A stretch of 64,000 nucleotides of DNA from Phototrophicus methaneseepsis. Its GTDB lineage: Bacteria > Chloroflexota > Anaerolineae > Aggregatilineales > Phototrophicaceae. The notes beneath the pieces were generated by a model. It was not told the origin of the DNA. It was given only the letters and a program-made list of their open reading frames with translations, and ran no database searches. Positions 1 through 64,000 of this stretch are shown here, one piece after another. Within the stretch, counting starts at the first letter, position 1. Each line of letters begins with the position of its first letter. Location: positions 2,046,001 through 2,110,000 of the forward strand of contig NZ_CP062983.1 in NCBI RefSeq assembly GCF_015500095.1. The letters run 5' to 3'. The translations under genes were made by a program, and so were the position numbers.

Positions 1-2
1 AT

Positions 3-368
3 GCACGTCGTGAATCTGTTGTTGAATACAATCCATCTACCCGCAATGTGGTCTTGAATCGTGTTTCGCAGTTCCTATGGTTTGTATATGCGATCGTTGC
101 TGTACTGCTGATGTTCCGCATTGTATTCCGTTTGTTGGATGCAGTCGGCCAATTTGTCACACTGGTTTATGATATTACCAGCCCGATGGTGGCCCCCTTT
201 ATTGGTATTCTGCCCCAGGCAGAAGCAGGCGGCTTTGATGTGCCCGCTTTTGTCGCCATCATCGTCTATGCGGTTGTCATCTGGGCGCTTACCACCTTCC
301 TTGCTATCCTCTTTAAGGATAGTGGTGGCTTTCGCCGGGTGGTCCGCCAGGAGCGCGTACGCGAATAA
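3..368 (+). CDS. YggT/YlmG-family membrane protein, 5' end outside window
   Basis: The reading frame is already open at the window edge (residues ARRESVVEYNPSTRN precede a possible GTG at 48), so this is the C-terminal part of a longer protein. It shows two hydrophobic segments, around FVYAIVAVLLMFRIVFRLL and FVAIIVYAVVIWALTTFLAI, with a short loop containing SPMVAPFIG between them. That layout resembles the YggT domain, a membrane family linked to cell division and osmotic tolerance whose biochemical role is unclear. The frame ends in a basic tail and is followed by a strong terminator. The family call is by pattern only; the domain upstream is not visible. Confidence 0.6.
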   Translation, partial: ARRESVVEYNPSTRNVVLNRVSQFLWFVYAIVAVLLMFRIVFRLLDAVGQFVTLVYDITSPMVAPFIGILPQAEAGGFDVPAFVAIIVYAVVIWALTTFLAILFKDSGGFRRVVRQERVRE

Positions 369-392
369 TTAAGCCTACTTAGATAAATAGTG

Positions 393-429
393 CAAAGAGC
401 GGCTGTTTAAAGACAGCCGCTCTTTGTTT
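393..429 (+). terminator. Rho-independent terminator after the YggT-type gene
   Basis: AAAGAGCGGCTGT and ACAGCCGCTCTTT form a 13-bp stem with a short TTAAAG-type loop, followed by TTTGTTTG. It lies 25 bases after the stop codon. The rest of the gap to 676 holds no gene that I can see. Confidence 0.85.
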
Positions 430-631
430 GTATCAATATTTGTGACAGCTTTTAGGAGTTAGAGCGTGTTTATTCAAAAATTAATCGCGTAAAACTTCCA
501 TATGTAATGCTTGTTACCTGTGTGTTTCCAGGTGAAATATAGAGCGATGTTCATAGTTAACTTTGTCGTTGCAAATGTGGTTTCCTGCTGTTAACGCACT
601 GCGTGGACATAAGGCGGCTGTCTGTGCCATC

Positions 632-645
632 ATGACAAACGTCAT
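632..645. promoter_or_regulatory. Short inverted repeat upstream of the first FTR1 gene
   Basis: ATGAC-AAAC-GTCAT is a 5-bp inverted repeat about 30 bases before the FTR1 start. It could be an operator half-site pair, but it does not match a Fur box consensus that I recognise and may be chance. Confidence 0.2.
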
Positions 646-676
646 ACTGATTTGATGATCATGAATATGGACAGAT

Positions 677-3031
677 ATGTTTCGCACCTTCTGGCTTGTT
701 GCTGCTCTTTGTTTTGTATGCTGTTTGCCCTCCCCGACGCAAGCACAAGATATGTCTGTTGGACAGGCAACGCCTATCTGGCAAAGCGGCGATACGCTTC
801 GTAGCACTTTATTTGATATACAACGTTTGTTCATCACAGCCCGCCGTGCGGATGACCCGGACAGCGTTTATGCGCAAGGTCAGGGCCTACTGGAACAAGC
901 TGCTGCGACCTACACCGATCAATTCCAGCCAGAAGTGGCCTCATTCGCACCTGCGGCTGATGAAGCCATCACCACCGCGCTGAACGATGCACAGCTTGCG
1001 CTTGATGCAGGCGACCAGGTGGCTTTTGCAGCGGCACGAGGCCGTATCTGGACGAATTTACTTTGGGCAAGTTATGACGTTGTAGCGGCTTCCCTCGCTG
1101 ATGGCGATATTGCCGCAGCACAAGCATGGTTAGCGCTGCGCGAATATCGTCAGGCAACCAGCGTCACACTTGTGGATAGCCCGGCGGCGCGCGCCTTGCG
1201 CAGTGCAGATGAAGGCGACCTGACTTTCGATGAAGCAGGTGTGATCGTCGGCAATGATTTGCGCGATGCCTATTACTTCCGGCTGCGCGATGCGCTCACC
1301 GAATTAGAGGCGGCCATTGGCGATCAGTACGCCATGCGTGCGGCGGAATGGGCCGGGCAGGCGCAGGGATACTTCCATATTTTGCAATCAGACTATGCCG
1401 CAAAATTGGGTGAAGACGAAGCTGTGACGATTGCCAGTACGCTGGCTCATCTGGAAGCAGACATCATGGCCCAGGATTGGGATGCCGTCGCGGCGGGATT
1501 GCAGACCGTTCGCACATCATTAGCGAATTACCAACCTGTCGAGCTTTCTGCAGAACTCATTGCAGAACGAGGCCGCCTTTTCCATTTGTTCCTGGATCTG
1601 GTCTATGTCGAATACAAAGACGCGGTCCGCAATGGCGAAATCACCATCCCGATTGAATACCAGGAAACGACGACCTTTTATGCCCAGGCAGCCAGTATCT
1701 ATGAAGAACTGCGCCCGACGATCAGCGCAAGCGACCCGGCAGCAGCCGAGCGCCTGGACGCGATTCTGGCGGATATTGATGCAGTCATCGCGGATTTAGG
1801 CGACCCGGCACAGGTCCAGATAGCCGTTAGCGAAGGCCTCAGCTTAATTGAAACGACCCTGCAAGTGGATGCCAGCAGCGGTGATTCCGCGGCGATGTTC
1901 ACGGTAATTGATACCCTGCTGGATGATCTGCTCGCAGCAGCAGCCGAAGGGCGCTACGAAGAAGCGGAACGTACGCGCGTAGAGGCTTACGGCCTGTTTG
2001 AGAGTGGCCCTGAATTACGTCTGGCGAACCGTGCCCCCGTCCTAAGCCGTGAACTGGAAGGCCTGTTTTGGGAAGGTAGTAGTGGGCAGGCCGGGTTGTA
2101 CACCTTGCTGGACCAGGAAGCCGACGATGCGGCCCTGGCCGTGGCGGTGGGGCAGGTGCGTCAGAAGCTCAATGAAGCGGAATCATTCTTAGGTGGTGGG
2201 CTGTCGTCCTCGTTGGCGGCCATCAACAGTGCCACCATCATCATCCGCGAGGGGCTGGAAGCGGTACTCATTATCGGCGCCATCCTGGGCTATATGTTCA
2301 AAATGGATGCTGAACGCCGTTACATCATGCAGGTATTAATAGGTGTTTTGGCCGCCGTCGCCCTTAGCGTTGCGACATGGTTTGCCGCTGAAACTTTCCT
2401 CACAATTACCCCCGTACAACGTGAACTCATCGAGGGCGTGACCAGTTTGCTGGCCGTGGCGGTCCTCTTCTATGTGACGAACTGGCTTTTCCACAAGGCC
2501 TATGTGGTTGATTGGATGACCTTCGTCCGAGAACAGGCCGATAAGGCACTGAGCAATGGCGGGGCCTTTGGCCTGGCCGCGCTGGGCTTTACAGTCGTCT
2601 ACCGCGAAGGGCTGGAGACTGTCCTGTTCTATCAGGCGCTCATGTTCGATGCGGAGCCGCTGCCTGTGGTGGCTGGCTTTATTGTGGGGCTGGGGCTCAT
2701 CCTGGCGATTGCTTATGCCATCCTACGCTTGAGCAAACGCCTGCCTTTAAAGCCGCTCTTTACGATCACGACCATCGTTCTGCTGGTACTGGCCTTTAGC
2801 TTTACCGGCGCTGGCGTGAGGGAATTGCAGGAGGCCAGCGTCATCAGTGCCACGCTGCTGCCCTGGTTCCCGGAGAATCTGCTCTTGATGGAGCTGTTTG
2901 GTTTGTTCCCAACCCTGGAGACACTCGTCGCCCAGGTGATATTCACTGTGCTGATTGCACTTACTTTTACCTATAGTCGCTGGCAGGGCAGCCGGGGAAC
3001 TGCTGCTGTCCAGCGTGCTTCAACGACTTAG
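677..3031 (+). CDS. FTR1-family iron permease with large N-terminal exported domain
   Basis: The protein has 784 residues. A signal peptide (LVAALCFVCCLPSPTQAQ) is followed by roughly 490 mostly helical residues predicted outside the membrane, then a C-terminal permease domain with several membrane segments. The permease carries two FTR1 iron-binding signatures, REGLEAVLII and REGLETVLFY, known to bind ferric iron during transport. Classical FTR1 proteins are about 280-300 residues, so the N-terminal part is an addition. It contains acidic helices and a block (VYVEYKDAVRNGEI) nearly identical in the paralogue at 4182-6593. The stop overlaps the Shine-Dalgarno of the next gene, so the two are co-transcribed. 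Iron specificity is inferred from the family; no ferroxidase gene is adjacent. Confidence 0.85.
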   Translation: MFRTFWLVAALCFVCCLPSPTQAQDMSVGQATPIWQSGDTLRSTLFDIQRLFITARRADDPDSVYAQGQGLLEQAAATYTDQFQPEVASFAPAADEAITTALNDAQLALDAGDQVAFAAARGRIWTNLLWASYDVVAASLADGDIAAAQAWLALREYRQATSVTLVDSPAARALRSADEGDLTFDEAGVIVGNDLRDAYYFRLRDALTELEAAIGDQYAMRAAEWAGQAQGYFHILQSDYAAKLGEDEAVTIASTLAHLEADIMAQDWDAVAAGLQTVRTSLANYQPVELSAELIAERGRLFHLFLDLVYVEYKDAVRNGEITIPIEYQETTTFYAQAASIYEELRPTISASDPAAAERLDAILADIDAVIADLGDPAQVQIAVSEGLSLIETTLQVDASSGDSAAMFTVIDTLLDDLLAAAAEGRYEEAERTRVEAYGLFESGPELRLANRAPVLSRELEGLFWEGSSGQAGLYTLLDQEADDAALAVAVGQVRQKLNEAESFLGGGLSSSLAAINSATIIIREGLEAVLIIGAILGYMFKMDAERRYIMQVLIGVLAAVALSVATWFAAETFLTITPVQRELIEGVTSLLAVAVLFYVTNWLFHKAYVVDWMTFVREQADKALSNGGAFGLAALGFTVVYREGLETVLFYQALMFDAEPLPVVAGFIVGLGLILAIAYAILRLSKRLPLKPLFTITTIVLLVLAFSFTGAGVRELQEASVISATLLPWFPENLLLMELFGLFPTLETLVAQVIFTVLIALTFTYSRWQGSRGTAAVQRASTT

Positions 3032-3042
3032 GAGGTCGCTTG

Positions 3043-4092
3043 ATGAAACGCTTCTTTTTAGTGCTAACGTTACTAGTCTTCATCGTGCCTGTGATGGCGC
3101 AGGAAGAAGAAACCGTTGATCTGAGCGGTATCAAAGAATATGCCGCTGAACACGCAGCCTTGATGGCGGAAAATTCCGCCGCTTTCTTAGAAACAGTCCA
3201 GACGTATTATGACCTGCTGGCTGGCTATGACTTCGACTATGAGGCGGCTTATGAGGCTGAAGGCGAAACATTAGCCGAATTGGTGATGACAGCCCGTGAA
3301 AACTGGTTACAGACCAGCCTCTACTATGAACTGAATGAAGGCATCGTCGCGGGGACGCCTTCCCTGGCGTATTACGATGTGCTCATTGATGCGGGTGCCT
3401 CTGCTGAGGATGATCCTGAAGAAGCCCTGGAATGGACGCTGACCCTGCCGGATGGCACCGAACTGGAAAGCCCTGGCAACCTGTTCCACAGCCTGAGCGA
3501 ACCCACACTGTATGGTACTGTGGATGAATTTGTCGGCGCAGAGGCAGACCTTGATGGTGATGGCGAAGTCGGCCCGACAGAAGTGCTGCCGGATGCCAAC
3601 CTGCTGCTCGGTGTGACCCAACGCCTGGACGAAGAAACACAAAATCTCGTCACCGCCATTGATGAGTGGGAACCGACCGAAGAAGATGCTTTCACAGCGC
3701 TGGTCGTGATGATCCCCACCATGAGCGAGTACTTCGGCCAATGGAAAGAATCCGCCTTTGTGGCTGGTGATGAGGCTTCCGAAGTGTCCTTTGTGGCCGC
3801 AAGCCGCTTGCTGGATATCGTCAGCATCCTGACGGGCCTGCGCGTAACGTACGATACAGTGTCGCCACTGGTCGCGGAAAGTAATCCAGACCTGGATGCA
3901 CAAATCGTGACGAGCTTCGACGATCTGCAAGCTTATGTGGATGATCTCTATGAAGATGAACAAGAAGGTGTCGTCTTCGAGGCTGAAGAGGTCGATTTGC
4001 TCGGTACGGAAGCGCAAGATCGCGCTGAGAGCCTTGCCGCGCTCGTCGCGCAGGCCGCCGATACTCTGGGGATTACCCTGGAGCTTGAATAG
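3043..4092 (+). CDS. Secreted imelysin/EfeO-like protein with an EF-hand loop
   Basis: The ATG at 3043 follows GGAGG by seven bases; a TTG at 3040 is less likely. The 349-residue product starts with a signal peptide (FFLVLTLLVFIVPVMAQ) and is strongly acidic and helical. Residues 169-180 read DLDGDGEVGPTE, a textbook 12-residue EF-hand calcium loop (D1, D3, D5, G6, E12). A segment NLFHSLSEPTLYG recalls the metal-binding His-x-x-Glu region of imelysin/EfeO periplasmic proteins, but the match is loose. Placed between two FTR1 permeases, it is a plausible iron-binding or iron-delivery partner. The imelysin assignment is tentative; the secreted, calcium-loop protein is what the sequence shows. 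Confidence 0.65.
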   Translation: MKRFFLVLTLLVFIVPVMAQEEETVDLSGIKEYAAEHAALMAENSAAFLETVQTYYDLLAGYDFDYEAAYEAEGETLAELVMTARENWLQTSLYYELNEGIVAGTPSLAYYDVLIDAGASAEDDPEEALEWTLTLPDGTELESPGNLFHSLSEPTLYGTVDEFVGAEADLDGDGEVGPTEVLPDANLLLGVTQRLDEETQNLVTAIDEWEPTEEDAFTALVVMIPTMSEYFGQWKESAFVAGDEASEVSFVAASRLLDIVSILTGLRVTYDTVSPLVAESNPDLDAQIVTSFDDLQAYVDDLYEDEQEGVVFEAEEVDLLGTEAQDRAESLAALVAQAADTLGITLELE

Positions 4093-4113
4093 CATTCTTC
4101 GCTGCTAGCGCTT

Positions 4114-4143
4114 AGGCTCCTTTGCTTGCAGAGGAGCCTTTCT
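4114..4143 (+). terminator. Terminator between the EF-hand gene and the second FTR1 gene
   Basis: AGGCTCCTTTG pairs with CAGAGGAGCCT (one wobble) around a CTTG loop and is followed by TTTCTT. It splits the three-gene iron cluster into a two-gene unit and a separately expressed second permease, or gives partial read-through. Confidence 0.75.
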
Positions 4144-4181
4144 TCGTCTATTGAACTTGTGGCTAATGTGTGGAAAACAGT

Positions 4182-6593
4182 ATGAAATCGCGCCTCATCC
4201 AATACATCTTCGCTCTACTGGTCGTCTTTATCTGGGTTGCCTTACCGCTCAGCGCGCAGGATACAGCCAGCCAGCCGGAGGAAACCTCTTCAGCGGGGGC
4301 TGCAATACCTATCTGGCAAACGGCTGATGATATTCGTAGTGCCTTGCTGAATGCACAACGGGAATTATTTGCCGCCCGGCGCTCCGATGACCCGGCGGGA
4401 AACTTGGCGGCGGCGAGTGCCTATGTTGCGGAAGCGACCACACACTACATAACCACCATGCAGCCAGATATTCAACGCTATGCGGCTGAGCAGGATCAAC
4501 AAATTGAGGCGATTTTCTCCAGCGCCCTTGGAGCGGCTCAGGCTGGTGATGATGCCGTATTGGCCCTGGCACGAGGGCGTATCTGGACGGGGATGCTGCA
4601 CGGCGCTTATCTCACAACCTTAGGCGCACTAGAAGCCAATGACACGGATACAGTCGCTGCCTGGTTGAGCTTCCGTGAATATCGACAGGCCACGCGCGTC
4701 ACAGTTGTCCTGAGCCCGGCGGCGGGTGCCCTAGCGGATGTGCAATCGGGTGTGCTGACGTTGGAAGAAGCAGCCCCGATTATCGAGAATGATTTGCGCG
4801 ATGCTTATTATTTCCGGCTGCGGCAGGCCGCGACGGAGCTACAAACAGCGTTGGAAACCGATTATTTTACCCGTGCTGCGGAGTGGTTAGGGCAGCTTGA
4901 AGGGTATTACGCTATTTTCGCCGATGATTATGCGGCACAAATGGGCATCACATCTCCGGCGGATGCCTTAGCGCAGATAGAAGATGCTGTCAGTGTTCAG
5001 GATACATCTGCTGCATTACAGGCATTAGCCATATTTAGAGAAGCTTTGACGAACTATCAGCCTGTGGCGCTGACGGAAGCCCAGATTGCTGAACGCGGCC
5101 AGCTACTCTATATCTTTACCGACCTGGTTTATGTGGAATATAAGGATGCGGTGCGCAACGGTGAGATCACTGTGCCGATTGAATACCAGGAGGCGAGTAC
5201 CTTCCTGGCGCAGGCACGCAGCACCTTTGACGAATTGCGTCCGACGATTGCCGCTCATCATCCTGAAGAAGCGGCGCGCCTAGATGCTATTCTGGCACAG
5301 TTGCAAAGCTTGTTAGATTCCATTGGCGAGATTGCCGCTGTGCAAGAGCTGGTTGCGGAAGGTAAAGACCTCATCAGCAGCAGCCTGACGCTCGATATGA
5401 ACAATAATACAGCCGCGACCTTCACAGTGGTCAATGCTTTGCTGGATGATGTAGAAGCCTCTGTTGCAGATGAGCGTTACGACGATGCGGAAAATACACG
5501 TTTGCAAGCGTATGCCCTCTTCGATTTTGGGCCAGAACAGCGCTTAATGGCATTTTCCCCAGACCTGGCTGTAAATATTGATGCGCTCTTCTGGCATGGT
5601 GATGGGGATGCCAGTGGTTTAGCGCGTATCATTGCCGCGCAGGGCAGCACGGAAGAATTCCGGGTTGTGCGCCAGGAATTAAGCGCTTCTCTGGACGAAG
5701 CGCAGATTATCCTGGGGGCGACCAGCGAACCGCTGACGATCATCCTCAACAGTGCCATTATCGTCTTCCGAGAAGGGTTGGAGGCTGTCGTCATCATTGC
5801 AGCGCTTTCCGCCGGGATGGTGCGCGATAACAAAAAATACCGTCGACCGCTCTTTGCCGGTGCCGTAATCGCCTTTATCGTCACTGGCCTGACGTGGGTA
5901 GTGGCGGATGCCTTCCTCGCTTTGTTCCAGAATTATGGTGAGCGGTTGGAGGCCGTCGTCTCTTTGGTTGCCCTGGGTGTGCTGCTGGTCATTACGAACT
6001 GGTTCTTCCACAAAGTGTACTGGACGGATCATCTGGCGGGCTTTCATCAGCGTAAGGGCCAGTTAATGCGAGGCGAAGCGGGGAAGTACCTGGGCTTGAT
6101 GATCCTGGGATTTACCAGTATTTACCGCGAAGGCTTCGAAACTGTGCTCTTCTTACAAGCGCTGGTGCTGGATGCTGGTGTGCTCATCGTATTGCAGGGC
6201 GTGTTGCTAGGGCTGGTCGGTGTGGCGGTTGTGGGTTTCATCACCTTTAAAATGCAGACGCATCTGCCTTATATGAAGATGATGGTCGTCACAGGTGTGC
6301 TGATTGGTGCCGTGTTAATTATGCTTGTTGGTAATACCGTCCGCGTGATGCAGGTTGTCGCATGGCTGCCTGTTCATCCTATTGAAGGTGTTAACTTCCC
6401 GTATTGGTGGGGGCAGTGGTTCGGTGTTTACCCCACATGGGAAGGCATTCTGGCGCAAATTGGTGCGGCGATTTTTGTCATTGGCAGTTACTACCTGGCG
6501 GAATATCAGGCGGCGAAGGAACGCCGAGAGAAAGCCCTGCGGCGGCAGGCCCAGGCGGCCCCACAGGCTAATAAGACGGCGGGTTCGCACTAA
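4182..6593 (+). CDS. Second FTR1-family iron permease with exported N-terminal domain
   Basis: I take the ATG at 4182, with GGAA six bases upstream, rather than the GTG at 4170; it gives 803 residues and puts the signal peptide (YIFALLVVFIWVALPLSAQ) at the N-terminus. The architecture copies the gene at 677-3031: a long exported helical domain followed by an FTR1 permease with REGLEAVVII and REGFETVLFL. The block VYVEYKDAVRNGEI is shared exactly. The last membrane segment is followed by a basic, alanine-rich cytoplasmic tail. The two permeases are clearly paralogues from an old tandem duplication flanking the EF-hand protein. They may form a heteromeric channel or serve different iron conditions; the sequence cannot decide. 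Confidence 0.85.
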   Translation: MKSRLIQYIFALLVVFIWVALPLSAQDTASQPEETSSAGAAIPIWQTADDIRSALLNAQRELFAARRSDDPAGNLAAASAYVAEATTHYITTMQPDIQRYAAEQDQQIEAIFSSALGAAQAGDDAVLALARGRIWTGMLHGAYLTTLGALEANDTDTVAAWLSFREYRQATRVTVVLSPAAGALADVQSGVLTLEEAAPIIENDLRDAYYFRLRQAATELQTALETDYFTRAAEWLGQLEGYYAIFADDYAAQMGITSPADALAQIEDAVSVQDTSAALQALAIFREALTNYQPVALTEAQIAERGQLLYIFTDLVYVEYKDAVRNGEITVPIEYQEASTFLAQARSTFDELRPTIAAHHPEEAARLDAILAQLQSLLDSIGEIAAVQELVAEGKDLISSSLTLDMNNNTAATFTVVNALLDDVEASVADERYDDAENTRLQAYALFDFGPEQRLMAFSPDLAVNIDALFWHGDGDASGLARIIAAQGSTEEFRVVRQELSASLDEAQIILGATSEPLTIILNSAIIVFREGLEAVVIIAALSAGMVRDNKKYRRPLFAGAVIAFIVTGLTWVVADAFLALFQNYGERLEAVVSLVALGVLLVITNWFFHKVYWTDHLAGFHQRKGQLMRGEAGKYLGLMILGFTSIYREGFETVLFLQALVLDAGVLIVLQGVLLGLVGVAVVGFITFKMQTHLPYMKMMVVTGVLIGAVLIMLVGNTVRVMQVVAWLPVHPIEGVNFPYWWGQWFGVYPTWEGILAQIGAAIFVIGSYYLAEYQAAKERREKALRRQAQAAPQANKTAGSH

Positions 6594-6638
6594 CTGCCAA
6601 TATCAAGCTACATGCATCGAATCAGATCATTCACTTTC

Positions 6639-6672
6639 AAACACCTGCTTGTGACCCAAGCAGGTGTTTTTA
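6639..6672 (+). terminator. Terminator after the second FTR1 gene
   Basis: AACACCTGCTTG and CAAGCAGGTGTT form a 12-bp stem with a TGACC loop and a TTTT tail, closing the iron cluster. Confidence 0.85.
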
Positions 6673-6807
6673 TGTTGATTGTATCCGTTTATCGTGGCGG
6701 CATCGCATCAGCAAGGACTTAGACAAAATACGGAAATTTGCTTACAAATGTCCTTGGTTGCGTTCCAGCCCATTGCTAGACTGTAGTAAACAATTATTGT
6801 AGGTAAC

Positions 6808-8454
6808 ATGAAACAACGAGCAATCTGGGATAAGTTCTGGGCGTGGGCAGGCCGTGTCCCGCTGCGCCAGAAAATTATCGGTATTATCGTCACTCCGTTG
6901 CTGATCCTGGGCTTTACCATTGCTTGGTGGGTCAGTAATCAACTCGGTGGTTGGTTATCTTATCTGCTGAGTGAAGCCCGTGTGGAACAGGCTATGTCAG
7001 TCGGGATGCGCAGCGTCTCGATTATCACAGTCTTTTCTGCCGTAGCGGGATTATGCATCGGTTGGTTCCTGACATGGGTGCTGACGCGTTCCATCCTGGA
7101 TATGACATGGGTGGCACGACGTGTTGAAAACGGCGATCTATCTGTGCGGGCACCGGTATGGGCTAATGATGAAATTGGTGAGTTGGGGCGTGCCTTCAAT
7201 GCGATGATCACCAGCTTACAAGCGTCCCGGCAGGAGTTGGAGCAGTCCAACGATCAGCTCAAGCACCGCAACCAGGAATTGGCTGTCTTATATGAATTAG
7301 CCCATATGGCTAACCAGCCCGATAACACGCAGCAGATTTGTGTGCGTGGCTTGCAGCAAGCGCTGGAAAATACAGGGGCGCAAGCAGGGCTGATCTTGGT
7401 GTTCACAGAAGATAGCCCCGTAATTGCGGCGAGCCGCGGCGTATCGGAGCCTTTCCTTGAGAATGCCTCTGCAAGCCTTTTGCATTTCACTTTCCCCAAT
7501 AGTCAATCGCTAGAGACATTCGAGCCCTTCATCCTGGACCTGGACAATCCGCCAGAAGCGCTGCCAGAGATGCTCGATAAGATGTTGCATGAAGGGGAGC
7601 AGCTTGGGTACCAGATGTTTTTATTGATGCCCATTGCTGCCAATAAGAATCTGCTCGGCATTTTGTTGCTCGCGTGTGGTCATGATGCGTGTATTTCACC
7701 GCAGAATCATCAGTTAATCAGCGGTATTTGTAATCAACTGGGTGTCACGATTCAGAACAGCCAGTTATGGGAGAAGTTGACGCAGAAAGAGCAACTCCTG
7801 ACGCAGTTGCTGACGAAAGTTGTTTCTGCACAGGAAGAAGAGCGCCAGCGCATCAGCCGGGAGCTTCATGATGAAACAGGGCAAGCCCTGACCTCGCTGC
7901 TAGTCCAACTCAAAATTCTGGAGCGGTGTAACACAATTGAAGATGCTCGCGCCAGTGTTGAAGATATGCGCCAGCGCACGGCTCGTACATTGCAGGAGGT
8001 GCGGCGCTTGGCGGCAGATTTACGTCCTGCGGCACTGGATGACCTGGGGTTGATTTCAGCATTAGAAGGCTACATTTACGAATACGCCAATAAAACCGGC
8101 TTGAACGTTGATTTCCAGACGAGCCATCTTGAAGATGTACGACTGCCGCATGATGTGGAGACGCTGCTCTATCGTGTGATCCAGGAAGCCCTGACAAATA
8201 TTGCTCGTCACGCTAATGCACATCAGGTCACAGTTCACATCCACCAGGAGCATAATCTTATCCTCGCGACTGTGCAGGATAATGGCTGTGGCTTCAATGT
8301 GCCGGATGTGCTCAATAGCGGGGAACGGGGCCTGGGGCTGTTAGGTATGCAGGAGCGTGTTCAACTGCTGGGTGGGCAATTTAAGTTGGAGTCGCAGCCT
8401 GGAAATGGAACACAGGTCTTTATTGAACTGGCTGTGCCTGAAAATGTGTTATAG
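6808..8454 (+). CDS. Membrane histidine kinase, NarX type (HAMP-GAF-HisKA_3)
   Basis: The 548-residue protein has two membrane segments, about residues 20-45 and 68-95, with only a short loop between them, so little external sensor is present. A HAMP linker (DLSVRAPVWANDEIGELGRA) leads into a coiled coil and a GAF-like region (about 165-320). The dimerisation motif ERQRISRELHDETGQ places the phosphoacceptor at His354, and the HATPase part has EALTNIARHA, DNGCGF and GLGLLGMQERV. This is the NarX/DesK subfamily that pairs with NarL-type regulators. The partner regulator starts eight bases after the stop. Because that regulator overlaps rdhB1, the pair probably controls the first reductive-dehalogenase module; the signal sensed is unknown. 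Confidence 0.9.
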   Translation: MKQRAIWDKFWAWAGRVPLRQKIIGIIVTPLLILGFTIAWWVSNQLGGWLSYLLSEARVEQAMSVGMRSVSIITVFSAVAGLCIGWFLTWVLTRSILDMTWVARRVENGDLSVRAPVWANDEIGELGRAFNAMITSLQASRQELEQSNDQLKHRNQELAVLYELAHMANQPDNTQQICVRGLQQALENTGAQAGLILVFTEDSPVIAASRGVSEPFLENASASLLHFTFPNSQSLETFEPFILDLDNPPEALPEMLDKMLHEGEQLGYQMFLLMPIAANKNLLGILLLACGHDACISPQNHQLISGICNQLGVTIQNSQLWEKLTQKEQLLTQLLTKVVSAQEEERQRISRELHDETGQALTSLLVQLKILERCNTIEDARASVEDMRQRTARTLQEVRRLAADLRPAALDDLGLISALEGYIYEYANKTGLNVDFQTSHLEDVRLPHDVETLLYRVIQEALTNIARHANAHQVTVHIHQEHNLILATVQDNGCGFNVPDVLNSGERGLGLLGMQERVQLLGGQFKLESQPGNGTQVFIELAVPENVL

Positions 8455-8462
8455 GAAATACC

Positions 8463-9131
8463 ATGAATAATGAAGTCACTCGTATTCTGCTAGCCGATGA
8501 TCATGCCGTTCTGCGCGCTGGCTTGCGCGCACTCCTGAATATCGAACCGGATATTACGGTCATTGGCGAAGCCGGGAATGGCAATGAAACGCTTGAACAA
8601 ATTGAGGTGTTGCAGCCTGATATTGTGGTGCTGGATTTAATGATGCCCCAGGTTAAGGGGCTGGATATTATCGAGCAAATCACCCGCACTTATCCACACA
8701 CGCGCGTCCTGGTTTTAACCATGCATGCAGAATCACAATATATCCGCCATGTGATGCAGGCTGGTGGGGCTGGCTATGTGCTTAAGAGCGCGGCAGATAC
8801 AGAATTAATTAGTGCAATCCGCGAGATTGCCAATGGCAATTCTTACCTGACGCCTGGTGTGACCAATGTTCTCCTGGCGGATTACCGGGAGCAGCATCAG
8901 GAGCCGGAGTTAACCCAGCCAACTGATCTTGATCTGCTGAGTGATCGTGAGCGCGAAGTGCTGATTATGACGGCCCTGGGTTATAGCAGTAAGGAAATGG
9001 GAGAGATGCTCTTTATCAGCCCTAAGACGGTTGATACATATCGGCAGCGTGTCATGGATAAGTTGCAACTGGAGAGCCGTGCTGAATTGGTTCAGTACGC
9101 ATTGAAGCATGAACTTTTGGAAGCAAAATGA
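8463..9131 (+). CDS. NarL/LuxR-type response regulator
   Basis: The 222-residue product has a receiver domain (LLADDHAVLRAGL; phospho-acceptor Asp58 in DIVVLDLMMP; Lys in YVLKSAA) and a C-terminal LuxR-type helix-turn-helix (LSDREREVLIMTALGYSSKE, then FISPKTVDTYRQRVMDKL). It is the cognate regulator of the kinase immediately upstream. Its stop codon overlaps the start of the next gene as ATGA (9128-9131), a strong sign of translational coupling with rdhB1. It therefore most likely activates or represses the reductive-dehalogenase genes in which it is embedded. The binding site cannot be named from one locus. Confidence 0.92.
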   Translation: MNNEVTRILLADDHAVLRAGLRALLNIEPDITVIGEAGNGNETLEQIEVLQPDIVVLDLMMPQVKGLDIIEQITRTYPHTRVLVLTMHAESQYIRHVMQAGGAGYVLKSAADTELISAIREIANGNSYLTPGVTNVLLADYREQHQEPELTQPTDLDLLSDREREVLIMTALGYSSKEMGEMLFISPKTVDTYRQRVMDKLQLESRAELVQYALKHELLEAK

Positions 9132-9415
9132 CGGATGAAAAACGCTCGACAACGCGAGATGATCATTACGTCATCCGTATACGGCGACGTCCATTGGCTG
9201 CCTGGATGGGCTGGCTTTTATGGCTGCTGATGTTGGGTATCTTATTGGAATACGCGCTGACGAGCTTTGGAGAGTATGAGCCGCAGGCTGGTATCCTGGC
9301 TGGTGCTTTATTCTGTGGGCTGCTGTTGGCCGGGGCCATTATCGGCTTTGTGCAAACGGCGGAAGGTCGCAGCAAATATCGTGATCTGCCGGGCTATGAA
9401 GAAGACAATGAATGA
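9128..9415 (+). CDS. rdhB: RdhB-like membrane anchor, two-segment form
   Basis: The 95-residue protein has two membrane segments (AAWMGWLLWLLMLGILLEYAL and ILAGALFCGLLLAGAIIGFV) separated by a short outside loop carrying EYEPQAG. The same place in the second small protein (14599-14886) carries ELEPRAA, so the two align over both segments and the Glu-Pro loop. RdhB proteins anchor the exported reductive dehalogenase RdhA to the membrane and are usually of this size with about three segments; this one lacks the first. It overlaps the response regulator by four bases and ends 15 bases before rdhA1. The order B before A is the reverse of the usual rdhAB order. The call depends on context and the shared loop motif. 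Confidence 0.7.
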   Translation: MTDEKRSTTRDDHYVIRIRRRPLAAWMGWLLWLLMLGILLEYALTSFGEYEPQAGILAGALFCGLLLAGAIIGFVQTAEGRSKYRDLPGYEEDNE

Positions 9416-9430
9416 TTATTGGAATGTATC

Positions 9431-10813
9431 ATGAGTGAACAAAACCGACTGAGCCGCCGTGATTTTTTGAAAAACATGGGTATGGCTGGCGTGACGCTTG
9501 GCGTGACAGGTACCGTCGGCCTGACGGCAGCAGGCGAGCAGATGGGGCAGGAGCGAGCAGGGGGCATATCTCGGCGTCCCTGGTGGGTGCGGCAGGTGGA
9601 TGAACCGACGCTTGGCATCAAGTGGGATGCGATACAGCGCTTCGATGCGGAGCAAAACACGCTGCTTGGGATCGGCTTAAAGCATTTTGCAACCCCAGAA
9701 GAAAATGATCGCCTGCAAAAAGCATGGTATGAGAGCGAGAAACGGCATCTTGTCAACAATGAACCTGGTTTTACGCTCAAAGATAGCGCGCTGTTGAATG
9801 CGTTCCACAGCGTACGAGAAGCGATGCCGCGCAGCTTTTTAGGCCCACAGCAAGCGCCGATGCCTCAGGATTATGGTCTGGAACCCTGGCAGGGTACCCC
9901 GGAAGAAAATACGGCCATGGTCAAGGTCGCCATGCAGCAAATGGGTGCTTCCTTGACGGGTATTGTGCATCTAGATGAAAATACGCGTAAGTTGATCTAC
10001 AGCGCAGACCACGATGGTAAAAAGCTGGTGTTCGATGATGTCGAACAGGCTTATGAAGACGATGAAAAGCGCGTCATCCCCAATAAAGCGGAATGGGTCA
10101 TCGTGTACGCGGTGCAGATGTCCGATATTGCTATGAAGCGTGCCCCAACCAAAATCGCCCAGATGACGACCAAAGAGAGCTATCAGCGCGGGCTTGTCGT
10201 CCAGAACAATGCTCAGGAATTTCTGCGCGGGTTAGGCTACCAGGGATTGGGCGAAGCTGTGCTCAATGGCCTGGGGATTGCTCCTGCGTTCGCAGTCTTG
10301 GCAGGGCTAGGTGAGCTTTCACGTTTGAACCGCGTCATCACGCCGGAATATGGGCCGATGGTGCGTATCTTCAAGCTCATTACGGATTTGCCTCTGGTGG
10401 CAGATAAACCCATTGATGCGGGTATTGCACGTTTTTGTCGCTCCTGCAAAAAGTGCGCGGAGGCTTGCCCGCCAAGCGCTCTCAGTTTTGCAACAGAGCC
10501 AGGTTGGGAGCCTGTCGGCGCGTGGAATAATGGGGGGCATCAAGCGTGGTTCGAAGATTCGCTGCGATGCAAGCGCTACTGGTACGAAGAATTGGGCACC
10601 AACTGTGGCATATGCTTTTCGGTGTGTCCTTTTTCTAAGCGCAACAAGAGCTTTATGCACGATCTGATCCGTATGCAGATTTCTCAGGTGCCCTTTTTGG
10701 ATGAGATGACGCGTAACATGGACGATGCCTTCGGTTATGGCATCCAGAAAGACCCGGAGGCGTGGTGGACGCTGGACTTACCCGAATATGGCATCAACAC
10801 GGAAAAAGATTAG
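9431..10813 (+). CDS. rdhA: Reductive dehalogenase-like corrinoid iron-sulfur protein RdhA1
   Basis: The ATG at 9431 (GGAA six bases upstream) is preferred to a TTG at 9419 and gives 460 residues. The N-terminus has a Tat export signal, LSRRDFLKNMG, followed by a hydrophobic stretch. The core has the RdhA blocks AGLGELSRLNR, PEYGPMVR and TDLPL. Two [4Fe-4S] sites follow: Cys336, 339, 342 and 346 (CRSCKKCAEACP), then Cys380 with Cys392, 395 and 399 (CGICFSVCP), separated by the typical W-rich block containing WNNGG. RdhA enzymes remove halogen from organohalides with a cobamide cofactor at the outer face of the membrane. The substrate cannot be predicted. The gene is coupled to rdhB1 and a two-component system. 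Confidence 0.88.
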   Translation: MSEQNRLSRRDFLKNMGMAGVTLGVTGTVGLTAAGEQMGQERAGGISRRPWWVRQVDEPTLGIKWDAIQRFDAEQNTLLGIGLKHFATPEENDRLQKAWYESEKRHLVNNEPGFTLKDSALLNAFHSVREAMPRSFLGPQQAPMPQDYGLEPWQGTPEENTAMVKVAMQQMGASLTGIVHLDENTRKLIYSADHDGKKLVFDDVEQAYEDDEKRVIPNKAEWVIVYAVQMSDIAMKRAPTKIAQMTTKESYQRGLVVQNNAQEFLRGLGYQGLGEAVLNGLGIAPAFAVLAGLGELSRLNRVITPEYGPMVRIFKLITDLPLVADKPIDAGIARFCRSCKKCAEACPPSALSFATEPGWEPVGAWNNGGHQAWFEDSLRCKRYWYEELGTNCGICFSVCPFSKRNKSFMHDLIRMQISQVPFLDEMTRNMDDAFGYGIQKDPEAWWTLDLPEYGINTEKD

Positions 10814-10840
10814 CTTCTTGATGACTCTCTGACACGCTAC

Positions 10841-10870
10841 ACATCGCCTTCCGTTATGGTAAGGCGATGT
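10841..10870 (+). terminator. Hairpin, probable terminator of the first rdh module
   Basis: ACATCGCCTT and AAGGCGATGT form a perfect 10-bp stem with a 10-base loop, 28 bases after the rdhA1 stop. The downstream tract is only weakly T-rich (GATGTTGTAATTT), so termination may be imperfect. The remaining bases to 11061 show nothing definite. Confidence 0.6.
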
Positions 10871-11061
10871 GATGTTGTAATTTCCTCTATACGCCCGCCT
10901 CACGATCAAAAATCACGCCAAATATAACGAGAGTGAACCAGTTTCAGTCTCTATATGAGGCGACGAAGTTCGACATCGCTCTTACTGTGTCATCGAAATG
11001 CCCGGTGTCATGTAAAATAGAGCTTGCTGGAACATAAGATGCAGTGCAAGGCGGCCTGAAT

Positions 11062-11739
11062 ATGGATTTCGTCTTTGACGGCAGACTCTCAGATTCATCA
11101 CTTGTCGATTTTATCTGGAGCACCCAAAGTAATGGGGGTGGCTCCTTCATGTCCTCTGCATCCAGCAATATGGAAATGGTTTTTACGCGGCAAAAGGGGT
11201 TCGTTACTGTGTCGTTGCGCGGGCCAGAGACCAGGGCGACTTTGGCTCCTGTTCCTGAAGATGCGGCGTTCCTGGGAATTGTCTTCAAATTGGGGACTTT
11301 TATGCCGCATGTACCAGCAAAGCATCTGGTTGATGGGGGCATTCATCTGCCAGAACCCACAAACCAATCGTTCTATCTACAAGGCTCAGCGTGGCAACTC
11401 CCGGATTTCAACAATGCGGATGTCTTCGTGGAAAGGCTCATTCATCAGGGCATATTATCCTATGAACCGCTCATTGAAGTCGCACTGCGAGGCCAACAAC
11501 CGCTCCTCTCAGCCCGTTCTATACAACGTCGCTTTCGCCAGGTTACAGGCGTGACCCAGGGAAAGCTCTATCAAATTAGGCGTGCTCAGTATGCGTTAGA
11601 GCTGCTCCAACAGGACGTTTCTATTTTGGATACAGTTGAAAAAGCCGGTTATTATGATCAAGCGCACCTGACCCGGTCTTTAAAACATTTTGCAGGCCAG
11701 ACGCCAGCGCACGTCACGAATACGATTCAATATGAATAA
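11062..11739 (+). CDS. AraC-family transcriptional regulator
   Basis: The product is 225 residues from the ATG at 11062, or 231 from a GTG at 11044; neither has a strong Shine-Dalgarno. The C-terminal third has the double helix-turn-helix of AraC/XylS regulators: LSARSIQRRFRQVTGVTQG and then ILDTVEKAGYYDQAHLTRSL, ending with KHFAGQTPAHV. The N-terminal domain resembles the DUF6597 type of small-ligand sensing module found in such proteins, with no known ligand. It sits between the two rdh modules on the same strand, so regulation of either is possible, but it may equally control the adjacent RibD-like reductase gene. Confidence 0.8.
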   Translation: MDFVFDGRLSDSSLVDFIWSTQSNGGGSFMSSASSNMEMVFTRQKGFVTVSLRGPETRATLAPVPEDAAFLGIVFKLGTFMPHVPAKHLVDGGIHLPEPTNQSFYLQGSAWQLPDFNNADVFVERLIHQGILSYEPLIEVALRGQQPLLSARSIQRRFRQVTGVTQGKLYQIRRAQYALELLQQDVSILDTVEKAGYYDQAHLTRSLKHFAGQTPAHVTNTIQYE

Positions 11740-11829
11740 ATGTCGTTTTTGTACAATATTCCCCACGGCAGTTCGTTTATGCTGAGGCTATCAACCCGCC
11801 CAAGTAAATAAAGGTATTAGGAGAGCGTT

Positions 11830-12375
11830 ATGGTGAGAAAGCTCGTTGTAACTGAATTTTTGTCCCTTGATGGCGTTATGGATGCGCCTGCATGGACGGC
11901 CCCTTATTGGAATGATGAAATTGCGAATTTCAAAGGGGAAGAATCGTTATCCAGCGATGCTCTGCTCTTGGGCCGCATCACATACGAGGGATTTGCACAA
12001 GCCTGGCCGGACAGCGAAGATGAAGGAGCGGAATATTTTAACGGTGTACGTAAGTATGTGGTATCAACGACGCTGGATCACGCCGAATGGAATAATTCTG
12101 TCCTGATTAAAGACAATATCGTGGAAGAAATTGCCAAGCTTAAGCAGCAGGAAGGTCAGAACATCATTGTGCACGGTAGTGGCGCGCTCGTGCAAACGCT
12201 CATGGAGCATGATCTGGTAGATGTTTACAGGTTGCTCGTTTACCCTGTTGTTGTGGGCCAGGGCAAGCGCTTGTTCAAAGATGGCGCACAGGCCCGGCTT
12301 AACTTAGTGGAATCCAGGTCATTTGGGACGGGTGTCACGGCCCTTGTTTACGAACCTGTCCGTGATGAATCCTGA
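11830..12375 (+). CDS. RibD C-terminal/DHFR-like reductase
   Basis: A good AGGAGAG precedes the ATG. The 181-residue protein has the DHFR/RibD-C fold signatures: KLVVTEFLSLDGVMDAP at the N-terminus, LLLGRITYEGFA, the nucleotide-binding HGSGALVQTLMEHDLVD and the late PVVVGQGKRLF. Free-standing members of this family are NADPH-dependent reductases of unknown substrate, related to the deaminase-reductase RibD but lacking the deaminase. The neighbours give no pathway. It is probably expressed alone or with the AraC gene, and is followed by a hairpin at 12409-12432. Confidence 0.85.
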   Translation: MVRKLVVTEFLSLDGVMDAPAWTAPYWNDEIANFKGEESLSSDALLLGRITYEGFAQAWPDSEDEGAEYFNGVRKYVVSTTLDHAEWNNSVLIKDNIVEEIAKLKQQEGQNIIVHGSGALVQTLMEHDLVDVYRLLVYPVVVGQGKRLFKDGAQARLNLVESRSFGTGVTALVYEPVRDES

Positions 12376-12408
12376 GTTGGCTGGCTGCACAAATAGGTGT
12401 CTTTTTTG

Positions 12409-12432
12409 TAGGGTGCTCAACCGAGTGCCCTA
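12409..12432 (+). terminator. Weak hairpin after the RibD-like gene
   Basis: TAGGGTGCTC pairs with GAGTGCCCTA through two G-T wobbles around an AACC loop. The T tract CTTTTTTG lies before rather than after the stem, so on the plus strand it is an imperfect terminator. Confidence 0.4.
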
Positions 12433-12617
12433 TCATCAAAATGCCACTTATAACGCGATATTACCTGTAAAAATAGCCTGATTTCCCTCATTTGATGGAT
12501 ATTTGTAGGGAATTTCCCCACAAACCTCTCGCAAAATTAAGCGTTTTCCCGACACAGCATCTGAACGCTCCCGACAGACAAAGTAGCCCCCAAAAGCCAT
12601 ACTATAGGCACAAACGA

Positions 12618-12735
12618 TTCATACTCATTTGCAGCAGGGGAAAACCGGTGAGACGCCGGTACTGGGCCGCAACTGTGACAGAGGGTGAAGCCATGAGCGA
12701 TCACCTTGTGAAGTCAGGTTACCCTGTAAAATGAA
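12618..12735 (+). promoter_or_regulatory. Cobalamin riboswitch upstream of the second rdh operon
   Basis: The core blocks of the cobalamin aptamer are visible in order: GGGGAAAACCGGTG, GCCGGTACTGG, CCGCAACTGTGA and the B12 box AAGTCAGGTTACCCTG. The closing helix can be drawn as TTCAT (12618-12622) with ATGAA (12731-12735), supported by CAGGG with CCCTG inside it, and GGTGA pairs with TCACC in the peripheral arm. An intrinsic terminator follows at 12759-12794. The arrangement indicates control of transcription into the FmdB-rdhA2-rdhB2-rdhC-apbE unit by a corrinoid. Confidence 0.88.
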
Positions 12736-12758
12736 CCGCTTTTCTCACGAGCCTTGAG

Positions 12759-12794
12759 AACCGGACGATCTCAGTAGATCGCCGGTTTTTTTGT
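12759..12794 (+). terminator. Terminator serving as riboswitch expression platform
   Basis: AACCGGACGATCT and AGATCGCCGGTT pair with a single bulged A around a CAGT loop, followed by TTTTTTTG. It stands between the aptamer and the zinc-ribbon gene at 12834, with no gene before it, so it fits a regulated leader terminator. Confidence 0.88.
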
Positions 12795-12833
12795 TTTAAC
12801 GATCTGGACGTTGACCGAGAGGAAGGACCCAAC

Positions 12834-13079
12834 ATGCCACTTTATATGTATCGTTGCCAGGCATGCCAGACTCACTTTGAAGTTCGCAAGCCGATGGCTG
12901 AAGTTGATACTGACGCTGAATGCCCGGAATGTCACTCGTTGGAGACACGCCGCCTCATCAGTACGGTCGCTGTATTTTCCTCAAGCAGTAATGGGCAGCC
13001 ACGCGCACTTGCTGGGGCTTCTCCCTGTTCTGCTTGCAGCGCGGCTGGTCCCGCATGTGCAAGTTGTCATCCGCGTTAA
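12834..13079 (+). CDS. FmdB-type zinc-ribbon protein
   Basis: A strong AGGAAGGA precedes the ATG. The 81-residue protein begins MPLYMYRCQACQTHFE and has a CxxC...CxxC zinc ribbon (YRCQACQ and AECPECH), the hallmark of the FmdB putative regulatory family. A second cysteine cluster, CSACSAAGPACASC, lies at the C-terminus and could hold another metal. It is the first gene after the riboswitch and lies 103 bases before rdhA2. In other bacteria such small proteins accompany metal- and sulfur-cofactor enzymes, but their role is not established. A function in maturation or regulation of the iron-sulfur corrinoid enzyme downstream is only an inference. Confidence 0.8.
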   Translation: MPLYMYRCQACQTHFEVRKPMAEVDTDAECPECHSLETRRLISTVAVFSSSSNGQPRALAGASPCSACSAAGPACASCHPR

Positions 13080-13182
13080 CCAAGCATGGCCCGCGTGGAT
13101 GACCCGAAACACAAACAACCCGTTTTTGCAATAAACCGCCAGATGAGTATGCGGTGAATGCGTAATTTAAGGAGACGTTTTT

Positions 13183-14565
13183 ATGCCATCAAGTTTAAAT
13201 AGGCGCGAGTTTTTGAAGGATATGGGCTTATTGGGGATAGGCGCGGGTGCTGCGGCACTTGGCCCGATAGAAGCACTTGGCGAGAGCTGGAGCGATAAAG
13301 CTGGCATCGCAGAGCGCCCCTTCTGGGTTCATGACGTCGATAAACCGACTGCTGAGATTGACTGGGAAGCAATCTATCGCTTTGATGAGCGCAACACGGT
13401 TCGCCGTGGTTGGAGCAAGTACCTCGATGAGGAAACCTTCAACAAGCTCAATTCACAACGCAACACCATTTCTTATGAATTCAGCAAACAGGGCAAACCG
13501 GGCTATTCCATCCGTGATATCGCCCTGTATCAGGCCAGTGGTATCGGCGCGACACAATCCTTCATTGGCCCCACAAACACCACCACGCCGGAAGAAGGCG
13601 GCGTTCCTCGCTGGGAAGGTACCCCAGAAGAGAACTCCGAGATGATTCGCGCTGCGCTGCGCTCCTTTGGTGCGGCAACTGTCGGCTTTTTGGAGCTGGA
13701 TGAAAACACTGAAAAGCTGATTTATTCCACAGACCCGGATGGCAAAGAGATTGTCATCAGTGAAGATCAGGATGTCCCGGAAGAGACGGAAACACAACGT
13801 ATCATCCCCAAGAAGGCCCGTTGGGTCATCACCTGGACGATCCAGATGTCACAGGAGGGCATGACGCGCTGCCCGACCCCGCTTGGCGCAGCCACGACCT
13901 CTATGGCTTATGCGCGTAACCGTGCTGTCCAGAGCCGCCTACAGGGCTTCCTGCGCGCTATTGGTTACTATGGCCTTGGCGAAGCAGAAACAAACGCCCT
14001 GGGTATCGCACCTGCGTTTGGCGTATTGGCTGGCCTGGGTGAAATGTCTCGCCTGAACCGCATGATTTCGCCGGAATATGGCCCGATGGTGCGCGTCTTT
14101 AAGATGATCACCAACCTGCCAGTTGCACCGACCACACCCATTGATGCTGGCATCATGAACTTCTGCAAGTCTTGTAAAACCTGCGCGACCTACTGCCCCT
14201 CTGGCTCACTGAGCACTGCCAGTGAACCGTCATACGAAACCCAGGGCGGCTGGAACCGCGGTGGTGTCAAGACTTGGTACGAAAACGCGCTCTCCTGCCG
14301 TAACTACTGGGCGGAAGTCGGCACGAACTGCGGTATCTGCTTCGCGGTTTGCCCATTCTCGGTCAAGGACCGTGCCTTTATCCATCAGATGGTGAAGGGT
14401 GTTGTCGGCACGACGACGATCTTCAATAGCTCGCTGGCAGATATGAGCCGTCGAGTTTATAGCCCCGGTAAGATGGACGAGCCTCAGAAAGATACTGAGG
14501 AATGGTGGAAACTGGATTACGCCGAGTACGGCTTTGATTCAACTCATGGGCATGCAGACGCTTAA
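13183..14565 (+). CDS. rdhA: Reductive dehalogenase-like corrinoid iron-sulfur protein RdhA2
   Basis: AAGGAGA precedes the ATG. The 460-residue protein has a Tat signal (LNRREFLKDMG) and the same blocks as RdhA1: AGLGEMSRLNR, PEYGPMVR and two ferredoxin-type sites, Cys328, 331, 334 and 338 (CKSCKTCATYCP), then Cys372 with Cys383, 386 and 390 (CGICFAVCPFS). It is the same length as RdhA1 and clearly a paralogue. It is expected to be exported folded, hold a cobamide, and sit on the outer membrane face through RdhB2. The downstream genes supply an electron-donating flavoprotein and its flavin transferase. Control is by a cobalamin riboswitch rather than the two-component system. The substrate is unknown, and some RdhA homologues are not dehalogenases. 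Confidence 0.9.
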   Translation: MPSSLNRREFLKDMGLLGIGAGAAALGPIEALGESWSDKAGIAERPFWVHDVDKPTAEIDWEAIYRFDERNTVRRGWSKYLDEETFNKLNSQRNTISYEFSKQGKPGYSIRDIALYQASGIGATQSFIGPTNTTTPEEGGVPRWEGTPEENSEMIRAALRSFGAATVGFLELDENTEKLIYSTDPDGKEIVISEDQDVPEETETQRIIPKKARWVITWTIQMSQEGMTRCPTPLGAATTSMAYARNRAVQSRLQGFLRAIGYYGLGEAETNALGIAPAFGVLAGLGEMSRLNRMISPEYGPMVRVFKMITNLPVAPTTPIDAGIMNFCKSCKTCATYCPSGSLSTASEPSYETQGGWNRGGVKTWYENALSCRNYWAEVGTNCGICFAVCPFSVKDRAFIHQMVKGVVGTTTIFNSSLADMSRRVYSPGKMDEPQKDTEEWWKLDYAEYGFDSTHGHADA

Positions 14566-14598
14566 GCGTGCCAATAGATACGGAAAGGACATAATCCA

Positions 14599-14886
14599 AT
14601 GTTATTCTGGTTGATTTTAGGATGTTTACTCGGTGCTGGTGCGCTCTTCTTACAGAGTCGCTCAGATATCAAGCTGGCATGGTTTGACTGGTTATTGCTG
14701 GCCCTCGCCGTTGTGTTTTATGTGCTGGCGATCTCCAACTACAGTGATTCCATGTCTGAACTGGAGCCGCGTGCTGCCCTGTTCCTGCTGGCATCCTTTG
14801 GGCTGCCCGGCATTATCTTGACAGTGATTGTAGCTATCCGGGCATGGCGTAATCGCCAGCCTGTTGTCGCCGAGGTTGCTTCGTAG
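14599..14886 (+). CDS. rdhB: RdhB-like membrane anchor
   Basis: The 95-residue protein has three membrane segments: FWLILGCLLGAGALFL, WLLLALAVVFYVLAI and LFLLASFGLPGIILTVIVAI. The loop before the third carries ELEPRAA, matching the Glu-Pro loop of the small protein at 9128-9415 and of known RdhB anchors. It begins 33 bases after rdhA2, the usual rdhAB order. The predicted role is to hold RdhA2 on the periplasmic face and pass electrons or orient it towards the quinone pool. Confidence 0.82.
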   Translation: MLFWLILGCLLGAGALFLQSRSDIKLAWFDWLLLALAVVFYVLAISNYSDSMSELEPRAALFLLASFGLPGIILTVIVAIRAWRNRQPVVAEVAS

Positions 14887-14977
14887 TCACATGATGTCCG
14901 TCATATGACTTGTTCCGGCAGGGTGCAGTCCATGAGCCCCTGCCGGAAGTCATCGTTCTCAAAGCAGGATTCAAGGT

Positions 14978-16228
14978 ATGGCCAACTTAACAGCCCGCCA
15001 GTCCATCCAACAACAACGCGACCGTCAGCGCCGCCAGAAGAATATCGTCACAATTGTCGCTTTCTTGATTCTGGTCGGAGCCTGGATATTTGGCCGTCTC
15101 AATTCTGGCAGTGATGTAACCCCTTTTATACAGGATGTCCTACCGCAAGCGGAGCGCATCGAGCAAGGTAGCCAAGGGCTTTTTACAGGCTATGCAACAC
15201 AAAATGGCACCGAACAGGTCGTTGGTTATGCCATGACGGGTACCGCAACAGGGTATGGTGGCCCCATGCTCTTGTTAGTGGGTACGGATGTTGATGGCAA
15301 TATCATAGGTACCTCGATCATTGAACATGGCGAAACACCGAATTTCTTCGGCCAGCTAGATCGCCAAGATTATTATGATCAATTCTTTGGGGCAAACTAC
15401 AGCGACGCACTCTATCTTGGCGAAGACATCGACGGTGTGAGTGGTGCAACGCTCTCTTCAGAAGCTGTCGCACAGAGCATCCGTCAGGCTGTACGGGGGA
15501 TTGCTTCTGCTGCGATTGATGGTGCACAGGTACCACCAGACCAGCGCCCGGTGAAGTTTGGCGCGCCAGAAGTGGCCCTCATCGCGCTCTTCGTCGTTAG
15601 CTTCTTCTTGCATCGCCTCAAGCGCCAGCCGACCCTCAAAAAGTATGGGCGTTGGCTGATCTTACTGAGCGGGTTGTTCATCCTGGGCTTTGTCTTCAAT
15701 AAGCCCTTTACGCTCTCGAATGTCATTACGCTGCTATCAGGCTACTGGCCGGATTGGCACACCAATCTGTATTGGTATTTGCTGGTGGGCGGCATCATCC
15801 TTGTGACTTCTATTCAGGGTAAAAATCCATATTGCTCATGGTTTTGCCCATTTGGTGCTGCTCAGGAAGTGCTCGGTTCGATCAGCGGTGCCAAGCCTTA
15901 TCAACCACGCCAGCTTTATAGCAAACTGCGTTGGGTTCAGCGGGCGTTGTCCTTTACGGCGATTGTGCTGGGGTTGGCGATGCGCCAACCAGGTGCAGCG
16001 AGCTACGAGCCATTTGGCACGCTCTTCAACCTGCAAGGTTCATGGCCGCAGTGGGTGATGTTGGTGATGGTCTTGCTTGGGTCGCTGGTTATCTACCGGC
16101 CATTCTGCAACTATCTCTGCCCACTCGATCCTGTTGTTGACTATATCGGTGAAATTCGCCGTTGGGTAAAAAACGTATGGCGTCAAAAAAACAAGACAAA
16201 CGTTTCGATATCAAGCAAGCCTTCTTAA
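14978..16228 (+). CDS. NosR/PceC-type flavinylated electron-transfer protein (RdhC-like)
   Basis: The 416-residue protein has an N-terminal anchor (VTIVAFLILVGAWIFG), an exported FMN-binding domain with the flavinylation motif DGVSGATLSS (acceptor Thr158), then several membrane segments and two cytoplasmic cysteine motifs, CSWFCPFGA and CNYLCPLDP, typical of the NosR/NapH/PceC group. Such proteins pass electrons from the quinol pool across the membrane to an exported enzyme through covalently bound FMN. An apbE gene, whose product attaches FMN to exactly this motif, lies two genes downstream. Each cysteine motif shows only two cysteines rather than four, so the number of iron-sulfur clusters is uncertain. 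Position right after rdhAB makes it the probable donor for RdhA2. Confidence 0.88.
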   Translation: MANLTARQSIQQQRDRQRRQKNIVTIVAFLILVGAWIFGRLNSGSDVTPFIQDVLPQAERIEQGSQGLFTGYATQNGTEQVVGYAMTGTATGYGGPMLLLVGTDVDGNIIGTSIIEHGETPNFFGQLDRQDYYDQFFGANYSDALYLGEDIDGVSGATLSSEAVAQSIRQAVRGIASAAIDGAQVPPDQRPVKFGAPEVALIALFVVSFFLHRLKRQPTLKKYGRWLILLSGLFILGFVFNKPFTLSNVITLLSGYWPDWHTNLYWYLLVGGIILVTSIQGKNPYCSWFCPFGAAQEVLGSISGAKPYQPRQLYSKLRWVQRALSFTAIVLGLAMRQPGAASYEPFGTLFNLQGSWPQWVMLVMVLLGSLVIYRPFCNYLCPLDPVVDYIGEIRRWVKNVWRQKNKTNVSISSKPS

Positions 16229-16527
16229 TCGCCTATCTGGGCCTTGGCGTGTTGATGGTTGCAGCGACGCTTGCGCTGGCTTTTACGGATAATCCGGTTG
16301 CTACAATCCAGCCAACCCTGACATCCGTACCGACCCTACCGCCGATGGTCCTGACACAGCAAGCGGAGGGCTACCAGCCTTATGATGAACAAGCGGATGT
16401 CACGGTTGAAGGCTCTGTTGAAGGGACCGTCGTGCCAACAGAAGCGACTGTTCAAGTGACTACTGAAGATCATGACGATGTGAACATCGAAACACCAACC
16501 GAACCAGAGGCAACAGAACGCTCATAG
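16177..16527 (+). CDS. Small single-span membrane protein with acidic T/E-rich tail
   Basis: I use the ATG at 16177 (116 residues); a TTG lies at 16162. The gene overlaps the end of the NosR-like gene by 52 bases in another frame. The product has a basic start (MASKKQDKRFD), one membrane segment (AFLIAYLGLGVLMVAATLALAF) and an exported tail rich in Thr, Val, Glu and Pro that contains no cysteine or recognisable domain. It lies 26 bases before apbE. I do not recognise the family. Its conserved position inside an rdh electron-transfer operon would suggest an accessory subunit or linker, but that is inference. Confidence 0.65.
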   Translation: MASKKQDKRFDIKQAFLIAYLGLGVLMVAATLALAFTDNPVATIQPTLTSVPTLPPMVLTQQAEGYQPYDEQADVTVEGSVEGTVVPTEATVQVTTEDHDDVNIETPTEPEATERS

Positions 16528-16553
16528 CGGATAGCGTTTAGAGTGAAAACAGT

Positions 16554-17567
16554 ATGAAGCAATCATCAGGATTATCAAGACGCCAATTCATTCGCATCAC
16601 GGCTTCTGCAGGGGCTTTGTTAGCAAGCGGCCTGGGATATGGTATGGCTGTGCAAGGGCAGGCTGTTCATGTTGAAGAAGCGCAAATGCTCCTGGGCAGC
16701 ATCGCCCATCTGACGATCATCAGCACAGAACCAGACCGGGCGCGGCAGGCGATACAGGCGGCTTTCCGGCGGATGGCGGACCTGGAAGCTGTTTTCAGTC
16801 GCTTTCAGCCAGCAAGTCAACTCAGTCAGTTAAATGCTACGGGCAGCCTCACAAATGCAGATCCAGCTCTGCAAGAGGTACTGGCACGGGCGATAGAATA
16901 TGGTGACCTCACTTCAGGCGCGTTTGATGTGACCGTTGAGCCGCTGCTGCGTTTGTATCGTGAGGCTGCCCAAAAGGGAGGTGCTGTTGCTGAACCTGTC
17001 GTGCTCAGTGCCAAACAATTGGTCAATTATCGGCAAATATCCATAACCAATAGCACCCTTCGCTTGAATAAATCGGGCATGTCGATCACACTAGATGGCA
17101 TTGCGAAGGGATATATCATCGATGCGGGGACATCTGTACTCAGTGAGTACGGATTTGAGCATATCATGGTTGAACTGGGCGGTGATTTGCAGACGCGCGG
17201 CGATGCAGATGGGCGTCCCTGGCAGGTACGCATTGAAAAACCAAGCGTTCCCAGTGCAGCGATGTCGCTTGTCGCTCAGCTGAATAACACAGCTATGGCG
17301 ACATCTGGTGACTATCAATATACCTTTACGCCGGATCGGCGGCTGCACCATATCATTGATCCGAGCAGTGGTGTTTCTCCTGATGAGCTCGCTAGTGCCA
17401 GTGTGATTGCAGGTACCGCTTGTGACGCAGATGCGCTCTCTACCTCCGTATTGGTGATGGGGGCCAGCGCAGGCTTAGAATTAATTGACCGTCTGCCAGG
17501 GGTTGAAGCCCTTGTCATGACGAAAGAGGGTACAGTTTATCATTCAGCGCATTTCCCGCTGCTATGA
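16554..17567 (+). CDS. apbE: FAD:protein FMN transferase ApbE
   Basis: The 337-residue protein has a Tat-like signal (LSRRQFIRITASAGALLAS) and the ApbE blocks in order: MADLEAVFSRFQPASQLSQL, GAFDVTVEPLL, LDGIAKGYIID, ELGGDLQTRG, the HHIIDPSSG motif and the Mg-binding CDADALSTSVLVMG. ApbE uses FAD to attach FMN through a phosphoester to a Thr or Ser of exported electron-transfer proteins. The clear substrate here is the SGAT motif of the NosR-like protein at 14978-16228. An exported ApbE fits an acceptor domain on the outer face. It closes the riboswitch-controlled rdh operon, and a second cobalamin riboswitch follows. Confidence 0.93.
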   Translation: MKQSSGLSRRQFIRITASAGALLASGLGYGMAVQGQAVHVEEAQMLLGSIAHLTIISTEPDRARQAIQAAFRRMADLEAVFSRFQPASQLSQLNATGSLTNADPALQEVLARAIEYGDLTSGAFDVTVEPLLRLYREAAQKGGAVAEPVVLSAKQLVNYRQISITNSTLRLNKSGMSITLDGIAKGYIIDAGTSVLSEYGFEHIMVELGGDLQTRGDADGRPWQVRIEKPSVPSAAMSLVAQLNNTAMATSGDYQYTFTPDRRLHHIIDPSSGVSPDELASASVIAGTACDADALSTSVLVMGASAGLELIDRLPGVEALVMTKEGTVYHSAHFPLL

Positions 17568-17658
17568 TGCAGCCAATAAGATGGCGAAAGATCGTGGATG
17601 GCGCTGATGAAGGAGAAATCGCCGTGACGTAACGGCAACGACATATAAATTGCTTTGC

Positions 17659-17792
17659 ATGCTTGTGAGGGAAGTCCGGTGAAAGTCCGGCGCTGTCCCG
17701 CAACGGTAACGGTGCATTTAACTGCCCGAAGCCCGATGACTCATTTGTATGCTGGCTTGTGATGGTCCTTCGTGGAGAAAGGGAACAAGCAT
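17659..17792 (+). promoter_or_regulatory. Cobalamin riboswitch upstream of the B12 transport genes
   Basis: The closing helix is ATGCTTGT (17659-17666) with ACAAGCAT (17785-17792). Inside it the aptamer core reads GGGAAGTCCGGTGAAAG, TCCGGCGCTG, CCCGCAACGGTAAC and the B12 box GAAGCCCGATGAC. A terminator follows at 17815-17837, before the binding-protein gene at 17931. This is the usual setting for B12 feedback on corrinoid import. The stretch 17568-17658 shows no gene or clear promoter. Confidence 0.93.
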
Positions 17793-17814
17793 AAACGTAA
17801 CGACACAACGTTTT

Positions 17815-17837
17815 GCCCGCTCCCAGCGGGTTTTTTA
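17815..17837 (+). terminator. Terminator serving as riboswitch expression platform
   Basis: CCCGCT and AGCGGG form a 6-bp GC-rich stem with a CCC loop and a TTTTTT tail, directly downstream of the second cobalamin aptamer. Confidence 0.85.
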
Positions 17838-17930
17838 TTTTCAGTCATGTTGATGTACCGATTGATGTGCTGAGCGTGATGGATAAAACATCGCCTCATG
17901 GATTAATTTAAGAAAGATAGGAAACGCAAA

Positions 17931-19133
17931 ATGAAAGCAACACGGAATATGCTATGGGTTCTCTGCCTGATGCTGGCGTTGGTCTTTACAGCGCAAGCCC
18001 AGGATGCTGAGGTCGAAGGAAATCTGACAGACGGTTGTGTGGCAGAGTATGACGAAACTGTCGATTACTTCCCTGCTAAAGTGAGCGTCGAATACGCTGA
18101 AAGCTTCAGCGTTGAATATTTTAACAACTACAAAGTTGTTTCTATGGTGCCTTGGCCGGGTGCGGAAGAATCATTGGAATATGTACTGGTCCAATGTGGC
18201 ACACCAGCGCCAGAAGGCTATGAAGACATCCCCATGTTTGAAGTCCCTGTGCAGCGTTTCGTCGCAATGACGACGACAATCCTGCCCCCGATGGATGAAC
18301 AGGGTATTCTGGATCGCCTGGTGGCTGTAGATACAACGTTGTTCACCAGCAACGAAAACGTGCTGGAAATGACAGCATCCGGCGATATTGTCGAGATTGG
18401 TGGCGGCGGCAGCGGTGGCGATATCAATTTTGAGCTGCTGCTGAGTACTGAGCCAGATCTCGTCATGGCACAGGAATTTTATGCAGGTGGGACGACACTT
18501 ACCCAATTGCAGGAAGCAGGCATTCCGGCTGTGCTGAATGCAGATTATGCCGATACCTCACCATTGGGGCAGGCAGAATGGGGTAAATATGTGGCGCTTT
18601 TCTTCAATACAGAGGCAGAGGCTAATGTCATTTTTGATGGCATCGCCGAGCGTTATCAGGAACTTGTTGCCTTGACAGCAGATGTTGAGGACCGTCCGAC
18701 CGTCATTGCTGCCAGTCCTTTCAGCGGTACATGGTATATGCCGGGTGCAGATAGCACCATTGCGCAGTTATTGGCAGATGCTGGCGCGGATTTCCTGTGG
18801 AAAGATGAACCCGGTACGAGTGTGCCGCTGGATATGGAAGTCGTGGTAGAAAACGGTGCTGATGCCGAATATTGGGTGAATGCGAACCAGTATTGGCAAA
18901 CCACAGATGATATGCTGGCGGATGACTCCCGCTTTGCAGAGTTCCAGGCTTTGGAAAATGGCAATATCTGGAACAACAACCTGCGGATGAATGCCAATGG
19001 TGGCAGTGATTACTTCGAGAGTGGTGCCGCCCATCCAGACGTTATCCTGGCTGATTTGATCAAAATCTTCCATCCTGATCTACTGCCAGAACATGAGTTG
19101 GTTTATTACCAACAGCTTGCGTCAGGTGAATAG
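17931..19133 (+). CDS. btuF: BtuF-type cobalamin-binding protein of an ABC importer
   Basis: AGGAAACGC precedes the ATG. The 400-residue product has a signal peptide (WVLCLMLALVFTAQAQ) and a type III periplasmic-binding fold: RFVAMTTTILPPMDEQGILD, then NFELLLSTEPDLVMAQE, the linker helix, and a C-terminal lobe with PGADSTIAQLLADAGADF. This family binds B12 or iron chelates. The cobalamin riboswitch upstream and the FecCD-type permease and ATPase downstream make corrinoid the likely ligand. No lipobox cysteine is seen, so anchoring is by another route or the protein is free. Import of corrinoid would supply the RdhA cofactor; no corrin-ring biosynthesis genes are in the window. Confidence 0.85.
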   Translation: MKATRNMLWVLCLMLALVFTAQAQDAEVEGNLTDGCVAEYDETVDYFPAKVSVEYAESFSVEYFNNYKVVSMVPWPGAEESLEYVLVQCGTPAPEGYEDIPMFEVPVQRFVAMTTTILPPMDEQGILDRLVAVDTTLFTSNENVLEMTASGDIVEIGGGGSGGDINFELLLSTEPDLVMAQEFYAGGTTLTQLQEAGIPAVLNADYADTSPLGQAEWGKYVALFFNTEAEANVIFDGIAERYQELVALTADVEDRPTVIAASPFSGTWYMPGADSTIAQLLADAGADFLWKDEPGTSVPLDMEVVVENGADAEYWVNANQYWQTTDDMLADDSRFAEFQALENGNIWNNNLRMNANGGSDYFESGAAHPDVILADLIKIFHPDLLPEHELVYYQQLASGE

Positions 19134-19142
19134 AGCTTTTTG

Positions 19143-19182
19143 ATGCAGCGAGGAAGTTATAGCTTCTTCGCTGCACTTTTTA
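19143..19182 (+). terminator. Intra-operon hairpin between btuF and btuC
   Basis: TGCAGCGAGGAAG pairs with CTTCTTCGCTGCA through one wobble around TTATAG, followed by CTTTTT. It lies in the 119-base gap between the binding protein and the permease gene, and would let the binding protein be made in excess over the membrane parts, a common arrangement. Confidence 0.75.
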
Positions 19183-19252
19183 ACATATCACCCAACATGA
19201 AGACCTATGATTTTGTAGTATGCGTTTTTGATGCGTTTTTTAAGGACAGACT

Positions 19253-20353
19253 ATGGCAACACGCTGTGACCAGGTAACCCAATCAGATCGTCAGGTCAGC
19301 GGTTTTTCATTGCCCGGCCTCAAGCCCATGATGGTGATCGGGTTGATTGCACTGCTGATTGGCATCTTTCTCATCAGCCTTGCAATTGGTTCGGTTTCAA
19401 TCCCGCTGAAGGATGTTATCCGGGTCCTGATAGGCCAGGAAGCGAGTAAAACGGCCTGGACGAGTATCATCCTGAACTATCGCTTGCCGCAGGCCGTGAC
19501 GGCCTTACTAGCCGGGGCGGCGCTGGGTATCAGCGGCTTACTGATGCAGACGTTCTTCCGCAATCCCCTGGCGGACCCCTTCATTCTGGGTATTAGCTCC
19601 GGTGCCAGCCTGGGTGTTGCGATTGTTGTGCTGATGGCCGGCACAGTGACGACCAGCTTGCTGGCGGGGTTGGGCTTTATGGGTGACCTGGGCTTAGCTT
19701 TTGCCGCGAGTTTGGGCTCTGGCATTGTAATGCTAATCGTCTTATGGACGGCGCGGCGCGTTTCCAGCGGGATGACTTTGCTTATACTGGGCCTCTTATT
19801 CGGCTATCTGACGAGTGCTGCCGTCAGCCTTCTGCTCTATTTCAGCATTCCGGAGCGCATCCAGGCTTATATTAATTGGACGTTCGGCAGTTTTAGCGGT
19901 GTGACCTGGTCACAATTAGGTGTGATGATCCCCGTGATTCTGGCGGGGTTAGCGGCTTCCTTCTTCCTGAGTAAGACGCTCAACGCGCTGCTGTTGGGCG
20001 AGGCTTATGCTTACAGTATGGGCCTGAACCTGGCCCGCGCGCGTATCATTATTATCCTGACCACCGCTGTGCTCGCAGGGACGATTACCGCTTTCTGTGG
20101 GCCAATAGGCTTTATCGGTATTGCGGTGCCACATCTATGCCGGAGTTTGTTCAACACATCGGATCATCGCATCCTGGTGCCGCTTACGATTCTCGTTGGG
20201 GCGCTTGTCGCGCTTGTGGCCTCGCTCATCGCTGATGTACCAGGAAGCTCAATTGTGCTGCCCTTAAATGCAGTGACGTCATTCATCGGTGCACCCGCTG
20301 TGATCTGGGTCATCCTCAGCCGCCAGAATGTGAAGGATACATTTGCATCATGA
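19253..20353 (+). CDS. btuC: BtuC/FecCD-type ABC importer permease
   Basis: AAGGACAGACT precedes the ATG. The 366-residue protein has about ten membrane segments and the FecCD blocks LNYRLPQAVTALLAGAALGI, MQTFFRNPLADPFILGISSG, and the coupling region FCGPIGFIGIAVPHLCRSLF near the C-terminus. It forms the homodimeric channel of a type II importer. The stop overlaps the start of the ATPase gene by four bases. B12 is the inferred substrate, from the riboswitch and binding protein upstream. Confidence 0.9.
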   Translation: MATRCDQVTQSDRQVSGFSLPGLKPMMVIGLIALLIGIFLISLAIGSVSIPLKDVIRVLIGQEASKTAWTSIILNYRLPQAVTALLAGAALGISGLLMQTFFRNPLADPFILGISSGASLGVAIVVLMAGTVTTSLLAGLGFMGDLGLAFAASLGSGIVMLIVLWTARRVSSGMTLLILGLLFGYLTSAAVSLLLYFSIPERIQAYINWTFGSFSGVTWSQLGVMIPVILAGLAASFFLSKTLNALLLGEAYAYSMGLNLARARIIIILTTAVLAGTITAFCGPIGFIGIAVPHLCRSLFNTSDHRILVPLTILVGALVALVASLIADVPGSSIVLPLNAVTSFIGAPAVIWVILSRQNVKDTFAS

Positions 20354-21375
20354 CAGAATTTTTGCTTCAGTTAGATCAGGTATCAGCGGGTTACGTCCAG
20401 CGAGGGAAATCGCAGCAGGTTATCGTCAAGCCTTTTACAGAAGGGGTACCGGCTGGCAAGCTGGTGTGTTTGATCGGGCCAAATGGCGCCGGAAAATCCA
20501 CCTTATTGCGGACAATCGCCGGGATGCAGGCGCCGCTCAGTGGGCGAGTGCTGCTTGATGGGCAGGATATTTACCAGATGAACCCTGCTGACCGTGCCAA
20601 GCGGCTAAGTGTGGTTTTGACGCAAAAGATGGAAGTTGGCCTCTTCACAGGTTACTCACTGGTTGCTATGGGACGTCATCCTTACACAGCATGGTCTGGT
20701 CAGCTTCGTGAGCAGGATCACCAAGTTGTCCGGCAGGCAATCCGTATGGTGGGTGCTGAGAACTTAGCAGACCGTGCTTTTAGCACGATGAGCGACGGCG
20801 AGCGCCAGAAAATCATGATTGCACGTGCACTGGCGCAAGAGCCGGATATGCTGATATTAGATGAACCCACTGCTTTCCTCGATCTGCCGCGCCGTGTTGA
20901 ATGTATGGTTTTGCTACGGAATTTAGCGCACCAGATGGGCCGCACGATTTTGCTTTCCACACATGATCTGGATTTGGCCCTGCGCTGTGCAGATCATATC
21001 TGGTTGCTGCCGTATAGCGGCCATATGCGCGTAGGTCTGCCAGAGGATCTTGTCCTGAATGGTGCTTTTGAAGCGGCTTTCCACAGTGCGAATGTCGCCT
21101 TTGATATAGAGACAGGGGCGTTTAAGACGCAGTCTGTAGGCCATGAGCGGATTGCCCTGGAGGGCGAAGGTATCCAGTATACGTGGGTGCGGCATGCTCT
21201 GGAGCGTGAAGGCTATGCTGTGCTATCCAAACGCGCGGCTGGCATCCCGATCATTCGTCTGGGCGTTCATGGTACGGATACGTGGCAGCTCACAATAGGG
21301 ACAGAGACTTGCCATGGCGAGACGATTGATGCCTTGATGACGGCTCTAGTGCAAGGCCGGGTGCCCGCTCTTTAA
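20350..21375 (+). CDS. btuD: BtuD-type ABC importer ATPase with C-terminal extension
   Basis: The 341-residue protein has Walker A GPNGAGKST, a Q-loop (LTQKMEV), the signature MSDGERQK, Walker B MLILDEPTAFLD and the switch STHDLD. Importer ATPases of this group are about 255 residues; here some 85 extra residues follow, around WVRHALEREGYAVLSKRAAG, that do not resemble a TOBE or CBS domain I know. The start overlaps the permease stop (ATGA). The protein energises the corrinoid importer from the cytoplasm. The extension may be regulatory. Confidence 0.9.
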   Translation: MTEFLLQLDQVSAGYVQRGKSQQVIVKPFTEGVPAGKLVCLIGPNGAGKSTLLRTIAGMQAPLSGRVLLDGQDIYQMNPADRAKRLSVVLTQKMEVGLFTGYSLVAMGRHPYTAWSGQLREQDHQVVRQAIRMVGAENLADRAFSTMSDGERQKIMIARALAQEPDMLILDEPTAFLDLPRRVECMVLLRNLAHQMGRTILLSTHDLDLALRCADHIWLLPYSGHMRVGLPEDLVLNGAFEAAFHSANVAFDIETGAFKTQSVGHERIALEGEGIQYTWVRHALEREGYAVLSKRAAGIPIIRLGVHGTDTWQLTIGTETCHGETIDALMTALVQGRVPAL

Positions 21376-21390
21376 AGGGCGGGCGTTTTG
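21361..21390 (+). terminator. Terminator overlapping the btuD stop codon
   Basis: GCCCGC and GCGGGC pair across the TAA stop (21373-21375), followed by GTTTTG. It ends the B12 transport operon. Confidence 0.65.
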
Positions 21391-21466
21391 AGTTATAGGT
21401 GAGATAGGATGTGAATCGTAAGAGATAGTGGCAAAAAAGAACCGGCATCCAAACACTGTTTTAGAC

Positions 21467-23179
21467 TTAGCATGTCACACAAATCATTACTTGGCTTTTG
21501 TGCAAAGTGACATTCAACTGCTGCGCTTGAGTGGTAATTTCCGTATCACTGAGTAGGTCACGCCAGCATGCGCTGTCAATATCTTTCAGCGTAATCTCCA
21601 GCGAATCAACTTCTTCATCTTTTAGATTCGCGATAACGAGAACAACGTTACCGTCATCATCCCATCGCTTATATGCGATGATGGCATGTTCGGGTATATC
21701 TGCAAGTGATTCAAAGTTATCACTGCACAAAGCCCCACTTTCTAAGCGGAATGCAATGAGACGTTGATAGTGTTGCCATAGATCATGATTTGGCTCTTGA
21801 TCCAACAGCGCCCAGTTCAAGGGGCGTTTCTCTGTATTTTCGCTTCTTGGATTTGCCTGCCCAAACTCTTCTCCCATCCATAACATCGGGATGCCGGGTG
21901 CCGTTAAGAGCAAGCTTGCCCCAAGCTTATTGCGCCGGAAGGCGGCCTCATCAAATGTATGGGCCTCTTTGCCCAGGCTGTATATCGTCCGTTCTTGATC
22001 ATGATTATTTAGATAGTGAACGGTGTTATAGTTGGATGCAAATTCATCTGTCTTCGCATTCATAACGCGTAGTAACTCTGTTGTATTGAAGGGCTCACGT
22101 CCCTCCCATGGCATGCCTAGTACAGTACAGTTCAACTGACGATAGAAGTTATCGTGCCAGGCTGCATCCATAGGGCCATTAGGCCCCGTGATCGCAGGGT
22201 TTTGAGGAATCGACTCTGCAATGGTGAAAAACGGCTTAAATCCAGATCGTTTGTGTGCTTCATCATTAAACCAATGAATTACATCCTCTGGTTTAAGCGC
22301 TCGCGCTGCATCAAAACGTATGCCATCCATATGGAATGTGCCAATCCAACGGTGAATGGCACCTAAAGTGTGCTCACGCGCAGGGTATAGCCCCAGATTT
22401 TCATCATAGAACTCATAATTTAACTTGGGTCCGAACTGCATTTCAGGTTCATCAGGGTTATGTTCATAAAACCAATAATCATAATCTATGCGTGTCAGGG
22501 GCGCATCTTCGTGCATATGGTTGTAGACACCATCGTGAATGACACGAATACCACGCTTATGACATTCATCGACGAGATGTGCCAGTTCTCCCGGTGCTCC
22601 CAACATATAGTCAACGGCATAAAGGCTATACTGTGAGTAACCCCAATTATCCCCTGGTGCAGACTGTGTAATGGGCATCAATTCAACAGCATTGATCCCC
22701 AACTCAACCAGATAATCTAATTTTCGCATTACATGCTCAAAAGTATTGGCTCCCTCATCATCTGGGTGACCACAAAAGTCACTGAGGTGCATTTCATAGA
22801 TAATCAGCTTTTCATTCGGAACAAGGTCGACATTGTCATGCTGCCACTGATAAAGAAAGTAAACGGGTTGTCCATTAACAATCTCAATCAGTGAATATTC
22901 AAGATCATCTGGCTTAAAACAGATACTCGTCGGATTAGGGGCGAAAACGGCCTCTTTTCCCTCTTCTTGTACAATCTCAAACCGATAGGTATATAGCCCA
23001 TCGCTTAATGGAAACGAAATCCACCATGTACCATCCGTTGCTTGCGCCATAGGCACGCTTTGAAAATCATTCCAGCTACCCTGCACTGCCACCTGATGCA
23101 CAAGGGGTGCAAATACACTGAAACGAATGCCATCATCTGTCATTGCGCCTACTTGGACACGGACACTATTCGATTTCAT
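21467..23179 (-). CDS. GH13 alpha-glucan-active enzyme with N-terminal CBM48
   Basis: I start at the ATG complementary to 23177-23179 (570 residues), because the frame upstream does not look coding. The first 100 residues form a CBM48-type domain (FSVFAPLVHQVAVQGSWNDF). The catalytic barrel shows the four GH13 regions: HDGVYNH, GIRFDAARAL (nucleophile Asp), FTIAES (acid-base Glu) and LNNHDQE. A DNWGYSQYSLYAVDYMLG block resembles debranching enzymes and trehalohydrolases. It probably acts on glycogen or malto-oligosaccharides as a branching, debranching or trehalohydrolase enzyme; the exact reaction cannot be fixed. It follows the F420-dependent enzyme gene on the same strand by 119 bases. Confidence 0.85.
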   Translation of the reverse strand: MKSNSVRVQVGAMTDDGIRFSVFAPLVHQVAVQGSWNDFQSVPMAQATDGTWWISFPLSDGLYTYRFEIVQEEGKEAVFAPNPTSICFKPDDLEYSLIEIVNGQPVYFLYQWQHDNVDLVPNEKLIIYEMHLSDFCGHPDDEGANTFEHVMRKLDYLVELGINAVELMPITQSAPGDNWGYSQYSLYAVDYMLGAPGELAHLVDECHKRGIRVIHDGVYNHMHEDAPLTRIDYDYWFYEHNPDEPEMQFGPKLNYEFYDENLGLYPAREHTLGAIHRWIGTFHMDGIRFDAARALKPEDVIHWFNDEAHKRSGFKPFFTIAESIPQNPAITGPNGPMDAAWHDNFYRQLNCTVLGMPWEGREPFNTTELLRVMNAKTDEFASNYNTVHYLNNHDQERTIYSLGKEAHTFDEAAFRRNKLGASLLLTAPGIPMLWMGEEFGQANPRSENTEKRPLNWALLDQEPNHDLWQHYQRLIAFRLESGALCSDNFESLADIPEHAIIAYKRWDDDGNVVLVIANLKDEEVDSLEITLKDIDSACWRDLLSDTEITTQAQQLNVTLHKSQVMICVTC

Positions 23180-23298
23180 TATCCATTCAACTTTCTGTTG
23201 AAAGCATACAGGTTGAGAAGCCACTAACTTTGATACATAAAATCTCCCTGGGCTCGTGTTAGGCGGGTGCTGCCAACCGCCCATAAGTGAGAACATCT

Positions 23299-24282
23299 TT
23301 ACAGATGTTCACTGCTTGCAACACGCGGCAAAAGATGTTCCTTGAAGAAGTCGAAGAAGCCATCCTGATCCGGCCCAACCTGATGAATATAAACATGATC
23401 AAAACCAGCATCGACGTACTCTTGAATGGCATCGAGATAGGGCTGAGGATCATTCCCGCAGATAATGGCCTTGGCGATATCTTCTTGTGTGACATTTTGT
23501 GCAGCGCTTTCGAAATCCACTGGGAGTGGTAGTTGCTGCGATAGGCTGCCTTTTAACCCAGCAGTCGGCCAATACTTGTAGGCCGTCATTTGTGCATCAA
23601 CCATGTTTGACGCCCAGCAGACCGTCAGCTTGCCATATTTCGGGCGCGTTTCGGTTGCTTGCTCTTCAAACGCCTTAATGATGTCTGCATCGGGCGACGT
23701 GCTGATGATTCCGTCACCAACCCTAGCTGCTAACTCGGCTGAGTCTGTGCCACTGGCAGCTACCATCAGTGGGATTGGCTCTTCCGGGAGTGTGTAGATG
23801 CGCGCATTTTCGACCGTATAATACTTGCCATAATGAGATTGCATCCCACCTTGCCACAGCAGACGAATCACCTCTATGGCTTCCTCAAGCATTTCCGAGC
23901 GTACCTCATAAGCAGGCCAACGGTCGCCGAGGATATGTTCGTTGAGATTTTCGCCTGTCCCTACACCCAGGAAAAAGCGTCCTGGCATCATAGCTGCTAC
24001 TGTCGCCGTTGCCTGGGCGATGATCGCTGGATGCGTGCGAATCAGGGGGCAGGTCACGCCTGTGCCAATTTCTAGCTTCTGGGTCGCCTGGGCGATCCCA
24101 CCCAGCACAGACCATACAAATGGACTTTGTCCCTGTTCATCAATCCAGGGATGGAAGTGATCTGAAATAAGGGCATATGTGAAGCCGACTTCTTCTGCAC
24201 GTTGAGCATGTTTGACGATGTCACTCGGACGATGCTCTTCACTGGAAATGGCATAACCGATTTTTAGACCGGAACCGTTCAT
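23299..24282 (-). CDS. F420-dependent luciferase-like oxidoreductase, G6PDH-like subgroup
   Basis: The 327-residue protein is a luciferase-like monooxygenase fold: KIGYAISSEEHRPSDIVKHA at the N-terminus, ALISDHFHPWIDEQGQSPFV, GTGVTCPLIRTHPAIIAQA, GRFFLGVGTGENLNEHILG and PLMVAASGTDSAELAARVGD. This combination fits the subgroup of F420-dependent glucose-6-phosphate dehydrogenase-like enzymes, which use the deazaflavin F420 rather than FMN. The true substrate may be another sugar phosphate or alcohol. The start ATGA overlaps the stop of a decayed alcohol-dehydrogenase remnant, so it was once the second gene of an operon. The GH13 gene follows. Confidence 0.85.
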   Translation of the reverse strand: MNGSGLKIGYAISSEEHRPSDIVKHAQRAEEVGFTYALISDHFHPWIDEQGQSPFVWSVLGGIAQATQKLEIGTGVTCPLIRTHPAIIAQATATVAAMMPGRFFLGVGTGENLNEHILGDRWPAYEVRSEMLEEAIEVIRLLWQGGMQSHYGKYYTVENARIYTLPEEPIPLMVAASGTDSAELAARVGDGIISTSPDADIIKAFEEQATETRPKYGKLTVCWASNMVDAQMTAYKYWPTAGLKGSLSQQLPLPVDFESAAQNVTQEDIAKAIICGNDPQPYLDAIQEYVDAGFDHVYIHQVGPDQDGFFDFFKEHLLPRVASSEHL

Positions 24283-24417
24283 AGATTCAGTACCACCTTA
24301 ATACAGTTGTCTTCTTTATCTCGGAATCATAAGCATGGGCGCTTTATCGAGCGGTAGGCAATGGGTCATGACAAGTGATGGATCAATATCGCCATTCTCG
24401 ATATGTCCTATGTTGGC
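24279..24417 (-). pseudogene. Remnant of the C-terminus of a zinc-dependent alcohol/formaldehyde dehydrogenase
   Basis: Read on the minus strand, 24417 down to about 24325 encodes GHIENGDIDPSLVMTHCLPL and DKAP, and after a one-base frame change near 24322 the next codons read RDKEDNCIKVVLNL and stop. This is the typical end of medium-chain zinc alcohol dehydrogenases of the formaldehyde dehydrogenase type. The catalytic and nucleotide-binding parts are missing. The remnant's TGA overlaps the ATG of the F420-dependent oxidoreductase (ATGA), showing an ancestral coupled gene pair. It is too short and shifted to be functional. Confidence 0.75.
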
Positions 24418-24713
24418 TCTGGTGTCACTGTCGCTAAGCCTTTTATATGCAATGGTCATCTAGGTGTGTTTGGAAGATAAACTGTAATACTTAAAGTGCC
24501 GTCATCTTACTTGATGACAGTACTTAGTGAATCAGCCAAGTTGTCTGGTTAGGCTTGGACAGATGACCTATTCATAGTAGGGCTTTAGGTGATAGGTTTG
24601 TCATCACCGCGCAACTCGCACTCCATACGGCCAGGTATATCAAACAACGCCATGAGTGCTTTGGTGTGACCTTACATATACTTTTGGGGAATTTCGAATT
24701 AGATCTTATCAAG
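24418..24713. other. Gap between dehydrogenase remnant and tRNA gene, no intact gene
   Basis: No convincing gene is present. A small hairpin, GTCATC-TTACTT-GATGAC, lies at 24501-24518. On the minus strand about 24601-24680 a 28-codon open stretch (GHTKALMALFDIPGRMECEL) looks protein-like but begins right after a stop, and may be another gene remnant that I cannot identify. Confidence 0.4.
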
Positions 24714-24785
24714 TACCCCCGACAGGAATCGAACCTGTGCACATGGTTTAGGAAACCACTGCTCTATCCCCTGAGCTACGGGGGC
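24714..24785 (-). tRNA. tRNA-Arg, anticodon CCT
   Basis: On the minus strand the 72 bases fold as a complete cloverleaf: acceptor GCCCCCG with CGGGGGT, D arm GCTC/GAGC, anticodon stem GTGGT/ACCAT with loop TTCCTAA (anticodon CCT), T arm ACAGG/CCTGT with TTCGATT, and discriminator A. The CCA end is not encoded (TT follows). It reads the rare AGG codon. tRNA genes are common integration sites, but no integrase is nearby. Confidence 0.95.
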
Positions 24786-24883
24786 ATGAATTTGCCTCAC
24801 AGGTAAAATTATAGCAGTGAGAATAGCTTGTCTCAAGCGTGGAGGCATAGGCTAAAATAGTGCCTTAAAAGTCGCTGAAAATC

Positions 24884-24911
24884 TTTACTTTTAGAAAATT
24901 TGTGCTATAAT
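24884..24911 (+). promoter_or_regulatory. Promoter candidate 1 for the small-protein array (extended -10)
   Basis: TTTACT (24884-24889), 16 bases, then TGC-TATAAT with the hexamer at 24906-24911. The TG before the hexamer makes it an extended -10. A GACAGAA/TTCTGTC hairpin follows at 24928-24948. It points into the small-protein array and away from the tRNA. Confidence 0.55.
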
Positions 24912-24990
24912 TTAGTCATCTCTTAAGGACAGAATGTTCCCTTCTGTCATCGCTCTTTATCGGAATTTCACAAGAAAACCACACGTTTAC

Positions 24991-25019
24991 TTGACATATT
25001 TGTCACTTTGTTCTATTTT
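24991..25019 (+). promoter_or_regulatory. Promoter candidate 2 for the small-protein array
   Basis: A consensus TTGACA (24991-24996) is followed by exactly 17 bases and TATTTT (25014-25019), a good housekeeping-sigma promoter. Transcription would start near 25026, about 345 bases before the first small gene. A 7-bp hairpin, TTACCCG/CGGGTAA, would sit at the very 5' end of the RNA. Confidence 0.7.
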
Positions 25020-25025
25020 GATAGT

Positions 25026-25372
25026 GATATTACCCGTTTATGCGGGTAAATGGATGAACTGATTAAGATGATTAGTCGGTTTGTCATTCTAGAATGCGCC
25101 ATGTTGGGAGTGTGCTTAAAGGCACTCATTTTTACGGGGCCATTTGCTTAACAATCGAAAAGAAATCGCCATCAGCCTGACGATTGCCCTATGCACGCCT
25201 GGGCATGTTAGATGCCACTCTTGACGCTGACATGGGATGCGACTAGCATCTCGCGCTCACGGGGTCGCCTGAGATATTGCGTGAGGGTAATCACTTATTT
25301 TGAACCTATCGTTCGCATTGTGCGTAAAGATAGGTGAAAGCGCAAAAATCGCGCAGGACAGGAGGCACAATT
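25026..25372 (+). other. Long structured 5' leader of the small-protein array
   Basis: No reading frame with a start and Shine-Dalgarno is seen, but hairpins are dense: TTACCCG/CGGGTAA (25030-25049), GAGTG/CACTC followed by ATTTTT (25108-25133), GGCAT/ATGCC (25202-25216), GATGC/GCATC (25236-25250), CTCAC/GTGAG (25256-25285) and a two-part stem ACCTATC/GATAGGT enclosing CGCA/TGCG (25304-25335). The last stands 37 bases before the first start codon. It matches no riboswitch or structural RNA that I know. It could be a regulatory leader or an independent small RNA. Confidence 0.5.
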
Positions 25373-25540
25373 ATGAATTGGTCGCATACCTTAGATGAGC
25401 GCATCTTGCATCAAAGGCGGTCAACGCGTAAGGATGATGTGAACAAGAACCCGAGTACACGGGATACGCTGCAAGTCGCTGGATACTGGCATCATTGTGA
25501 TGAACAGGTCCGTTGTCTCATTCGTGACGAAGCGGCTTAG
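25373..25540 (+). CDS. Small protein 1 of a four-gene array, 55 residues
   Basis: ACAGGAGGCACAATT precedes the ATG, an excellent ribosome site. The product begins MNWSHTLDERILHQRRSTRK and continues with a Trp- and His-containing half with two cysteines (HHCDEQVRC). It shares the MNW start with members 2 and 4 but lacks the RRGKRARK tail of members 2 and 3. It is basic at its N-terminal half and has no signal peptide or membrane segment. I do not recognise a family. The frame is open further upstream to 25334, but that part lacks a ribosome site. It may be the most diverged member of the array. Confidence 0.6.
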   Translation: MNWSHTLDERILHQRRSTRKDDVNKNPSTRDTLQVAGYWHHCDEQVRCLIRDEAA

Positions 25541-25747
25541 GCCACCTCTTGTTTATAAGATGGCATTTAAGAAGATACCGTTAAGATGATGACCAGGCCT
25601 ATTCCTGATGACAAATGAACCCGTTTGGCAAGCTCAACTTGCCGACCAGCCTAATCGATAAACGCAGCATTTCACCGACGTTTTTACTGGTCACTCTCAT
25701 AGCTTAAGTTTAACTGAATGGTCGCTAACGTTCTTGAGGAGTTTTTC

Positions 25748-25873
25748 ATGAACTGGAATTTCGATTTGCATAAAACGGTCGCCAACGATCATGAACGCCG
25801 TGCCAACCGCCAGCGTTTGCTGGATATCCAGAATGATGATCGTCGTGGCAAACGCGCGCGCAAGAGCCGCTAA
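25748..25873 (+). CDS. Small arginine-rich protein 2 of the array, 41 residues
   Basis: TGAGGAGTTTTTC precedes the ATG. The complete product is MNWNFDLHKTVANDHERRAN followed by RQRLLDIQNDDRRGKRARKS and a final R. It is very basic, likely helical in the middle (HERRANRQRLL), and too small for most gene finders. Its middle and C-terminus align without gaps to protein 3: HERRAxxxRLL, then RRGKRARK. The spacing from the previous small gene is 207 bases and includes a GGCAAG/CTTGCC hairpin at 25627-25643. A nucleic-acid- or ribosome-binding role would fit the charge, but is not shown. Confidence 0.75.
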   Translation: MNWNFDLHKTVANDHERRANRQRLLDIQNDDRRGKRARKSR

Positions 25874-25989
25874 ATTCGCCTATCACTTCCCTTCTAACAG
25901 GGATGGTATGACCAGTCGTCGATTTTCAAAGTGGTTCAATAAGAAGCTGGCAATAAACAAGCCAACTTCAAACCAAAGAGGAGCAAGCC

Positions 25990-26139
25990 ATGTTTCCTAA
26001 TCCACTCAATCATCTGGATATGCATCGCGCCAACACGGAAGAACACGAGCGCCGGGCGGAGCATCTTCGTTTGCTCCATAACTATAATGACACGCGCCGT
26101 GGCAAGCGTGCACGCAAGGGACGTTCGCCCCAAATTTAA
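25990..26139 (+). CDS. Small arginine-rich protein 3 of the array, 49 residues
   Basis: AGAGGAGCAAGCC precedes the ATG. The product starts MFPNPLNHLDMHRANTEEHE and continues RRAEHLRLLHNYNDTRRGKR, ARKGRSPQI. The segment from HERRA to RRGKRARK aligns directly with protein 2, with conserved Arg-Leu-Leu and Asp. Agreement at the protein level in two separate reading frames, each with its own ribosome site, is the best evidence that these are real genes. The gap of 116 bases from gene 2 carries only a weak CCCT/AGGG hairpin. Confidence 0.75.
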   Translation: MFPNPLNHLDMHRANTEEHERRAEHLRLLHNYNDTRRGKRARKGRSPQI

Positions 26140-26261
26140 GTTGGGGAAATTCGTACGACGAATTTTGAACAAACCCTCGTTTGTATCGTATTGATAGATA
26201 CAAGACCGGATAAAAACACAAATAAGCGCATATTGCGCAAGGCACCTAGGAGAGGGATATC

Positions 26262-26420
26262 ATGAACTGGAACACCGACTGGACCTACGAACAACATCGT
26301 CAGTACGTCAACGAGAACATTGAAAAGGCACAAAAGCGCCGCCAGGTAGAGACTTTGATGCGCGAGAGTAAACTTCTGCGACGCACCAACCGCCGTCGTC
26401 GCAACGCTCCCATTGAATAA
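26262..26420 (+). CDS. Small arginine-rich protein 4 of the array, 52 residues
   Basis: TAGGAGAGGGATATC precedes the ATG. The product begins MNWNTDWTYEQHRQYVNENI, has a central helix EKAQKRRQVETLMRESKLLR and ends RTNRRRRNAPIE. It shares MNWN with protein 2 and a basic C-terminus, though not the exact RRGKRARK. The gap before it (26140-26261) holds three hairpins: AAATTCGT/ACGAATTT, TTGTATC/GATACAA and GCGCA/TGCGC. The terminator 25 bases after the stop ends the unit. Confidence 0.72.
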   Translation: MNWNTDWTYEQHRQYVNENIEKAQKRRQVETLMRESKLLRRTNRRRRNAPIE

Positions 26421-26444
26421 TAGCGGGTAACAACCTCGTTTAGA

Positions 26445-26478
26445 AAAGCCGATACAATAGCGTATCGGCTTTTTTTGT
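26445..26478. terminator. Strong terminator closing the small-protein array, possibly bidirectional
   Basis: AAAAGCCGATAC and GTATCGGCTTTT form a 12-bp stem with an AATAGC loop and a run of seven T on the plus strand. The A-run before the stem also gives T residues on the minus strand, so it can serve the convergent DCC-family gene ending at 26504. Confidence 0.92.
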
Positions 26479-26503
26479 TGATGTTATATTTGAGGGGATG
26501 TGC

Positions 26504-26902
26504 TTAGGGCATTTTACAGATGCCATCTTCACACTGTTGTGGCAGGTCCACACCTAGCATTTTGTTGATATGATAACGGTTGCGAGCGATCCAACGATAG
26601 ACAATGGGGCCGAGTCGGCTCAGGCCGGGGATGTGCAGCACAATCCAGAAGGGATAGCCTAAAGGGACTTCTTTAAGAAGGCGGCGCACTGCCGGGAAGC
26701 CATTGTAAACGTGATCTTCTTCCGCAATCACGTGCATACTCCCCATCAAGTCACGATTTGCCAATTGTGGGAAGCGCTCCGTCACGTAATCTCGCTGATG
26801 TAAATCCAGAAATTCAACACGTCGCAGCCAATCCAGACGTGTAAAAATCGCGCGCATTGTCTGGCAGAGGACGCAGTTGCCATCAAAGACTGCTGTAACC
26901 AT
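26504..26902 (-). CDS. DCC-family (DUF393) thiol-disulfide oxidoreductase-like protein
   Basis: The 132-residue protein begins VTAVFDGNCVLCQTMRAIF, with the DxxCxxC motif (Asp7, Cys10, Cys13) that names the DCC family, and contains a second pair CEDGIC near the C-terminus. The family is thioredoxin-like by prediction and of unknown substrate. The central part has hydrophobic patches (YPFWIVLHIPGLSRL) but no clear membrane anchor. It is convergent with the small-protein array and divergent from the next gene, so it is a single-gene unit. Confidence 0.82.
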   Translation of the reverse strand: MVTAVFDGNCVLCQTMRAIFTRLDWLRRVEFLDLHQRDYVTERFPQLANRDLMGSMHVIAEEDHVYNGFPAVRRLLKEVPLGYPFWIVLHIPGLSRLGPIVYRWIARNRYHINKMLGVDLPQQCEDGICKMP

Positions 26903-27022
26903 TGCCTGTGCCCTTACGTATGGTCCTTTGGTATGATTGTACTGCGCTTACATCAGTATGGCATAAGTACTGTGCCCTAAGTGACCAGCTCACATTGCCC
27001 TTGTAACTCCCAGGAGCCTGAA

Positions 27023-27850
27023 TTGACTCAACGGCCTTTAAGACCTGAAGATGGCGAAGATCCGGTTGTGCCACCGGTGCCCCGGTCGAGCAGTGCACCA
27101 CCACCGCCTGCCCCTATCCGTGCATCCGCCCCGGCTGAGCGCTCCGGCAATGGCTGTGGGAAAGGTTGCCTATGGGGATTAGGCGGCGCTGTGGGATGTG
27201 CCCTGGTGATTGCGCTGGTGGTTGGTGGCTTGCTGCTGGCAACGGGGCTGACTGTCAACGGCTTTGTAAATAGCGTTGTGGGCATCTTCAATGGTGAGGC
27301 GCGTACAACCAATATCTTTGTGCCGAAGGTCGAAGCCGTCCAGCGATTGAACGAGCTGACTACGGTACGCCGCAGCTATTCCAACATCGTCACGTCTGAA
27401 CGAGATATGCCGGAACTGCTGCGCGGCCTCTATGGTGATCGTCTGGTGATGGTCGCCGTTGGGCATGTTGATGCTGGCGTTGACCTGAGCCAACTAACGC
27501 AGGACGACCTGCTGTACGATGAAGCGACGCAAATGCTATCAATCACGCTGCCACCTGTGCGCTTGCAAAACTGCTTCCTGGATGAAAATGCATCCTATAC
27601 GGTGGAGCGTGCTACAGGGCTTTTCGCCGCGCCACTGCCGGACCTTGATGAATATTCACGCAGCTTCGCGCTGGAACAATTCCGAAATTTGGCGCTGGAA
27701 GATGGCATTCTGGAAGAAGCCCGCGAAGAAACAGAAGTCGCGATTCGCCAATCTATTGCTTTGTTCAACAGCAACGCGGATGCCTTGACGATTACATTCA
27801 CGCATACGCCGAATGATCCTGATGCGCCGCTGCCCTCAAGCTGCCAGTAA
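27023..27850 (+). CDS. DUF4230-like single-span membrane protein
   Basis: I prefer a TTG start at 27023, six bases after AGGAG, over a GTG at 26981; it gives 275 residues. The cytoplasmic start is proline-rich (PPPPAPIRASAPAE), followed by a glycine- and cysteine-containing segment (GNGCGKGCLWG) and one membrane helix (VGCALVIALVVGGLLLATGL). The exported part resembles the DUF4230 family: RSYSNIVTSER, VMVAVGHVDAGVDLSQL and ITLPPVRLQNCFLDE. Function is unknown. It is 50 bases upstream of the RNA methyltransferase homologue and probably co-transcribed. Confidence 0.7.
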   Translation: MTQRPLRPEDGEDPVVPPVPRSSSAPPPPAPIRASAPAERSGNGCGKGCLWGLGGAVGCALVIALVVGGLLLATGLTVNGFVNSVVGIFNGEARTTNIFVPKVEAVQRLNELTTVRRSYSNIVTSERDMPELLRGLYGDRLVMVAVGHVDAGVDLSQLTQDDLLYDEATQMLSITLPPVRLQNCFLDENASYTVERATGLFAAPLPDLDEYSRSFALEQFRNLALEDGILEEAREETEVAIRQSIALFNSNADALTITFTHTPNDPDAPLPSSCQ

Positions 27851-27900
27851 GTTGCCAGCCGAATAGTCTAAATTGCTAGTACATGACCTGAAGGCCAAAT

Positions 27901-29250
27901 ATGCCACCGCGTAAATCTAAAAAAGGGTCGAACCGTCCCAATGGGGGCCGTTCGTCGAATAAACCAAATAAGCCCAGAAGAAACGCTGCCAGTGGGCCGC
28001 CTGGTACTTTTGAATTATCGATCAGGGCGATGGCAAACGGGGGTTATGGGCTGGGACGCCATGAAAACCGCACTGTGCTGATGCCTTACGTGATTCCGGG
28101 TGAGGTGGTGCAGGCACGCATTGCCAACTCTGAACGTAATGTCGATTTTGCTGATGGCGTGCAGTTACTGGATGCCTCAAGCGATCGCGTGTATCCAGAA
28201 TGCCCGCACTTCGGCCCAGGGCGTTGTTGGGGGTGTCAGTGGCAGCACATCAGCTATGAAGCCCAGTTGCTGCTTAAATTTGATGTCATTGCGGATCAGC
28301 TCCAACGGCAGGGCAAGTTCGATGATGCGACGCTAGAACGCGCCTTGCAGCCGGTCATGCCGGCGCCCCGTCAATGGCGCTATAATCACCAGATCATGTA
28401 TACGCGCCTGAAAGATGGTGACTTTGGGTTGCCGCGCATTGATGGCCGCACATATGAGCCTATTGTAGAGTGCCATGTGCTGCACCCCGATTTACAGGCT
28501 CTGTATGAATCGCTGGATATTGATTTCCCGGAGATGAAGACGCTGACGCTGCTGCTCGGCAGTGATGATCAGCCCATGCTGATCCTGGGTATGAGTGAAG
28601 AAACAGCACCGGAATTGATGGCGGATTTCCCGGCCAGTGTGAATATCGTGCTGCCCGATAATGAGCCTGTGAACCTCGTTGGCGATTCTTACACGCGCTA
28701 TGAAGTCAAAGGGCGTTGGCTGCGTGCGACAGCAGGCGTTTTCTTCCGCTCGAATGTGCCGCAGATACCCACTCTGGTGGATGTCCTGCTAGATTTGCTG
28801 CATTTAAAGCCGGATGATGCCGTGCTCGACCTGTATGCAGGTGTAGGGACCTTTGGCGCGCTGGTGGCCCCCCTGGTGGAGTGGGTCACGGTGGTAGAAA
28901 GCTATCCGCCTGCGGCTTCCGACGCGGATGAAAACCTGGCCGATGACGAAAACGTCGACATCATCGAAGGCAGTGTGGAAGAAGTGCTGGCGGCGATGGT
29001 CGAAGATGAAGCCACATATACTGTTGCGATTGTCGACCCATCATCTTATGGCCTCAGCAAAGACGCTATGGCTTCGTTGATAGAACTGGCGCCTGACCGC
29101 ATTGCTTACGTTAGCAGCAACCCGGCCACGCTGGGGCGTGACGGTGCCAAACTGGTCAGTGCTGGCTATCGGCTCCAGCAGGTGCAGCCCATCGACTTTG
29201 CTCCGCAGACCTACTACACGGATATGGTGGCGCTGTTCACGAAAAGCTAA
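27901..29250 (+). CDS. RlmD/TrmA-family RNA methyltransferase homologue lacking the catalytic Cys
   Basis: The 449-residue protein has a basic tail, a TRAM-like domain (about 34-95), and the iron-sulfur cysteines Cys101, 109, 112 and 191; the last gap is 78 residues, as in RumA/RlmD. The SAM motif LDLYAGVGTFG is intact. The catalytic region that normally reads SCNP reads YVSSNPATLGRD, with Ser406 in place of the nucleophilic Cys, and the usual DPPR is DPSS. The general base Glu aligns with Asp441, 35 residues later, again the RumA spacing. It should bind RNA and SAM but is unlikely to make 5-methyluridine by the standard mechanism. The alternative is a changed modification. Confidence 0.85.
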   Translation: MPPRKSKKGSNRPNGGRSSNKPNKPRRNAASGPPGTFELSIRAMANGGYGLGRHENRTVLMPYVIPGEVVQARIANSERNVDFADGVQLLDASSDRVYPECPHFGPGRCWGCQWQHISYEAQLLLKFDVIADQLQRQGKFDDATLERALQPVMPAPRQWRYNHQIMYTRLKDGDFGLPRIDGRTYEPIVECHVLHPDLQALYESLDIDFPEMKTLTLLLGSDDQPMLILGMSEETAPELMADFPASVNIVLPDNEPVNLVGDSYTRYEVKGRWLRATAGVFFRSNVPQIPTLVDVLLDLLHLKPDDAVLDLYAGVGTFGALVAPLVEWVTVVESYPPAASDADENLADDENVDIIEGSVEEVLAAMVEDEATYTVAIVDPSSYGLSKDAMASLIELAPDRIAYVSSNPATLGRDGAKLVSAGYRLQQVQPIDFAPQTYYTDMVALFTKS

Positions 29251-29275
29251 CGTTTTTACTTCGTACGATGAGTCT

Positions 29276-31753
29276 CTATTCAACAACGAGCCGTGCCAGC
29301 AAACCACTGTAACGCTCGGAGACTTTGTTATTCTCCACAGCAATCGCGACGGCTTTACGGCTGCCGACCAAGACGACCATCTGCTTGGCGCGAGTGATAG
29401 CTGTGTACAGCAGGTTTCGCTGCAGCATGATATAGTGCGTTGTCAATATGGGCATGACGACCACTGGATACTCCGACCCCTGCGAACGGTGTGTACTGAT
29501 GCAGTACGCCAGCCGGAGGTCATCTGTCTCGCTGTAGTCGTAAGTGACGATGCGGTCGTCAATGACCACTTCCATGATATTTTCGTCATCATCGAAGCCG
29601 CGCACAAAGCCAATGTCGCCGTTAAAGACTTCTTTTTCGTAGTTGTTGCGCGTCTGCATGACTTTATCGCCCTGGCGGAATAATTTGCCGTCCAGGCGCT
29701 TTTCCATCACGCCGATTTTGCCATTAAGCGCCTTTTGCAGGGATGTATTGAGCGCATCGACCCCGGCAGGCCCGCGATACATCGGTGCAATGACCTGCAC
29801 ATCATCAATCGGATTGATGCCAAATCGCTCCGGCAGGCGGTTGACCACAATATCGATAATCATGTCGCCAGCGGTGGCTGCATCTTCAAAATTGAAGAAG
29901 AAGAAATCTTTGCTCTGATTATCGGTCAGCGGCATCTCGCCCTGGTTGATGCGATGTGCATTGAGCACGATATGGCTGGCGTCATCCTGCCGGAAGATCT
30001 GGTCCAGGCGGGTAACATGGGCGATATTGCTATTGATCACATCATTGAGCACATTACCTGCACCCACGCTTGGCAACTGGTCCACATCACCGACTAACAT
30101 CAGGTGCGACGTCTCCCGCAGGGCATTTACCAGGCTATAAAATAACAGTAGGTCCAGCATGGAGGCTTCGTCGATGATGACAATAGCGCCCTCTAGTGGG
30201 TTATCTTCATCGTATTCAAAGCCGCCTTCCTGCGGATTAAAGCCCAATAGACGGTGGATTGTCTGGGCAGGGCGGCCTGTTGCTTCGGAAAGGCGCTTAG
30301 ATGCTCGCCCGGTAGGGCTAGCCAGGTGATATTGGTAGCCTTCCTGTTCCAGCGCATTAATGACCATGCGCAGGGTGGTCGTCTTACCTGTGCCGGGGCC
30401 ACCTGTGAGCACGCTGATTTTGCTCGTTAAGGCGGCTTGCACAGCCCCCTGCTGCTGCGATGTCAGTTCAACGTTATTTTCTTTGGCGAGATGAACCAGA
30501 TACTGCTTCCAATCGGTATCTTTCATCTGCCGCGTGATGACTGAAGGCGTCTGCGCCATGATGCCGAGCCGCTTTGCGATACCGACTTCCGCATGATAGA
30601 AGATCGGCAAATAGACGGCATCGCTCTTTTCACCGTGATAGTGGAGGTCTTCTCGGCGCAGCTTATCGGCCAGGACTTGTTCTTGCAAGATGCCCATCAG
30701 GCCAGCGCTGTCCTCTTCGCTGATGTCGAGCAAATCCTGGGCTGTTTCAAAGAGTTTTTCTGCAGGGGCGTAGGTGTGCCCTTCCAGTGCCAATTGCGAG
30801 AGCGCATAGCCTAGGCCTGCTCGCAGTCGTTGGCGGGAATTTACAGGTATGCCCATTCCCCGCGCGATTCGGTCAGCGCGTTTAAAGCCAATGCCGCTGA
30901 TGTCATCTGCTAGTTGATACGGGTCTGCTTGCACCATGGAAATCGTCGCGGAGCCGTATGCTTCGTAGATGCGGCGTGCCATCGCCGTACTGATGCCGTA
31001 CTCTTGCAGGTACACCATGACTTGGCGCTCGACGCGGTTCTTCTCCCACTGCTTAATAAGGTTTTCTGCCAGGTTCGGCTTGAGGCCAGGAACCTCCCAA
31101 ACGCGCTGGGGGTTCATATCAAGCACTTCCATGGTCTTCTCGCCGAAGTGATCATAAATGCGCTGGGCGGTTGCTGGCCCGATGCCATAGACTGTATCCG
31201 CAATATAGCGCGTGATGCCTTTTTCACTGCGGGGCGCTATTGGCATGACGCCTTCTGCGCGGAACTGCTTGCCATAGCGCGGGTCTTCGATCCATTTGCC
31301 GCTGAATTCGGCGGCTTCGCCTTCGATCAATTCTGGCATGATGCCGACTACGGCCACCAGCCCATCGAACGCCTGAGCTTCTGGGTAACTGCCGTCAGGG
31401 TCGATCTTGATGACGCTGTAACCATTCTCTTCGTTGTAATATGTGATGCGCTCAACAGTGCCGCTGATGCTTTCTGTGCCAATTTGTGGGGCATTGCCGC
31501 CGCCATTGACATCGTGCTCTAGCAGGGTGCTGATCTGGAATTGCAGGCCAAAGCGCGCATTGTCGACCCAGTTGCCTTCGACTTCCAGGCTGTCGCCTGT
31601 GCTGATAGACGGTAGGATGCCAACCAGCGTGATGGTGCCATCGGGCGCTTGCGCATCGGGTTGTGGGCTATCGGGTGCGGCTTTCAGGACGGTATAACCG
31701 TTTTCTTCATTGCGAAACACAATGCGCCGCACATTGCCAGAGATGAGGGTCAT
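29276..31753 (-). CDS. recD2: RecD2-type DNA helicase with duplicated N-terminal domain
   Basis: The 825-residue protein has the RecD2 helix-hairpin-helix region (GIGPATAQRIYDHFG and YGISTAMARRIYEAYG), Walker A GGPGTGKTT, Walker B IIDEASM, LVGDVDQLPSVGAGN and the C-terminal SQGSEYPVVVMP and YTAITRAKQ. It is a 5'-3' superfamily 1B helicase acting in recombination and repair, independent of RecBC. Its N-terminal OB-like domain occurs twice, as SGNVRRIVFRNEENGYTVLK and SGTVERITYYNEENGYSVIK, whereas RecD2 usually has one copy. The gene is convergent with the methyltransferase homologue, with a 25-base gap. Confidence 0.9.
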   Translation of the reverse strand: MTLISGNVRRIVFRNEENGYTVLKAAPDSPQPDAQAPDGTITLVGILPSISTGDSLEVEGNWVDNARFGLQFQISTLLEHDVNGGGNAPQIGTESISGTVERITYYNEENGYSVIKIDPDGSYPEAQAFDGLVAVVGIMPELIEGEAAEFSGKWIEDPRYGKQFRAEGVMPIAPRSEKGITRYIADTVYGIGPATAQRIYDHFGEKTMEVLDMNPQRVWEVPGLKPNLAENLIKQWEKNRVERQVMVYLQEYGISTAMARRIYEAYGSATISMVQADPYQLADDISGIGFKRADRIARGMGIPVNSRQRLRAGLGYALSQLALEGHTYAPAEKLFETAQDLLDISEEDSAGLMGILQEQVLADKLRREDLHYHGEKSDAVYLPIFYHAEVGIAKRLGIMAQTPSVITRQMKDTDWKQYLVHLAKENNVELTSQQQGAVQAALTSKISVLTGGPGTGKTTTLRMVINALEQEGYQYHLASPTGRASKRLSEATGRPAQTIHRLLGFNPQEGGFEYDEDNPLEGAIVIIDEASMLDLLLFYSLVNALRETSHLMLVGDVDQLPSVGAGNVLNDVINSNIAHVTRLDQIFRQDDASHIVLNAHRINQGEMPLTDNQSKDFFFFNFEDAATAGDMIIDIVVNRLPERFGINPIDDVQVIAPMYRGPAGVDALNTSLQKALNGKIGVMEKRLDGKLFRQGDKVMQTRNNYEKEVFNGDIGFVRGFDDDENIMEVVIDDRIVTYDYSETDDLRLAYCISTHRSQGSEYPVVVMPILTTHYIMLQRNLLYTAITRAKQMVVLVGSRKAVAIAVENNKVSERYSGLLARLVVE

Positions 31754-31947
31754 GGGCGTTTCCAGGAATTTGATTTCTGCGGGTTTTGTCGAACATTAGT
31801 TTACATTGTGTCTGCCTCTGTGGAAAGCAGCAGATTGAGCGCTTTTTGCCATAAGAGGTGACATAAAGCATCCCAGGAGGCGATTGATTTCGTCTTGTCC
31901 TGCTTGGCTGTTGTGCTCTATAGTGACGAAAATTGAGAGACAACGAC

Positions 31948-33447
31948 ATGACCTACAAAGAGATTCCTGAAGAACTGGCCCGACCCGAAAACCTCCTCAG
32001 AGAGGTAACGACGCTGCGCGATTACGTGGTGAGCGAAGCGGATAAAGCCGCTGAAACCAACGCGTATCACGTGACGGAAGAACGCCAGAACTTTAAAGAG
32101 AGTATTTACAATTTGCTGTGCTATATGGCGCTACGTCGCCAGGATGTGCGCGACCTGCAAGATGCCCTGCGCCCATGGGGTTTGTCTTCATTGGGGCGGA
32201 TTGAGGCGCAAGTGCTGCCGAATTTGAATGCTGTGATCGCGACCCTGGCCCATCTGGTGCCGGAACCACCCCAACCCCTGCCACGGCACCCCCAGATTGA
32301 AGATTTTGAGCATGGGGCCTATTTGCTCCAACAAGAGGCGAATGGCCTGTTTGGCCCCCGTCCAGAAGGCCGCCGCGTACGCACGATGGTCACGCTGCCG
32401 ACTGAAGCCGCAGATGATCCGCAGCTCGTCTATGAAATGGTCAAGCGCGGTATGAATATCGCCCGTGTGAATTGTGCCCATGATGATGCTGCCACGTGGC
32501 AGCGTATGATTGACAACGTTCACCAGGCTTCGGCAGCGCTCAACCTGCCTTGTAAAATCTCGATGGATCTGGGCGGTCCTAAAATTCGTACAAGTGCTAT
32601 CACACTGCCAAGCGATAAGTATCGTATTCAGATTGGGGACCGCGTTCTGCTGACCAATGCGGATGCAGTCGATACTGTGGCCTACCCGATACAGGTACGC
32701 TGCACACTGCCAGAAGTCATTGATCTTGTTGAGGTGGGGCAGCCTGTCTGGTTTGATGATGGCAAGATTGGGACGCGTATCATCGAGCAGGTGGCTGAAG
32801 GCTGGGTGCTGGAAGTCGCCAACAGTCGCCAGAAAGGCGAGCGCTTACGGGAGGAGAAAGGCATTAACTTCCCCCAGGCGGAGCTGCACCTCCATGCCCT
32901 GACGGAAAAAGACCGTGAGGACCTGGCGTTCGTCGTCCAACATGCCGATATTATCAATTACTCGTTTGTGCAGACGCCTGATGATGTCCGTGAATTGCAA
33001 GAAGCGATTGCACAATACCAGCCAACACAGCCTTTAGGGCTGGTGCTCAAGGTCGAAACAGCGGCGGCGATTCGTCATCTGCCAGAACTCATCATCACAG
33101 CCGGTGCACAACAGCCCGTTGGTGTGATGATTGCTCGTGGCGACCTGGCCGTTGAGATTGGCAGTGAGCGCCTTGCTGAGATGCAAGAAGAGATCATGTG
33201 GATTTGTGAAGCGGCTCATACGCCCGTCATCTGGGCGACACAGGTCTTGGAAACGCTGGCTAAGAAAGGTCGTCCTTCACGTGCAGAGGTGACGGATGCC
33301 GCTATGGCTGAGCGTGCCGAATGTGTGATGCTCAATAAGGGGCCCTATATCCTGGAAGCGATTCGCATCCTCGATACAATCCTGACGCGTATGGGCGCAC
33401 ACCAGAGCAAGAAATCCGCTCGTCTGCGCGCGCTGCGTTCCTGGTAG
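31948..33447 (+). CDS. Atypical pyruvate kinase-like protein
   Basis: I use the ATG at 31948 (499 residues). About 145 N-terminal residues are helical and not part of pyruvate kinase. The barrel then matches the family: RGMNIARVNCAHDD, ISMDLGGPKIRTS, the B-domain, LVLKVETAA (catalytic Lys and Glu), MIARGDLAVEIGSE (metal Asp) and VIWATQVLETL (catalytic Thr). The C-terminal allosteric domain is absent, and VMLSGET is changed to VMLNKGP. Catalytic residues look mostly kept, so it could still use phosphoenolpyruvate, or act on a related enol-phosphate substrate. It stands alone, not in a glycolytic operon. Confidence 0.75.
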   Translation: MTYKEIPEELARPENLLREVTTLRDYVVSEADKAAETNAYHVTEERQNFKESIYNLLCYMALRRQDVRDLQDALRPWGLSSLGRIEAQVLPNLNAVIATLAHLVPEPPQPLPRHPQIEDFEHGAYLLQQEANGLFGPRPEGRRVRTMVTLPTEAADDPQLVYEMVKRGMNIARVNCAHDDAATWQRMIDNVHQASAALNLPCKISMDLGGPKIRTSAITLPSDKYRIQIGDRVLLTNADAVDTVAYPIQVRCTLPEVIDLVEVGQPVWFDDGKIGTRIIEQVAEGWVLEVANSRQKGERLREEKGINFPQAELHLHALTEKDREDLAFVVQHADIINYSFVQTPDDVRELQEAIAQYQPTQPLGLVLKVETAAAIRHLPELIITAGAQQPVGVMIARGDLAVEIGSERLAEMQEEIMWICEAAHTPVIWATQVLETLAKKGRPSRAEVTDAAMAERAECVMLNKGPYILEAIRILDTILTRMGAHQSKKSARLRALRSW

Positions 33448-33482
33448 GCTTTGCCTGATAGGATGATGATACTTGCAAACGC

Positions 33483-33902
33483 CTAGGCGCTGTCTCTATC
33501 ATTGGCTTGTATGTTTTGCAGGTGATTTTTGCTGAAATCAAGCGCTTCTTCCAGGTTATCAAACAGGGGGAAGCGCACTTCGAACCGTTTGCCAAACCAA
33601 TCACGGATTGACCGTATCCAGTTATCATTGCCGACGATGATCTGGAGCACATGCTCGTCATATTCCTGGGGCATATTCTCACGTCTGGCTGCGGAATGCT
33701 TCAGATATTGATTGAACTGGGTGAAGTCAAACTCTGTTTCTCGCGTGTCATAGATAACGACAAAATCCATTGTCGGGTGTGCATACACCATCGGGAAGAG
33801 TTCTGTATCTAACATATTGCGGAACTCTTCCGCAACGAAGGCATCTGTCAGCTTGAAGATGAGGATGTTTTCGGTCGGGCCCGGCTGAGTGTGTATTGTC
33901 AT
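33483..33902 (-). CDS. Hypothetical protein, SpoIIAA/STAS-like size
   Basis: The 139-residue protein is soluble and acidic: LIFKLTDAFVAEEFRNML, FVVIYDTRETEFDFTQFNQY, IIVGNDNWIRSIRDWFGKRF and FDNLEEALDFSKNH. The alternating strands and helices, with a central VVIYD strand and a final EEAL helix, recall STAS-like or SpoIIAA-like domains, but no diagnostic residue is present. It starts eight bases after the permease gene upstream on the minus strand, so the two form an operon. Function is unknown. Confidence 0.6.
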   Translation of the reverse strand: MTIHTQPGPTENILIFKLTDAFVAEEFRNMLDTELFPMVYAHPTMDFVVIYDTRETEFDFTQFNQYLKHSAARRENMPQEYDEHVLQIIVGNDNWIRSIRDWFGKRFEVRFPLFDNLEEALDFSKNHLQNIQANDRDSA

Positions 33903-33910
33903 GAAGTAAC

Positions 33911-34768
33911 CTAGATCACCAATTTTTCAGCGAATAACAGGGATGTTGTAATGAGCAGGCCATAGATTAACAGGCCCAGTATGCTCATGGCAAAAACTGT
34001 GCTCATGCCTACGTTGATGGCAATGTGCAGCGAGAGCATCAACCAGATGCCCGCGCCGACAATGACGGCAATGCGCAGTCCCATCGCGATACTGCCAACC
34101 ACAGCCCCGGCAGCCTCATTGGGGATGGCTGCAACGACCCCCAGGGCCGCTGTCAGCCCCGCGTCAAAGACGCCGTAGATTATGGTCAGCAGCAGCATAG
34201 CTGGCATTTTATCCAGATGGGAGACGGGTTCGATTTGCCATAAGGCATCTAATCCATTGGCGAAGGTGGTCATGAAGAGCGTGACCAACCCCATGCGCAA
34301 GAGCGTGACCATGACGTGATCGCCAAAGAGGGCATGCAGGGACGCCCACCACTTCCCTAGGACGATGTAACGCTCACTGATGCCTGTCATGCGCAGGCTA
34401 TCCCACGTGCGGCCAGCCTTTTCTCGGCGGATGCTATTGGCGGAGAGGCCCATTGTCACCAGCGTGACGACCACATATTGAGCGATGGACATCACAAGGA
34501 TGAGCACCCAGCCCGTATTATTCAAAAAGGCACCGAGCGAGCTGGCTTCAAATGAGAGTGAAAGTACCAGGGCGCCCAGTTGTGGCACAAATGCTCCCAG
34601 AAAGGCCGAAACAGACGTGACGAGGGAGGCCAGCAATGCCGGGATCATCAATAGGGCCGCCATCGCAATCCACAGATAGCCAACGCGCCCACGTTTGATA
34701 ACGAACCGCTGATGGTTGAATTCCGCACGAACGATGGGGTTATTGGTGCTCAGAGCGGATGACAACAT
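33911..34768 (-). CDS. ABC-2-like membrane permease without a partner ATPase
   Basis: The start at 34768 has GGAG seven bases upstream; an ATG at 34780 has none. The 285-residue protein has about six membrane segments. After the second, SIRREKAGRTWDSLRMTGIS resembles the amphipathic coupling helix (E-x-x-x-T-x-x-x-L) of ABC-2 type exporters. No ATP-binding cassette gene adjoins it. It may work with a distant ATPase or be an integral component of another kind. It forms a two-gene operon with the 139-residue soluble protein. Confidence 0.6.
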   Translation of the reverse strand: MLSSALSTNNPIVRAEFNHQRFVIKRGRVGYLWIAMAALLMIPALLASLVTSVSAFLGAFVPQLGALVLSLSFEASSLGAFLNNTGWVLILVMSIAQYVVVTLVTMGLSANSIRREKAGRTWDSLRMTGISERYIVLGKWWASLHALFGDHVMVTLLRMGLVTLFMTTFANGLDALWQIEPVSHLDKMPAMLLLTIIYGVFDAGLTAALGVVAAIPNEAAGAVVGSIAMGLRIAVIVGAGIWLMLSLHIAINVGMSTVFAMSILGLLIYGLLITTSLLFAEKLVI

Positions 34769-34952
34769 GCAAAGCTCCATAGGGAGAGGCTAAAGGAAGA
34801 GCAGCTTCAGCCTCATTCTAAGGCAAGAGTGTCCTGGCGAACGCAAAGATTACAACAGTTTTTTATCTATGCGTTCGCTATTGTATGGCTGCTTCACTTC
34901 TTTGTAGCGGCATGAAGCATTGCATGCGATGCTCAACTTCTCTAACCGGTGC

Positions 34953-36584
34953 TTAGTTTTCGACCTCGAACAAGCGCAGCAGCTTTAAGGCGACTTGCAT
35001 ATCGGTCCGTACGAGCGGGTCTTGCAGGTCAATATCACAGATCTGGCTAATGCGCGTCAGGCGGTAGTTCAGGGTGCTGCGATGAATATGCAGCGTCTCT
35101 GCCGTGCTGACGCCATTGCCACCTGCGTCCAGGTAGGCCTCCAATGTACGGAATAGGTCTGCCTGCTTTTCATCCAGCAAGCGGCGCAGCAAAGGCACAT
35201 AGACATTGCCTTCCAGGCTTTGCGGCCCGGCATGATAGAGCGCATGAAGATAGCCAAGACGGTTAAATTCGACAATTTGCTGGGCAGGGTCCAGCCGTCG
35301 CCTGATCTTGAGGACATCCTGACACTGTTGATACGCGCGCTGGACGTTGACAGCGCTCTGGTGCGTGCCACTGATGGCAATACGGGCTTTTTCCAGTTCG
35401 CCATTGCGGCCTTGCAGGTAAGCCAAAATATCAGATGCCAGGGCCGTGACTTCATCATGATGCGACGTTAGCATCACAACCTGACCCGCAAACTGCCCAA
35501 CGACAGCCTGCCAACTCTTTTGAGTGACAAGTTGGTTAATCGCTCGGTAAAGGCGTGTGTGCAGGCCGCTGTTGGCTGAATGAAGTTCGATCAGCAGCAT
35601 GGAAAACGGCGCACGCAAGTCAACGCCATAGCGTAATGATTGCCCCGTTAGGACGGTATCGCGCGTTTGGTCGCCCTGGATAAGCTGCGACAGCATACTG
35701 CCTTTTACAGAAGCCTCTGCACTCTGGACGCTCTCCTGGTAAAGCATCAATAGGGCGGCGATGGTCGCCCCAATCTCAATTGCCATCATGTCAATTTCTG
35801 AGATGCTGTGGTCGTCTGCGATGATCCACACATAGCCATAGATACTGCCATGAACCACAATAGGCGCCAGGATGCGCTCCATACCCAGGCCAACATCTGC
35901 CATTTCCGGCAGGTATTGGGGGCGCAGCGTCTCCATAATTTTGGGCAGGTAGCCGCGCTCTTGCAGGGCCTGTACCAGTCGGGGGTCTGTGCGCCCATGA
36001 ATCTGGGTATAGCGCCGCGCTTCATCGACTTCAGCAATGTTCCGGGTGGCAATCGCCTCAAAGCGGTCTGTTTCAATGCTGATGCTGTGATCGAGCAGTT
36101 CAGCCAGCTTATCCGCTAAATCCTGGTAACTGCCACCTTCCAGTACCAGGCGCGTCAGCGTTTGCTGGATGCTGAGTGCTTCTTCGACGCGTTCCATTGA
36201 TTGTTGTGTGATGCGCTGATTCACAGCCTTGGCAATATCAACAAAACGGGCTTCAAATGGAATTTCAATTAACGGGAAGGCGGCTTCATCGGCCACATGG
36301 CATAGATGCTCTGGGATATGGTCAATGTAGCGCCCGGTTGTGATTGCCAGGGCGGCAACATCTTTATCAACCATCTGCTGGACATATTCTTTTTGAGCGG
36401 CCATATCTTCCGGCAGGTTAATCATAGTGGTTAGCACGAGCTCGCCACCATTGAGCCAGACGGGTGCATCCGGCGTGCCCGCATTATGGACCCAACTCAC
36501 ACGGCGGCCCAGGCCGCTGTGCCCAGCCACCACGCGCGCATTTTCTAAAAGGGGATGCTTCAAAACATCCGCGACTGTGTGCAT
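34953..36584 (-). CDS. PucR-family transcriptional regulator
   Basis: The 543-residue protein has the PucR N-terminal ligand domain (VADVLKHPLLENARVVAGHS, with GGELVLTTMINLP), a GAF-like central part (about 190-290), a GGDEF-like degenerate domain, and the C-terminal PucR helix-turn-helix AETLHIHRSTLNYRLTRISQ followed by ICDIDLQDPLVRTDMQVALK. PucR proteins control purine, amino-acid or other catabolic genes in response to small molecules. It is transcribed divergently from the cyclase pair, with 287 bases between. The palindrome in that gap (36712-36728) may be its operator. Confidence 0.88.
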   Translation of the reverse strand: MHTVADVLKHPLLENARVVAGHSGLGRRVSWVHNAGTPDAPVWLNGGELVLTTMINLPEDMAAQKEYVQQMVDKDVAALAITTGRYIDHIPEHLCHVADEAAFPLIEIPFEARFVDIAKAVNQRITQQSMERVEEALSIQQTLTRLVLEGGSYQDLADKLAELLDHSISIETDRFEAIATRNIAEVDEARRYTQIHGRTDPRLVQALQERGYLPKIMETLRPQYLPEMADVGLGMERILAPIVVHGSIYGYVWIIADDHSISEIDMMAIEIGATIAALLMLYQESVQSAEASVKGSMLSQLIQGDQTRDTVLTGQSLRYGVDLRAPFSMLLIELHSANSGLHTRLYRAINQLVTQKSWQAVVGQFAGQVVMLTSHHDEVTALASDILAYLQGRNGELEKARIAISGTHQSAVNVQRAYQQCQDVLKIRRRLDPAQQIVEFNRLGYLHALYHAGPQSLEGNVYVPLLRRLLDEKQADLFRTLEAYLDAGGNGVSTAETLHIHRSTLNYRLTRISQICDIDLQDPLVRTDMQVALKLLRLFEVEN

Positions 36585-36711
36585 AGCGTTACGAACTCTC
36601 TATCCACAACCTGTAGATGGATTTTATTGACATTCAACAGGACATAAAGCAGGGATGGTATCAATGCCATTGTGCATGAACGTCAGTTTATCTTTTTATG
36701 ATGATGAGACA

Positions 36712-36728
36712 ATGATAAATCTTATCAT
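36712..36728. promoter_or_regulatory. Palindrome in the PucR-cyclase divergent gap
   Basis: ATGATAA-ATC-TTATCAT is a perfect 7-bp inverted repeat with a 3-base spacer, midway between two divergent genes. It may bind the adjacent PucR regulator. A TATAAT hexamer for the cyclase gene lies at 36829-36834, 38 bases before its start, without a clear -35. Confidence 0.4.
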
Positions 36729-36871
36729 CGGGAAGACAGGCCGGAAACGCAAGCGACAATTTTTTGGCACAAACGAATAAGTTTGGATATATAAACTTTC
36801 GCATACCGCGATTGTGCTATTGTCGGGGTATAATGCCCGTAAGTTCAGTCGGTCGATAAAGCGAAGATAAC

Positions 36872-38620
36872 ATGGCGGACCCAAAAATCACCACGCAGTC
36901 GCGTATGATCCGTGATTTGCAAAAATGCCAGTTGCTCGTAGCTCAGATCACAGATTCGCTAAAGAACCAGAAAGCGATCTTGAAACAGCGCGGTATGAAC
37001 CTGCCGCCAATGGTTTTGAGCTCATTGGATTCTATTCATACAGATCTGGCAAATTTGGCGGATCGCTTTGTGGATGAACAGAGCGAGCTGCGCCAATTGC
37101 GTGCCCTGGCAGATATGTCTGCGCAGATTAACACGGAATTGGATGTGGATACGGTGTTGCAGCGGACGATGGATGTGGTGATTACACTGACGCGTGCTGA
37201 GCGGGGCTATCTCATCTTGTTAAACAAAGAGACGCGCCAGCTCGTCTTCCGTATCATGCGCGAAGAAGTGCTCGTCGGCCAGACGCCGCCCGGCGCCACG
37301 CCAGAGGTCAGTACCAGCATCATCCGCGATGTGATTACCTCGCGCGAGCCTTTGCTGGCAGATAATGCTTATCAGGATGATCGCCTCAAGGGTAATAATA
37401 GTATTGCCAATTTGTCGCTGCGCTCGGTGCTGTGCGTGCCTTTGTTGTATCGGGATGACATCCTGGGTGTGGTATACGTCGATAACCGTATGCAGTCCGG
37501 CTTGTTTACACAGCGCGAACTCAATACATTGATGGCTTTCGCCAATACGGCGGCTGTCGCTATCTCGAATGCGCGCTTGTTCGAGCGCATCCAAACGCTG
37601 CTCCAGGAAATTACCCGTATGAAAGACTTGATGGATAGCGTTTTCGCTTCTATTGCCAGCGGCATTATCGCCACGAATCCAGATGACCTCATTACTACGC
37701 TCAATCGTGCTGCGGCTCACATTTTGGAGTTGCAGCCAGAAGACCACATCGGCCAGCCGTTGAGTACAGTGCTGCCGCGCATCACCGCCGATATTGATCA
37801 AGCCTTGGCTGCGAGCCGGGAAGGCGGCCTTGGGCAGCAAATTGATGGCGAGATTGAAACAGCCCGCGCAGGGCGGCGTGCATTGAACATCAAACTAAGC
37901 CCGCTGCGGGATGCCCAGAATATGACCCAGGGTGTGGCTGTGGTGCTGGATGATGTGACGGAAATCCGCGAGCAAGAGCAGCAAATCCGCATCACGAAAA
38001 CATATCTGCCCCCGCAGATGGTCGATAATATCCACGAGATCAGCGCTATTTCTCTGGGCGGTGAGCGCCGCGATGTCACCTGCCTATTTGTAGAAGCCCG
38101 TGCGTTCAACACCTTAAAAGATGTTCGCCCGCGCGATTTATTGGCAATCCTCAATCAATATCTGGGTGTGGCGACGGATTGCATCCATGAGGTGGGCGGC
38201 ATTGTCGATAAGTATATGGGTAATGAAATTATGGCGCTGTTTAATACGCGCCTGAACCCGTTAGAAGATCATGCGGCGCGTGCTTTGGCCTGTGCGCTCA
38301 ATATGCGCGATGCTTTCCTAAAGTTGTATGCGCAAGAGGGCATCGACCCACAACCGCACTTCTACCGGATTGGGATTCATAGTGGGGTGGCAACGCTCGG
38401 CAATGTAGGCAGCCCCAGCCGCCGCGATTTTACGGCCATTGGGGATACCATCAACACCGCCAAACGCCTGGAAGAAAACGCTGTGATGGGCCAGATTATC
38501 GTGAGTGATGCCACGCGCGAACGGTTATCATCTGATAACGGCTGGCAATTTATGGAACTTGGCACGATCCAGGTAAAGGGTCGCCAGCAGGGCATCCCAA
38601 CGTTTGAATTATCCAGGTGA
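36872..38620 (+). CDS. GAF-PAS-class III nucleotide cyclase, metal site lost (C2-like half)
   Basis: The 582-residue protein has a coiled start (ILKQRGMNLP), a GAF domain (about 80-235, with TRAERGYLILL), a PAS-like domain (about 245-370) and a class III cyclase domain (about 395-582). In the cyclase domain the first metal Asp is Glu408 (FVEARAFN) and the second is Asn451 (DKYMGNEIMA). The substrate Lys447, the Thr521 at the adenine-selecting position, Asn528 and Arg532 (DTINTAKRLE) are kept. By comparison with animal adenylyl cyclases this is the pattern of the C2 half. It should be inactive as a homodimer. The paralogue 77 bases downstream has the opposite losses. Confidence 0.88.
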   Translation: MADPKITTQSRMIRDLQKCQLLVAQITDSLKNQKAILKQRGMNLPPMVLSSLDSIHTDLANLADRFVDEQSELRQLRALADMSAQINTELDVDTVLQRTMDVVITLTRAERGYLILLNKETRQLVFRIMREEVLVGQTPPGATPEVSTSIIRDVITSREPLLADNAYQDDRLKGNNSIANLSLRSVLCVPLLYRDDILGVVYVDNRMQSGLFTQRELNTLMAFANTAAVAISNARLFERIQTLLQEITRMKDLMDSVFASIASGIIATNPDDLITTLNRAAAHILELQPEDHIGQPLSTVLPRITADIDQALAASREGGLGQQIDGEIETARAGRRALNIKLSPLRDAQNMTQGVAVVLDDVTEIREQEQQIRITKTYLPPQMVDNIHEISAISLGGERRDVTCLFVEARAFNTLKDVRPRDLLAILNQYLGVATDCIHEVGGIVDKYMGNEIMALFNTRLNPLEDHAARALACALNMRDAFLKLYAQEGIDPQPHFYRIGIHSGVATLGNVGSPSRRDFTAIGDTINTAKRLEENAVMGQIIVSDATRERLSSDNGWQFMELGTIQVKGRQQGIPTFELSR

Positions 38621-38696
38621 CGAGGTCGATAATCGCTTTCTGCCTGAGGCTGATACATAACCCGATTAAATTGCAAGATTCAGGGGCTTAGTTTTT

Positions 38697-40499
38697 ATGG
38701 ATGAGGTACCTGCCCAGAATAGTAAGCCGGAAGTTTTGCGCGTCATCACGCAAAAGATTGATGATGTGACGCAGCTTTTACGGACCCAGCGCGATTTACT
38801 GCGCCAGCGTGGCATGAATTTGCCATCTGGCTCGCTGGATAACCTGCGCACGCTCAAAGGCCAGATTGATGAGCTGAGCCGCACCATGATTGATAACCTC
38901 GTAGAACTGCGCTCACTGCGGGCATTGGCAGAGACGAGCGCCCTGGTCAATTCATCCCTCAGCACAGAAGACGTGTTGAATCAGGTGATGGATACCGTCA
39001 TCGCGCTGACGCGTGCGGAACGCGGTTACATTGCTTTGCGCAACAAACACACTGGTGATCTGGAGTTCCGGATTGCGCGCGGCATGGATCAGGCACAATT
39101 GGATAACAGCAAAGGCTTGATCGTCAGCAAGACCATCGTCAATGACGTGGCACAATCCGGCGAGGCGATTCTGACGGATAACGCCAGCGCAGATAAGCGC
39201 TATAACGCCAGCGAGAGCATTGCTGGGTATAACCTGCGTAGTATTGTGGCTGTCCCGCTCAAGGTGCGCGATGAAGTGATTGGCGTGGCTTATTGTGACA
39301 ACCGCTTCATGCCGGGGGTCTTCAGGGCGCAGGAGATGGACGTCCTCACCGCTTTTGCAAATCAGGCGGCTGTCGCCATTGAAAATGCGCAATTGTTCGA
39401 AGCATCGCGCATCCGCCTGGGCGAAGTCACGGAAATTCGGGACCGGATGCGTAACCTATTTACTTCTATTGCCAACGGCGTCATCACCGTGGATAAAGAA
39501 AACCGCGTGTTGATCGTCAACACGGCCATGCATCATATCCTGGGCGTATCCGGCGATGTCGCGCTGGCAGGTGAAAACCTGGACGATGTATTGCCGCTGA
39601 TGCCGGAGCACTTTACAGAGCGGCTGTTACAGGTCCATGAAGAAGGCTCTCAGCATCGCATCGAATTGACAGTGACGATGCCCAACACGGGTATACGTCA
39701 TTGGACGGTCGCCCTCAGTCCATTACGTGATGAAGGCAACCCGAACGCGGGTGTCACTATCGTCGTCAGTGATATGACTGAGCAGAAGATGCTCACGTCG
39801 CAGCTTGCAGAGGTTAAGCTGTTCCTGCCTTCGGCCTTGTTTGAGCACTTCCGCGATGCCAGTACGATTGATATGCAAGGCCAGGAGCGCGAAATTACGG
39901 CGATGTTCGCAGATGTGCGCGGCTTCACCACCTTCAGCGAGAATCTGGAACCGGAAGATTTAATGCGCGTGATCAATAAATATCTTTCGCTTGCCAGTGA
40001 TGCAATTGGCCTCTTCGAAGGCATTACCGATAAATACCTTGGCGATGCCGTCACAGGTTTGTGGAATACGCAGTTTAACCCGCAGGAAGACCATGTGGTC
40101 CGTGCTGTGAGCGCTGCCCTGCAACTGCGGCTCGATCTGATGGCGCAGCATGAAGTCCTGCCAGAGGATGAGCGCCTATTTTACGGCATTGGCGTCCACA
40201 CGGGCCCGGCTGTGATCGGCAATGTGGGGTCACAGGATCGCAAAGAGTTAGCCGCCCTGGGCGAAGCCCACGATATCGCCAAATATCTACAGGAACAGGC
40301 CGGGGAAGGCGAAATTATCATCAGTCAGGCCGTCTACGATGAAGTCGAAGACGTCTTTGAATGCGCGCCTGTCGAAGCACGCCGCCCCAAGCCCGGTTAT
40401 GAAGATGTTGCCATGTATCGCGTCGTCAAACGTAAAAAAGCGACAGGCTCCCTTTTTATTGATGATGAACTGCGCGATTTGTTGGGCGACATCAGCTAG
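38697..40499 (+). CDS. GAF-PAS-class III nucleotide cyclase, transition-state residues lost (C1-like half)
   Basis: The 600-residue protein matches its upstream neighbour domain by domain: coiled start (LLRQRGMNLP), GAF (TRAERGYIALR), PAS-like part and cyclase domain. Here both metal aspartates are present, Asp406 (FADVRGFT) and Asp450 (YLGDAVTG), and also Lys446. The adenine and transition-state region is replaced: ELAALGEAHDIAKYLQE has Ala519, Asp526 and Tyr530 where Thr, Asn and Arg are expected. It is therefore a C1-like half. It could make one complete active site with the upstream protein and should be inactive alone. A 30-residue extension follows the domain. A strong terminator closes the pair. 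Confidence 0.88.
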   Translation: MDEVPAQNSKPEVLRVITQKIDDVTQLLRTQRDLLRQRGMNLPSGSLDNLRTLKGQIDELSRTMIDNLVELRSLRALAETSALVNSSLSTEDVLNQVMDTVIALTRAERGYIALRNKHTGDLEFRIARGMDQAQLDNSKGLIVSKTIVNDVAQSGEAILTDNASADKRYNASESIAGYNLRSIVAVPLKVRDEVIGVAYCDNRFMPGVFRAQEMDVLTAFANQAAVAIENAQLFEASRIRLGEVTEIRDRMRNLFTSIANGVITVDKENRVLIVNTAMHHILGVSGDVALAGENLDDVLPLMPEHFTERLLQVHEEGSQHRIELTVTMPNTGIRHWTVALSPLRDEGNPNAGVTIVVSDMTEQKMLTSQLAEVKLFLPSALFEHFRDASTIDMQGQEREITAMFADVRGFTTFSENLEPEDLMRVINKYLSLASDAIGLFEGITDKYLGDAVTGLWNTQFNPQEDHVVRAVSAALQLRLDLMAQHEVLPEDERLFYGIGVHTGPAVIGNVGSQDRKELAALGEAHDIAKYLQEQAGEGEIIISQAVYDEVEDVFECAPVEARRPKPGYEDVAMYRVVKRKKATGSLFIDDELRDLLGDIS

Positions 40500-40513
40500 G
40501 TGAATGGACTTCT

Positions 40514-40545
40514 AAGTGAAGTTGCGCCTAAGCAACTTCACTTTT
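40514..40545. terminator. Terminator between the cyclase pair and the convergent phosphatase gene
   Basis: GTGAAGTTGC and GCAACTTCAC form a perfect 10-bp stem with a 6-base loop, followed by TTTT. It overlaps the stop of the minus-strand phosphatase gene. Confidence 0.82.
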
Positions 40546-41347
40546 GACGTGCGCTCATCAATATATCGACCATCTGCTGATGAATGTGCCCATTGCTCGC
40601 CAGATAGCGACCTTCCGCGCGGTCCTGTGGCTTGGGCTGGCCCGCATAATCACTGACGATCCCGCCCGCTTCCTGTACCAATAAGACGCCTGCCAGGGCA
40701 TCATATGTTTTCAGGCCGCGCTCCCAATAGCCATCTGTACGCCCGCTGGCGACATAGGCCAGATCCATCGCAGCACTGCCCATCCTGCGTAAGCCGCGCA
40801 CTTTTGGCGCAAAAGCGGTCCATTCCGCGATGTTGTTATCGGGGTTGGTCTGGCGGTCATAAGGGAAACCGCTGACGACCACACATTGCCCCAGATGGGT
40901 GCGATCACTGACGTGGATCGGTTCGCTATTGCGGGTGGCACCTTCGCCTTTGACAGCCACGTACAATTCATCCGCAATAGGCGCGTAAATCACGCCAACG
41001 ACAGGCTCACACGCTGATGTCGCCAGGGCGATGCTTGTGCAAAAATAAGGGATGCCGTGGGCGTAGTTCGTCGTGCCGTCGATAGGGTCTACATGCCAGG
41101 TATAATCAGCGCCTTCGCTGGCTGCGCCCTGGTGCCCGCCTTCCTCTCCCTGGATGTGGTGCTCCGGGAAGAGCGCTTTCAACCGCTCGACAATCAACAC
41201 CTCAGCCGCCTGGTCTGCTTCGGTCACAATATCAATGGTGCTGGATTTTTCGTTGTAAGCCAGTGTCTTCTGGGTATAAGCCATCAAGAGTTTGCCGGCA
41301 TCTTTGGCAATGTCGATGGCTGCGTCTTTCGCCTCTTTGTAGTCCAT
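40538..41347 (-). CDS. Inositol monophosphatase-family phosphatase
   Basis: The start at 41347 has AGGACAGGAT directly upstream; the longer frame has none. The 269-residue protein carries the family metal-site motifs: GEEGG, WHVDPIDGTTNYAHG, and AMDLAYVASGRTDGYWERGL with KTYDALAG. Such Mg-dependent, lithium-sensitive phosphatases act on inositol-1-phosphate or other small sugar or nucleotide phosphates. Length and motifs are normal. It is a single-gene unit convergent with the cyclases, and the substrate is not deducible. Confidence 0.9.
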   Translation of the reverse strand: MDYKEAKDAAIDIAKDAGKLLMAYTQKTLAYNEKSSTIDIVTEADQAAEVLIVERLKALFPEHHIQGEEGGHQGAASEGADYTWHVDPIDGTTNYAHGIPYFCTSIALATSACEPVVGVIYAPIADELYVAVKGEGATRNSEPIHVSDRTHLGQCVVVSGFPYDRQTNPDNNIAEWTAFAPKVRGLRRMGSAAMDLAYVASGRTDGYWERGLKTYDALAGVLLVQEAGGIVSDYAGQPKPQDRAEGRYLASNGHIHQQMVDILMSARQK

Positions 41348-41530
41348 ATCCTGTCCTATCGTGATGCTGATAATCATGCGCCTGTCACAGCGTATCATCA
41401 TGAATATGTATCGTCATGAGTGCGCCTGGATTGTGCGATAGAAATCAAACGCTGGCAAGCTGTGAACGATATGGGAATGATGATAGAGAGGGAGTATGGC
41501 TTTATTGTGGCCTGGGATTCTCTGGGATTA

Positions 41531-41562
41531 AGAAGCCTTTGAGAAGCCTTTGAGAAGCTTTG
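41531..41562. repeat. Three short tandem repeats of 11 bases
   Basis: AGAAGCCTTTG occurs twice exactly and a third time as AGAAGCTTTG. It lies between the cold-shock gene terminator and the phosphatase promoter region. No function is evident; slippage is the likely origin. Confidence 0.7.
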
Positions 41563-41566
41563 ACAT

Positions 41567-41590
41567 GAAAAGACCTGCCAGAGGCAGGTC
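41567..41590 (-). terminator. Terminator of the cold-shock gene
   Basis: On the minus strand ACCTGCC-TCT-GGCAGGT forms a 7-bp GC-rich stem followed by CTTTTC, 65 bases after the cold-shock stop codon. Confidence 0.75.
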
Positions 41591-41654
41591 CCTAATTTGC
41601 TAGTCAATGATACCGTTAGGTGTGCGGCCTCGCTTGAAGACGCAGCGTGGAGGT

Positions 41655-41882
41655 TTAGAACTGCGGTGCGCTCCGCGTGACTTCAACCTCACTTGCCTGG
41701 GGGCCTTTGCGGCCCTCTACCACGATGAAGGAAACTTCATCGCCCTCGTTCAAGCTTTTGTAGCCGTCACCCTGAATGGCTGAATAATGGACAAAAATGT
41801 CCGGGCCGTCTTCTTGCTTGATAAAACCATAGCCTTTTTCGCTATTGAACCACTTCACTTCGCCATGTACACGTTCTGACAT
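41655..41882 (-). CDS. cspA: Cold-shock domain protein
   Basis: The start at 41882 follows AGGAG by eight bases and gives 75 residues. The CSD is complete: [20 protein letters not shown] has the RNP1 motif KGYGFI, then DIFVHYSAI (RNP2) and GPQASEVEV. These single-domain proteins bind single-stranded RNA and DNA and act as RNA chaperones. Upstream on the minus strand lies a promoter candidate about 260 bases away, so the mRNA has the long leader common among cold-shock genes. Confidence 0.95.
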
Positions 41883-42137
41883 GGAGTTACTCCTGGATTG
41901 CATCAAATCTTTGCTGTAAGGCTCTTTATGTATCACTTAGGGATATGGTGCTTTTGTGGCATTTTGGGATATCAGGAGGATGTTGACGCATTGACTAGCG
42001 AAGCGGTTCGTCTGACCACCAATTCCCGGTTATCCCGGTTCTATCTCCCGGCTACCCTTTATTGCTCAGTCCTGGTACCCAGTCACTATTACACAGACGA
42101 TATCCATCATAGCGATCATTGTTAAAGAGTTAGCCAA

Positions 42138-42166
42138 AGTGTATGCGGCTTCTGCTGGCAAGTCAA
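42138..42166 (-). promoter_or_regulatory. Candidate promoter of the cold-shock gene
   Basis: On the minus strand TTGACT (42166-42161) is followed by 17 bases and TACACT (42143-42138). It would give a 5' leader near 250 bases. The leader (41883-42130) has no gene; a TATC/CCGG-rich stretch around 42027-42052 repeats CCGGTT and CCCGG. Confidence 0.45.
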
Positions 42167-42196
42167 GCAGTCTGGGGTATTTCCTATGTGTAACTA

Positions 42197-44401
42197 CTAT
42201 GTATTGAGATGGATGACCAATGTTTGAGGCAAGGTGTAAAGGTCATCCTGTGAGCTACCGCCTGTAACAGGCCAGCGCGTCCAATCATCGAGATGATACC
42301 AGCCCAGGCGGATCGTGTAGGTGCCGGGTGGTAGGTCCGGCGGTAGGGGTAGGGCGCGTGTTTCTGAAATTTGCAGGTCCTCTTGCCATAGATAAGTCGG
42401 CAAGCCAGCGATAGGCCCATCTGCCTGGGTTATGAAATCCCCCGCCTCATTGAAGAGTTGCAGCGTCAGCACATAGGGTGCTTCCACACGCTGGTGTAGG
42501 TGCCACAACAGGTCAATGAGCAGTTCATCACCTGGGGCGAGGGTCATATCTGTTAGATCGTACCCTTCTAGGGTGATGGCATCACCAAATGCGACGTCTA
42601 CACTTTGCGCTGGCATCGTCGGCGTATAGCGGGGGTCACGCAGCAAGGCGACATCTTGTAAGGTGCCGGGGCCTGTATCGTACGCAACCCATGCCGCATC
42701 CGCGACGTCATACCAGCGCAGTTGTAACAACAAAGCACGCGGCGAGAGTGCCTCCTCTGTGAGCGTCAGCGGGATTGTGACAGGTGCATGATAGAGCACA
42801 TTCGCTGGCAGGGCGTCCGTGGGTGCCATGCCGGGATACACATCAGCTTGCCCAAGGGGCTCCCCGGTGATGCTGTCGATGAGCGTTGCTGAAAGGGCCG
42901 GGTTTAACGGATGGCTGCCACGTAAATACAATTCGAAAGTGAAGGGCTCTCCTGGAGCTAAAGTCGTCGTGTGGACGTCGATACCTGTGATAGCCAGGTT
43001 ACCAGCGCGCCAATCCGTTGGCGTCACGGCTTGAGGCTGGGCGGTTATTTCTTTCAGCAGCGGATAGCGTTGAGGTAGTTCCTGTATGAGTACGACCGCC
43101 GCCGCGATCATGTAGCCGATGAGGAGCAGCGGGCCTAACTTCAGCGGCAGTTGATGCCAGCCAATTGCGAGCAATACGGCTACCGGGACAATCGCGGGCA
43201 GCAGCAACCGCCCATAAGAAATGTCGACGTTCAAAGTGCCCATAATGAGCAGCGCTATCATACCGCCCAGGGTCGCCAGCAGCACAAGGGCATCCGGCCA
43301 ACGCAAAGGACGTGTTTTCGGCCATATCCAGCCGATCAAGCTGCTACCGACGAGGCAGGCTGCCAGGGCGTAAAACCAATCTGGCGCAAAGACAGGCTGA
43401 TGACGGTAGCCAACCATCATCCAGTAAGAGAGGGCCACTCGCTGGATTTCTTCCAGGGGCGTATTCTGGACATCATCGAAGGTGCGCCCCCACATAGCGG
43501 CTGTGGCGTCCAACGCCAATGGGTCGCCATAGAGCTGCCAGTTGCGTACATACCACCAGCCTGCCAGGGTAGTGAATAGAACGAGTGCGATCAGGAGGGT
43601 TTGTATAGCCCGCTGCCAGTGGAGACGACCTCGCCAGATGGCTAAGAGAAGTGCTAACAAGACGACGCCCCATAAGGCCGCCCCTGTGAGTTTGGATAAG
43701 GCCGCAGCCGCCAAAATCAGGCTGATGAGCAGATCATCACGCCAGGTGATGCGACGCCTATGCAGCAGGCGCAGGCACCATAAGACCCCTGCGCTGAAAG
43801 TGAGCACCACCAAGGGGTCATTACTCACACTGCTGTGAATGCTGATGAAGGTGGGCAGTGCCGCGGCGAAGGTCATTGCCAGCAGGCCAATGCTGTGCTT
43901 CTGGCTGGTTTGTAGGCCTGCTTTATAAATCAAGCATAGGGTGATGAGGCCAAAGGCCGTATTCAGCCAGCGGGCAACATGTAATGCTTGTGGCGTTTCA
44001 TCGATAGCAGGCTGCGGGCTGTGCAGCCACTTATTCGGGTTCTGTGCCGTGATTTCCCTCGTGAAGATGAGATCATTCGGGCGGAGATAATCTGCTAGGT
44101 GGCTGCGATCAAAGCCTCCAATCGCCAGGGCCGTGATGGCGTAATACAGCGGCGGATGGTGCGCGTGATTATTCCAGCGCGCCAGAGGAGAATCCGCTTC
44201 GTTAAGTTGTTCACGGGGCTGGATAAGCGGCATCTCTCCTGTGCTGGCGAGGGTGTGTGCATACAGGAAATGCTCGGCTTCGTCGGAATTTTCGAAGAGC
44301 GGGACGGTCTGGCCCATGTGCAGCACCAACACGACGAAGCATAAGAGAATGCCAACCGGCGCGCCATAACGAAGGCCATATTTAGCCAGCCAGGACATCA
44401 T
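42197..44401 (-). CDS. GT39/ArnT-like membrane glycosyltransferase
   Basis: The 734-residue protein starts with a basic tail and a membrane segment, then ENSDEAEHFLYAHTLASTGE, the acidic loop typical of dolichyl-phosphate-mannose and ArnT-like transferases, and HHPPLYYAITALA. About eleven membrane segments follow to residue 460. The last 260 residues form exported beta-sandwich-like domains (FTFELYLRGSHPLNPA and LAPGDELLIDLLWHL). The family moves sugars from a lipid carrier to acceptors on the outer face. The start overlaps the end of the SGNH hydrolase gene by 20 bases, so the two are coupled. Confidence 0.78.
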   Translation of the reverse strand: MMSWLAKYGLRYGAPVGILLCFVVLVLHMGQTVPLFENSDEAEHFLYAHTLASTGEMPLIQPREQLNEADSPLARWNNHAHHPPLYYAITALAIGGFDRSHLADYLRPNDLIFTREITAQNPNKWLHSPQPAIDETPQALHVARWLNTAFGLITLCLIYKAGLQTSQKHSIGLLAMTFAAALPTFISIHSSVSNDPLVVLTFSAGVLWCLRLLHRRRITWRDDLLISLILAAAALSKLTGAALWGVVLLALLLAIWRGRLHWQRAIQTLLIALVLFTTLAGWWYVRNWQLYGDPLALDATAAMWGRTFDDVQNTPLEEIQRVALSYWMMVGYRHQPVFAPDWFYALAACLVGSSLIGWIWPKTRPLRWPDALVLLATLGGMIALLIMGTLNVDISYGRLLLPAIVPVAVLLAIGWHQLPLKLGPLLLIGYMIAAAVVLIQELPQRYPLLKEITAQPQAVTPTDWRAGNLAITGIDVHTTTLAPGEPFTFELYLRGSHPLNPALSATLIDSITGEPLGQADVYPGMAPTDALPANVLYHAPVTIPLTLTEEALSPRALLLQLRWYDVADAAWVAYDTGPGTLQDVALLRDPRYTPTMPAQSVDVAFGDAITLEGYDLTDMTLAPGDELLIDLLWHLHQRVEAPYVLTLQLFNEAGDFITQADGPIAGLPTYLWQEDLQISETRALPLPPDLPPGTYTIRLGWYHLDDWTRWPVTGGSSQDDLYTLPQTLVIHLNT

Positions 44402-45764
44402 GCCACAGGGTATACAGTATGGTTAATGCGCCCAGGTTGCGCTGGACATAGCCGTATTTCAGGTAGCCTTCCGTGAAGTTGGCTGCATAGCCAAAGCCAC
44501 CTTCTGGCACAGAAGGATGCAGCCCATCTGCACTGAGGCCGCTATCCGGCAAGCTCACCATCGCTGCATGATAATCCCAGACGGGCACGCCATAGCGAGC
44601 GGCGGTGGATTGCACCACGCTGTTGATGCCGCCAACATTATAGCCATTGCGGGGTGGGATCGTCGTCAGCACCGGGATTGTGCCATTGCTGATGGTGAGC
44701 TGTACGATCTGGTCCAGGTTGGCGGCATATTGATCTAGTGATAAGCGCGAAAGATCATTGCTGCCGAACATAATTAGTGCAACGGTGGGCCGCGATGTGC
44801 GATATTCACAAGCGAGGGGTGTTTCGCCAGGGTTGCAGCGCTCGCTATCGGCCAGTGCAGGGTTCAGGACATCGGCAGTGGTCCAACCCGGATAAGCTGC
44901 GATAGGCTGGCTCAAAAAAGAGTTGCTGCCCTGGCTGAAAAAATCAATCGCGCTTTGCAGGTGCCCATAAGTGCCCAAATCGTAAGCGCCATGCCCAAAT
45001 GGATACAAAAAGTACTCGCTGGCACTGATGCTATCGCCTATGCGGGAGAAATTCGTCGTCACATTGCCTATAGCTTGCCCACGTTGATAAATAGCGGCTA
45101 CGCCTTGGGGTAGTGGCGCTCCTGGGGATACATCAGCTTGCCCGCTTGACGAAGTATCTGGCGACTCTGTGGGTATGGTGTCGTCACCCAGGGCCACATA
45201 AGCAGCGGAGACCCAGCCTGTTTGTCCATCTTGTGTTTGTACATTGAGCCAGCCGCTTTGTGCCCCCAGGACTGTCAGAGGGGTACCTGCTGGCAAGAGT
45301 GCAATGCGGCTGCCGTTGATGTTATCGCGCAGGTTCAGGCCGCCATAAGCCGCTGATGAGACGCGCGCGCCGCTCGTCTGTGTAAGAGGCGTTTCTGAGG
45401 TAGAGGGCGTTTCTTCAGTCGGGGCTGCTTCTTGCGGTGGGACTTCTTCGCCGAACACGGGAATCTGCCAGATTTCACCATCCAGAGTGATATACCCCGC
45501 CGAGACCCATCCACTTTGGCCGTCCGCAAGCTGTATCTGGAACCACACATTATCACGGGTGCGCGCCTGAACGGGAACAGATGTCCCGCCTGCTAGTTCT
45601 GCTACGATGGCTGAATCGCTATCAGGTTGTGCGCGCACGTTCAGGTTCTCCCACATGTCGATGACGGTCCCATGGGGCGCACCTTGTGCGCTGGCAAGGC
45701 TCGCAGTGCCTAGCAGCAGCAAACCTAGCAGAATGGAACGAAACAATCGGGCATGGTGCGACAT
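44382..45764 (-). CDS. Secreted SGNH/GDSL hydrolase with two bacterial SH3 domains
   Basis: The 460-residue protein has a signal peptide (SILLGLLLLGTASLASAQ), two SH3-type domains (ENLNVRAQPDSDSAIVAEL with GQSGWVSAGYITL; GLNLRDNINGSRIALLPAG with GQTGWVSAAYVAL) and an SGNH hydrolase domain: block I RIGDSIS with the Ser nucleophile, block III FGSNDLS and block V SADGLHPS with the Asp-His pair. Such enzymes remove acyl groups from carbohydrates or lipids; the SH3 domains probably bind the cell envelope. It is coupled to the downstream glycosyltransferase gene, suggesting surface glycan modification. Confidence 0.85.
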   Translation of the reverse strand: MSHHARLFRSILLGLLLLGTASLASAQGAPHGTVIDMWENLNVRAQPDSDSAIVAELAGGTSVPVQARTRDNVWFQIQLADGQSGWVSAGYITLDGEIWQIPVFGEEVPPQEAAPTEETPSTSETPLTQTSGARVSSAAYGGLNLRDNINGSRIALLPAGTPLTVLGAQSGWLNVQTQDGQTGWVSAAYVALGDDTIPTESPDTSSSGQADVSPGAPLPQGVAAIYQRGQAIGNVTTNFSRIGDSISASEYFLYPFGHGAYDLGTYGHLQSAIDFFSQGSNSFLSQPIAAYPGWTTADVLNPALADSERCNPGETPLACEYRTSRPTVALIMFGSNDLSRLSLDQYAANLDQIVQLTISNGTIPVLTTIPPRNGYNVGGINSVVQSTAARYGVPVWDYHAAMVSLPDSGLSADGLHPSVPEGGFGYAANFTEGYLKYGYVQRNLGALTILYTLWHDVLAG

Positions 45765-45928
45765 GGGTTAGCCTCATGATGAGCGACTGACGAATGATCA
45801 AGCCGCGCAAATGTACATCAAAGCTACCAGAGGTGCCATGCTGAATGCGTCCTAAAATGCATCCCGAAACAAGGCATATTCAGGGCCTGGGGTTTTGTGG
45901 GGCGATATCTGGCTGACAAGTCAGGTTG

Positions 45929-46855
45929 TTAAAGCAATTTGCGTGGCCGGGGGAGTTCGTCCATCTCGCTGACGTCCGTCACGCACACAACGCCAGACAT
46001 GGCAAAGGCGACGACCCCTTTAGCATGGACAGTCAGCGCACGAGCGACGGTATCCAGCGGGGGTAGATCCGCTAATAACTGAATCTGGGTTGCTTTGGCG
46101 ACCAGATCAATGGCAAATTTTTGATGAGTGGGCACCAGGGATTCCCCGTGATAGATGCGGATCACCCCGGATTCGGCATCGCTGGTGGCGAGCATCCCCC
46201 CATTGGGCGAGCAGGCCAACCGAGAGACAAGGTAATATGTCGGCAGAGATTTGCGGACAGTGCCGCTGGAATCAGTCAGGACAAGCTTGTGACCATCAGA
46301 GGCGAAGATGCTGCCACCGCCGCGAGAGACGACGACAGAACTGCGCGTAAGCTCGTTAGGGCTCAGGCCAACATCAAAAGCACCCAGGCGCATATCCTGC
46401 TGATAAACGTGGATTTTGCCCTGCTCATCCAGGGCGACGATCATACCCAGCGCTCGATCCAGGTCAACCGATACGAAGCGCTCGGCATTACCGGGGTCCA
46501 GTTTGATTTCGCGGCCTTCTGTTTGTACGTAAAGCTCATTGTCATAGACGCGGTACAAGCGCAGCTTACCGTCGTCGGTTGTGTATATAGTGGTATTTTT
46601 CGTTTGCACGACGGGCAGATAGGTAGCGTCATCAGGCCCTTTGAGGGTGCTGATGAAGTCTTCCCAGACATCTGAGGTGCGTTTACCGCCATTAGGGGAT
46701 TCCGGCACTTTGAAGTCGCCCAGGAGGGTGCCCGTATTGAGGTCATAATATTCAACGCGATTGGGACGTGACCACGCAGCAAGCACGGGTTTCTTCCCTG
46801 GCAGAATATAGAGGTGATTAACAGCTTGTGCTGTGAGATGAATACGCCATGCCAT
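45929..46855 (-). CDS. Hypothetical beta-propeller-like protein
   Basis: I use the ATG at 46855 (308 residues), because the earlier frame passes through TTGGGATAT direct repeats that look non-coding; neither start has a good ribosome site. The protein consists of repeated four-strand units with short turns, e.g. VEYYDLNTGTLLGDFKVP, GKLRLYRVYDNELYV, GKIHVYQQDMRLGAFDVGL, RLACSPNGGMLATSDAESGV and IRIYHGES. These resemble WD40-like blades without perfect WD ends. No signal peptide is seen. It may be a cytoplasmic scaffold. It follows the MazF-like gene on the same strand. Confidence 0.6.
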   Translation of the reverse strand: MAWRIHLTAQAVNHLYILPGKKPVLAAWSRPNRVEYYDLNTGTLLGDFKVPESPNGGKRTSDVWEDFISTLKGPDDATYLPVVQTKNTTIYTTDDGKLRLYRVYDNELYVQTEGREIKLDPGNAERFVSVDLDRALGMIVALDEQGKIHVYQQDMRLGAFDVGLSPNELTRSSVVVSRGGGSIFASDGHKLVLTDSSGTVRKSLPTYYLVSRLACSPNGGMLATSDAESGVIRIYHGESLVPTHQKFAIDLVAKATQIQLLADLPPLDTVARALTVHAKGVVAFAMSGVVCVTDVSEMDELPRPRKLL

Positions 46856-46987
46856 GTTAATTTGGGATATAGTTGGGAAAAATTGGGATATGGCTAAGTA
46901 TAGCAGCATTTACTGCAAAGGGCGACCACTTTAGCGTTAAGTTTTAACGCATGACATTATGTTGTGATTAAAGTCCGGCTTATTGCA

Positions 46988-47344
46988 TTATGGACTTCTG
47001 AAAAAAGAGGTCTGCACGAAGCGCATTCCTGCCCATATCTGCTCAATGCGCACTTTGCTGAGCGTCCCAATGTAGGTGCCTAATTGGGCTTTTTCGACGG
47101 ATAACACTTTCGAGACTTCGACCACACTCTGATTTGGTAAATTGGCTTCGCCTGCTTCCAGCAATACGTTACCCGGCATACTGGCTTTCTTGAGGTTGGA
47201 AGTCAGCGCGCAGACGACCACGGTGTGTATACGACTGTGGTTCAAAACATCATCCTGCACAATGACATGCGGATGTGGAATGCGCGGCCCACCTTCGTCT
47301 GTGCCTTCTAATTGCAACCAGTAAATATCACCCTGATTCATCAT
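46988..47344 (-). CDS. MazF/PemK-family protein without an adjacent antitoxin
   Basis: The 118-residue protein begins NQGDIYWLQLEGTDEGGPRI and continues HPHVIVQDDVLNHSRIHTVVV, the MazF/PemK core, with CALTSNLKKASMPGNVLLE and PNQSVVEVSKVLSVEKAQLG. MazF enzymes cut RNA at short sequences; the Ser/Thr-x-N and late Thr/Ser positions are plausible here (ALTSN). The usual antitoxin gene, a 70-90 residue frame directly upstream, is absent: 20 bases upstream is the end of the PspC gene. Either the antitoxin is elsewhere or this is a domesticated nuclease. Confidence 0.8.
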   Translation of the reverse strand: MMNQGDIYWLQLEGTDEGGPRIPHPHVIVQDDVLNHSRIHTVVVCALTSNLKKASMPGNVLLEAGEANLPNQSVVEVSKVLSVEKAQLGTYIGTLSKVRIEQIWAGMRFVQTSFFRSP

Positions 47345-47364
47345 CTGCTCTGCCCGTGCTGTTT

Positions 47365-48696
47365 TTACTCCGTAGAGGGCTGCGTAGGGTCATCCACAAC
47401 ATCTAGGCGCATACGGCCATTGGGGACGAAGATGTTATAAGTCACCTGGATGGCCGAATCATCATAATTGCGGGCGATGAGCACCCATTCATTGACACGC
47501 AGTTCCAGCGCATAGATTAAATCATCGTAATCCTGCCCCAGGGACGGTTGGCGATTGCTGGCTTGGTTGAGGACGAAGCGCCCGCCGACGGCCGCAGGGA
47601 CGCGTACGCGCAGTTCGCCATTGTTAACGCGCAGTTCGCCGGGGTCTTCTACTACAGAAGGTGATCGCGGTTGATACTCTGGCAGGGTGACGATGGCGTC
47701 GCCCTGTTGCAGGGTCATCTTCAGGCGTTCCAGGTTGAGCGTGGCCGCGTCGAAATTCACAGTGCCATCTTCACCAATGAGCGTGACGGCGATGGCGACA
47801 TCTGCCGGGAGCATAATCTGTAACTCACTGCGCCCAACTTCATTTAATTGTGGGAAGGCATTGGCCTGGGTTTCGTTGATGGTGAAAGTGCCGATGTTGT
47901 TTTCTTCCAGGTAGCTAACCGTGACCGTGCTGGCGGTCGTGCCTACAAAGGCTGCTTCAACCGTTGGCTCGTTATCTGTGCGGCCCACGACCTGAACATC
48001 GGTATCAAGGGTTGTGATATCGACCTGTATGGTGCTGATACCTTCTGAGACATCTTCTGCCAGCGTGACTGTATTTTCTGTGCGCTGTTCATCCACCCGG
48101 CTAGAAAAAGCAAAGGCTGCTATCCCCGCGACTAGCACGCCGCTAACCGCCAACGCGATAATCCCACCCTGTGGCACCCTGGGGCGCAGCAGCAAGAGTA
48201 AGCCCACGATGACCAGAACAACAGGCCATGCACGCAGGATGAGGTCTGTCAGGCCAATAGGTAGGGTATCCAGTTGCGTCAGCAGGGCGATAACGGGTAC
48301 CGCAAGAGCCACCAACCCCAGGATAATGCTGCGGCGCATATCGCTTGCGGTGAATTGTTTATACAAAAAGGCCAGGGCGAGCAGGATAAAGGCGAGATAC
48401 CAGTAAATATCAATGCCAAATGCCTCTGCCAGTAAGCTACGAGCAAACCAGCCGGCAATGACGGCAATCGCCAGCAGAACGGCGATGATACCCGCTGAAT
48501 TGCGCCGTTCTGGATGGAGTGGATTTTCCAGAGGGAGCAGCCACCACAGCAAGAGATAGGCTACTGCGGCTGCGCCAGACGTTAGCAACGTCAAGATGAC
48601 GAACAGCCAGCGCCATACTGCTGGGCTGAATGGTGTCATGGCCGCGAGCCCGCTGCACACGCCACCAAATAATCGATTGGAAAAACGCCGTATCAT
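47365..48696 (-). CDS. PspC-domain membrane protein with exported LiaF-like C-terminus
   Basis: The 443-residue protein starts with a PspC domain (NRLFGGVCSGLAAMTPFSPA, WRWLFVILTLLTSGAAAVAY), then several membrane segments to about residue 205. The rest is exported and beta-rich (VDITTLDTDVQVVGR, LKMTLQQGDAIVTLPEY), like the toast-rack fold of LiaF and DUF4097-type proteins. PspC-LiaF proteins sense envelope stress. The gene starts the minus-strand unit that continues into the MazF-like gene 20 bases later. Confidence 0.78.
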   Translation of the reverse strand: MIRRFSNRLFGGVCSGLAAMTPFSPAVWRWLFVILTLLTSGAAAVAYLLLWWLLPLENPLHPERRNSAGIIAVLLAIAVIAGWFARSLLAEAFGIDIYWYLAFILLALAFLYKQFTASDMRRSIILGLVALAVPVIALLTQLDTLPIGLTDLILRAWPVVLVIVGLLLLLRPRVPQGGIIALAVSGVLVAGIAAFAFSSRVDEQRTENTVTLAEDVSEGISTIQVDITTLDTDVQVVGRTDNEPTVEAAFVGTTASTVTVSYLEENNIGTFTINETQANAFPQLNEVGRSELQIMLPADVAIAVTLIGEDGTVNFDAATLNLERLKMTLQQGDAIVTLPEYQPRSPSVVEDPGELRVNNGELRVRVPAAVGGRFVLNQASNRQPSLGQDYDDLIYALELRVNEWVLIARNYDDSAIQVTYNIFVPNGRMRLDVVDDPTQPSTE

Positions 48697-48876
48697 GGCT
48701 GATCTCAGATACCGTGTGAAGGTGCCTCAGGCACCACCAATATGAGGTTCACTATACTTTTGGGCCAGTTAATACGCAAGCACTGATTCATAGGCGGTCA
48801 TGGTATGAATGCGTGATGCCACCTGCGTACATCAAGCGGCGCAAAGGTCCGGTACTTTCTTCACCCAGCTTGTTGC

Positions 48877-49389
48877 TCAGCTCGTTTTTGGCTTTTCGAA
48901 GCGGATGATCGTCCGCAGCCGGGCAAACTCCAACTCATCCGCATCACGCAGACGATATTTTTGGCGCGGCGTCAGTTGGAACCCATTGATCCGTGTGCCG
49001 TTGGTACTGCCCAAATCTTCCAGATAAAGTGACCCGTCGAAGAGCGTGAGCACAGCATGCTTACGAGAGACGCCATAATGATAAGCACCATAAGGCGTCA
49101 GATCAAAGCCAATGCTCGTTTCATTATCCAGTACACGGCCAATTACAATCGTATCCTGGATTGGAACGACTTTGATCTCATTCCCCATAATGAAGCGCAA
49201 CCGCCAGTTATCCGTCAGATAGCTGGTGCCAGGGCCTGGGGGGCGCTCCTGCATGGGCTCATTATCTTGCGGCAGATTGAGATATTCTGTTTGTTTTTTC
49301 TTACTTTCAAGGTCTTGACTGGTGACGATGGCATCTTCATGCGACGATGCATCGTTGCCGACCTTGTTGTCGTCATCGGCCACTGCCAT
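48877..49389 (-). CDS. FHA-domain protein
   Basis: The 170-residue protein has an acidic disordered N-terminus (about 1-60) and a C-terminal forkhead-associated domain: TIVIGRVLDNE, GVSRKHAVLTLFDGSLYLED and LGSTNGTRINGFQL. The Arg, Ser-Arg-Lys-His and Asn-Gly residues that bind phosphothreonine are all present. It probably reads a Ser/Thr kinase signal; no kinase is in the window. It is divergent from the bactofilin-like gene and preceded by an inverted repeat. Confidence 0.9.
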   Translation of the reverse strand: MAVADDDNKVGNDASSHEDAIVTSQDLESKKKQTEYLNLPQDNEPMQERPPGPGTSYLTDNWRLRFIMGNEIKVVPIQDTIVIGRVLDNETSIGFDLTPYGAYHYGVSRKHAVLTLFDGSLYLEDLGSTNGTRINGFQLTPRQKYRLRDADELEFARLRTIIRFEKPKTS

Positions 49390-49446
49390 CTCCCAAGGTT
49401 CCTCAGCCTGTGCGTTGCCCCAAAATAGAAGTATCAGATGCGCTCA

Positions 49447-49507
49447 ATTGACAAATATAGTCTACTTAGAAGTGCTTTTGATGCCCTCTAGCCAAGTATT
49501 TGTCAAT
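49447..49507. repeat. Perfect 11-bp inverted repeat between divergent genes
   Basis: ATTGACAAATA (49447-49457) and TATTTGTCAAT (49497-49507) are exact reverse complements separated by 39 bases, in the 192-base gap between the FHA and bactofilin-like genes. Each half contains TTGACA facing into the gap, but no well-spaced -10 follows, so paired operator sites are as likely as promoters. Confidence 0.6.
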
Positions 49508-49581
49508 TATTGTGGATTGGAAGGGCTGAATCCGCAACTTATGCCATGATACAATAGAGGACGATAGTTTGCCAACGTACG

Positions 49582-51225
49582 ATGGGTCGAATCTGTCCTA
49601 TGAAGGAACCTGCAATCCGATCTCGAACCCCATTTTATAAGCTGCGCCGCCTGATTTGGGTCTGCGGTCTCGTCTTAATTTTGTGGGTATGGCCGGCCCA
49701 AGCGCGAGAAGTGTTGCAAGGGCGTGCCTGTAATGTCGATGCTGATGATACCGTCGTTGGCAATTTGTTCGCCATGTGCGAAAACCTCACCATTGATGGG
49801 ACTGTGCGCGGTAATATTTTTGGCATGGCGATACATGCAGACATTAACGGCACCGTTGAAGGCAGTATCTACCTCGCCAGTACGGATCTCAATATTCAGG
49901 GGAATATTCTAGGCGATGTCCACTTTGGCGGCGTGGCCCTGAATTGGCGCACTCCCCTTGAAACAACTTCTATGCAACCTGCTGAAGACCGGGACGAGAT
50001 TTCGATCAGGACGAGCAACCTGCTGGCGCTCGGTTTGAGCGTGACAATTGATGAAGACGCGATTTTACCCGGCAGCATTGTGAATTTAGGCTACCAGCTC
50101 ATCGTCAATGGGGCTGTGCGCGACGAAATTAATTTCTGGGGTTCCACCCTCCAGATTGGCGGGCCTGTCATGGGCGATGTTTACGCCACGGTGGGCGACC
50201 CTCTGAGCAGTAACAGCAGCGTCGAAACAATCCTGCTTCCTTTTAATTTTGATGTGACGCTGGCGGATCCTGGCCTGACCATTACGGATGATGGGCGTGT
50301 GGCTGGTTCGCTGGAGTATTATGCGCCTGCACCGGGCCGCATTAATGGCTCGATTGATGGTACGGAAAAATATGTGGCCCCTGCACCCGTGGCGCTGCCC
50401 ACGTTTGAAGAGCCAGCAACCATCGCAAATTATCTACGCAGCGCTTTTCAGGAAGGCACCAGCTTATTTGTGGTCGGTGTGGCGGCGGTGTTATTGGCGG
50501 CTGGCAGCTTGAATGCCCCCCTGTATCGCATTCGGCGGCGGCCATTTGCCAGCCTGAGCGTCGGGCTTTTGACGTTTATTATTTCTTTCCCGGTTGTCCT
50601 TATTTTTATCTTACTGAGTTTATTGCTCGTTATCTTTCTTCTGCTCGTCAATCTCGATGCGCTTGCGGTGTTGATGACGTTCGTGCTGTCCGTCGTCAAT
50701 ATCGGTGGTGCAACAGTTTTTTATCTGACGGCTATTTTTGTCGCGCGGGCACTCTTTGCCCTGGCAATTGGTCGTTCTCTGGCGCGGATATTCTGGGCAC
50801 GTAATGGCCTACATGTTAACCCTTATGCCGCCCTGTTGATGGGGGTTGTGATCCTGGCATTGTTGGTGACGCTGCCTTTCGTGGGGTGGATCATTAATGC
50901 GGTGTCTTTGTTCCTGGGGTTAGGTGGCATTCTGACGGTGATTCTGGAGCGTATTCAGCGTGTGCGTGGTGGTGAGCCAGAGCCGGAAATCCGGCAGTAT
51001 CCTGTTTCTAGCGCGATTACGCGGCGGCACCCCCAACCCGGTACAGAGCCGAAAGACGAGCCTCGGCCTGAGCCGCGCCCTAATCTGATTGGTCCCTTCG
51101 CGGACCCTACGCCCGCTTCTGCTTCTATAGAGAATGAACCGGTAGAGCCATTTTATAATCTGCCGGGTATGGCGAATTTGCCTGAAGGCTTTGATATTCG
51201 TTTCTTCGAAGAGGATGACGCATAG
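49582..51225 (+). CDS. Bactofilin-like membrane protein
   Basis: The 547-residue frame could start at 49582 or at the ATG at 49600; neither has a clear ribosome site. A signal-like segment (LIWVCGLVLILWVWPAQA) is followed by short beta-helix repeats of the polymer-forming type (ENLTIDGTVRGNIFGMAI, INGTVEGSIYLASTDLNIQG). Then come six or more membrane segments (about 285-445) and a Pro/Glu-rich cytoplasmic tail. Bactofilins usually polymerise in the cytoplasm; here the repeat part is predicted outside, so the fold may serve as a surface or envelope module. Function is unknown. Confidence 0.7.
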   Translation: MGRICPMKEPAIRSRTPFYKLRRLIWVCGLVLILWVWPAQAREVLQGRACNVDADDTVVGNLFAMCENLTIDGTVRGNIFGMAIHADINGTVEGSIYLASTDLNIQGNILGDVHFGGVALNWRTPLETTSMQPAEDRDEISIRTSNLLALGLSVTIDEDAILPGSIVNLGYQLIVNGAVRDEINFWGSTLQIGGPVMGDVYATVGDPLSSNSSVETILLPFNFDVTLADPGLTITDDGRVAGSLEYYAPAPGRINGSIDGTEKYVAPAPVALPTFEEPATIANYLRSAFQEGTSLFVVGVAAVLLAAGSLNAPLYRIRRRPFASLSVGLLTFIISFPVVLIFILLSLLLVIFLLLVNLDALAVLMTFVLSVVNIGGATVFYLTAIFVARALFALAIGRSLARIFWARNGLHVNPYAALLMGVVILALLVTLPFVGWIINAVSLFLGLGGILTVILERIQRVRGGEPEPEIRQYPVSSAITRRHPQPGTEPKDEPRPEPRPNLIGPFADPTPASASIENEPVEPFYNLPGMANLPEGFDIRFFEEDDA

Positions 51226-51309
51226 GCTAACTTGTAAATAGGCTATCTTGTAAAAATAGTGTCTTTTCTTGGGCAGCGTTAAGGCCTGTGCGTCATAATC
51301 TCGGCTATG

Positions 51310-51335
51310 GTGTATACACGATAAGGTGTATTCAC
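51310..51335. promoter_or_regulatory. Two palindromic half-sites before the flippase-like gene
   Basis: GTGTATACAC (51310-51319) and GTGTATTCAC (51326-51335) are two near-identical 10-base palindromes spaced 16 bases centre to centre. The second overlaps TTCACA, which with TACAAT at 51352-51357 forms a weak promoter (15-base spacing). The layout fits a repressor operator. Confidence 0.45.
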
Positions 51336-51412
51336 ACATGGGCGATGCTGCTACAATGCCCCGGCTTTATGGACCACCTTTATGAACGAATGCATCCACT
51401 TGATAGGTTGCC

Positions 51413-52468
51413 ATGAGTAACGTCACCGCGCAGAAACGCGCCGCTACATCTTCACGACAGCGTATTGCCATTGGCCTTGGCCTCCTGGTTAGTGTGGTTT
51501 TCCTGTATTTGGCATTCCGGGAATTACAGCCAGAGGCTTTCCTGGATAGATTAAGCGAAGTGAATCTGCTCTGGTTGCTGATTGGCGCAGCAACGTATAG
51601 CCTCGCTGTGGCGGTGATTGCGCTGCGCTGGCAATTTTTGCTGCGGGCCGTCAAGCTGGTGCCACTCTGGCCGCTCAGCCAGATTGTGGCGATTGGCTAT
51701 ATGGGCAATAACGTTTATCCGCTGAGGGCGGGTGAGGCGTTGCGCGTCTACCTGCTTAAGCGCAACCATGATGTGCCTATTGCCCAGGCCGCAACCACAG
51801 CCGTTGTCGAACGCGCTTTTGATGGCCTTGTGATGCTGAGTTTTATCATCATCGGGTTGTTGGCTTCTGGCATTGCATCGCCGGAAATTGAGACGGTCGT
51901 CTCTTTTGCCGCGCCGATTTTCTTATTGGCAATGCTTGTCTTCTTTATATTAGCTGCTCAGCCGAACTTACTTCGCCGTGTTGTCGGGCTTGTGGCGCGC
52001 ATCCTGCCGGAATCGCTGGCAAATCTTGTGCATTCCCTGACCGACGGCGTGATTGCGGGCCTGGAAGGCCTGCGCAGTCCCTTGTACCTGGCTGGGACAG
52101 TCATTTGCTCGTTTATTACCTGGGGCATTGAAGCCGTTGTCTATTGGATGGTCATGGCTGCTTTTGGCCTGGAGTTAGGCTATCCTGTGGCCCTGCTCGT
52201 CGTGGGGACGGTCAATTTGGCCGGGTTGATCCCGGCGTCGCCAGGGCAGGTTGGCGTATATGAGTTCTTCGCCAGTACCGTATTGATGGCCGCAGGTGTG
52301 CCACAGGAAACAGCTCTGGCTTACGCGATTGTGGTGCATGTTGTGATCTGGCTGCCTGTGACCGTGGTCGGTTTCTTGTTCCTGGCGCGGATGGGCCTGG
52401 GAATCAATGCTGTGCAGCAGGCACGCACAACGGAAGTTCCCCAATCCGTGGTCGATCCCGGCGATTAA
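51413..52468 (+). CDS. LPG synthase/AglD-type flippase-like membrane protein
   Basis: The 351-residue protein has about eight membrane segments and the UPF0104/LPG_synthase_TM pattern: ALRWQFLLRAVKLVPLWPLS, MGNNVYPLRAGEALRVYLL, VVERAFDGLVMLSF and the late LIPASPGQVGVYEFFASTVL. Members without the synthase domain occur next to glycosyltransferases and glycolipid genes and are proposed to move lipids. The next gene, an FAD oxidoreductase, is 66 bases downstream on the same strand. The exact lipid is unknown. Confidence 0.85.
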   Translation: MSNVTAQKRAATSSRQRIAIGLGLLVSVVFLYLAFRELQPEAFLDRLSEVNLLWLLIGAATYSLAVAVIALRWQFLLRAVKLVPLWPLSQIVAIGYMGNNVYPLRAGEALRVYLLKRNHDVPIAQAATTAVVERAFDGLVMLSFIIIGLLASGIASPEIETVVSFAAPIFLLAMLVFFILAAQPNLLRRVVGLVARILPESLANLVHSLTDGVIAGLEGLRSPLYLAGTVICSFITWGIEAVVYWMVMAAFGLELGYPVALLVVGTVNLAGLIPASPGQVGVYEFFASTVLMAAGVPQETALAYAIVVHVVIWLPVTVVGFLFLARMGLGINAVQQARTTEVPQSVVDPGD

Positions 52469-52534
52469 GCTTAGGGCGATTCGCTATACACGTAGATACA
52501 TTTCTCTTGATTCATTGAACCCGTTAGGTGACTG

Positions 52535-53881
52535 ATGGCAAACGAAAAACAGCAGCATATCGGCATTATTGGTGCAGGTGTGGCCGGCATGGCCGCCGCA
52601 TGGGACCTGACGCGTGCAGGGTATCAGGTGACCTTATATGAAGCAGGCGACCGCGTCGGAGGGCTGGCATCTGGCTTTAAGGATGAAAGCTGGGATTGGT
52701 CACTGGAAAAGTTCTATCATCACTGGTTCACGGGCGACAGCGATATGCTCGGCCTGATCGATGAAATCGGCCACAGCGATAAGTTGCTCTTCCCGCGCCC
52801 CAAGACCAGTTACTGGATTGATGGCAAACCTGTCCGCAGCGAAATTAACGCTTCGGCGATCTTCCTGCCTATCTCCCTGTGGGGGACGTTCCGCATGGGC
52901 TTAGGCGGCGTCTATCTCAAGCTGACGCAGAACTGGCGCGCCCTTGAAAAAGTCACTGCCGATGCATGGATGCGCCGCTACATGGGGCCAGAAGGCTACG
53001 AGAAGTTCTTTAAGCCGCTGCTAATTGGCAAGTTCAGCGAAGACTACGATAAGGTCAATATGGCCTGGATGTGGGCTCGCGTCAAAGCACGCTCGACAAA
53101 GTTGGGCAACTTTAAAGGTGGCTTCCAGCATTTTCTGGATTTATTGGGTGAAGCCATCCAATCCAAAGGCGCTGTCATTGAACTGGGCGTCCCTGTGGAG
53201 CGCATCAGCCAAAAAGAGGGTAAGCCTATCATCACAGTTAACGGCGAAGACCATGTCTTTGATGCCGTCATCAGCACTGTATCGCCACGTCTCATGATGC
53301 GCCTGACGGAAGGCCTTGCAGAAACGCCTTACGGTCAGCAGATGCAGTCCTTGCGCAGCATTGGCGGCTTGGTGGTGGTGGCTGCGCTCAAACATCAACT
53401 GCTCACCGATGGTACCTACTGGCTGAACCTGCCAGCGACCAGCCCGGATCGTAGCAAAAACCAGTTCCCCTATCTGGCACTGGTGGAGCATACCAACTAT
53501 ATGGATTCAGCCAATTATGGTGGCGACCACATCATCTATATGGGGGATTACGTCGCTCCCGACCATGAATACTTCTCTATGAGTGAAGAAGTCCTGGCAG
53601 ATCGCTTTTTAAGTTCGCTCAAGCAGGTGAACCCCAACTTCGACAAAAGCTGGGTGCGCAAGACCTGGGTTTTCCGCGCGCCTTATGCCCAGCCAGTACC
53701 GGGGCTGAACCACAGCCAGAACATCCCGGACCTGAAGACACCGCTGCCCGGCGTCTATTGGGCCAGCATGTCACAGGTCTATCCATGGGACCGTGGCACC
53801 AATTACGCCGTTGAATTGGGCCGCCGTACAGCCCGCATCATCATGGGCCAGGAGACAAGCGTCAAAGCTGTTAAGGACTGA
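52535..53881 (+). CDS. FAD-dependent amine oxidase/protoporphyrinogen oxidase-like protein
   Basis: The 448-residue protein begins IGIIGAGVAGMAAAWDLTRA, with GxGxxG for FAD, then YEAGDRVGGLASGF, and ends with GVYWASMSQVYPWDRGTNYA and ELGRRTARIIMG, the C-terminal FAD motif of the amine-oxidase superfamily. The middle holds MRRYMGPEGYEKFFKPLLIG, which also occurs in carotenoid- and glycolipid-related oxidases. The substrate is unknown. It follows the flippase-like gene, and the UDP-glucose dehydrogenase lies further downstream, so polar-lipid or glycan metabolism is plausible. Confidence 0.85.
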   Translation: MANEKQQHIGIIGAGVAGMAAAWDLTRAGYQVTLYEAGDRVGGLASGFKDESWDWSLEKFYHHWFTGDSDMLGLIDEIGHSDKLLFPRPKTSYWIDGKPVRSEINASAIFLPISLWGTFRMGLGGVYLKLTQNWRALEKVTADAWMRRYMGPEGYEKFFKPLLIGKFSEDYDKVNMAWMWARVKARSTKLGNFKGGFQHFLDLLGEAIQSKGAVIELGVPVERISQKEGKPIITVNGEDHVFDAVISTVSPRLMMRLTEGLAETPYGQQMQSLRSIGGLVVVAALKHQLLTDGTYWLNLPATSPDRSKNQFPYLALVEHTNYMDSANYGGDHIIYMGDYVAPDHEYFSMSEEVLADRFLSSLKQVNPNFDKSWVRKTWVFRAPYAQPVPGLNHSQNIPDLKTPLPGVYWASMSQVYPWDRGTNYAVELGRRTARIIMGQETSVKAVKD

Positions 53882-53981
53882 TTGCTTTTGCCTGATTTGC
53901 TTCCATAATAGAATTCTAGAATGCCGGAATCACGCCGACAGTTTGAGAATATGGGCTAATGAGGTACTCAAGGAGCCTTGA

Positions 53982-54815
53982 ATGCCAGATTATACAACAA
54001 CACCTTCAGCCCTGACTGAATACACGATCGACAGACCGGGCTGTACGGTGCATTACTGGCTCGGTGGGGAGGCAGATCGCCCGCTGGTGGTCATGATGCA
54101 CGGGGCGACGATGGATCATCGCATGTTTAACGCCCAGGTCACAGCATTGCTGCCGGAATATCGCGTGCTAGTGTGGGATGCGCGCGCACACGGCAAATCG
54201 CTGCCCAATACCGCCGATATTTCTCTGGAATCCTTTGTACAGGATATGCTCGCTATACTGGACGAACTGGGTGTCGCACAGGTCATCCTGATGGGGCAGT
54301 CATTAGGTGGTTATATCGCACAGCAACTTTACAAGATCGCGCCGCAGCGCGTCCAGGCGATGATCATTATTGGTTCAACGCCCATCGCCAAAGCCTATAG
54401 CAAGCTGGAAATCTGGACGCTCAAGGCGACCTTGCCGCTGTTCAATGTTTGGCCGCATGGGCACTTCACAAAAGTGGTCGCGAACAATACCACCATCAAA
54501 GAGGATGTCCGCGCCTATGCCTTGCAAGCCGTGCAGCACATTCCCCGCGAGGATTTCCTGCGTATTTGGAAGGCGGTCACGCTGGCAATTGATAGCCAGG
54601 GCAAGCCGGATTTCCACATTACAGTGCCCTTGCTGTTGGTGCATGGCGATCAGGACAAAACGGGTACCATTAAGCGCGATATGCCGATCTGGCCCCGGAT
54701 TCACCCGCAAGCAGAATATCATGTCATCCCCGATGCGGGCCACAACGCCAATCAGGATAATCCAACCGTCATGAATGATCTGCTTCTGGCATTTCTACAC
54801 GCCCATATGGCTTAG
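53982..54815 (+). CDS. Alpha/beta hydrolase
   Basis: AAGGAGCCTTGA precedes the ATG. The 277-residue protein has an oxyanion HGATMD, nucleophile elbow MGQSLGGY (Ser), a catalytic acid in LVHGDQDKTG and the His in DAGHNANQDN, with VWDARAHGKS in between. These are the hallmarks of the esterase/haloalkane-dehalogenase-like superfamily. A haloalkane dehalogenase would have Asp as nucleophile; here it is Ser, so esterase, lactonase or similar is likely. It is the last gene of its group, 100 bases after the FAD oxidoreductase. Confidence 0.88.
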   Translation: MPDYTTTPSALTEYTIDRPGCTVHYWLGGEADRPLVVMMHGATMDHRMFNAQVTALLPEYRVLVWDARAHGKSLPNTADISLESFVQDMLAILDELGVAQVILMGQSLGGYIAQQLYKIAPQRVQAMIIIGSTPIAKAYSKLEIWTLKATLPLFNVWPHGHFTKVVANNTTIKEDVRAYALQAVQHIPREDFLRIWKAVTLAIDSQGKPDFHITVPLLLVHGDQDKTGTIKRDMPIWPRIHPQAEYHVIPDAGHNANQDNPTVMNDLLLAFLHAHMA

Positions 54816-54912
54816 CCTTGATCCGCCCTTTATTTTCCCCCTGACCCAAATGGTATGTTTCCAGTAAACTTTGATCTATAAATGAAACCTATTGAAGCCT
54901 GAGCAACCCCCT

Positions 54913-56034
54913 ATGCCTGAGAATTTTCTGCTATACGTGGCAACTGATGAAATCGTGCCACTGCAAGAACTCTTTGAATTGACTGGTAACGATGAGATTC
55001 AGCCGCATACAGATGGTGCGCGCATCAGCGGCTATACAGTTACCTGGGAAGATGTCACCGTCAAGCTGATGGTGCTGCCCAACGATGTGTTCAAGATCAA
55101 TCGCCGGAATATGGTGCAGTTCATGGGGATGCTGGTCAATGATCGCAATGATAAGCGGGCGCGTAAGGCCATGCGCCGTGCGGAAGGCATGGCCCTGGCC
55201 TATGAAGTGACCGTCACGCCGGGATGGGACGAGGAAGAAAAAGCAGAGCAGATCCTCAACGGTGTGATGGCTTATTACGATTATGCCTTTATCTTCGCCA
55301 ATGATGCCTTCTATAACGAGAATGGCAATCGCATCGTGGGCACGGAAAGCAGTGAAAATCGCTTTTTCCCCCGTGCTGAACAAACAGAGACGTATTCTAA
55401 GGAAGCGATTGCTCGCAAGAAGCAAAGCCTTAAGCGCTTGGCTAAAGAAGGCGTTCCTTATATCGAGCACCTGCCACCCATTGCCGATGCCGATCAGACG
55501 ACGCTGCGCCCGGTAGAGGATGCCGTTAAGCGGGCATTAGCGCTGATTTTGATTGCAGATCGTGCGAAAGGCGGCAGTGTCACGCATTATCAGGAGCAGG
55601 TGCAGCAGTACGGCCTTGCTGATGCGATTACGCCGGATGAGAAGCGCTTCGCCCTGGAAGTTGACCCTGACGATTATCTATTTGATATGTATGATGTGCG
55701 TTATGAATCTGCCTGGGCCTTATTCTGGGCGCTCGGTTATGTTGAGTCGTTAGGCCGCCCAGATCACTATGCGGATAAAGACGCGCTGAAGCAGTTTATG
55801 GAGCAGGGTACAGCAGCACTCATCCAGAATGCGAAGATGCGCGACATCAGTACCATACTCGATGAGACGGATTTGATTTATCGTTATCATTGGGCCATTG
55901 TGGACGCGGAATTGTACAACACAGCACGGCCAGAGGGCTTGCTTGTCGATGTCGTGGAAGAACGTCACCGGGCGCTAAACTGGCTCATTGGCTACCAGGA
56001 CCAGGATTGGGATGCCGTAACGACGGATACGTGA
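54913..56034 (+). CDS. Hypothetical protein with DUF4272-like C-terminal half
   Basis: I use the ATG at 54913 (373 residues); a TTG at 54892 is possible and neither has a strong ribosome site. The first half begins NFLLYVATDEIVPLQELFEL and includes FKINRRNMVQFMGMLVNDRN. The second half has AVKRALALILIADRAKGGSV, YESAWALFWALGYVESLGRP and RYHWAIVDAELYNTARPEGL, the pattern of DUF4272 proteins. It is soluble and acidic, of unknown function, and transcribed alone. Confidence 0.65.
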   Translation: MPENFLLYVATDEIVPLQELFELTGNDEIQPHTDGARISGYTVTWEDVTVKLMVLPNDVFKINRRNMVQFMGMLVNDRNDKRARKAMRRAEGMALAYEVTVTPGWDEEEKAEQILNGVMAYYDYAFIFANDAFYNENGNRIVGTESSENRFFPRAEQTETYSKEAIARKKQSLKRLAKEGVPYIEHLPPIADADQTTLRPVEDAVKRALALILIADRAKGGSVTHYQEQVQQYGLADAITPDEKRFALEVDPDDYLFDMYDVRYESAWALFWALGYVESLGRPDHYADKDALKQFMEQGTAALIQNAKMRDISTILDETDLIYRYHWAIVDAELYNTARPEGLLVDVVEERHRALNWLIGYQDQDWDAVTTDT

Positions 56035-56386
56035 TGAACCTGATGATGGATACCTGACCAGGATGTAAGTTGATGGTCTCAGTAAATGATCCAAACAGGT
56101 GTAGTCTCTTGCAAGGTGGGCCTATAACGGTGCAAACTGCCGCATTCGAAATGCCGTTTGTTACGCAAATCACAAGTTTAAGGCCCTCCACAGCACTCAT
56201 CTGCCGATAAACCCCTTTCTGGATTCAAAATAATTGTAAATGAATGCCCACATTTACAAAGGTTGTAGTAAGGTGTATGCAAGGCAAGCTTGTATAAAAC
56301 AATAAGTAGTATTGAGTTTATAGTTCTGCGTTAACGTTTAGCGCAACATCAGCGAATAACACAAAGCGAGCGATGAGGAATTATCT
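56035..56386. promoter_or_regulatory. Gap upstream of UDP-glucose dehydrogenase with inverted repeat
   Basis: No gene is seen. TTGTAAATG (56234-56242) and CATTTACAA (56251-56259) form a perfect 9-bp inverted repeat with an 8-base spacer. A TATAAA lies at 56293-56298. This may be the operator-promoter region of the dehydrogenase gene, but no convincing -35 is present. Confidence 0.4.
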
Positions 56387-57748
56387 ATGAAGAATATCTG
56401 TGTGATTGGTTCAGGCTACGTTGGGCTGGTGACGGGAACCTGCTTCTCCGATCTGGGCAATAAAGTGGTCACGGTAGACATCGATGAGAGCAAGATTGCC
56501 AAGCTCAACCAGGGCGTGATGCCGATCTATGAACCCGGCCTGGAGGAATTGGTCGAGCGTAACGTGAAGGCTGGCCGCCTGAGCTTTACTACTTCCTACG
56601 AAGAAGGTTTGAAAGATGCGGAATTTGTCTTCATTTGTGTGGGCACCCCTTCCGCAGTGGATGGCGAGGCCGACCTCAAGTACGTTCGTTCCGCCGCAGA
56701 AACGATTGCTCAGCAGATGGATCACCCGTTGGTCATCATCAACAAATCGACTGTGCCTGTAGGTACTGGCGACTGGGTAGCGGATATTGTCTCCCGCATG
56801 CAGCCGGAGCCGATTGATTTCGCCGTTGTGAGCTGCCCTGAATTCCTGCGTGAAGGCTCTGCAATTACCGACTTCATGAACCCGGACCGCAACGTCTTTG
56901 GTTCCACCGACCAGGAAGCCGCTGAAAAAGTCGCTGGCCTCTATTCCGCACTGGGTGCCCCGGCTGTCATCACCGACATCCGCACCGCTGAGATGATCAA
57001 GTACGCTTCCAACGCCTTCCTGGCGACACGCATCAGCTTCATCAATGAAATCAGCATCATCTGCGAACGCTTGGGCGCGGACGTTACGGAAGTGGCTCGC
57101 GGTATGGGCCTGGACAAGCGTATTGGCCCGCACTTCTTGCAGGCTGGCGTGGGCTATGGTGGCTCCTGCTTCCCCAAAGATGTGAAGGCCCTCGCCAATA
57201 TGGCGCTCACTCATGGGATGCACCCGCAGCTTTTGAATGCTGTGATGGACATCAACGACTTCCAGCGTAAGCAGATTGCGACCAAGGTGCGCGAATTGCT
57301 CGGTGGTTCACTGGATAACAAGACCATTGGCGTGCTGGGTATCGCATTCAAGGCGAACACGGACGACATCCGCGAGGCACCTGCCCTGACCGTCATCCGC
57401 AACCTGGCTAACCAGGGCGCGAATGTGAAGGCTTATGATCCGGTAGCGATGGAAAATGCGGAACGTGAAATCCGCAATGTGACCCTTGTTGACGATGCCT
57501 ATGCTGTTGCAGAGGGTGCTGATGCGCTCATCCTGCTGACGGACTGGAACGAGTTCAAGAACCTGGACATGAAGCGCGTCAAAGAGAGCATGAACGAACC
57601 GCTCTTGGTCGATGGTCGTAACCTCTACAACCCGGATGATATGCGTAAGTTCGGCTTTGTATATCGTGGCGTTGGCCGTGGTTACAATGGCGAAGGCGTG
57701 CCGAATGGGCACAGTGACGAAGCCATGGCACCTGTCGCAGGCGACTAG
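56387..57748 (+). CDS. ugd: UDP-glucose 6-dehydrogenase
   Basis: GAGGAATTATCT precedes the ATG. The 453-residue protein has the N-terminal Rossmann motif [42 protein letters not shown], the central [20 protein letters not shown] and the catalytic Cys261 in [14 protein letters not shown], then the C-terminal [17 protein letters not shown]. It oxidises UDP-glucose to UDP-glucuronate with two NAD+, providing a precursor for surface polysaccharides. All active-site blocks are intact. A strong terminator follows, so it is a single-gene unit. Confidence 0.96.
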
Positions 57749-57783
57749 TGACCACGTCTTCTTGAGGCAACTATGATAGGAAC

Positions 57784-57808
57784 AATGGGGCGCACTCGCG
57801 CCCCATTT
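57784..57808 (+). terminator. Terminator after ugd
   Basis: AATGGGGCGC and GCGCCCCATT form a perfect 10-bp stem with a 4-base ACTC loop, followed by a short TGC-TATT tract. The rest of the gap to 58069 carries a promoter but no gene. Confidence 0.8.
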
Positions 57809-57924
57809 GCTATTAAAGGTGCTGTTAAAGGCCCCATTTACGGTTCAGCATGTCATAAACGCGTTAGAAAACGAACTGGAACACCGTCCGTTTATGGAAT
57901 GGCGCATGCGCTACCTTGAACATG

Positions 57925-57933
57925 TGCTATAAT
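57925..57933 (+). promoter_or_regulatory. Extended -10 promoter for the M16 peptidase pair
   Basis: TGC-TATAAT is a perfect extended -10, identical in context (TGTGCTATAAT) to the first promoter of the small-protein array. No good -35 is seen at 17 bases. It lies about 137 bases before the peptidase start. Confidence 0.5.
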
Positions 57934-58069
57934 CCCCCGCCTGAGCACATCACAATTCCATGATGATTTTCGGCGCTTCTGTATGGATGACCATGCGATA
58001 GGAGCGCTTATTCGCATATGGCTTGATGGTATAAGCAACACCTTGACGTGACAGGTATTGGTAGACAAT

Positions 58070-59356
58070 ATGATTGAACTTGCTAGCGCACACCCCACGA
58101 CGGTCCATACCCTGCCGAATGGGCTGACCGTCATTCTGCGCGAAGTCCACAGCGCGCCGGTGATTAGCTGGTGGGTGGCTTATAAAATTGGCAGCCGCAA
58201 CGAGCGCACCGGGCAAACAGGCATTTCCCACTGGTTAGAGCACATGATGTTTAAGGGGACACCTCGCTATCAACAGGGCGAGTTGGACCGCTTGATCGAC
58301 CGTGCAGGCGGCCAATGGAATGCGTTTACGTCCATGGACCACACCATGTATTATGAGACCATGCCGTCTGACCGGATTGAGTTGGCGCTTGATGCAGAAG
58401 CAGACCGCATGATGAACGCGCTCTTTGAACCGGAAGAAGTGGAATCTGAGCGTACAGTAGTCATCAGTGAGCGGCGTGATAACGAAAACAGCCCCACATT
58501 CTGGCTTAATGAAGAATTACGTGCGGCGGCTTTCAGGGTGCATGGTTATCATCACGCCATCATTGGCGATATGACAGATCTCTACAGCATGACGCGCGAT
58601 GATCTCATCGCCCACTATGGGGCTCATTATCGGCCATCGAACGCGGTTGCTGTCGCTGTGGGGGATTTTGAAACAGCAGAAATGCTCGCCAAAATCGAAC
58701 AATATTACAGCGACTTGCCCGCTGACCCGGCCCCAACCTTGTTTACACGGCCAGAGCCAGAACAACAGGGCGAACGTCGTGTCGTTGTTGAGCGGCCAGG
58801 ACATACGGCTTTTGTACGTGTTGCGTATCGGACGCCACCCGCTACAGACCCGGATTGGTTTGCACTGACGATGCTGGATAGTGTGCTCACAGGGCCGGAT
58901 GGCAATATTGATAATAAGACCAGCCGACTGTATCGTCGTCTGGTGACAACCGGGATTGCTGCGGGGATTTCTGGCAGCCTCGAAGAGACGATTGACCCCT
59001 ATCTTTACAACATTGGCGCGACAGTCAGCGATGGTCGTACGCTTGAAGAAACCGAAGCCCTCATTCTGGAGGAGATTCAGCGTGTGCAGGCAGATGGCAT
59101 TACGCTTGCTGAGCTAGAAAAAGCCAAGAAGCAAGCGCGGGCATCTTTTGCTTATGCCGCTGAGCGGATCACCAATCAGGCGTACTGGTTGGCACAATCC
59201 GCTATGTTTGGCGACCTCCACTGGTTTGATACCTTCATCGAGCGCATGAATGCCGTCACGCTGGAGAATGTGCAGGATGCTGCCCAACGCTATCTCACAT
59301 CGCGGACGCGTGTCGTGGGCTGGCTTGTGCCAACAGGGATGGAGGACGAAGCATGA
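58070..59356 (+). CDS. M16-family zinc metallopeptidase, catalytic subunit
   Basis: I use the ATG at 58070 (428 residues). The inverted zinc motif HWLEH gives His54, Glu57 and His58, with Glu134 (ISERRDNE) as third ligand at the usual 76-residue distance. NGLTVILREVHSAPVISWW and ERITNQAYWLAQSAMFGDL are typical M16B blocks. Family members work as pairs in which only one subunit has the zinc site. The next gene supplies the other, overlapping by four bases. No signal peptide is seen, so it is probably cytoplasmic, for peptide processing. Confidence 0.93.
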   Translation: MIELASAHPTTVHTLPNGLTVILREVHSAPVISWWVAYKIGSRNERTGQTGISHWLEHMMFKGTPRYQQGELDRLIDRAGGQWNAFTSMDHTMYYETMPSDRIELALDAEADRMMNALFEPEEVESERTVVISERRDNENSPTFWLNEELRAAAFRVHGYHHAIIGDMTDLYSMTRDDLIAHYGAHYRPSNAVAVAVGDFETAEMLAKIEQYYSDLPADPAPTLFTRPEPEQQGERRVVVERPGHTAFVRVAYRTPPATDPDWFALTMLDSVLTGPDGNIDNKTSRLYRRLVTTGIAAGISGSLEETIDPYLYNIGATVSDGRTLEETEALILEEIQRVQADGITLAELEKAKKQARASFAYAAERITNQAYWLAQSAMFGDLHWFDTFIERMNAVTLENVQDAAQRYLTSRTRVVGWLVPTGMEDEA

Positions 59357-60627
59357 CGACGATGACGCACAGCCTCCCCAACAGCCAGAACGTCACACGG
59401 GTGGTGCTATCCAACGGTATTGTGGTGCTGGTACATACTCTGACGCATGTGCAATCGGTTGTGATTGCTGGCAGCGTCCGCGCTGGCGCCCTCTTCGAAA
59501 GTCCGGCCCAGAATGGGCTGGCTTCTATGACTGCCGCTGCGCTCATGCGTGGCACACAGAACCGTGATTTTGATGCGATTTACAGCGCAATGGAAGATAT
59601 TGGCGCGGATTTAAGCTTTGGTGCAGGGCGGCATCAGGTGGGCTTTGGCGGTAAATCCCTTGCTGAAGATATGCCTGTCTTGATTGATCTCCTCAGCGAT
59701 GCCTTGCGCGCCCCCACCTTCCCAGCGGATCAGGTAGATAATCTGCGGGCACAGCGCATCACGGAACTGCGATATAGCCAGCAGGATAACCGCTTCAGGG
59801 CGACCAAGGCTTTCCGTGAGGCCCTTTATCCTGAAACGCACCCTTATCACTTTAGCAGCTATGGCACGATCGAGACGCTGCCCACGCTCACGGCGCCGGA
59901 TTTAGCCGCTTTCCATGCTCGCCATTATGGCCCACAGGGCATGTTGATTGCTGTTGTCGGCAATGTGACACCGGATGAAGCGATCGCTTTGATTGAACGT
60001 CACCTTGGCGGTTGGGAGAATCCTCAGCAACCGCCTAAGCCGATCTTGCCAGAACTCGCTCTCCCTTCGCAGACGCAGCACATCAAAGTCACGCTCCCAG
60101 GTAAAACACAGTCTGCTATTGTGATGGGCACCGTGGGGCCTTCAACCTTTGACACCGATTATCGTCCTGCGCTGCTGGCAAACAGCATCCTGGGTGAGTT
60201 TGGCATGATGGGGCGGCTTGGCCTCATTATCCGCGAAGAGTTGGGCCTCGCTTATTATGCTTACAGCCGCCTGGATGGCGGTATGGGTCCGGGGGCCTGG
60301 GCGATTGAGGCAGGTGTCGCGCCGGAAAATGTCGAGCTAACTATTGAAACAGCTCGCGAAGAAGTGCAGCGGTTGCTGGACGAGCTGGTGACAGAAGAGG
60401 ATTTAGCAGATAACCTGTCTTACTTCACAGGGCGTTTGCCCCTGCGGATGGAAAGCGCTAGCGGTATCGCAAACCAGCTCATCGGCCTGGAGCGCTACAA
60501 TCTGGGCCTCGATTTTCTCGTGAATTACCATGAAGTGATGTATCGCTTTACACGAGAAGATGTTCAGGCCGCCGTACGCCATTACCTCAATCCCGCCCAA
60601 TTTGTGATCGCGGTCGCCGGGCCGTAA
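59353..60627 (+). CDS. M16-family peptidase, non-catalytic partner subunit
   Basis: The 424-residue protein overlaps the catalytic subunit gene as ATGA. It has the M16 fold (SNGIVVLVHTLTHVQSVVIA, RYSQQDNRFRATKAFREALY, HARHYGPQGMLIAVVGNVTP), but at the zinc position it reads NGLASMTAAALMRGT, without HxxEH. A conserved glycine-rich and Arg-Tyr region near the C-terminus (LGEFGMMGRLGLIIREELGL, AYYAYSRLDGG) is the substrate-holding part of partner subunits. Together they make a heterodimeric bacterial M16 peptidase like mitochondrial processing peptidase. Confidence 0.92.
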   Translation: MTTMTHSLPNSQNVTRVVLSNGIVVLVHTLTHVQSVVIAGSVRAGALFESPAQNGLASMTAAALMRGTQNRDFDAIYSAMEDIGADLSFGAGRHQVGFGGKSLAEDMPVLIDLLSDALRAPTFPADQVDNLRAQRITELRYSQQDNRFRATKAFREALYPETHPYHFSSYGTIETLPTLTAPDLAAFHARHYGPQGMLIAVVGNVTPDEAIALIERHLGGWENPQQPPKPILPELALPSQTQHIKVTLPGKTQSAIVMGTVGPSTFDTDYRPALLANSILGEFGMMGRLGLIIREELGLAYYAYSRLDGGMGPGAWAIEAGVAPENVELTIETAREEVQRLLDELVTEEDLADNLSYFTGRLPLRMESASGIANQLIGLERYNLGLDFLVNYHEVMYRFTREDVQAAVRHYLNPAQFVIAVAGP

Positions 60628-60682
60628 ACGCGCTCATCCTTTTTCGGAGTCGGACAAGCGTTGTTTCCCCATCATCTGGCCT

Positions 60683-60750
60683 TAAGCTTGCCATGCTAGA
60701 CTGCCTGCTGGATTTTTAGCCAGTTTATAAGCCAGTCGCTGGCAAGCTTA
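60683..60750. repeat. Inverted repeat of 11 bp with 46-base loop
   Basis: TAAGCTTGCCA (60683-60693) and TGGCAAGCTTA (60740-60750) are exact reverse complements. Inside, AGCCAG occurs twice. It lies between the peptidase pair and the sugar-dehydrogenase gene and could be a hairpin in the peptidase mRNA or a very small repeat element. No T tract follows. Confidence 0.6.
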
Positions 60751-60780
60751 TCCTGAACATAGAATTCCTAAGGAACCTGC

Positions 60781-62073
60781 ATGATGAAGCGACTTATTGC
60801 CCTTCTCTTGATGGTCTTGATGGCTGTGCCAACCATAGCCCAGGACGCAACCCCGACCCCATCCCCTGATGCATCATCAGAAACAGCCACAGAGGCCAGT
60901 GAAGACATGTCCTCAGACATGTCCGAAGATATGGCTAGCGATGCTGTCATTGCTGTGGAAGCCGCCCCAACAAGTGCTGATGTGACGTTGCAGCAGTTGA
61001 GCCTGACGAATGCTGATGGCAGTGCTTTTACGCCGGTGCGGCCTTTGTATTTGACGCATGCTGCCGATGGCACGGATCGTCTGTACCTTGTCCAACAGGG
61101 TGGGCGCATCCTTGTGATGCAAAATGGTGAATTCGTGGTTAGCGATTTCCTTGATGTAAGTGATCTCGTCAGCCCGGAAGCCAACGGCTCCGGCTACAGC
61201 GAACGTGGCTTGCTGGGCTTAGCGTTCCATCCTGGTTATGCCGAAAATGGCTTTTTCTACATTAACTACACCGACGCACAGGGCACGACCAAGGTCGCCC
61301 AATACAGCGTCAGCGCGGATGATCCCAACGTTGCGGACCCTGCCAGCGCTCAAATCATCCTGGAACAACCTCAGCCTTTTGCCAATCACAACGGCGGTCA
61401 TATGGCCTTTGGGCCGGATGGCTATTTGTACATTTCGTTAGGCGATGGTGGTGACCAGGGCGACCCCATGGACAATGGGCAGAACCCGACTACGCTGCTG
61501 GGTACGATCTTGCGCGTGGCTGTTGGCGAAGGCGGCTATAAAATCCCTGACGAGAACCCCTTTGCTGGCTCTGATGCTGGTGCAGACGAGGTCTGGGCGT
61601 ATGGCTTCCGCAATGTGTGGCGCTTTAGCTTTGATCGCGCTACGGGTGATCTCTATATCGGTGATGTGGGCCAGAATCAATGGGAAGAAATCAACTTCCA
61701 GCCTGCTGATAGCCCCGGTGGCGAAAACTACGGCTGGAACATCTACGAAGGCACACATGCCTACGAGGGTGGCGAGCTACAAGATTCTGTGGTGCCGATT
61801 GCAGAATATGACCATTCACAGGGCTGCTCCGTGACGGGTGGTTATATTTACCGAGGCGAAGCCATCCCGGCTTTGCAGGGCGTCTACCTTTATAGCGACT
61901 ACTGTACGGGTACAGTCTGGATGGCGTATCGTGATGCCAACCTGGATTGGCAGAGTGGCGCTGTATTGATGCAAAACGGCTTCCAGGTGAGCAGCTTCGG
62001 CGAAGATGAATCCGGTGAACTTTATGTTGTCGGTTACAGCGGTGCATTGTATAAATTGGTGCCGCCTGCTTAG
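60781..62073 (+). CDS. Secreted PQQ-type glucose/sorbosone dehydrogenase-like protein
   Basis: AAGGAACCTGC precedes the ATG. The 430-residue protein has a signal peptide (RLIALLLMVLMAVPTIAQ), an Asp/Ser/Met-rich linker (SEDMSSDMSEDMASDA) and a six-bladed propeller of the soluble glucose dehydrogenase family: RGLLGLAFHPGY, NHNGGHMAFGPDGYLYISLG, EVWAYGFRNVWRFSFD, DVGQNQWEEIN and GENYGWNIYEG. Known members oxidise aldoses with PQQ and calcium. The PQQ-binding His and Arg positions (NHNGGH, GFRN) are present. No PQQ biosynthesis genes are in the window. Confidence 0.9.
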   Translation: MMKRLIALLLMVLMAVPTIAQDATPTPSPDASSETATEASEDMSSDMSEDMASDAVIAVEAAPTSADVTLQQLSLTNADGSAFTPVRPLYLTHAADGTDRLYLVQQGGRILVMQNGEFVVSDFLDVSDLVSPEANGSGYSERGLLGLAFHPGYAENGFFYINYTDAQGTTKVAQYSVSADDPNVADPASAQIILEQPQPFANHNGGHMAFGPDGYLYISLGDGGDQGDPMDNGQNPTTLLGTILRVAVGEGGYKIPDENPFAGSDAGADEVWAYGFRNVWRFSFDRATGDLYIGDVGQNQWEEINFQPADSPGGENYGWNIYEGTHAYEGGELQDSVVPIAEYDHSQGCSVTGGYIYRGEAIPALQGVYLYSDYCTGTVWMAYRDANLDWQSGAVLMQNGFQVSSFGEDESGELYVVGYSGALYKLVPPA

Positions 62074-62106
62074 TCTGTTCCCGTACAGGCAAGGTCATTA
62101 GAAGAT

Positions 62107-62133
62107 GAGGCGCAGGTCAACTGCGCCTTTTTT
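62107..62133 (+). terminator. Terminator after the sugar dehydrogenase gene
   Basis: GGCGCAG and CTGCGCC form a 7-bp stem with a GTCAA loop and a run of six T. Confidence 0.9.
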
Positions 62134-62279
62134 CATGGGTATCGTGCTTATGACTGCATCCATAGGGTAGACACAGGCAAAGCGTCGCCAGAACGATTTG
62201 GATTGCAACGTGTTTGCACGTATAGTTATGGTTAGTCACTATTCGTCATCATGCCACTTTTGACTGCGAGTACCCTGCT

Positions 62280-63668
62280 ATGCAACGGCGTTTTTTCAAT
62301 CGTAATTTCTGGCTCTTTGGTTTGCTGGTTTTTATCGTATCGACCCAGACCCTGCCATTATTCGCACAGTCGGAACCGCGCGATTATGGCATTACCAACG
62401 TTGGCTACAGCTTTACGGACGATAACAGCGCCTTTTCTTTGGAGTTCACCGTTGCGAATGCAGGTGGTGACGCAAGTGGCACCACGATAATCCAGATTAT
62501 CAGCCTCACCGATGAACGTGAGGTACTTGTTGAAGAAGACCTCCCCCCGCTGGCTGCTGGCGAAACAGCGGTGATTAAGATTCCCTTTGATGTGACTGAT
62601 TTTGAATCTGAGAGCGTGCAGGCCCTGCGTATCCGCGTTGGGGTGGATAGCTTTGAATTAAATGGCTCCCCCATCGCGGAAGATAATACACAGGACGTCA
62701 GTGTGCCCATTCCCAGGCATGAGGGCATCGCTGCGACGGGTTCGGCCCCATTGTTCGAGCAAAATCCAGATGGCTCTATCAGCATCCTGGGGGCGCGCTA
62801 CGAGCCAACTGAATTATTGGCTATGCTAGTGATCGTCATTGGCCTGTTCATCATGATCTGGTTGCTCTCGATCATTCTGCGGCTGATCTTCCGTCGCCCT
62901 GCGCGGTTAGAGCGTTGGGACCCGCCTTATGGTCATGTGCCGCCCATGGACCCTAATTCTCAGGAAGGGCGACGTTATGAGTGGCAGCGCTATGCGCTCA
63001 ACGGTGGTTTTTTCATCCCGCCGCAGGAAGGGGCCTATCACGCGATTAAGTTGCTGCTGAGCGAGCAGGATCGTAACCTGGAGAACTGGACGGTCAGTGG
63101 CCTACGGCTGAGCCAATATGACCAGTATGGCATGATTTCATCGACCAATACGGTCGCAGAGCGCCGCCTCGTCAAACGCCTGAACCGCATCGTGCGCCAT
63201 CAGGAAGATGACACACAGGAGCAATTCGAGAAGAAGCTGCAGCCCATTGCAAAAGGCCTGGTGAAGCAACTACGCAAACGCATCAGCAAGAAAACAGCTT
63301 TTTTGCCGATTGAGTTTGATGTGCGCTTTTTGGGCAAACATGGCGAAATCAAAATCCTCTTTGAACTGTACCAACTGCGGCAGGGGGCCTGGTATCGCAT
63401 TGATCAGTGGGAACCAGAAATGCAGATTATCGGCCAGGACATCCACGAGAGCTATCGTTACACCATTCATGGGCGCGTCTCTGGCGAGCAAACGCGCGAT
63501 TTCTATAAGCGCTTAGAAGCAGACCTCATCTGGCTGCTGGTGGATACGATCCGCAACCCTATCGTGCTCCAACGTTATCAGCCAGTAGCGCCGCCCGTGC
63601 GGGAAGATCCGCCAGAGACCTTAACAGGGCTTTCACCTGTCACGGATCAGCACCCTGCTGTGACATAA
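62280..63668 (+). CDS. Membrane protein with exported CARDB-like domain and cytoplasmic half
   Basis: The 462-residue protein has a signal peptide or first anchor (FWLFGLLVFIVSTQTLPLFA), an exported Ig-like domain with the CARDB pattern (NVGYSFTDDNSAFSLEFTVA, then LAAGETAVIKIPFDV), and a membrane helix at about 180-205 (LAMLVIVIGLFIMIWLLSII). The cytoplasmic half is basic and helical (KLLLSEQDRNLENWTVSGLR, LVKQLRKRISKKTAFLPIEF). I do not recognise the cytoplasmic part. The nitrilase-fold gene follows by 30 bases and is probably co-transcribed. Confidence 0.65.
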   Translation: MQRRFFNRNFWLFGLLVFIVSTQTLPLFAQSEPRDYGITNVGYSFTDDNSAFSLEFTVANAGGDASGTTIIQIISLTDEREVLVEEDLPPLAAGETAVIKIPFDVTDFESESVQALRIRVGVDSFELNGSPIAEDNTQDVSVPIPRHEGIAATGSAPLFEQNPDGSISILGARYEPTELLAMLVIVIGLFIMIWLLSIILRLIFRRPARLERWDPPYGHVPPMDPNSQEGRRYEWQRYALNGGFFIPPQEGAYHAIKLLLSEQDRNLENWTVSGLRLSQYDQYGMISSTNTVAERRLVKRLNRIVRHQEDDTQEQFEKKLQPIAKGLVKQLRKRISKKTAFLPIEFDVRFLGKHGEIKILFELYQLRQGAWYRIDQWEPEMQIIGQDIHESYRYTIHGRVSGEQTRDFYKRLEADLIWLLVDTIRNPIVLQRYQPVAPPVREDPPETLTGLSPVTDQHPAVT

Positions 63669-63698
63669 TGCCTCACGTTTCGCCGGGAGTCTAAGAAT

Positions 63699-64000
63699 AT
63701 GTTTCGTTCCATCTTCGTTGCAGCGGTGCAGCTTGAGGCTGCTCTGTCGCCTGTTGACGCACGGCTGGCACGTGCAGAAGCCTACATCGCGCAAGCTGCC
63801 GAACAGGGCGCACAGCTCATTGTGCTGCCTGCGCAGTTCGCCACAGGGGCTGGTTATGACGATGTCCTTTATGAGCGCACAGAAGCCCAAGACGAGCAGA
63901 TTGTCGCTTGGATGAAAGCGCAGGCATCTCAACATAACATTTACCTGGTGGGGTCGCTGTTGCTGTGGGATGTGGATGAAGTTTATCACGCTGCCTTGCT
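63699..64000 (+). CDS. Nitrilase-fold protein, 3' end outside window, catalytic Glu absent
   Basis: The frame runs off the window after about 100 residues. It begins MFRSIFVAAVQLEAALSPVD and continues AYIAQAAEQGAQLIVLPAQF and ATGAGY, the N-terminus of the carbon-nitrogen hydrolase superfamily. Where active enzymes read LPE-x-F-x-TG, with Glu as general base, this reads LPAQFATG, so Ala stands at the Glu position. The Lys and Cys of the triad lie beyond the window. If confirmed, the protein is likely non-hydrolytic or uses a shifted residue. Confidence 0.75.
   Translation, partial: MFRSIFVAAVQLEAALSPVDARLARAEAYIAQAAEQGAQLIVLPAQFATGAGYDDVLYERTEAQDEQIVAWMKAQASQHNIYLVGSLLLWDVDEVYHAAL

What the first reader, a model, noticed from the sequence alone, without database searches (positions are those of the whole stretch)
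36872..40499. Tandem cyclases with complementary active-site losses: probable obligate heterodimer
Class III cyclases form active sites at a dimer interface. The upstream protein has Glu408 and Asn451 instead of the two metal Asp, but keeps Lys447, Thr521, Asn528 and Arg532. The downstream protein keeps Asp406 and Asp450, but has Ala519, Asp526 and Tyr530 for the adenine, Asn and Arg positions. This is the C2/C1 division of labour of animal adenylyl cyclases, here in separate bacterial genes, both with GAF and PAS sensors. One functional site would form only in the heterodimer, so two sensory inputs are integrated.
Basis: partly seen in the sequence, partly recalled or inferred. Interest (0 to 1): 0.85.

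Follow-up and report, generated by a model that had tools for sequence, protein, structure and literature searches.

The report
Two-gene bacterial adenylyl cyclase heterodimer
Two neighbouring bacterial genes each seem to encode half of one cyclic-AMP-making enzyme site, an arrangement known from animals that appears to have arisen separately here by one gene duplication and to have been kept across most of an order of bacteria.

Summary
Genes 36872-38620 (UP) and 38697-40499 (DOWN) each encode GAF-PAS-class III cyclase. In 71 of 71 tandem pairs read from the same order, UP has lost the second metal Asp and keeps Lys, Thr/Ser, Asn and Arg; DOWN keeps both metal Asp and has lost the transition-state Arg. 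Each pair has one complete composite site and no complete single chain. A sister family carries one copy (9 of 9 genomes), intact in the 7 read; 35 other single-copy homologues of the class are intact too (one is cut off before the Arg). Trees give (class,(sister family,(UP,DOWN))): one tandem duplication, then complementary loss. No neighbouring gene family recurs in more than 5 of 27 loci. In 7 of 7 genomes of one genus the pair are the only class III cyclase domains. Best reading: an obligate heterodimeric adenylyl cyclase with one active site, UP acting like animal C2 or guanylyl cyclase beta, DOWN like C1 or alpha. Dimer, activity and signals are inferred, not measured.

The parts
36872..38620 (+). 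UP: C2-like (beta-like) subunit, 582 aa, helical N-terminus, GAF, PAS, class III cyclase domain
37139..37564 (+). UP GAF domain (aa 90-231)
   Evidence: Pfam GAF_2/GAF
37631..37969 (+). UP PAS domain (aa 254-366)
   Evidence: Pfam PAS/PAS_4
38069..38590 (+). UP cyclase domain (aa 400-573)
   Evidence: PF00211 E 4e-18; model matches CyaB 3r5g_A Z 26.0
38093..38095 (+). E408: first metal Asp position, lost here (Asp in 36 of 71 UP)
38210..38212 (+). K447: adenine-specifying Lys, 71 of 71 UP
38222..38224 (+). N451: second metal Asp position, lost in 71 of 71 UP (N, T, S, E, H, G)
38432..38467 (+). T521, N528, R532: adenine position, transition-state Asn and Arg; T/S 71, N 71, R 71 of 71 UP
38576..38578 (+). 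K569: triphosphate Lys of VKG motif, K or R in 71 of 71 UP
   Evidence: role by analogy with K593 of sGC beta and K1065 of AC (PMC3591389 passages)
38697..40499 (+). DOWN: C1-like (alpha-like) subunit, 600 aa, helical N-terminus, GAF, PAS, class III cyclase domain
38964..39380 (+). DOWN GAF domain (aa 90-228)
39444..39779 (+). DOWN PAS domain (aa 250-361)
39885..40367 (+). DOWN cyclase domain (aa 397-557)
   Evidence: PF00211 E 6.9e-14; model matches CyaB 3r5g_A Z 27.1
39912..39914 (+). D406: first metal Asp, 71 of 71 DOWN
40044..40046 (+). D450: second metal Asp, 71 of 71 DOWN
40251..40286 (+). A519, D526, Y530: adenine, Asn and Arg positions; Arg kept in 0 of 71 DOWN, Asn in 10 of 71

Best explanation
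The two genes encode the two subunits of an obligate heterodimeric class III adenylyl cyclase. The cyclase domains pair head to tail. The one working site takes both metal ions from DOWN (D406, D450) and takes adenine recognition (K447, T521), the transition-state Asn and Arg (N528, R532) and a triphosphate Lys (K569) from UP. The mirror-image site is dead, because UP has lost a metal Asp and DOWN the Arg and usually the Asn. Each subunit's GAF and PAS domains, through the linker helix, would set the orientation of the pair, so cAMP output depends on both. The pair arose from one ancestral intact gene (homodimeric by sequence) by one tandem duplication within the order, after the sister family f2 had branched off. 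Shown: residues, conservation, gene phylogeny, linkage, fold of each chain. Inferred: heterodimer, ATP as substrate, activity, two inputs.
For: 71 of 71 pairs have exactly one complete composite site, 0 have a homodimer-competent chain, 0 have an intact second site. Single-copy homologues: 42 of 42 keep D, K, D, T/S and N, and 41 keep R (1 row cut off). Tree of 74 proteins: (class singles,(f2 singles,(UP,DOWN))), supports 100/100 for UP+DOWN, 100/99 for UP, 100/97 for DOWN (the quick tree of 164 proteins agrees). Without choosing columns beforehand, N528 and R532 are the top 2 of 183 columns conserved in UP and variable in DOWN; among the 41 columns conserved in singles, E415, F410, E420, L494, D450, G409 and D406 lead the reverse list. 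Same strand, UP first, 71 of 71; stop-start overlap of 4 bases in 24 of 70 and of 1 base in 17 of 70; no neighbour family in more than 5 of 27 loci. In 7 of 7 genus g17 genomes the pair are the only PF00211 domains, and each has 1-3 cNMP-binding domains. Precedent: the inactive Rv1625c mutants D300A and R376A (by position the Asp lost in UP and the Arg lost in DOWN; my mapping) are active when paired (PMC4821796 passages).
Against: No dimer was modelled and no activity is known. At the fourth of the eight positions listed for sGC and AC (the C1-side Arg; my mapping onto this alignment) DOWN has Gly in 70 of 71 and UP has Arg in 54 of 71, so that position does not follow the C1/C2 split; the single-copy homologues have Gly there too (42 of 42). 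UP still has Asp at the first metal position in 36 of 71; DOWN keeps Lys in 61 of 71 and Lys/Arg at the VKG position in 56 of 71. In the full list of 183 columns the two metal Asp rank only 11th and 13th among those kept in DOWN and lost in UP, and T521 15th in the other direction. The fold comparison does not settle the C1/C2 assignment: Foldseek ranks sGC beta first for UP and alpha first for DOWN, but VIA-align gives C1 as the best chain of 1cjk and 1azs for both models, and mixed sGC chains. AF2 pTM is only 0.42-0.43, so domain arrangement is unsure.
Confidence: 0.88

Rival explanations
1. DOWN alone is the catalyst, working without the canonical Arg/Asn, and UP is a catalytically dead regulatory partner that does not contribute residues to the site.
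For: DOWN keeps both metal Asp in 71 of 71 and Lys in 61 of 71; some DOWN keep Thr (30 of 71) and Asn (10 of 71).
Against: UP keeps K, T/S, N and R in 71 of 71 while its own metal site decays; a purely regulatory UP would not need the transition-state residues. In the 10 DOWN with Lys to Gln the Lys is gone from DOWN, yet it is kept in every UP. Rv1625c R376A is described as inactive (PMC4821796 passage).
Confidence: 0.06
2. Both are pseudoenzymes: the cyclase domains serve only as dimerising scaffolds for GAF/PAS signalling.
For: Neither chain has a full set of residues; no activity has been measured.
Against: Each chain keeps the half-site the other lacks, in 71 of 71 pairs, and in UP constraint is strongest on just those residues. 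Pseudoenzymes decaying freely would not keep complementary halves. The genomes hold cNMP-binding proteins.
Confidence: 0.05
3. The two proteins do not pair with each other but with other intact cyclases of the cell.
For: The own genome has two further PF00211 domains, one with all six residues (L001), one lacking the Lys and Thr (L002).
Against: In 7 of 7 g17 genomes searched there is no other PF00211 domain to pair with; tandem linkage with UP first in 71 of 71 and frequent stop-start overlap.
Confidence: 0.02

Closest known systems
Mammalian transmembrane adenylyl cyclases (C1/C2)
   Same: One active site from two unlike cyclase domains, each missing residues that the other provides, and one non-functional mirror site (PMC2576301 and PMC8815786 passages): metal Asp on C1 / DOWN, adenine and transition-state residues on C2 / UP.
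   Different: Two separate genes, GAF and PAS sensors and no Pfam membrane domain, bacterial, and a separate duplication inside one bacterial order.
Soluble guanylyl cyclase alpha/beta heterodimer
   Same: Two separate genes; metal Asp D486/D530 on alpha, N548/R552/K593 on beta (PMC3591389 passages). In Foldseek the first sGC hits are beta chains for UP and alpha chains for DOWN; VIA-align is less clear.
   Different: GAF and PAS, no H-NOX, in the Pfam scan; base residues Lys/Thr (adenine type) instead of Glu/Cys; bacterial.
Bacterial class III cyclases of solved structure: CyaB of P. aeruginosa, CyaC of S. platensis, Cya2
   Same: Same cyclase fold: UP Z 26.0, rmsd 1.9 over 183; DOWN Z 27.1, rmsd 1.7 over 187, both to CyaB 3r5g_A.
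   Different: CyaB and CyaC carry the complete residue set in one chain; UP and DOWN do not.
Engineered Rv1625c D300A + R376A pair
   Same: By position (my mapping), the natural losses in UP (second Asp) and DOWN (Arg) are the two mutations that complement each other (PMC4821796 passage).
   Different: Laboratory mutants of one homodimeric enzyme; here it is natural, conserved and fixed in two paralogues.
Heterodimeric rhodopsin-cyclases (NeoR/RGC) of the chytrid R. globosum
   Same: Obligate heterodimer of two sensor-cyclases from separate genes.

Membership tests
Class III nucleotidyl cyclase (PF00211) | Cyclase homology domain above Pfam gathering score | tested here: met
   66.1 and 52.3 bits against cut-off 21.9
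Class III nucleotidyl cyclase (PF00211) | Two metal Asp, Lys, Thr/Asp, Asn, Arg available at one dimer site | tested here: met
   Met only as a composite of UP and DOWN, 71 of 71 pairs
Homodimeric bacterial class III cyclase | Each chain holds the complete residue set | tested here: not met
   0 of 71 UP and 0 of 71 DOWN are complete
C1/C2 type heteromeric class III cyclase | Metal Asp on one chain, adenine/Asn/Arg on the other, second site degenerate | tested here: met
C1/C2 type heteromeric class III cyclase | C1-side Arg (position 4; R574 of sGC alpha, R484 of AC, the latter recalled) on the metal-binding chain | tested here: not met
   DOWN Gly in 70 of 71; single-copy homologues Gly in 42 of 42
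C1/C2 type heteromeric class III cyclase | UP fold nearer to C2 or sGC beta, DOWN fold nearer to C1 or sGC alpha | tested here: inconclusive
   Foldseek agrees for sGC; VIA-align picks C1 for both models in 1cjk and 1azs and mixed sGC chains
C1/C2 type heteromeric class III cyclase | Physical heterodimer with activity only when mixed | not testable with these tools
   No co-folding or assay available
Mammalian transmembrane AC | Two cyclase domains in one chain | tested here: not met
   Two separate ORFs, one PF00211 domain each
Mammalian transmembrane AC | 2 x 6 membrane helices | not tested
   No membrane predictor was run; the Pfam scan lists GAF and PAS only before the cyclase domain
Soluble guanylyl cyclase | H-NOX haem domain | tested here: not met
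   Pfam scan shows GAF and PAS only
Soluble guanylyl cyclase | Guanine-specifying Glu and Cys | tested here: not met
   K447 and T521 in UP; K 71 of 71, T/S 71 of 71

The most novel reading that the evidence does not exclude
A bacterial two-gene heterodimeric class III cyclase that reinvented the C1/C2 (alpha/beta) division once, by tandem duplication in one Chloroflexota order, with the intact single-gene form still living in a sister family. It works as a two-input gate, and its dead mirror site has become a small-molecule regulatory pocket, as the forskolin site did in animals.
Probability: 0.3. Interest if true: 0.88.

Novelty: new variant of a known kind. Interest (0 to 1): 0.76.

Why it matters
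Bacterial class III cyclases are described as homodimers and mammalian ones as concatenated pseudo-heterodimers (PMC4821796 passages). Here is a natural bacterial case, found in most members searched of one order, of apparent obligate division of labour on separate genes, with an origin that can be placed on the tree and an intact single-gene sister. It makes the question of how one symmetrical enzyme turned into two dependent halves directly testable: intact f2 enzyme against UP/DOWN pair, with dozens of natural variants of the losses. It would also give a two-component cyclase with two sensor inputs.

Tried and rejected
Considered and rejected. (1) Sequencing or annotation artefact: recurrence in 71 of 71 pairs. 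(2) Independent decay of two paralogues: complementarity without exception and the constraint profile speak against it. (3) Pair kept together only by conserved gene order: no neighbour family occurs in more than 5 of 27 loci. (4) Genomes that kept one partner only: 16 of 145 matching genomes show one match. 9 are the f2 singles. In the other 7 (G018, G020, G054, G078, G088, G138, G140) the gene or pair is cut by a contig end; a partner piece is seen on the same or another contig in G020, G078, G138 and G140, and none in G018, G054 and G088. 9 of 154 genomes had no match at E 1e-70; 4 of these (G021, G046, G057, G100) were rescanned and gave only weaker matches to parts of the protein; the other 5 (G002, G011, G019, G101, G102) were not rescanned in that way.

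Led nowhere or unclear: promoter and terminator scan (2 promoter-like sites against 4.4 expected; 9 terminator-like against 3.9 expected, not followed up). NCBIfam: general GAF/PAS and cyclase resemblances; TIGR00229 sensory_box above its cut-off in both, no equivalog above cut-off. The dimer could not be predicted with the tool. VIA-align does not separate C1 from C2 for the two models.

Rows dropped and choices made. 5 loci with a gene cut by a contig end were left out of the 71 pairs (their readable sites fit the pattern). One of the 71, L041, is frameshifted in both genes; its cyclase domains are readable and were counted. 10 of the 71 pairs were left out of the 164-row tree as near-copies or frameshifted; the 74-row tree used 25 pairs, all 7 f2 rows and 17 of 35 class rows. 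The 71 pairs are the window, 30 from the first 41 relatives, and 40 picked by hand from the list, so 71 of 136 matching genomes outside f2. The scan used peptide patterns with N, T or S at the second Asp and is biased; only the 71 pairs are free of that.

Papers: passages seen in PMC8815786, PMC9433096, PMC11606603, PMC3591389, PMC4821796 and PMC2576301; none read whole. For PMC2447327 (survey of actinobacterial cyclases) the search listing counts 'heterodimer' 3 times but the held text gave no passage, so it stays unchecked.
Full report
What is there. The window lies in a 5.63 Mb single-contig genome (G000). UP (36872-38620) and DOWN (38697-40499) are co-directional ORFs 76 bp apart, between a PucR-type regulator and an inositol monophosphatase gene, both on the other strand. 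Both proteins have a long helical N-terminus, GAF, PAS, a linker helix and a PF00211 cyclase domain. UP and DOWN are 40% identical over the matched part.

Active-site anatomy. In the order metal Asp 1, Lys, metal Asp 2, Thr, Asn, Arg, UP reads E K N T N R and DOWN reads D K D A D Y, while CyaC and CyaB read D K D T N R. The roles follow the eight-position scheme described for sGC and AC (PMC3591389 passages) and knowledge of the family; mapping them onto this alignment is mine. UP is thus C2-like (sGC beta-like) and DOWN C1-like (sGC alpha-like). One position does not fit: the C1-side Arg is Gly in 70 of 71 DOWN and Arg in 54 of 71 UP; the single-copy homologues have Gly in 42 of 42.

Fold. 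Both models match solved class III cyclases, CyaB best (Z 26.0 and 27.1). Which half each resembles is not settled by fold. By sequence, UP retrieves sGC beta-1 chains (E 8.5e-5 to 5.3e-4) and DOWN does not at E 0.001. Foldseek ranks sGC beta chains first for UP (ranks 10, 16, 21, 22, 25; first alpha at rank 30) and alpha chains first for DOWN (ranks 14, 16, 23, 27, 28, 29, 31, 34; first beta at rank 37). Against that, VIA-align picks the C1 chain of 1cjk and 1azs as best for both models, and its sGC rows are mixed. I treat this as soft evidence either way. That chain A is alpha in these entries, and C1 in 1azs and 1cjk, is my reading.

Distribution. In the order, 145 of 154 genomes match UP at E 1e-70: 128 with exactly two matches, one with three, and 16 with one. 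Of these 16, 9 are all the members of family f2 searched, and in 7 the gene or pair is cut by contig ends. In a class-wide draw, 131 of 396 genomes match DOWN at E 1e-75; of these 35 are in the order, and the 96 others all show one match (three candidates scored per genome). In a phylum-wide draw 66 of 400 match; the 64 outside the order all show one match (likewise three scored). Named relatives (80 loci) are titled Anaerolineae, Anaerolineales, Anaerolineaceae, Chloroflexi or Chloroflexota, three Aggregatilineales, two Ardenticatenia and one Thermoflexus, nearly all MAGs. Aggregatilineales is an order of Anaerolineae; that the window's order is this one is my inference from those titles.

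Paired losses. I read 71 pairs and 42 single-copy homologues (7 from f2, 35 from elsewhere in the class). UP: second Asp kept in 0 of 71 (N 38, T 20, S 10, E 1, H 1, G 1), Lys 71, Thr/Ser 71, Asn 71, Arg 71, VKG Lys/Arg 71; first Asp kept in 36. DOWN: both Asp 71 of 71, Arg 0 of 71 (L 30, Y 14, F 13, K 5, I 4, Q 2, W 2, S 1), Asn 10, Thr 30, Lys 61 (Gln in 10), VKG Lys/Arg 56. Singles: the six residues are intact in 42 of 42 except one row that is cut off before the Arg. Each of the 71 pairs forms one complete composite site, none has a complete chain, none has an intact mirror site. A second set of named loci gave 80 UP and 77 DOWN with no exception, but its search pattern favoured UP with N, T or S at the second Asp. 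The union is 102 distinct pairs.

Unbiased look at constraint. I ranked 183 aligned columns by the difference in conservation between UP and DOWN. The two columns most conserved in UP and most variable in DOWN are N528 and R532; T521 is 15th. In the reverse direction the metal Asp D450 and D406 are 11th and 13th of the full list, headed by E557 and E415. Restricted to the 41 columns conserved in the singles, the reverse list is led by E415, F410, E420, L494, D450, G409 and D406: the two metal Asp and three positions shortly after the first one, plus two of unknown role. So relaxation falls largely, not only, on the unused half-site of each chain.

Origin. A quick 164-protein tree and a careful 74-protein tree agree. 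UP, DOWN, f2 singles and class singles are each one side of a branch. Rooted on the class singles the order is (class,(f2,(UP,DOWN))), with supports 100/100 for UP+DOWN, 100/99 for UP and 100/97 for DOWN. The simplest history is one tandem duplication after f2 split off, before families f1 and f3-f8 diverged, then complementary loss fixed before that radiation. f2 was placed by the gene tree, not by a species tree.

Partnership. UP precedes DOWN on the same strand in 71 of 71. Taking the ATG nearest to the UP stop, a method that leans towards short distances, the spacing is -4 in 24 of 70 and -1 in 17 of 70, as in translational coupling; in the window it is 76 bp. Around 27 loci no neighbouring gene family occurs in more than 5 loci, so the pair is kept together while its surroundings turn over. 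In 7 of 7 g17 genomes the two genes are the only PF00211 domains, and those genomes have 1-3 cNMP-binding domains; the own genome has 6, two of them followed by a Crp-type HTH above cut-off.

Mechanism. By established knowledge of class III cyclases, catalysis needs two metal-binding Asp from one chain and base-binding residues, Asn and Arg from the other. Rv1625c D300A and R376A are described as inactive point mutants that complement each other (PMC4821796 passages). By position the natural pair repeats that experiment. ATP rather than GTP is inferred from Lys and Thr. Signal integration is inferred from GAF and PAS in both chains; no ligand is known.

Known or new. PMC4821796 (passages) states that bacterial class III ACs require homodimerisation. 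Ten searches of the open-access library (listings, with passages of six papers) showed me no bacterial class III cyclase made of two gene products with complementary losses. Subscription literature is not covered, and one relevant survey, PMC2447327, could not be checked. A caveat was found in the same order: L245 is one frame with two cyclase domains that look complementary (residues read by eye), in a layout that I recall from animal soluble AC. So heteromeric class III sites in bacteria may not be limited to this pair, and one-chain forms may already be known (recalled, not checked).

Verdict. Observation confirmed, interpretation well supported by sequence and evolution, biochemistry open. 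New variant of a known kind: it should work like C1/C2 and sGC alpha/beta, by a separate origin on two bacterial genes.

Noticed in passing
L245:3-1868 (-): One open frame in genome G028 holds two class III cyclase domains, the first with metal Asp but apparently no Asn/Arg, the second with Thr/Asn/Arg but no Asp, followed by a P-loop-like stretch: a one-chain complementary cyclase whose layout recalls animal soluble AC (read by eye).
   Followed up: partly
L041 (G035:C23:258500-266000): Both UP and DOWN are split by frameshifts in this genome; could be assembly errors.
   Followed up: no
L057, L080, L082-L088, L090: In these 10 pairs, all from genus g17 (10 of the 12 g17 pairs read; L075 and L089 keep Lys), DOWN has Gln for the Lys, as expected if DOWN no longer binds the base.
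   Followed up: partly
window:38366-38368 (UP aa 499): Arg in 54 of 71 UP at a position that is Gly in 70 of 71 DOWN and in 42 of 42 single-copy homologues; it would sit by the dead mirror site and may mark a new role there.
   Followed up: no
window:40434-40496 (DOWN aa 580-600): DOWN carries a C-terminal extension with a predicted short helix (aa 590-597) that UP lacks.
   Followed up: no
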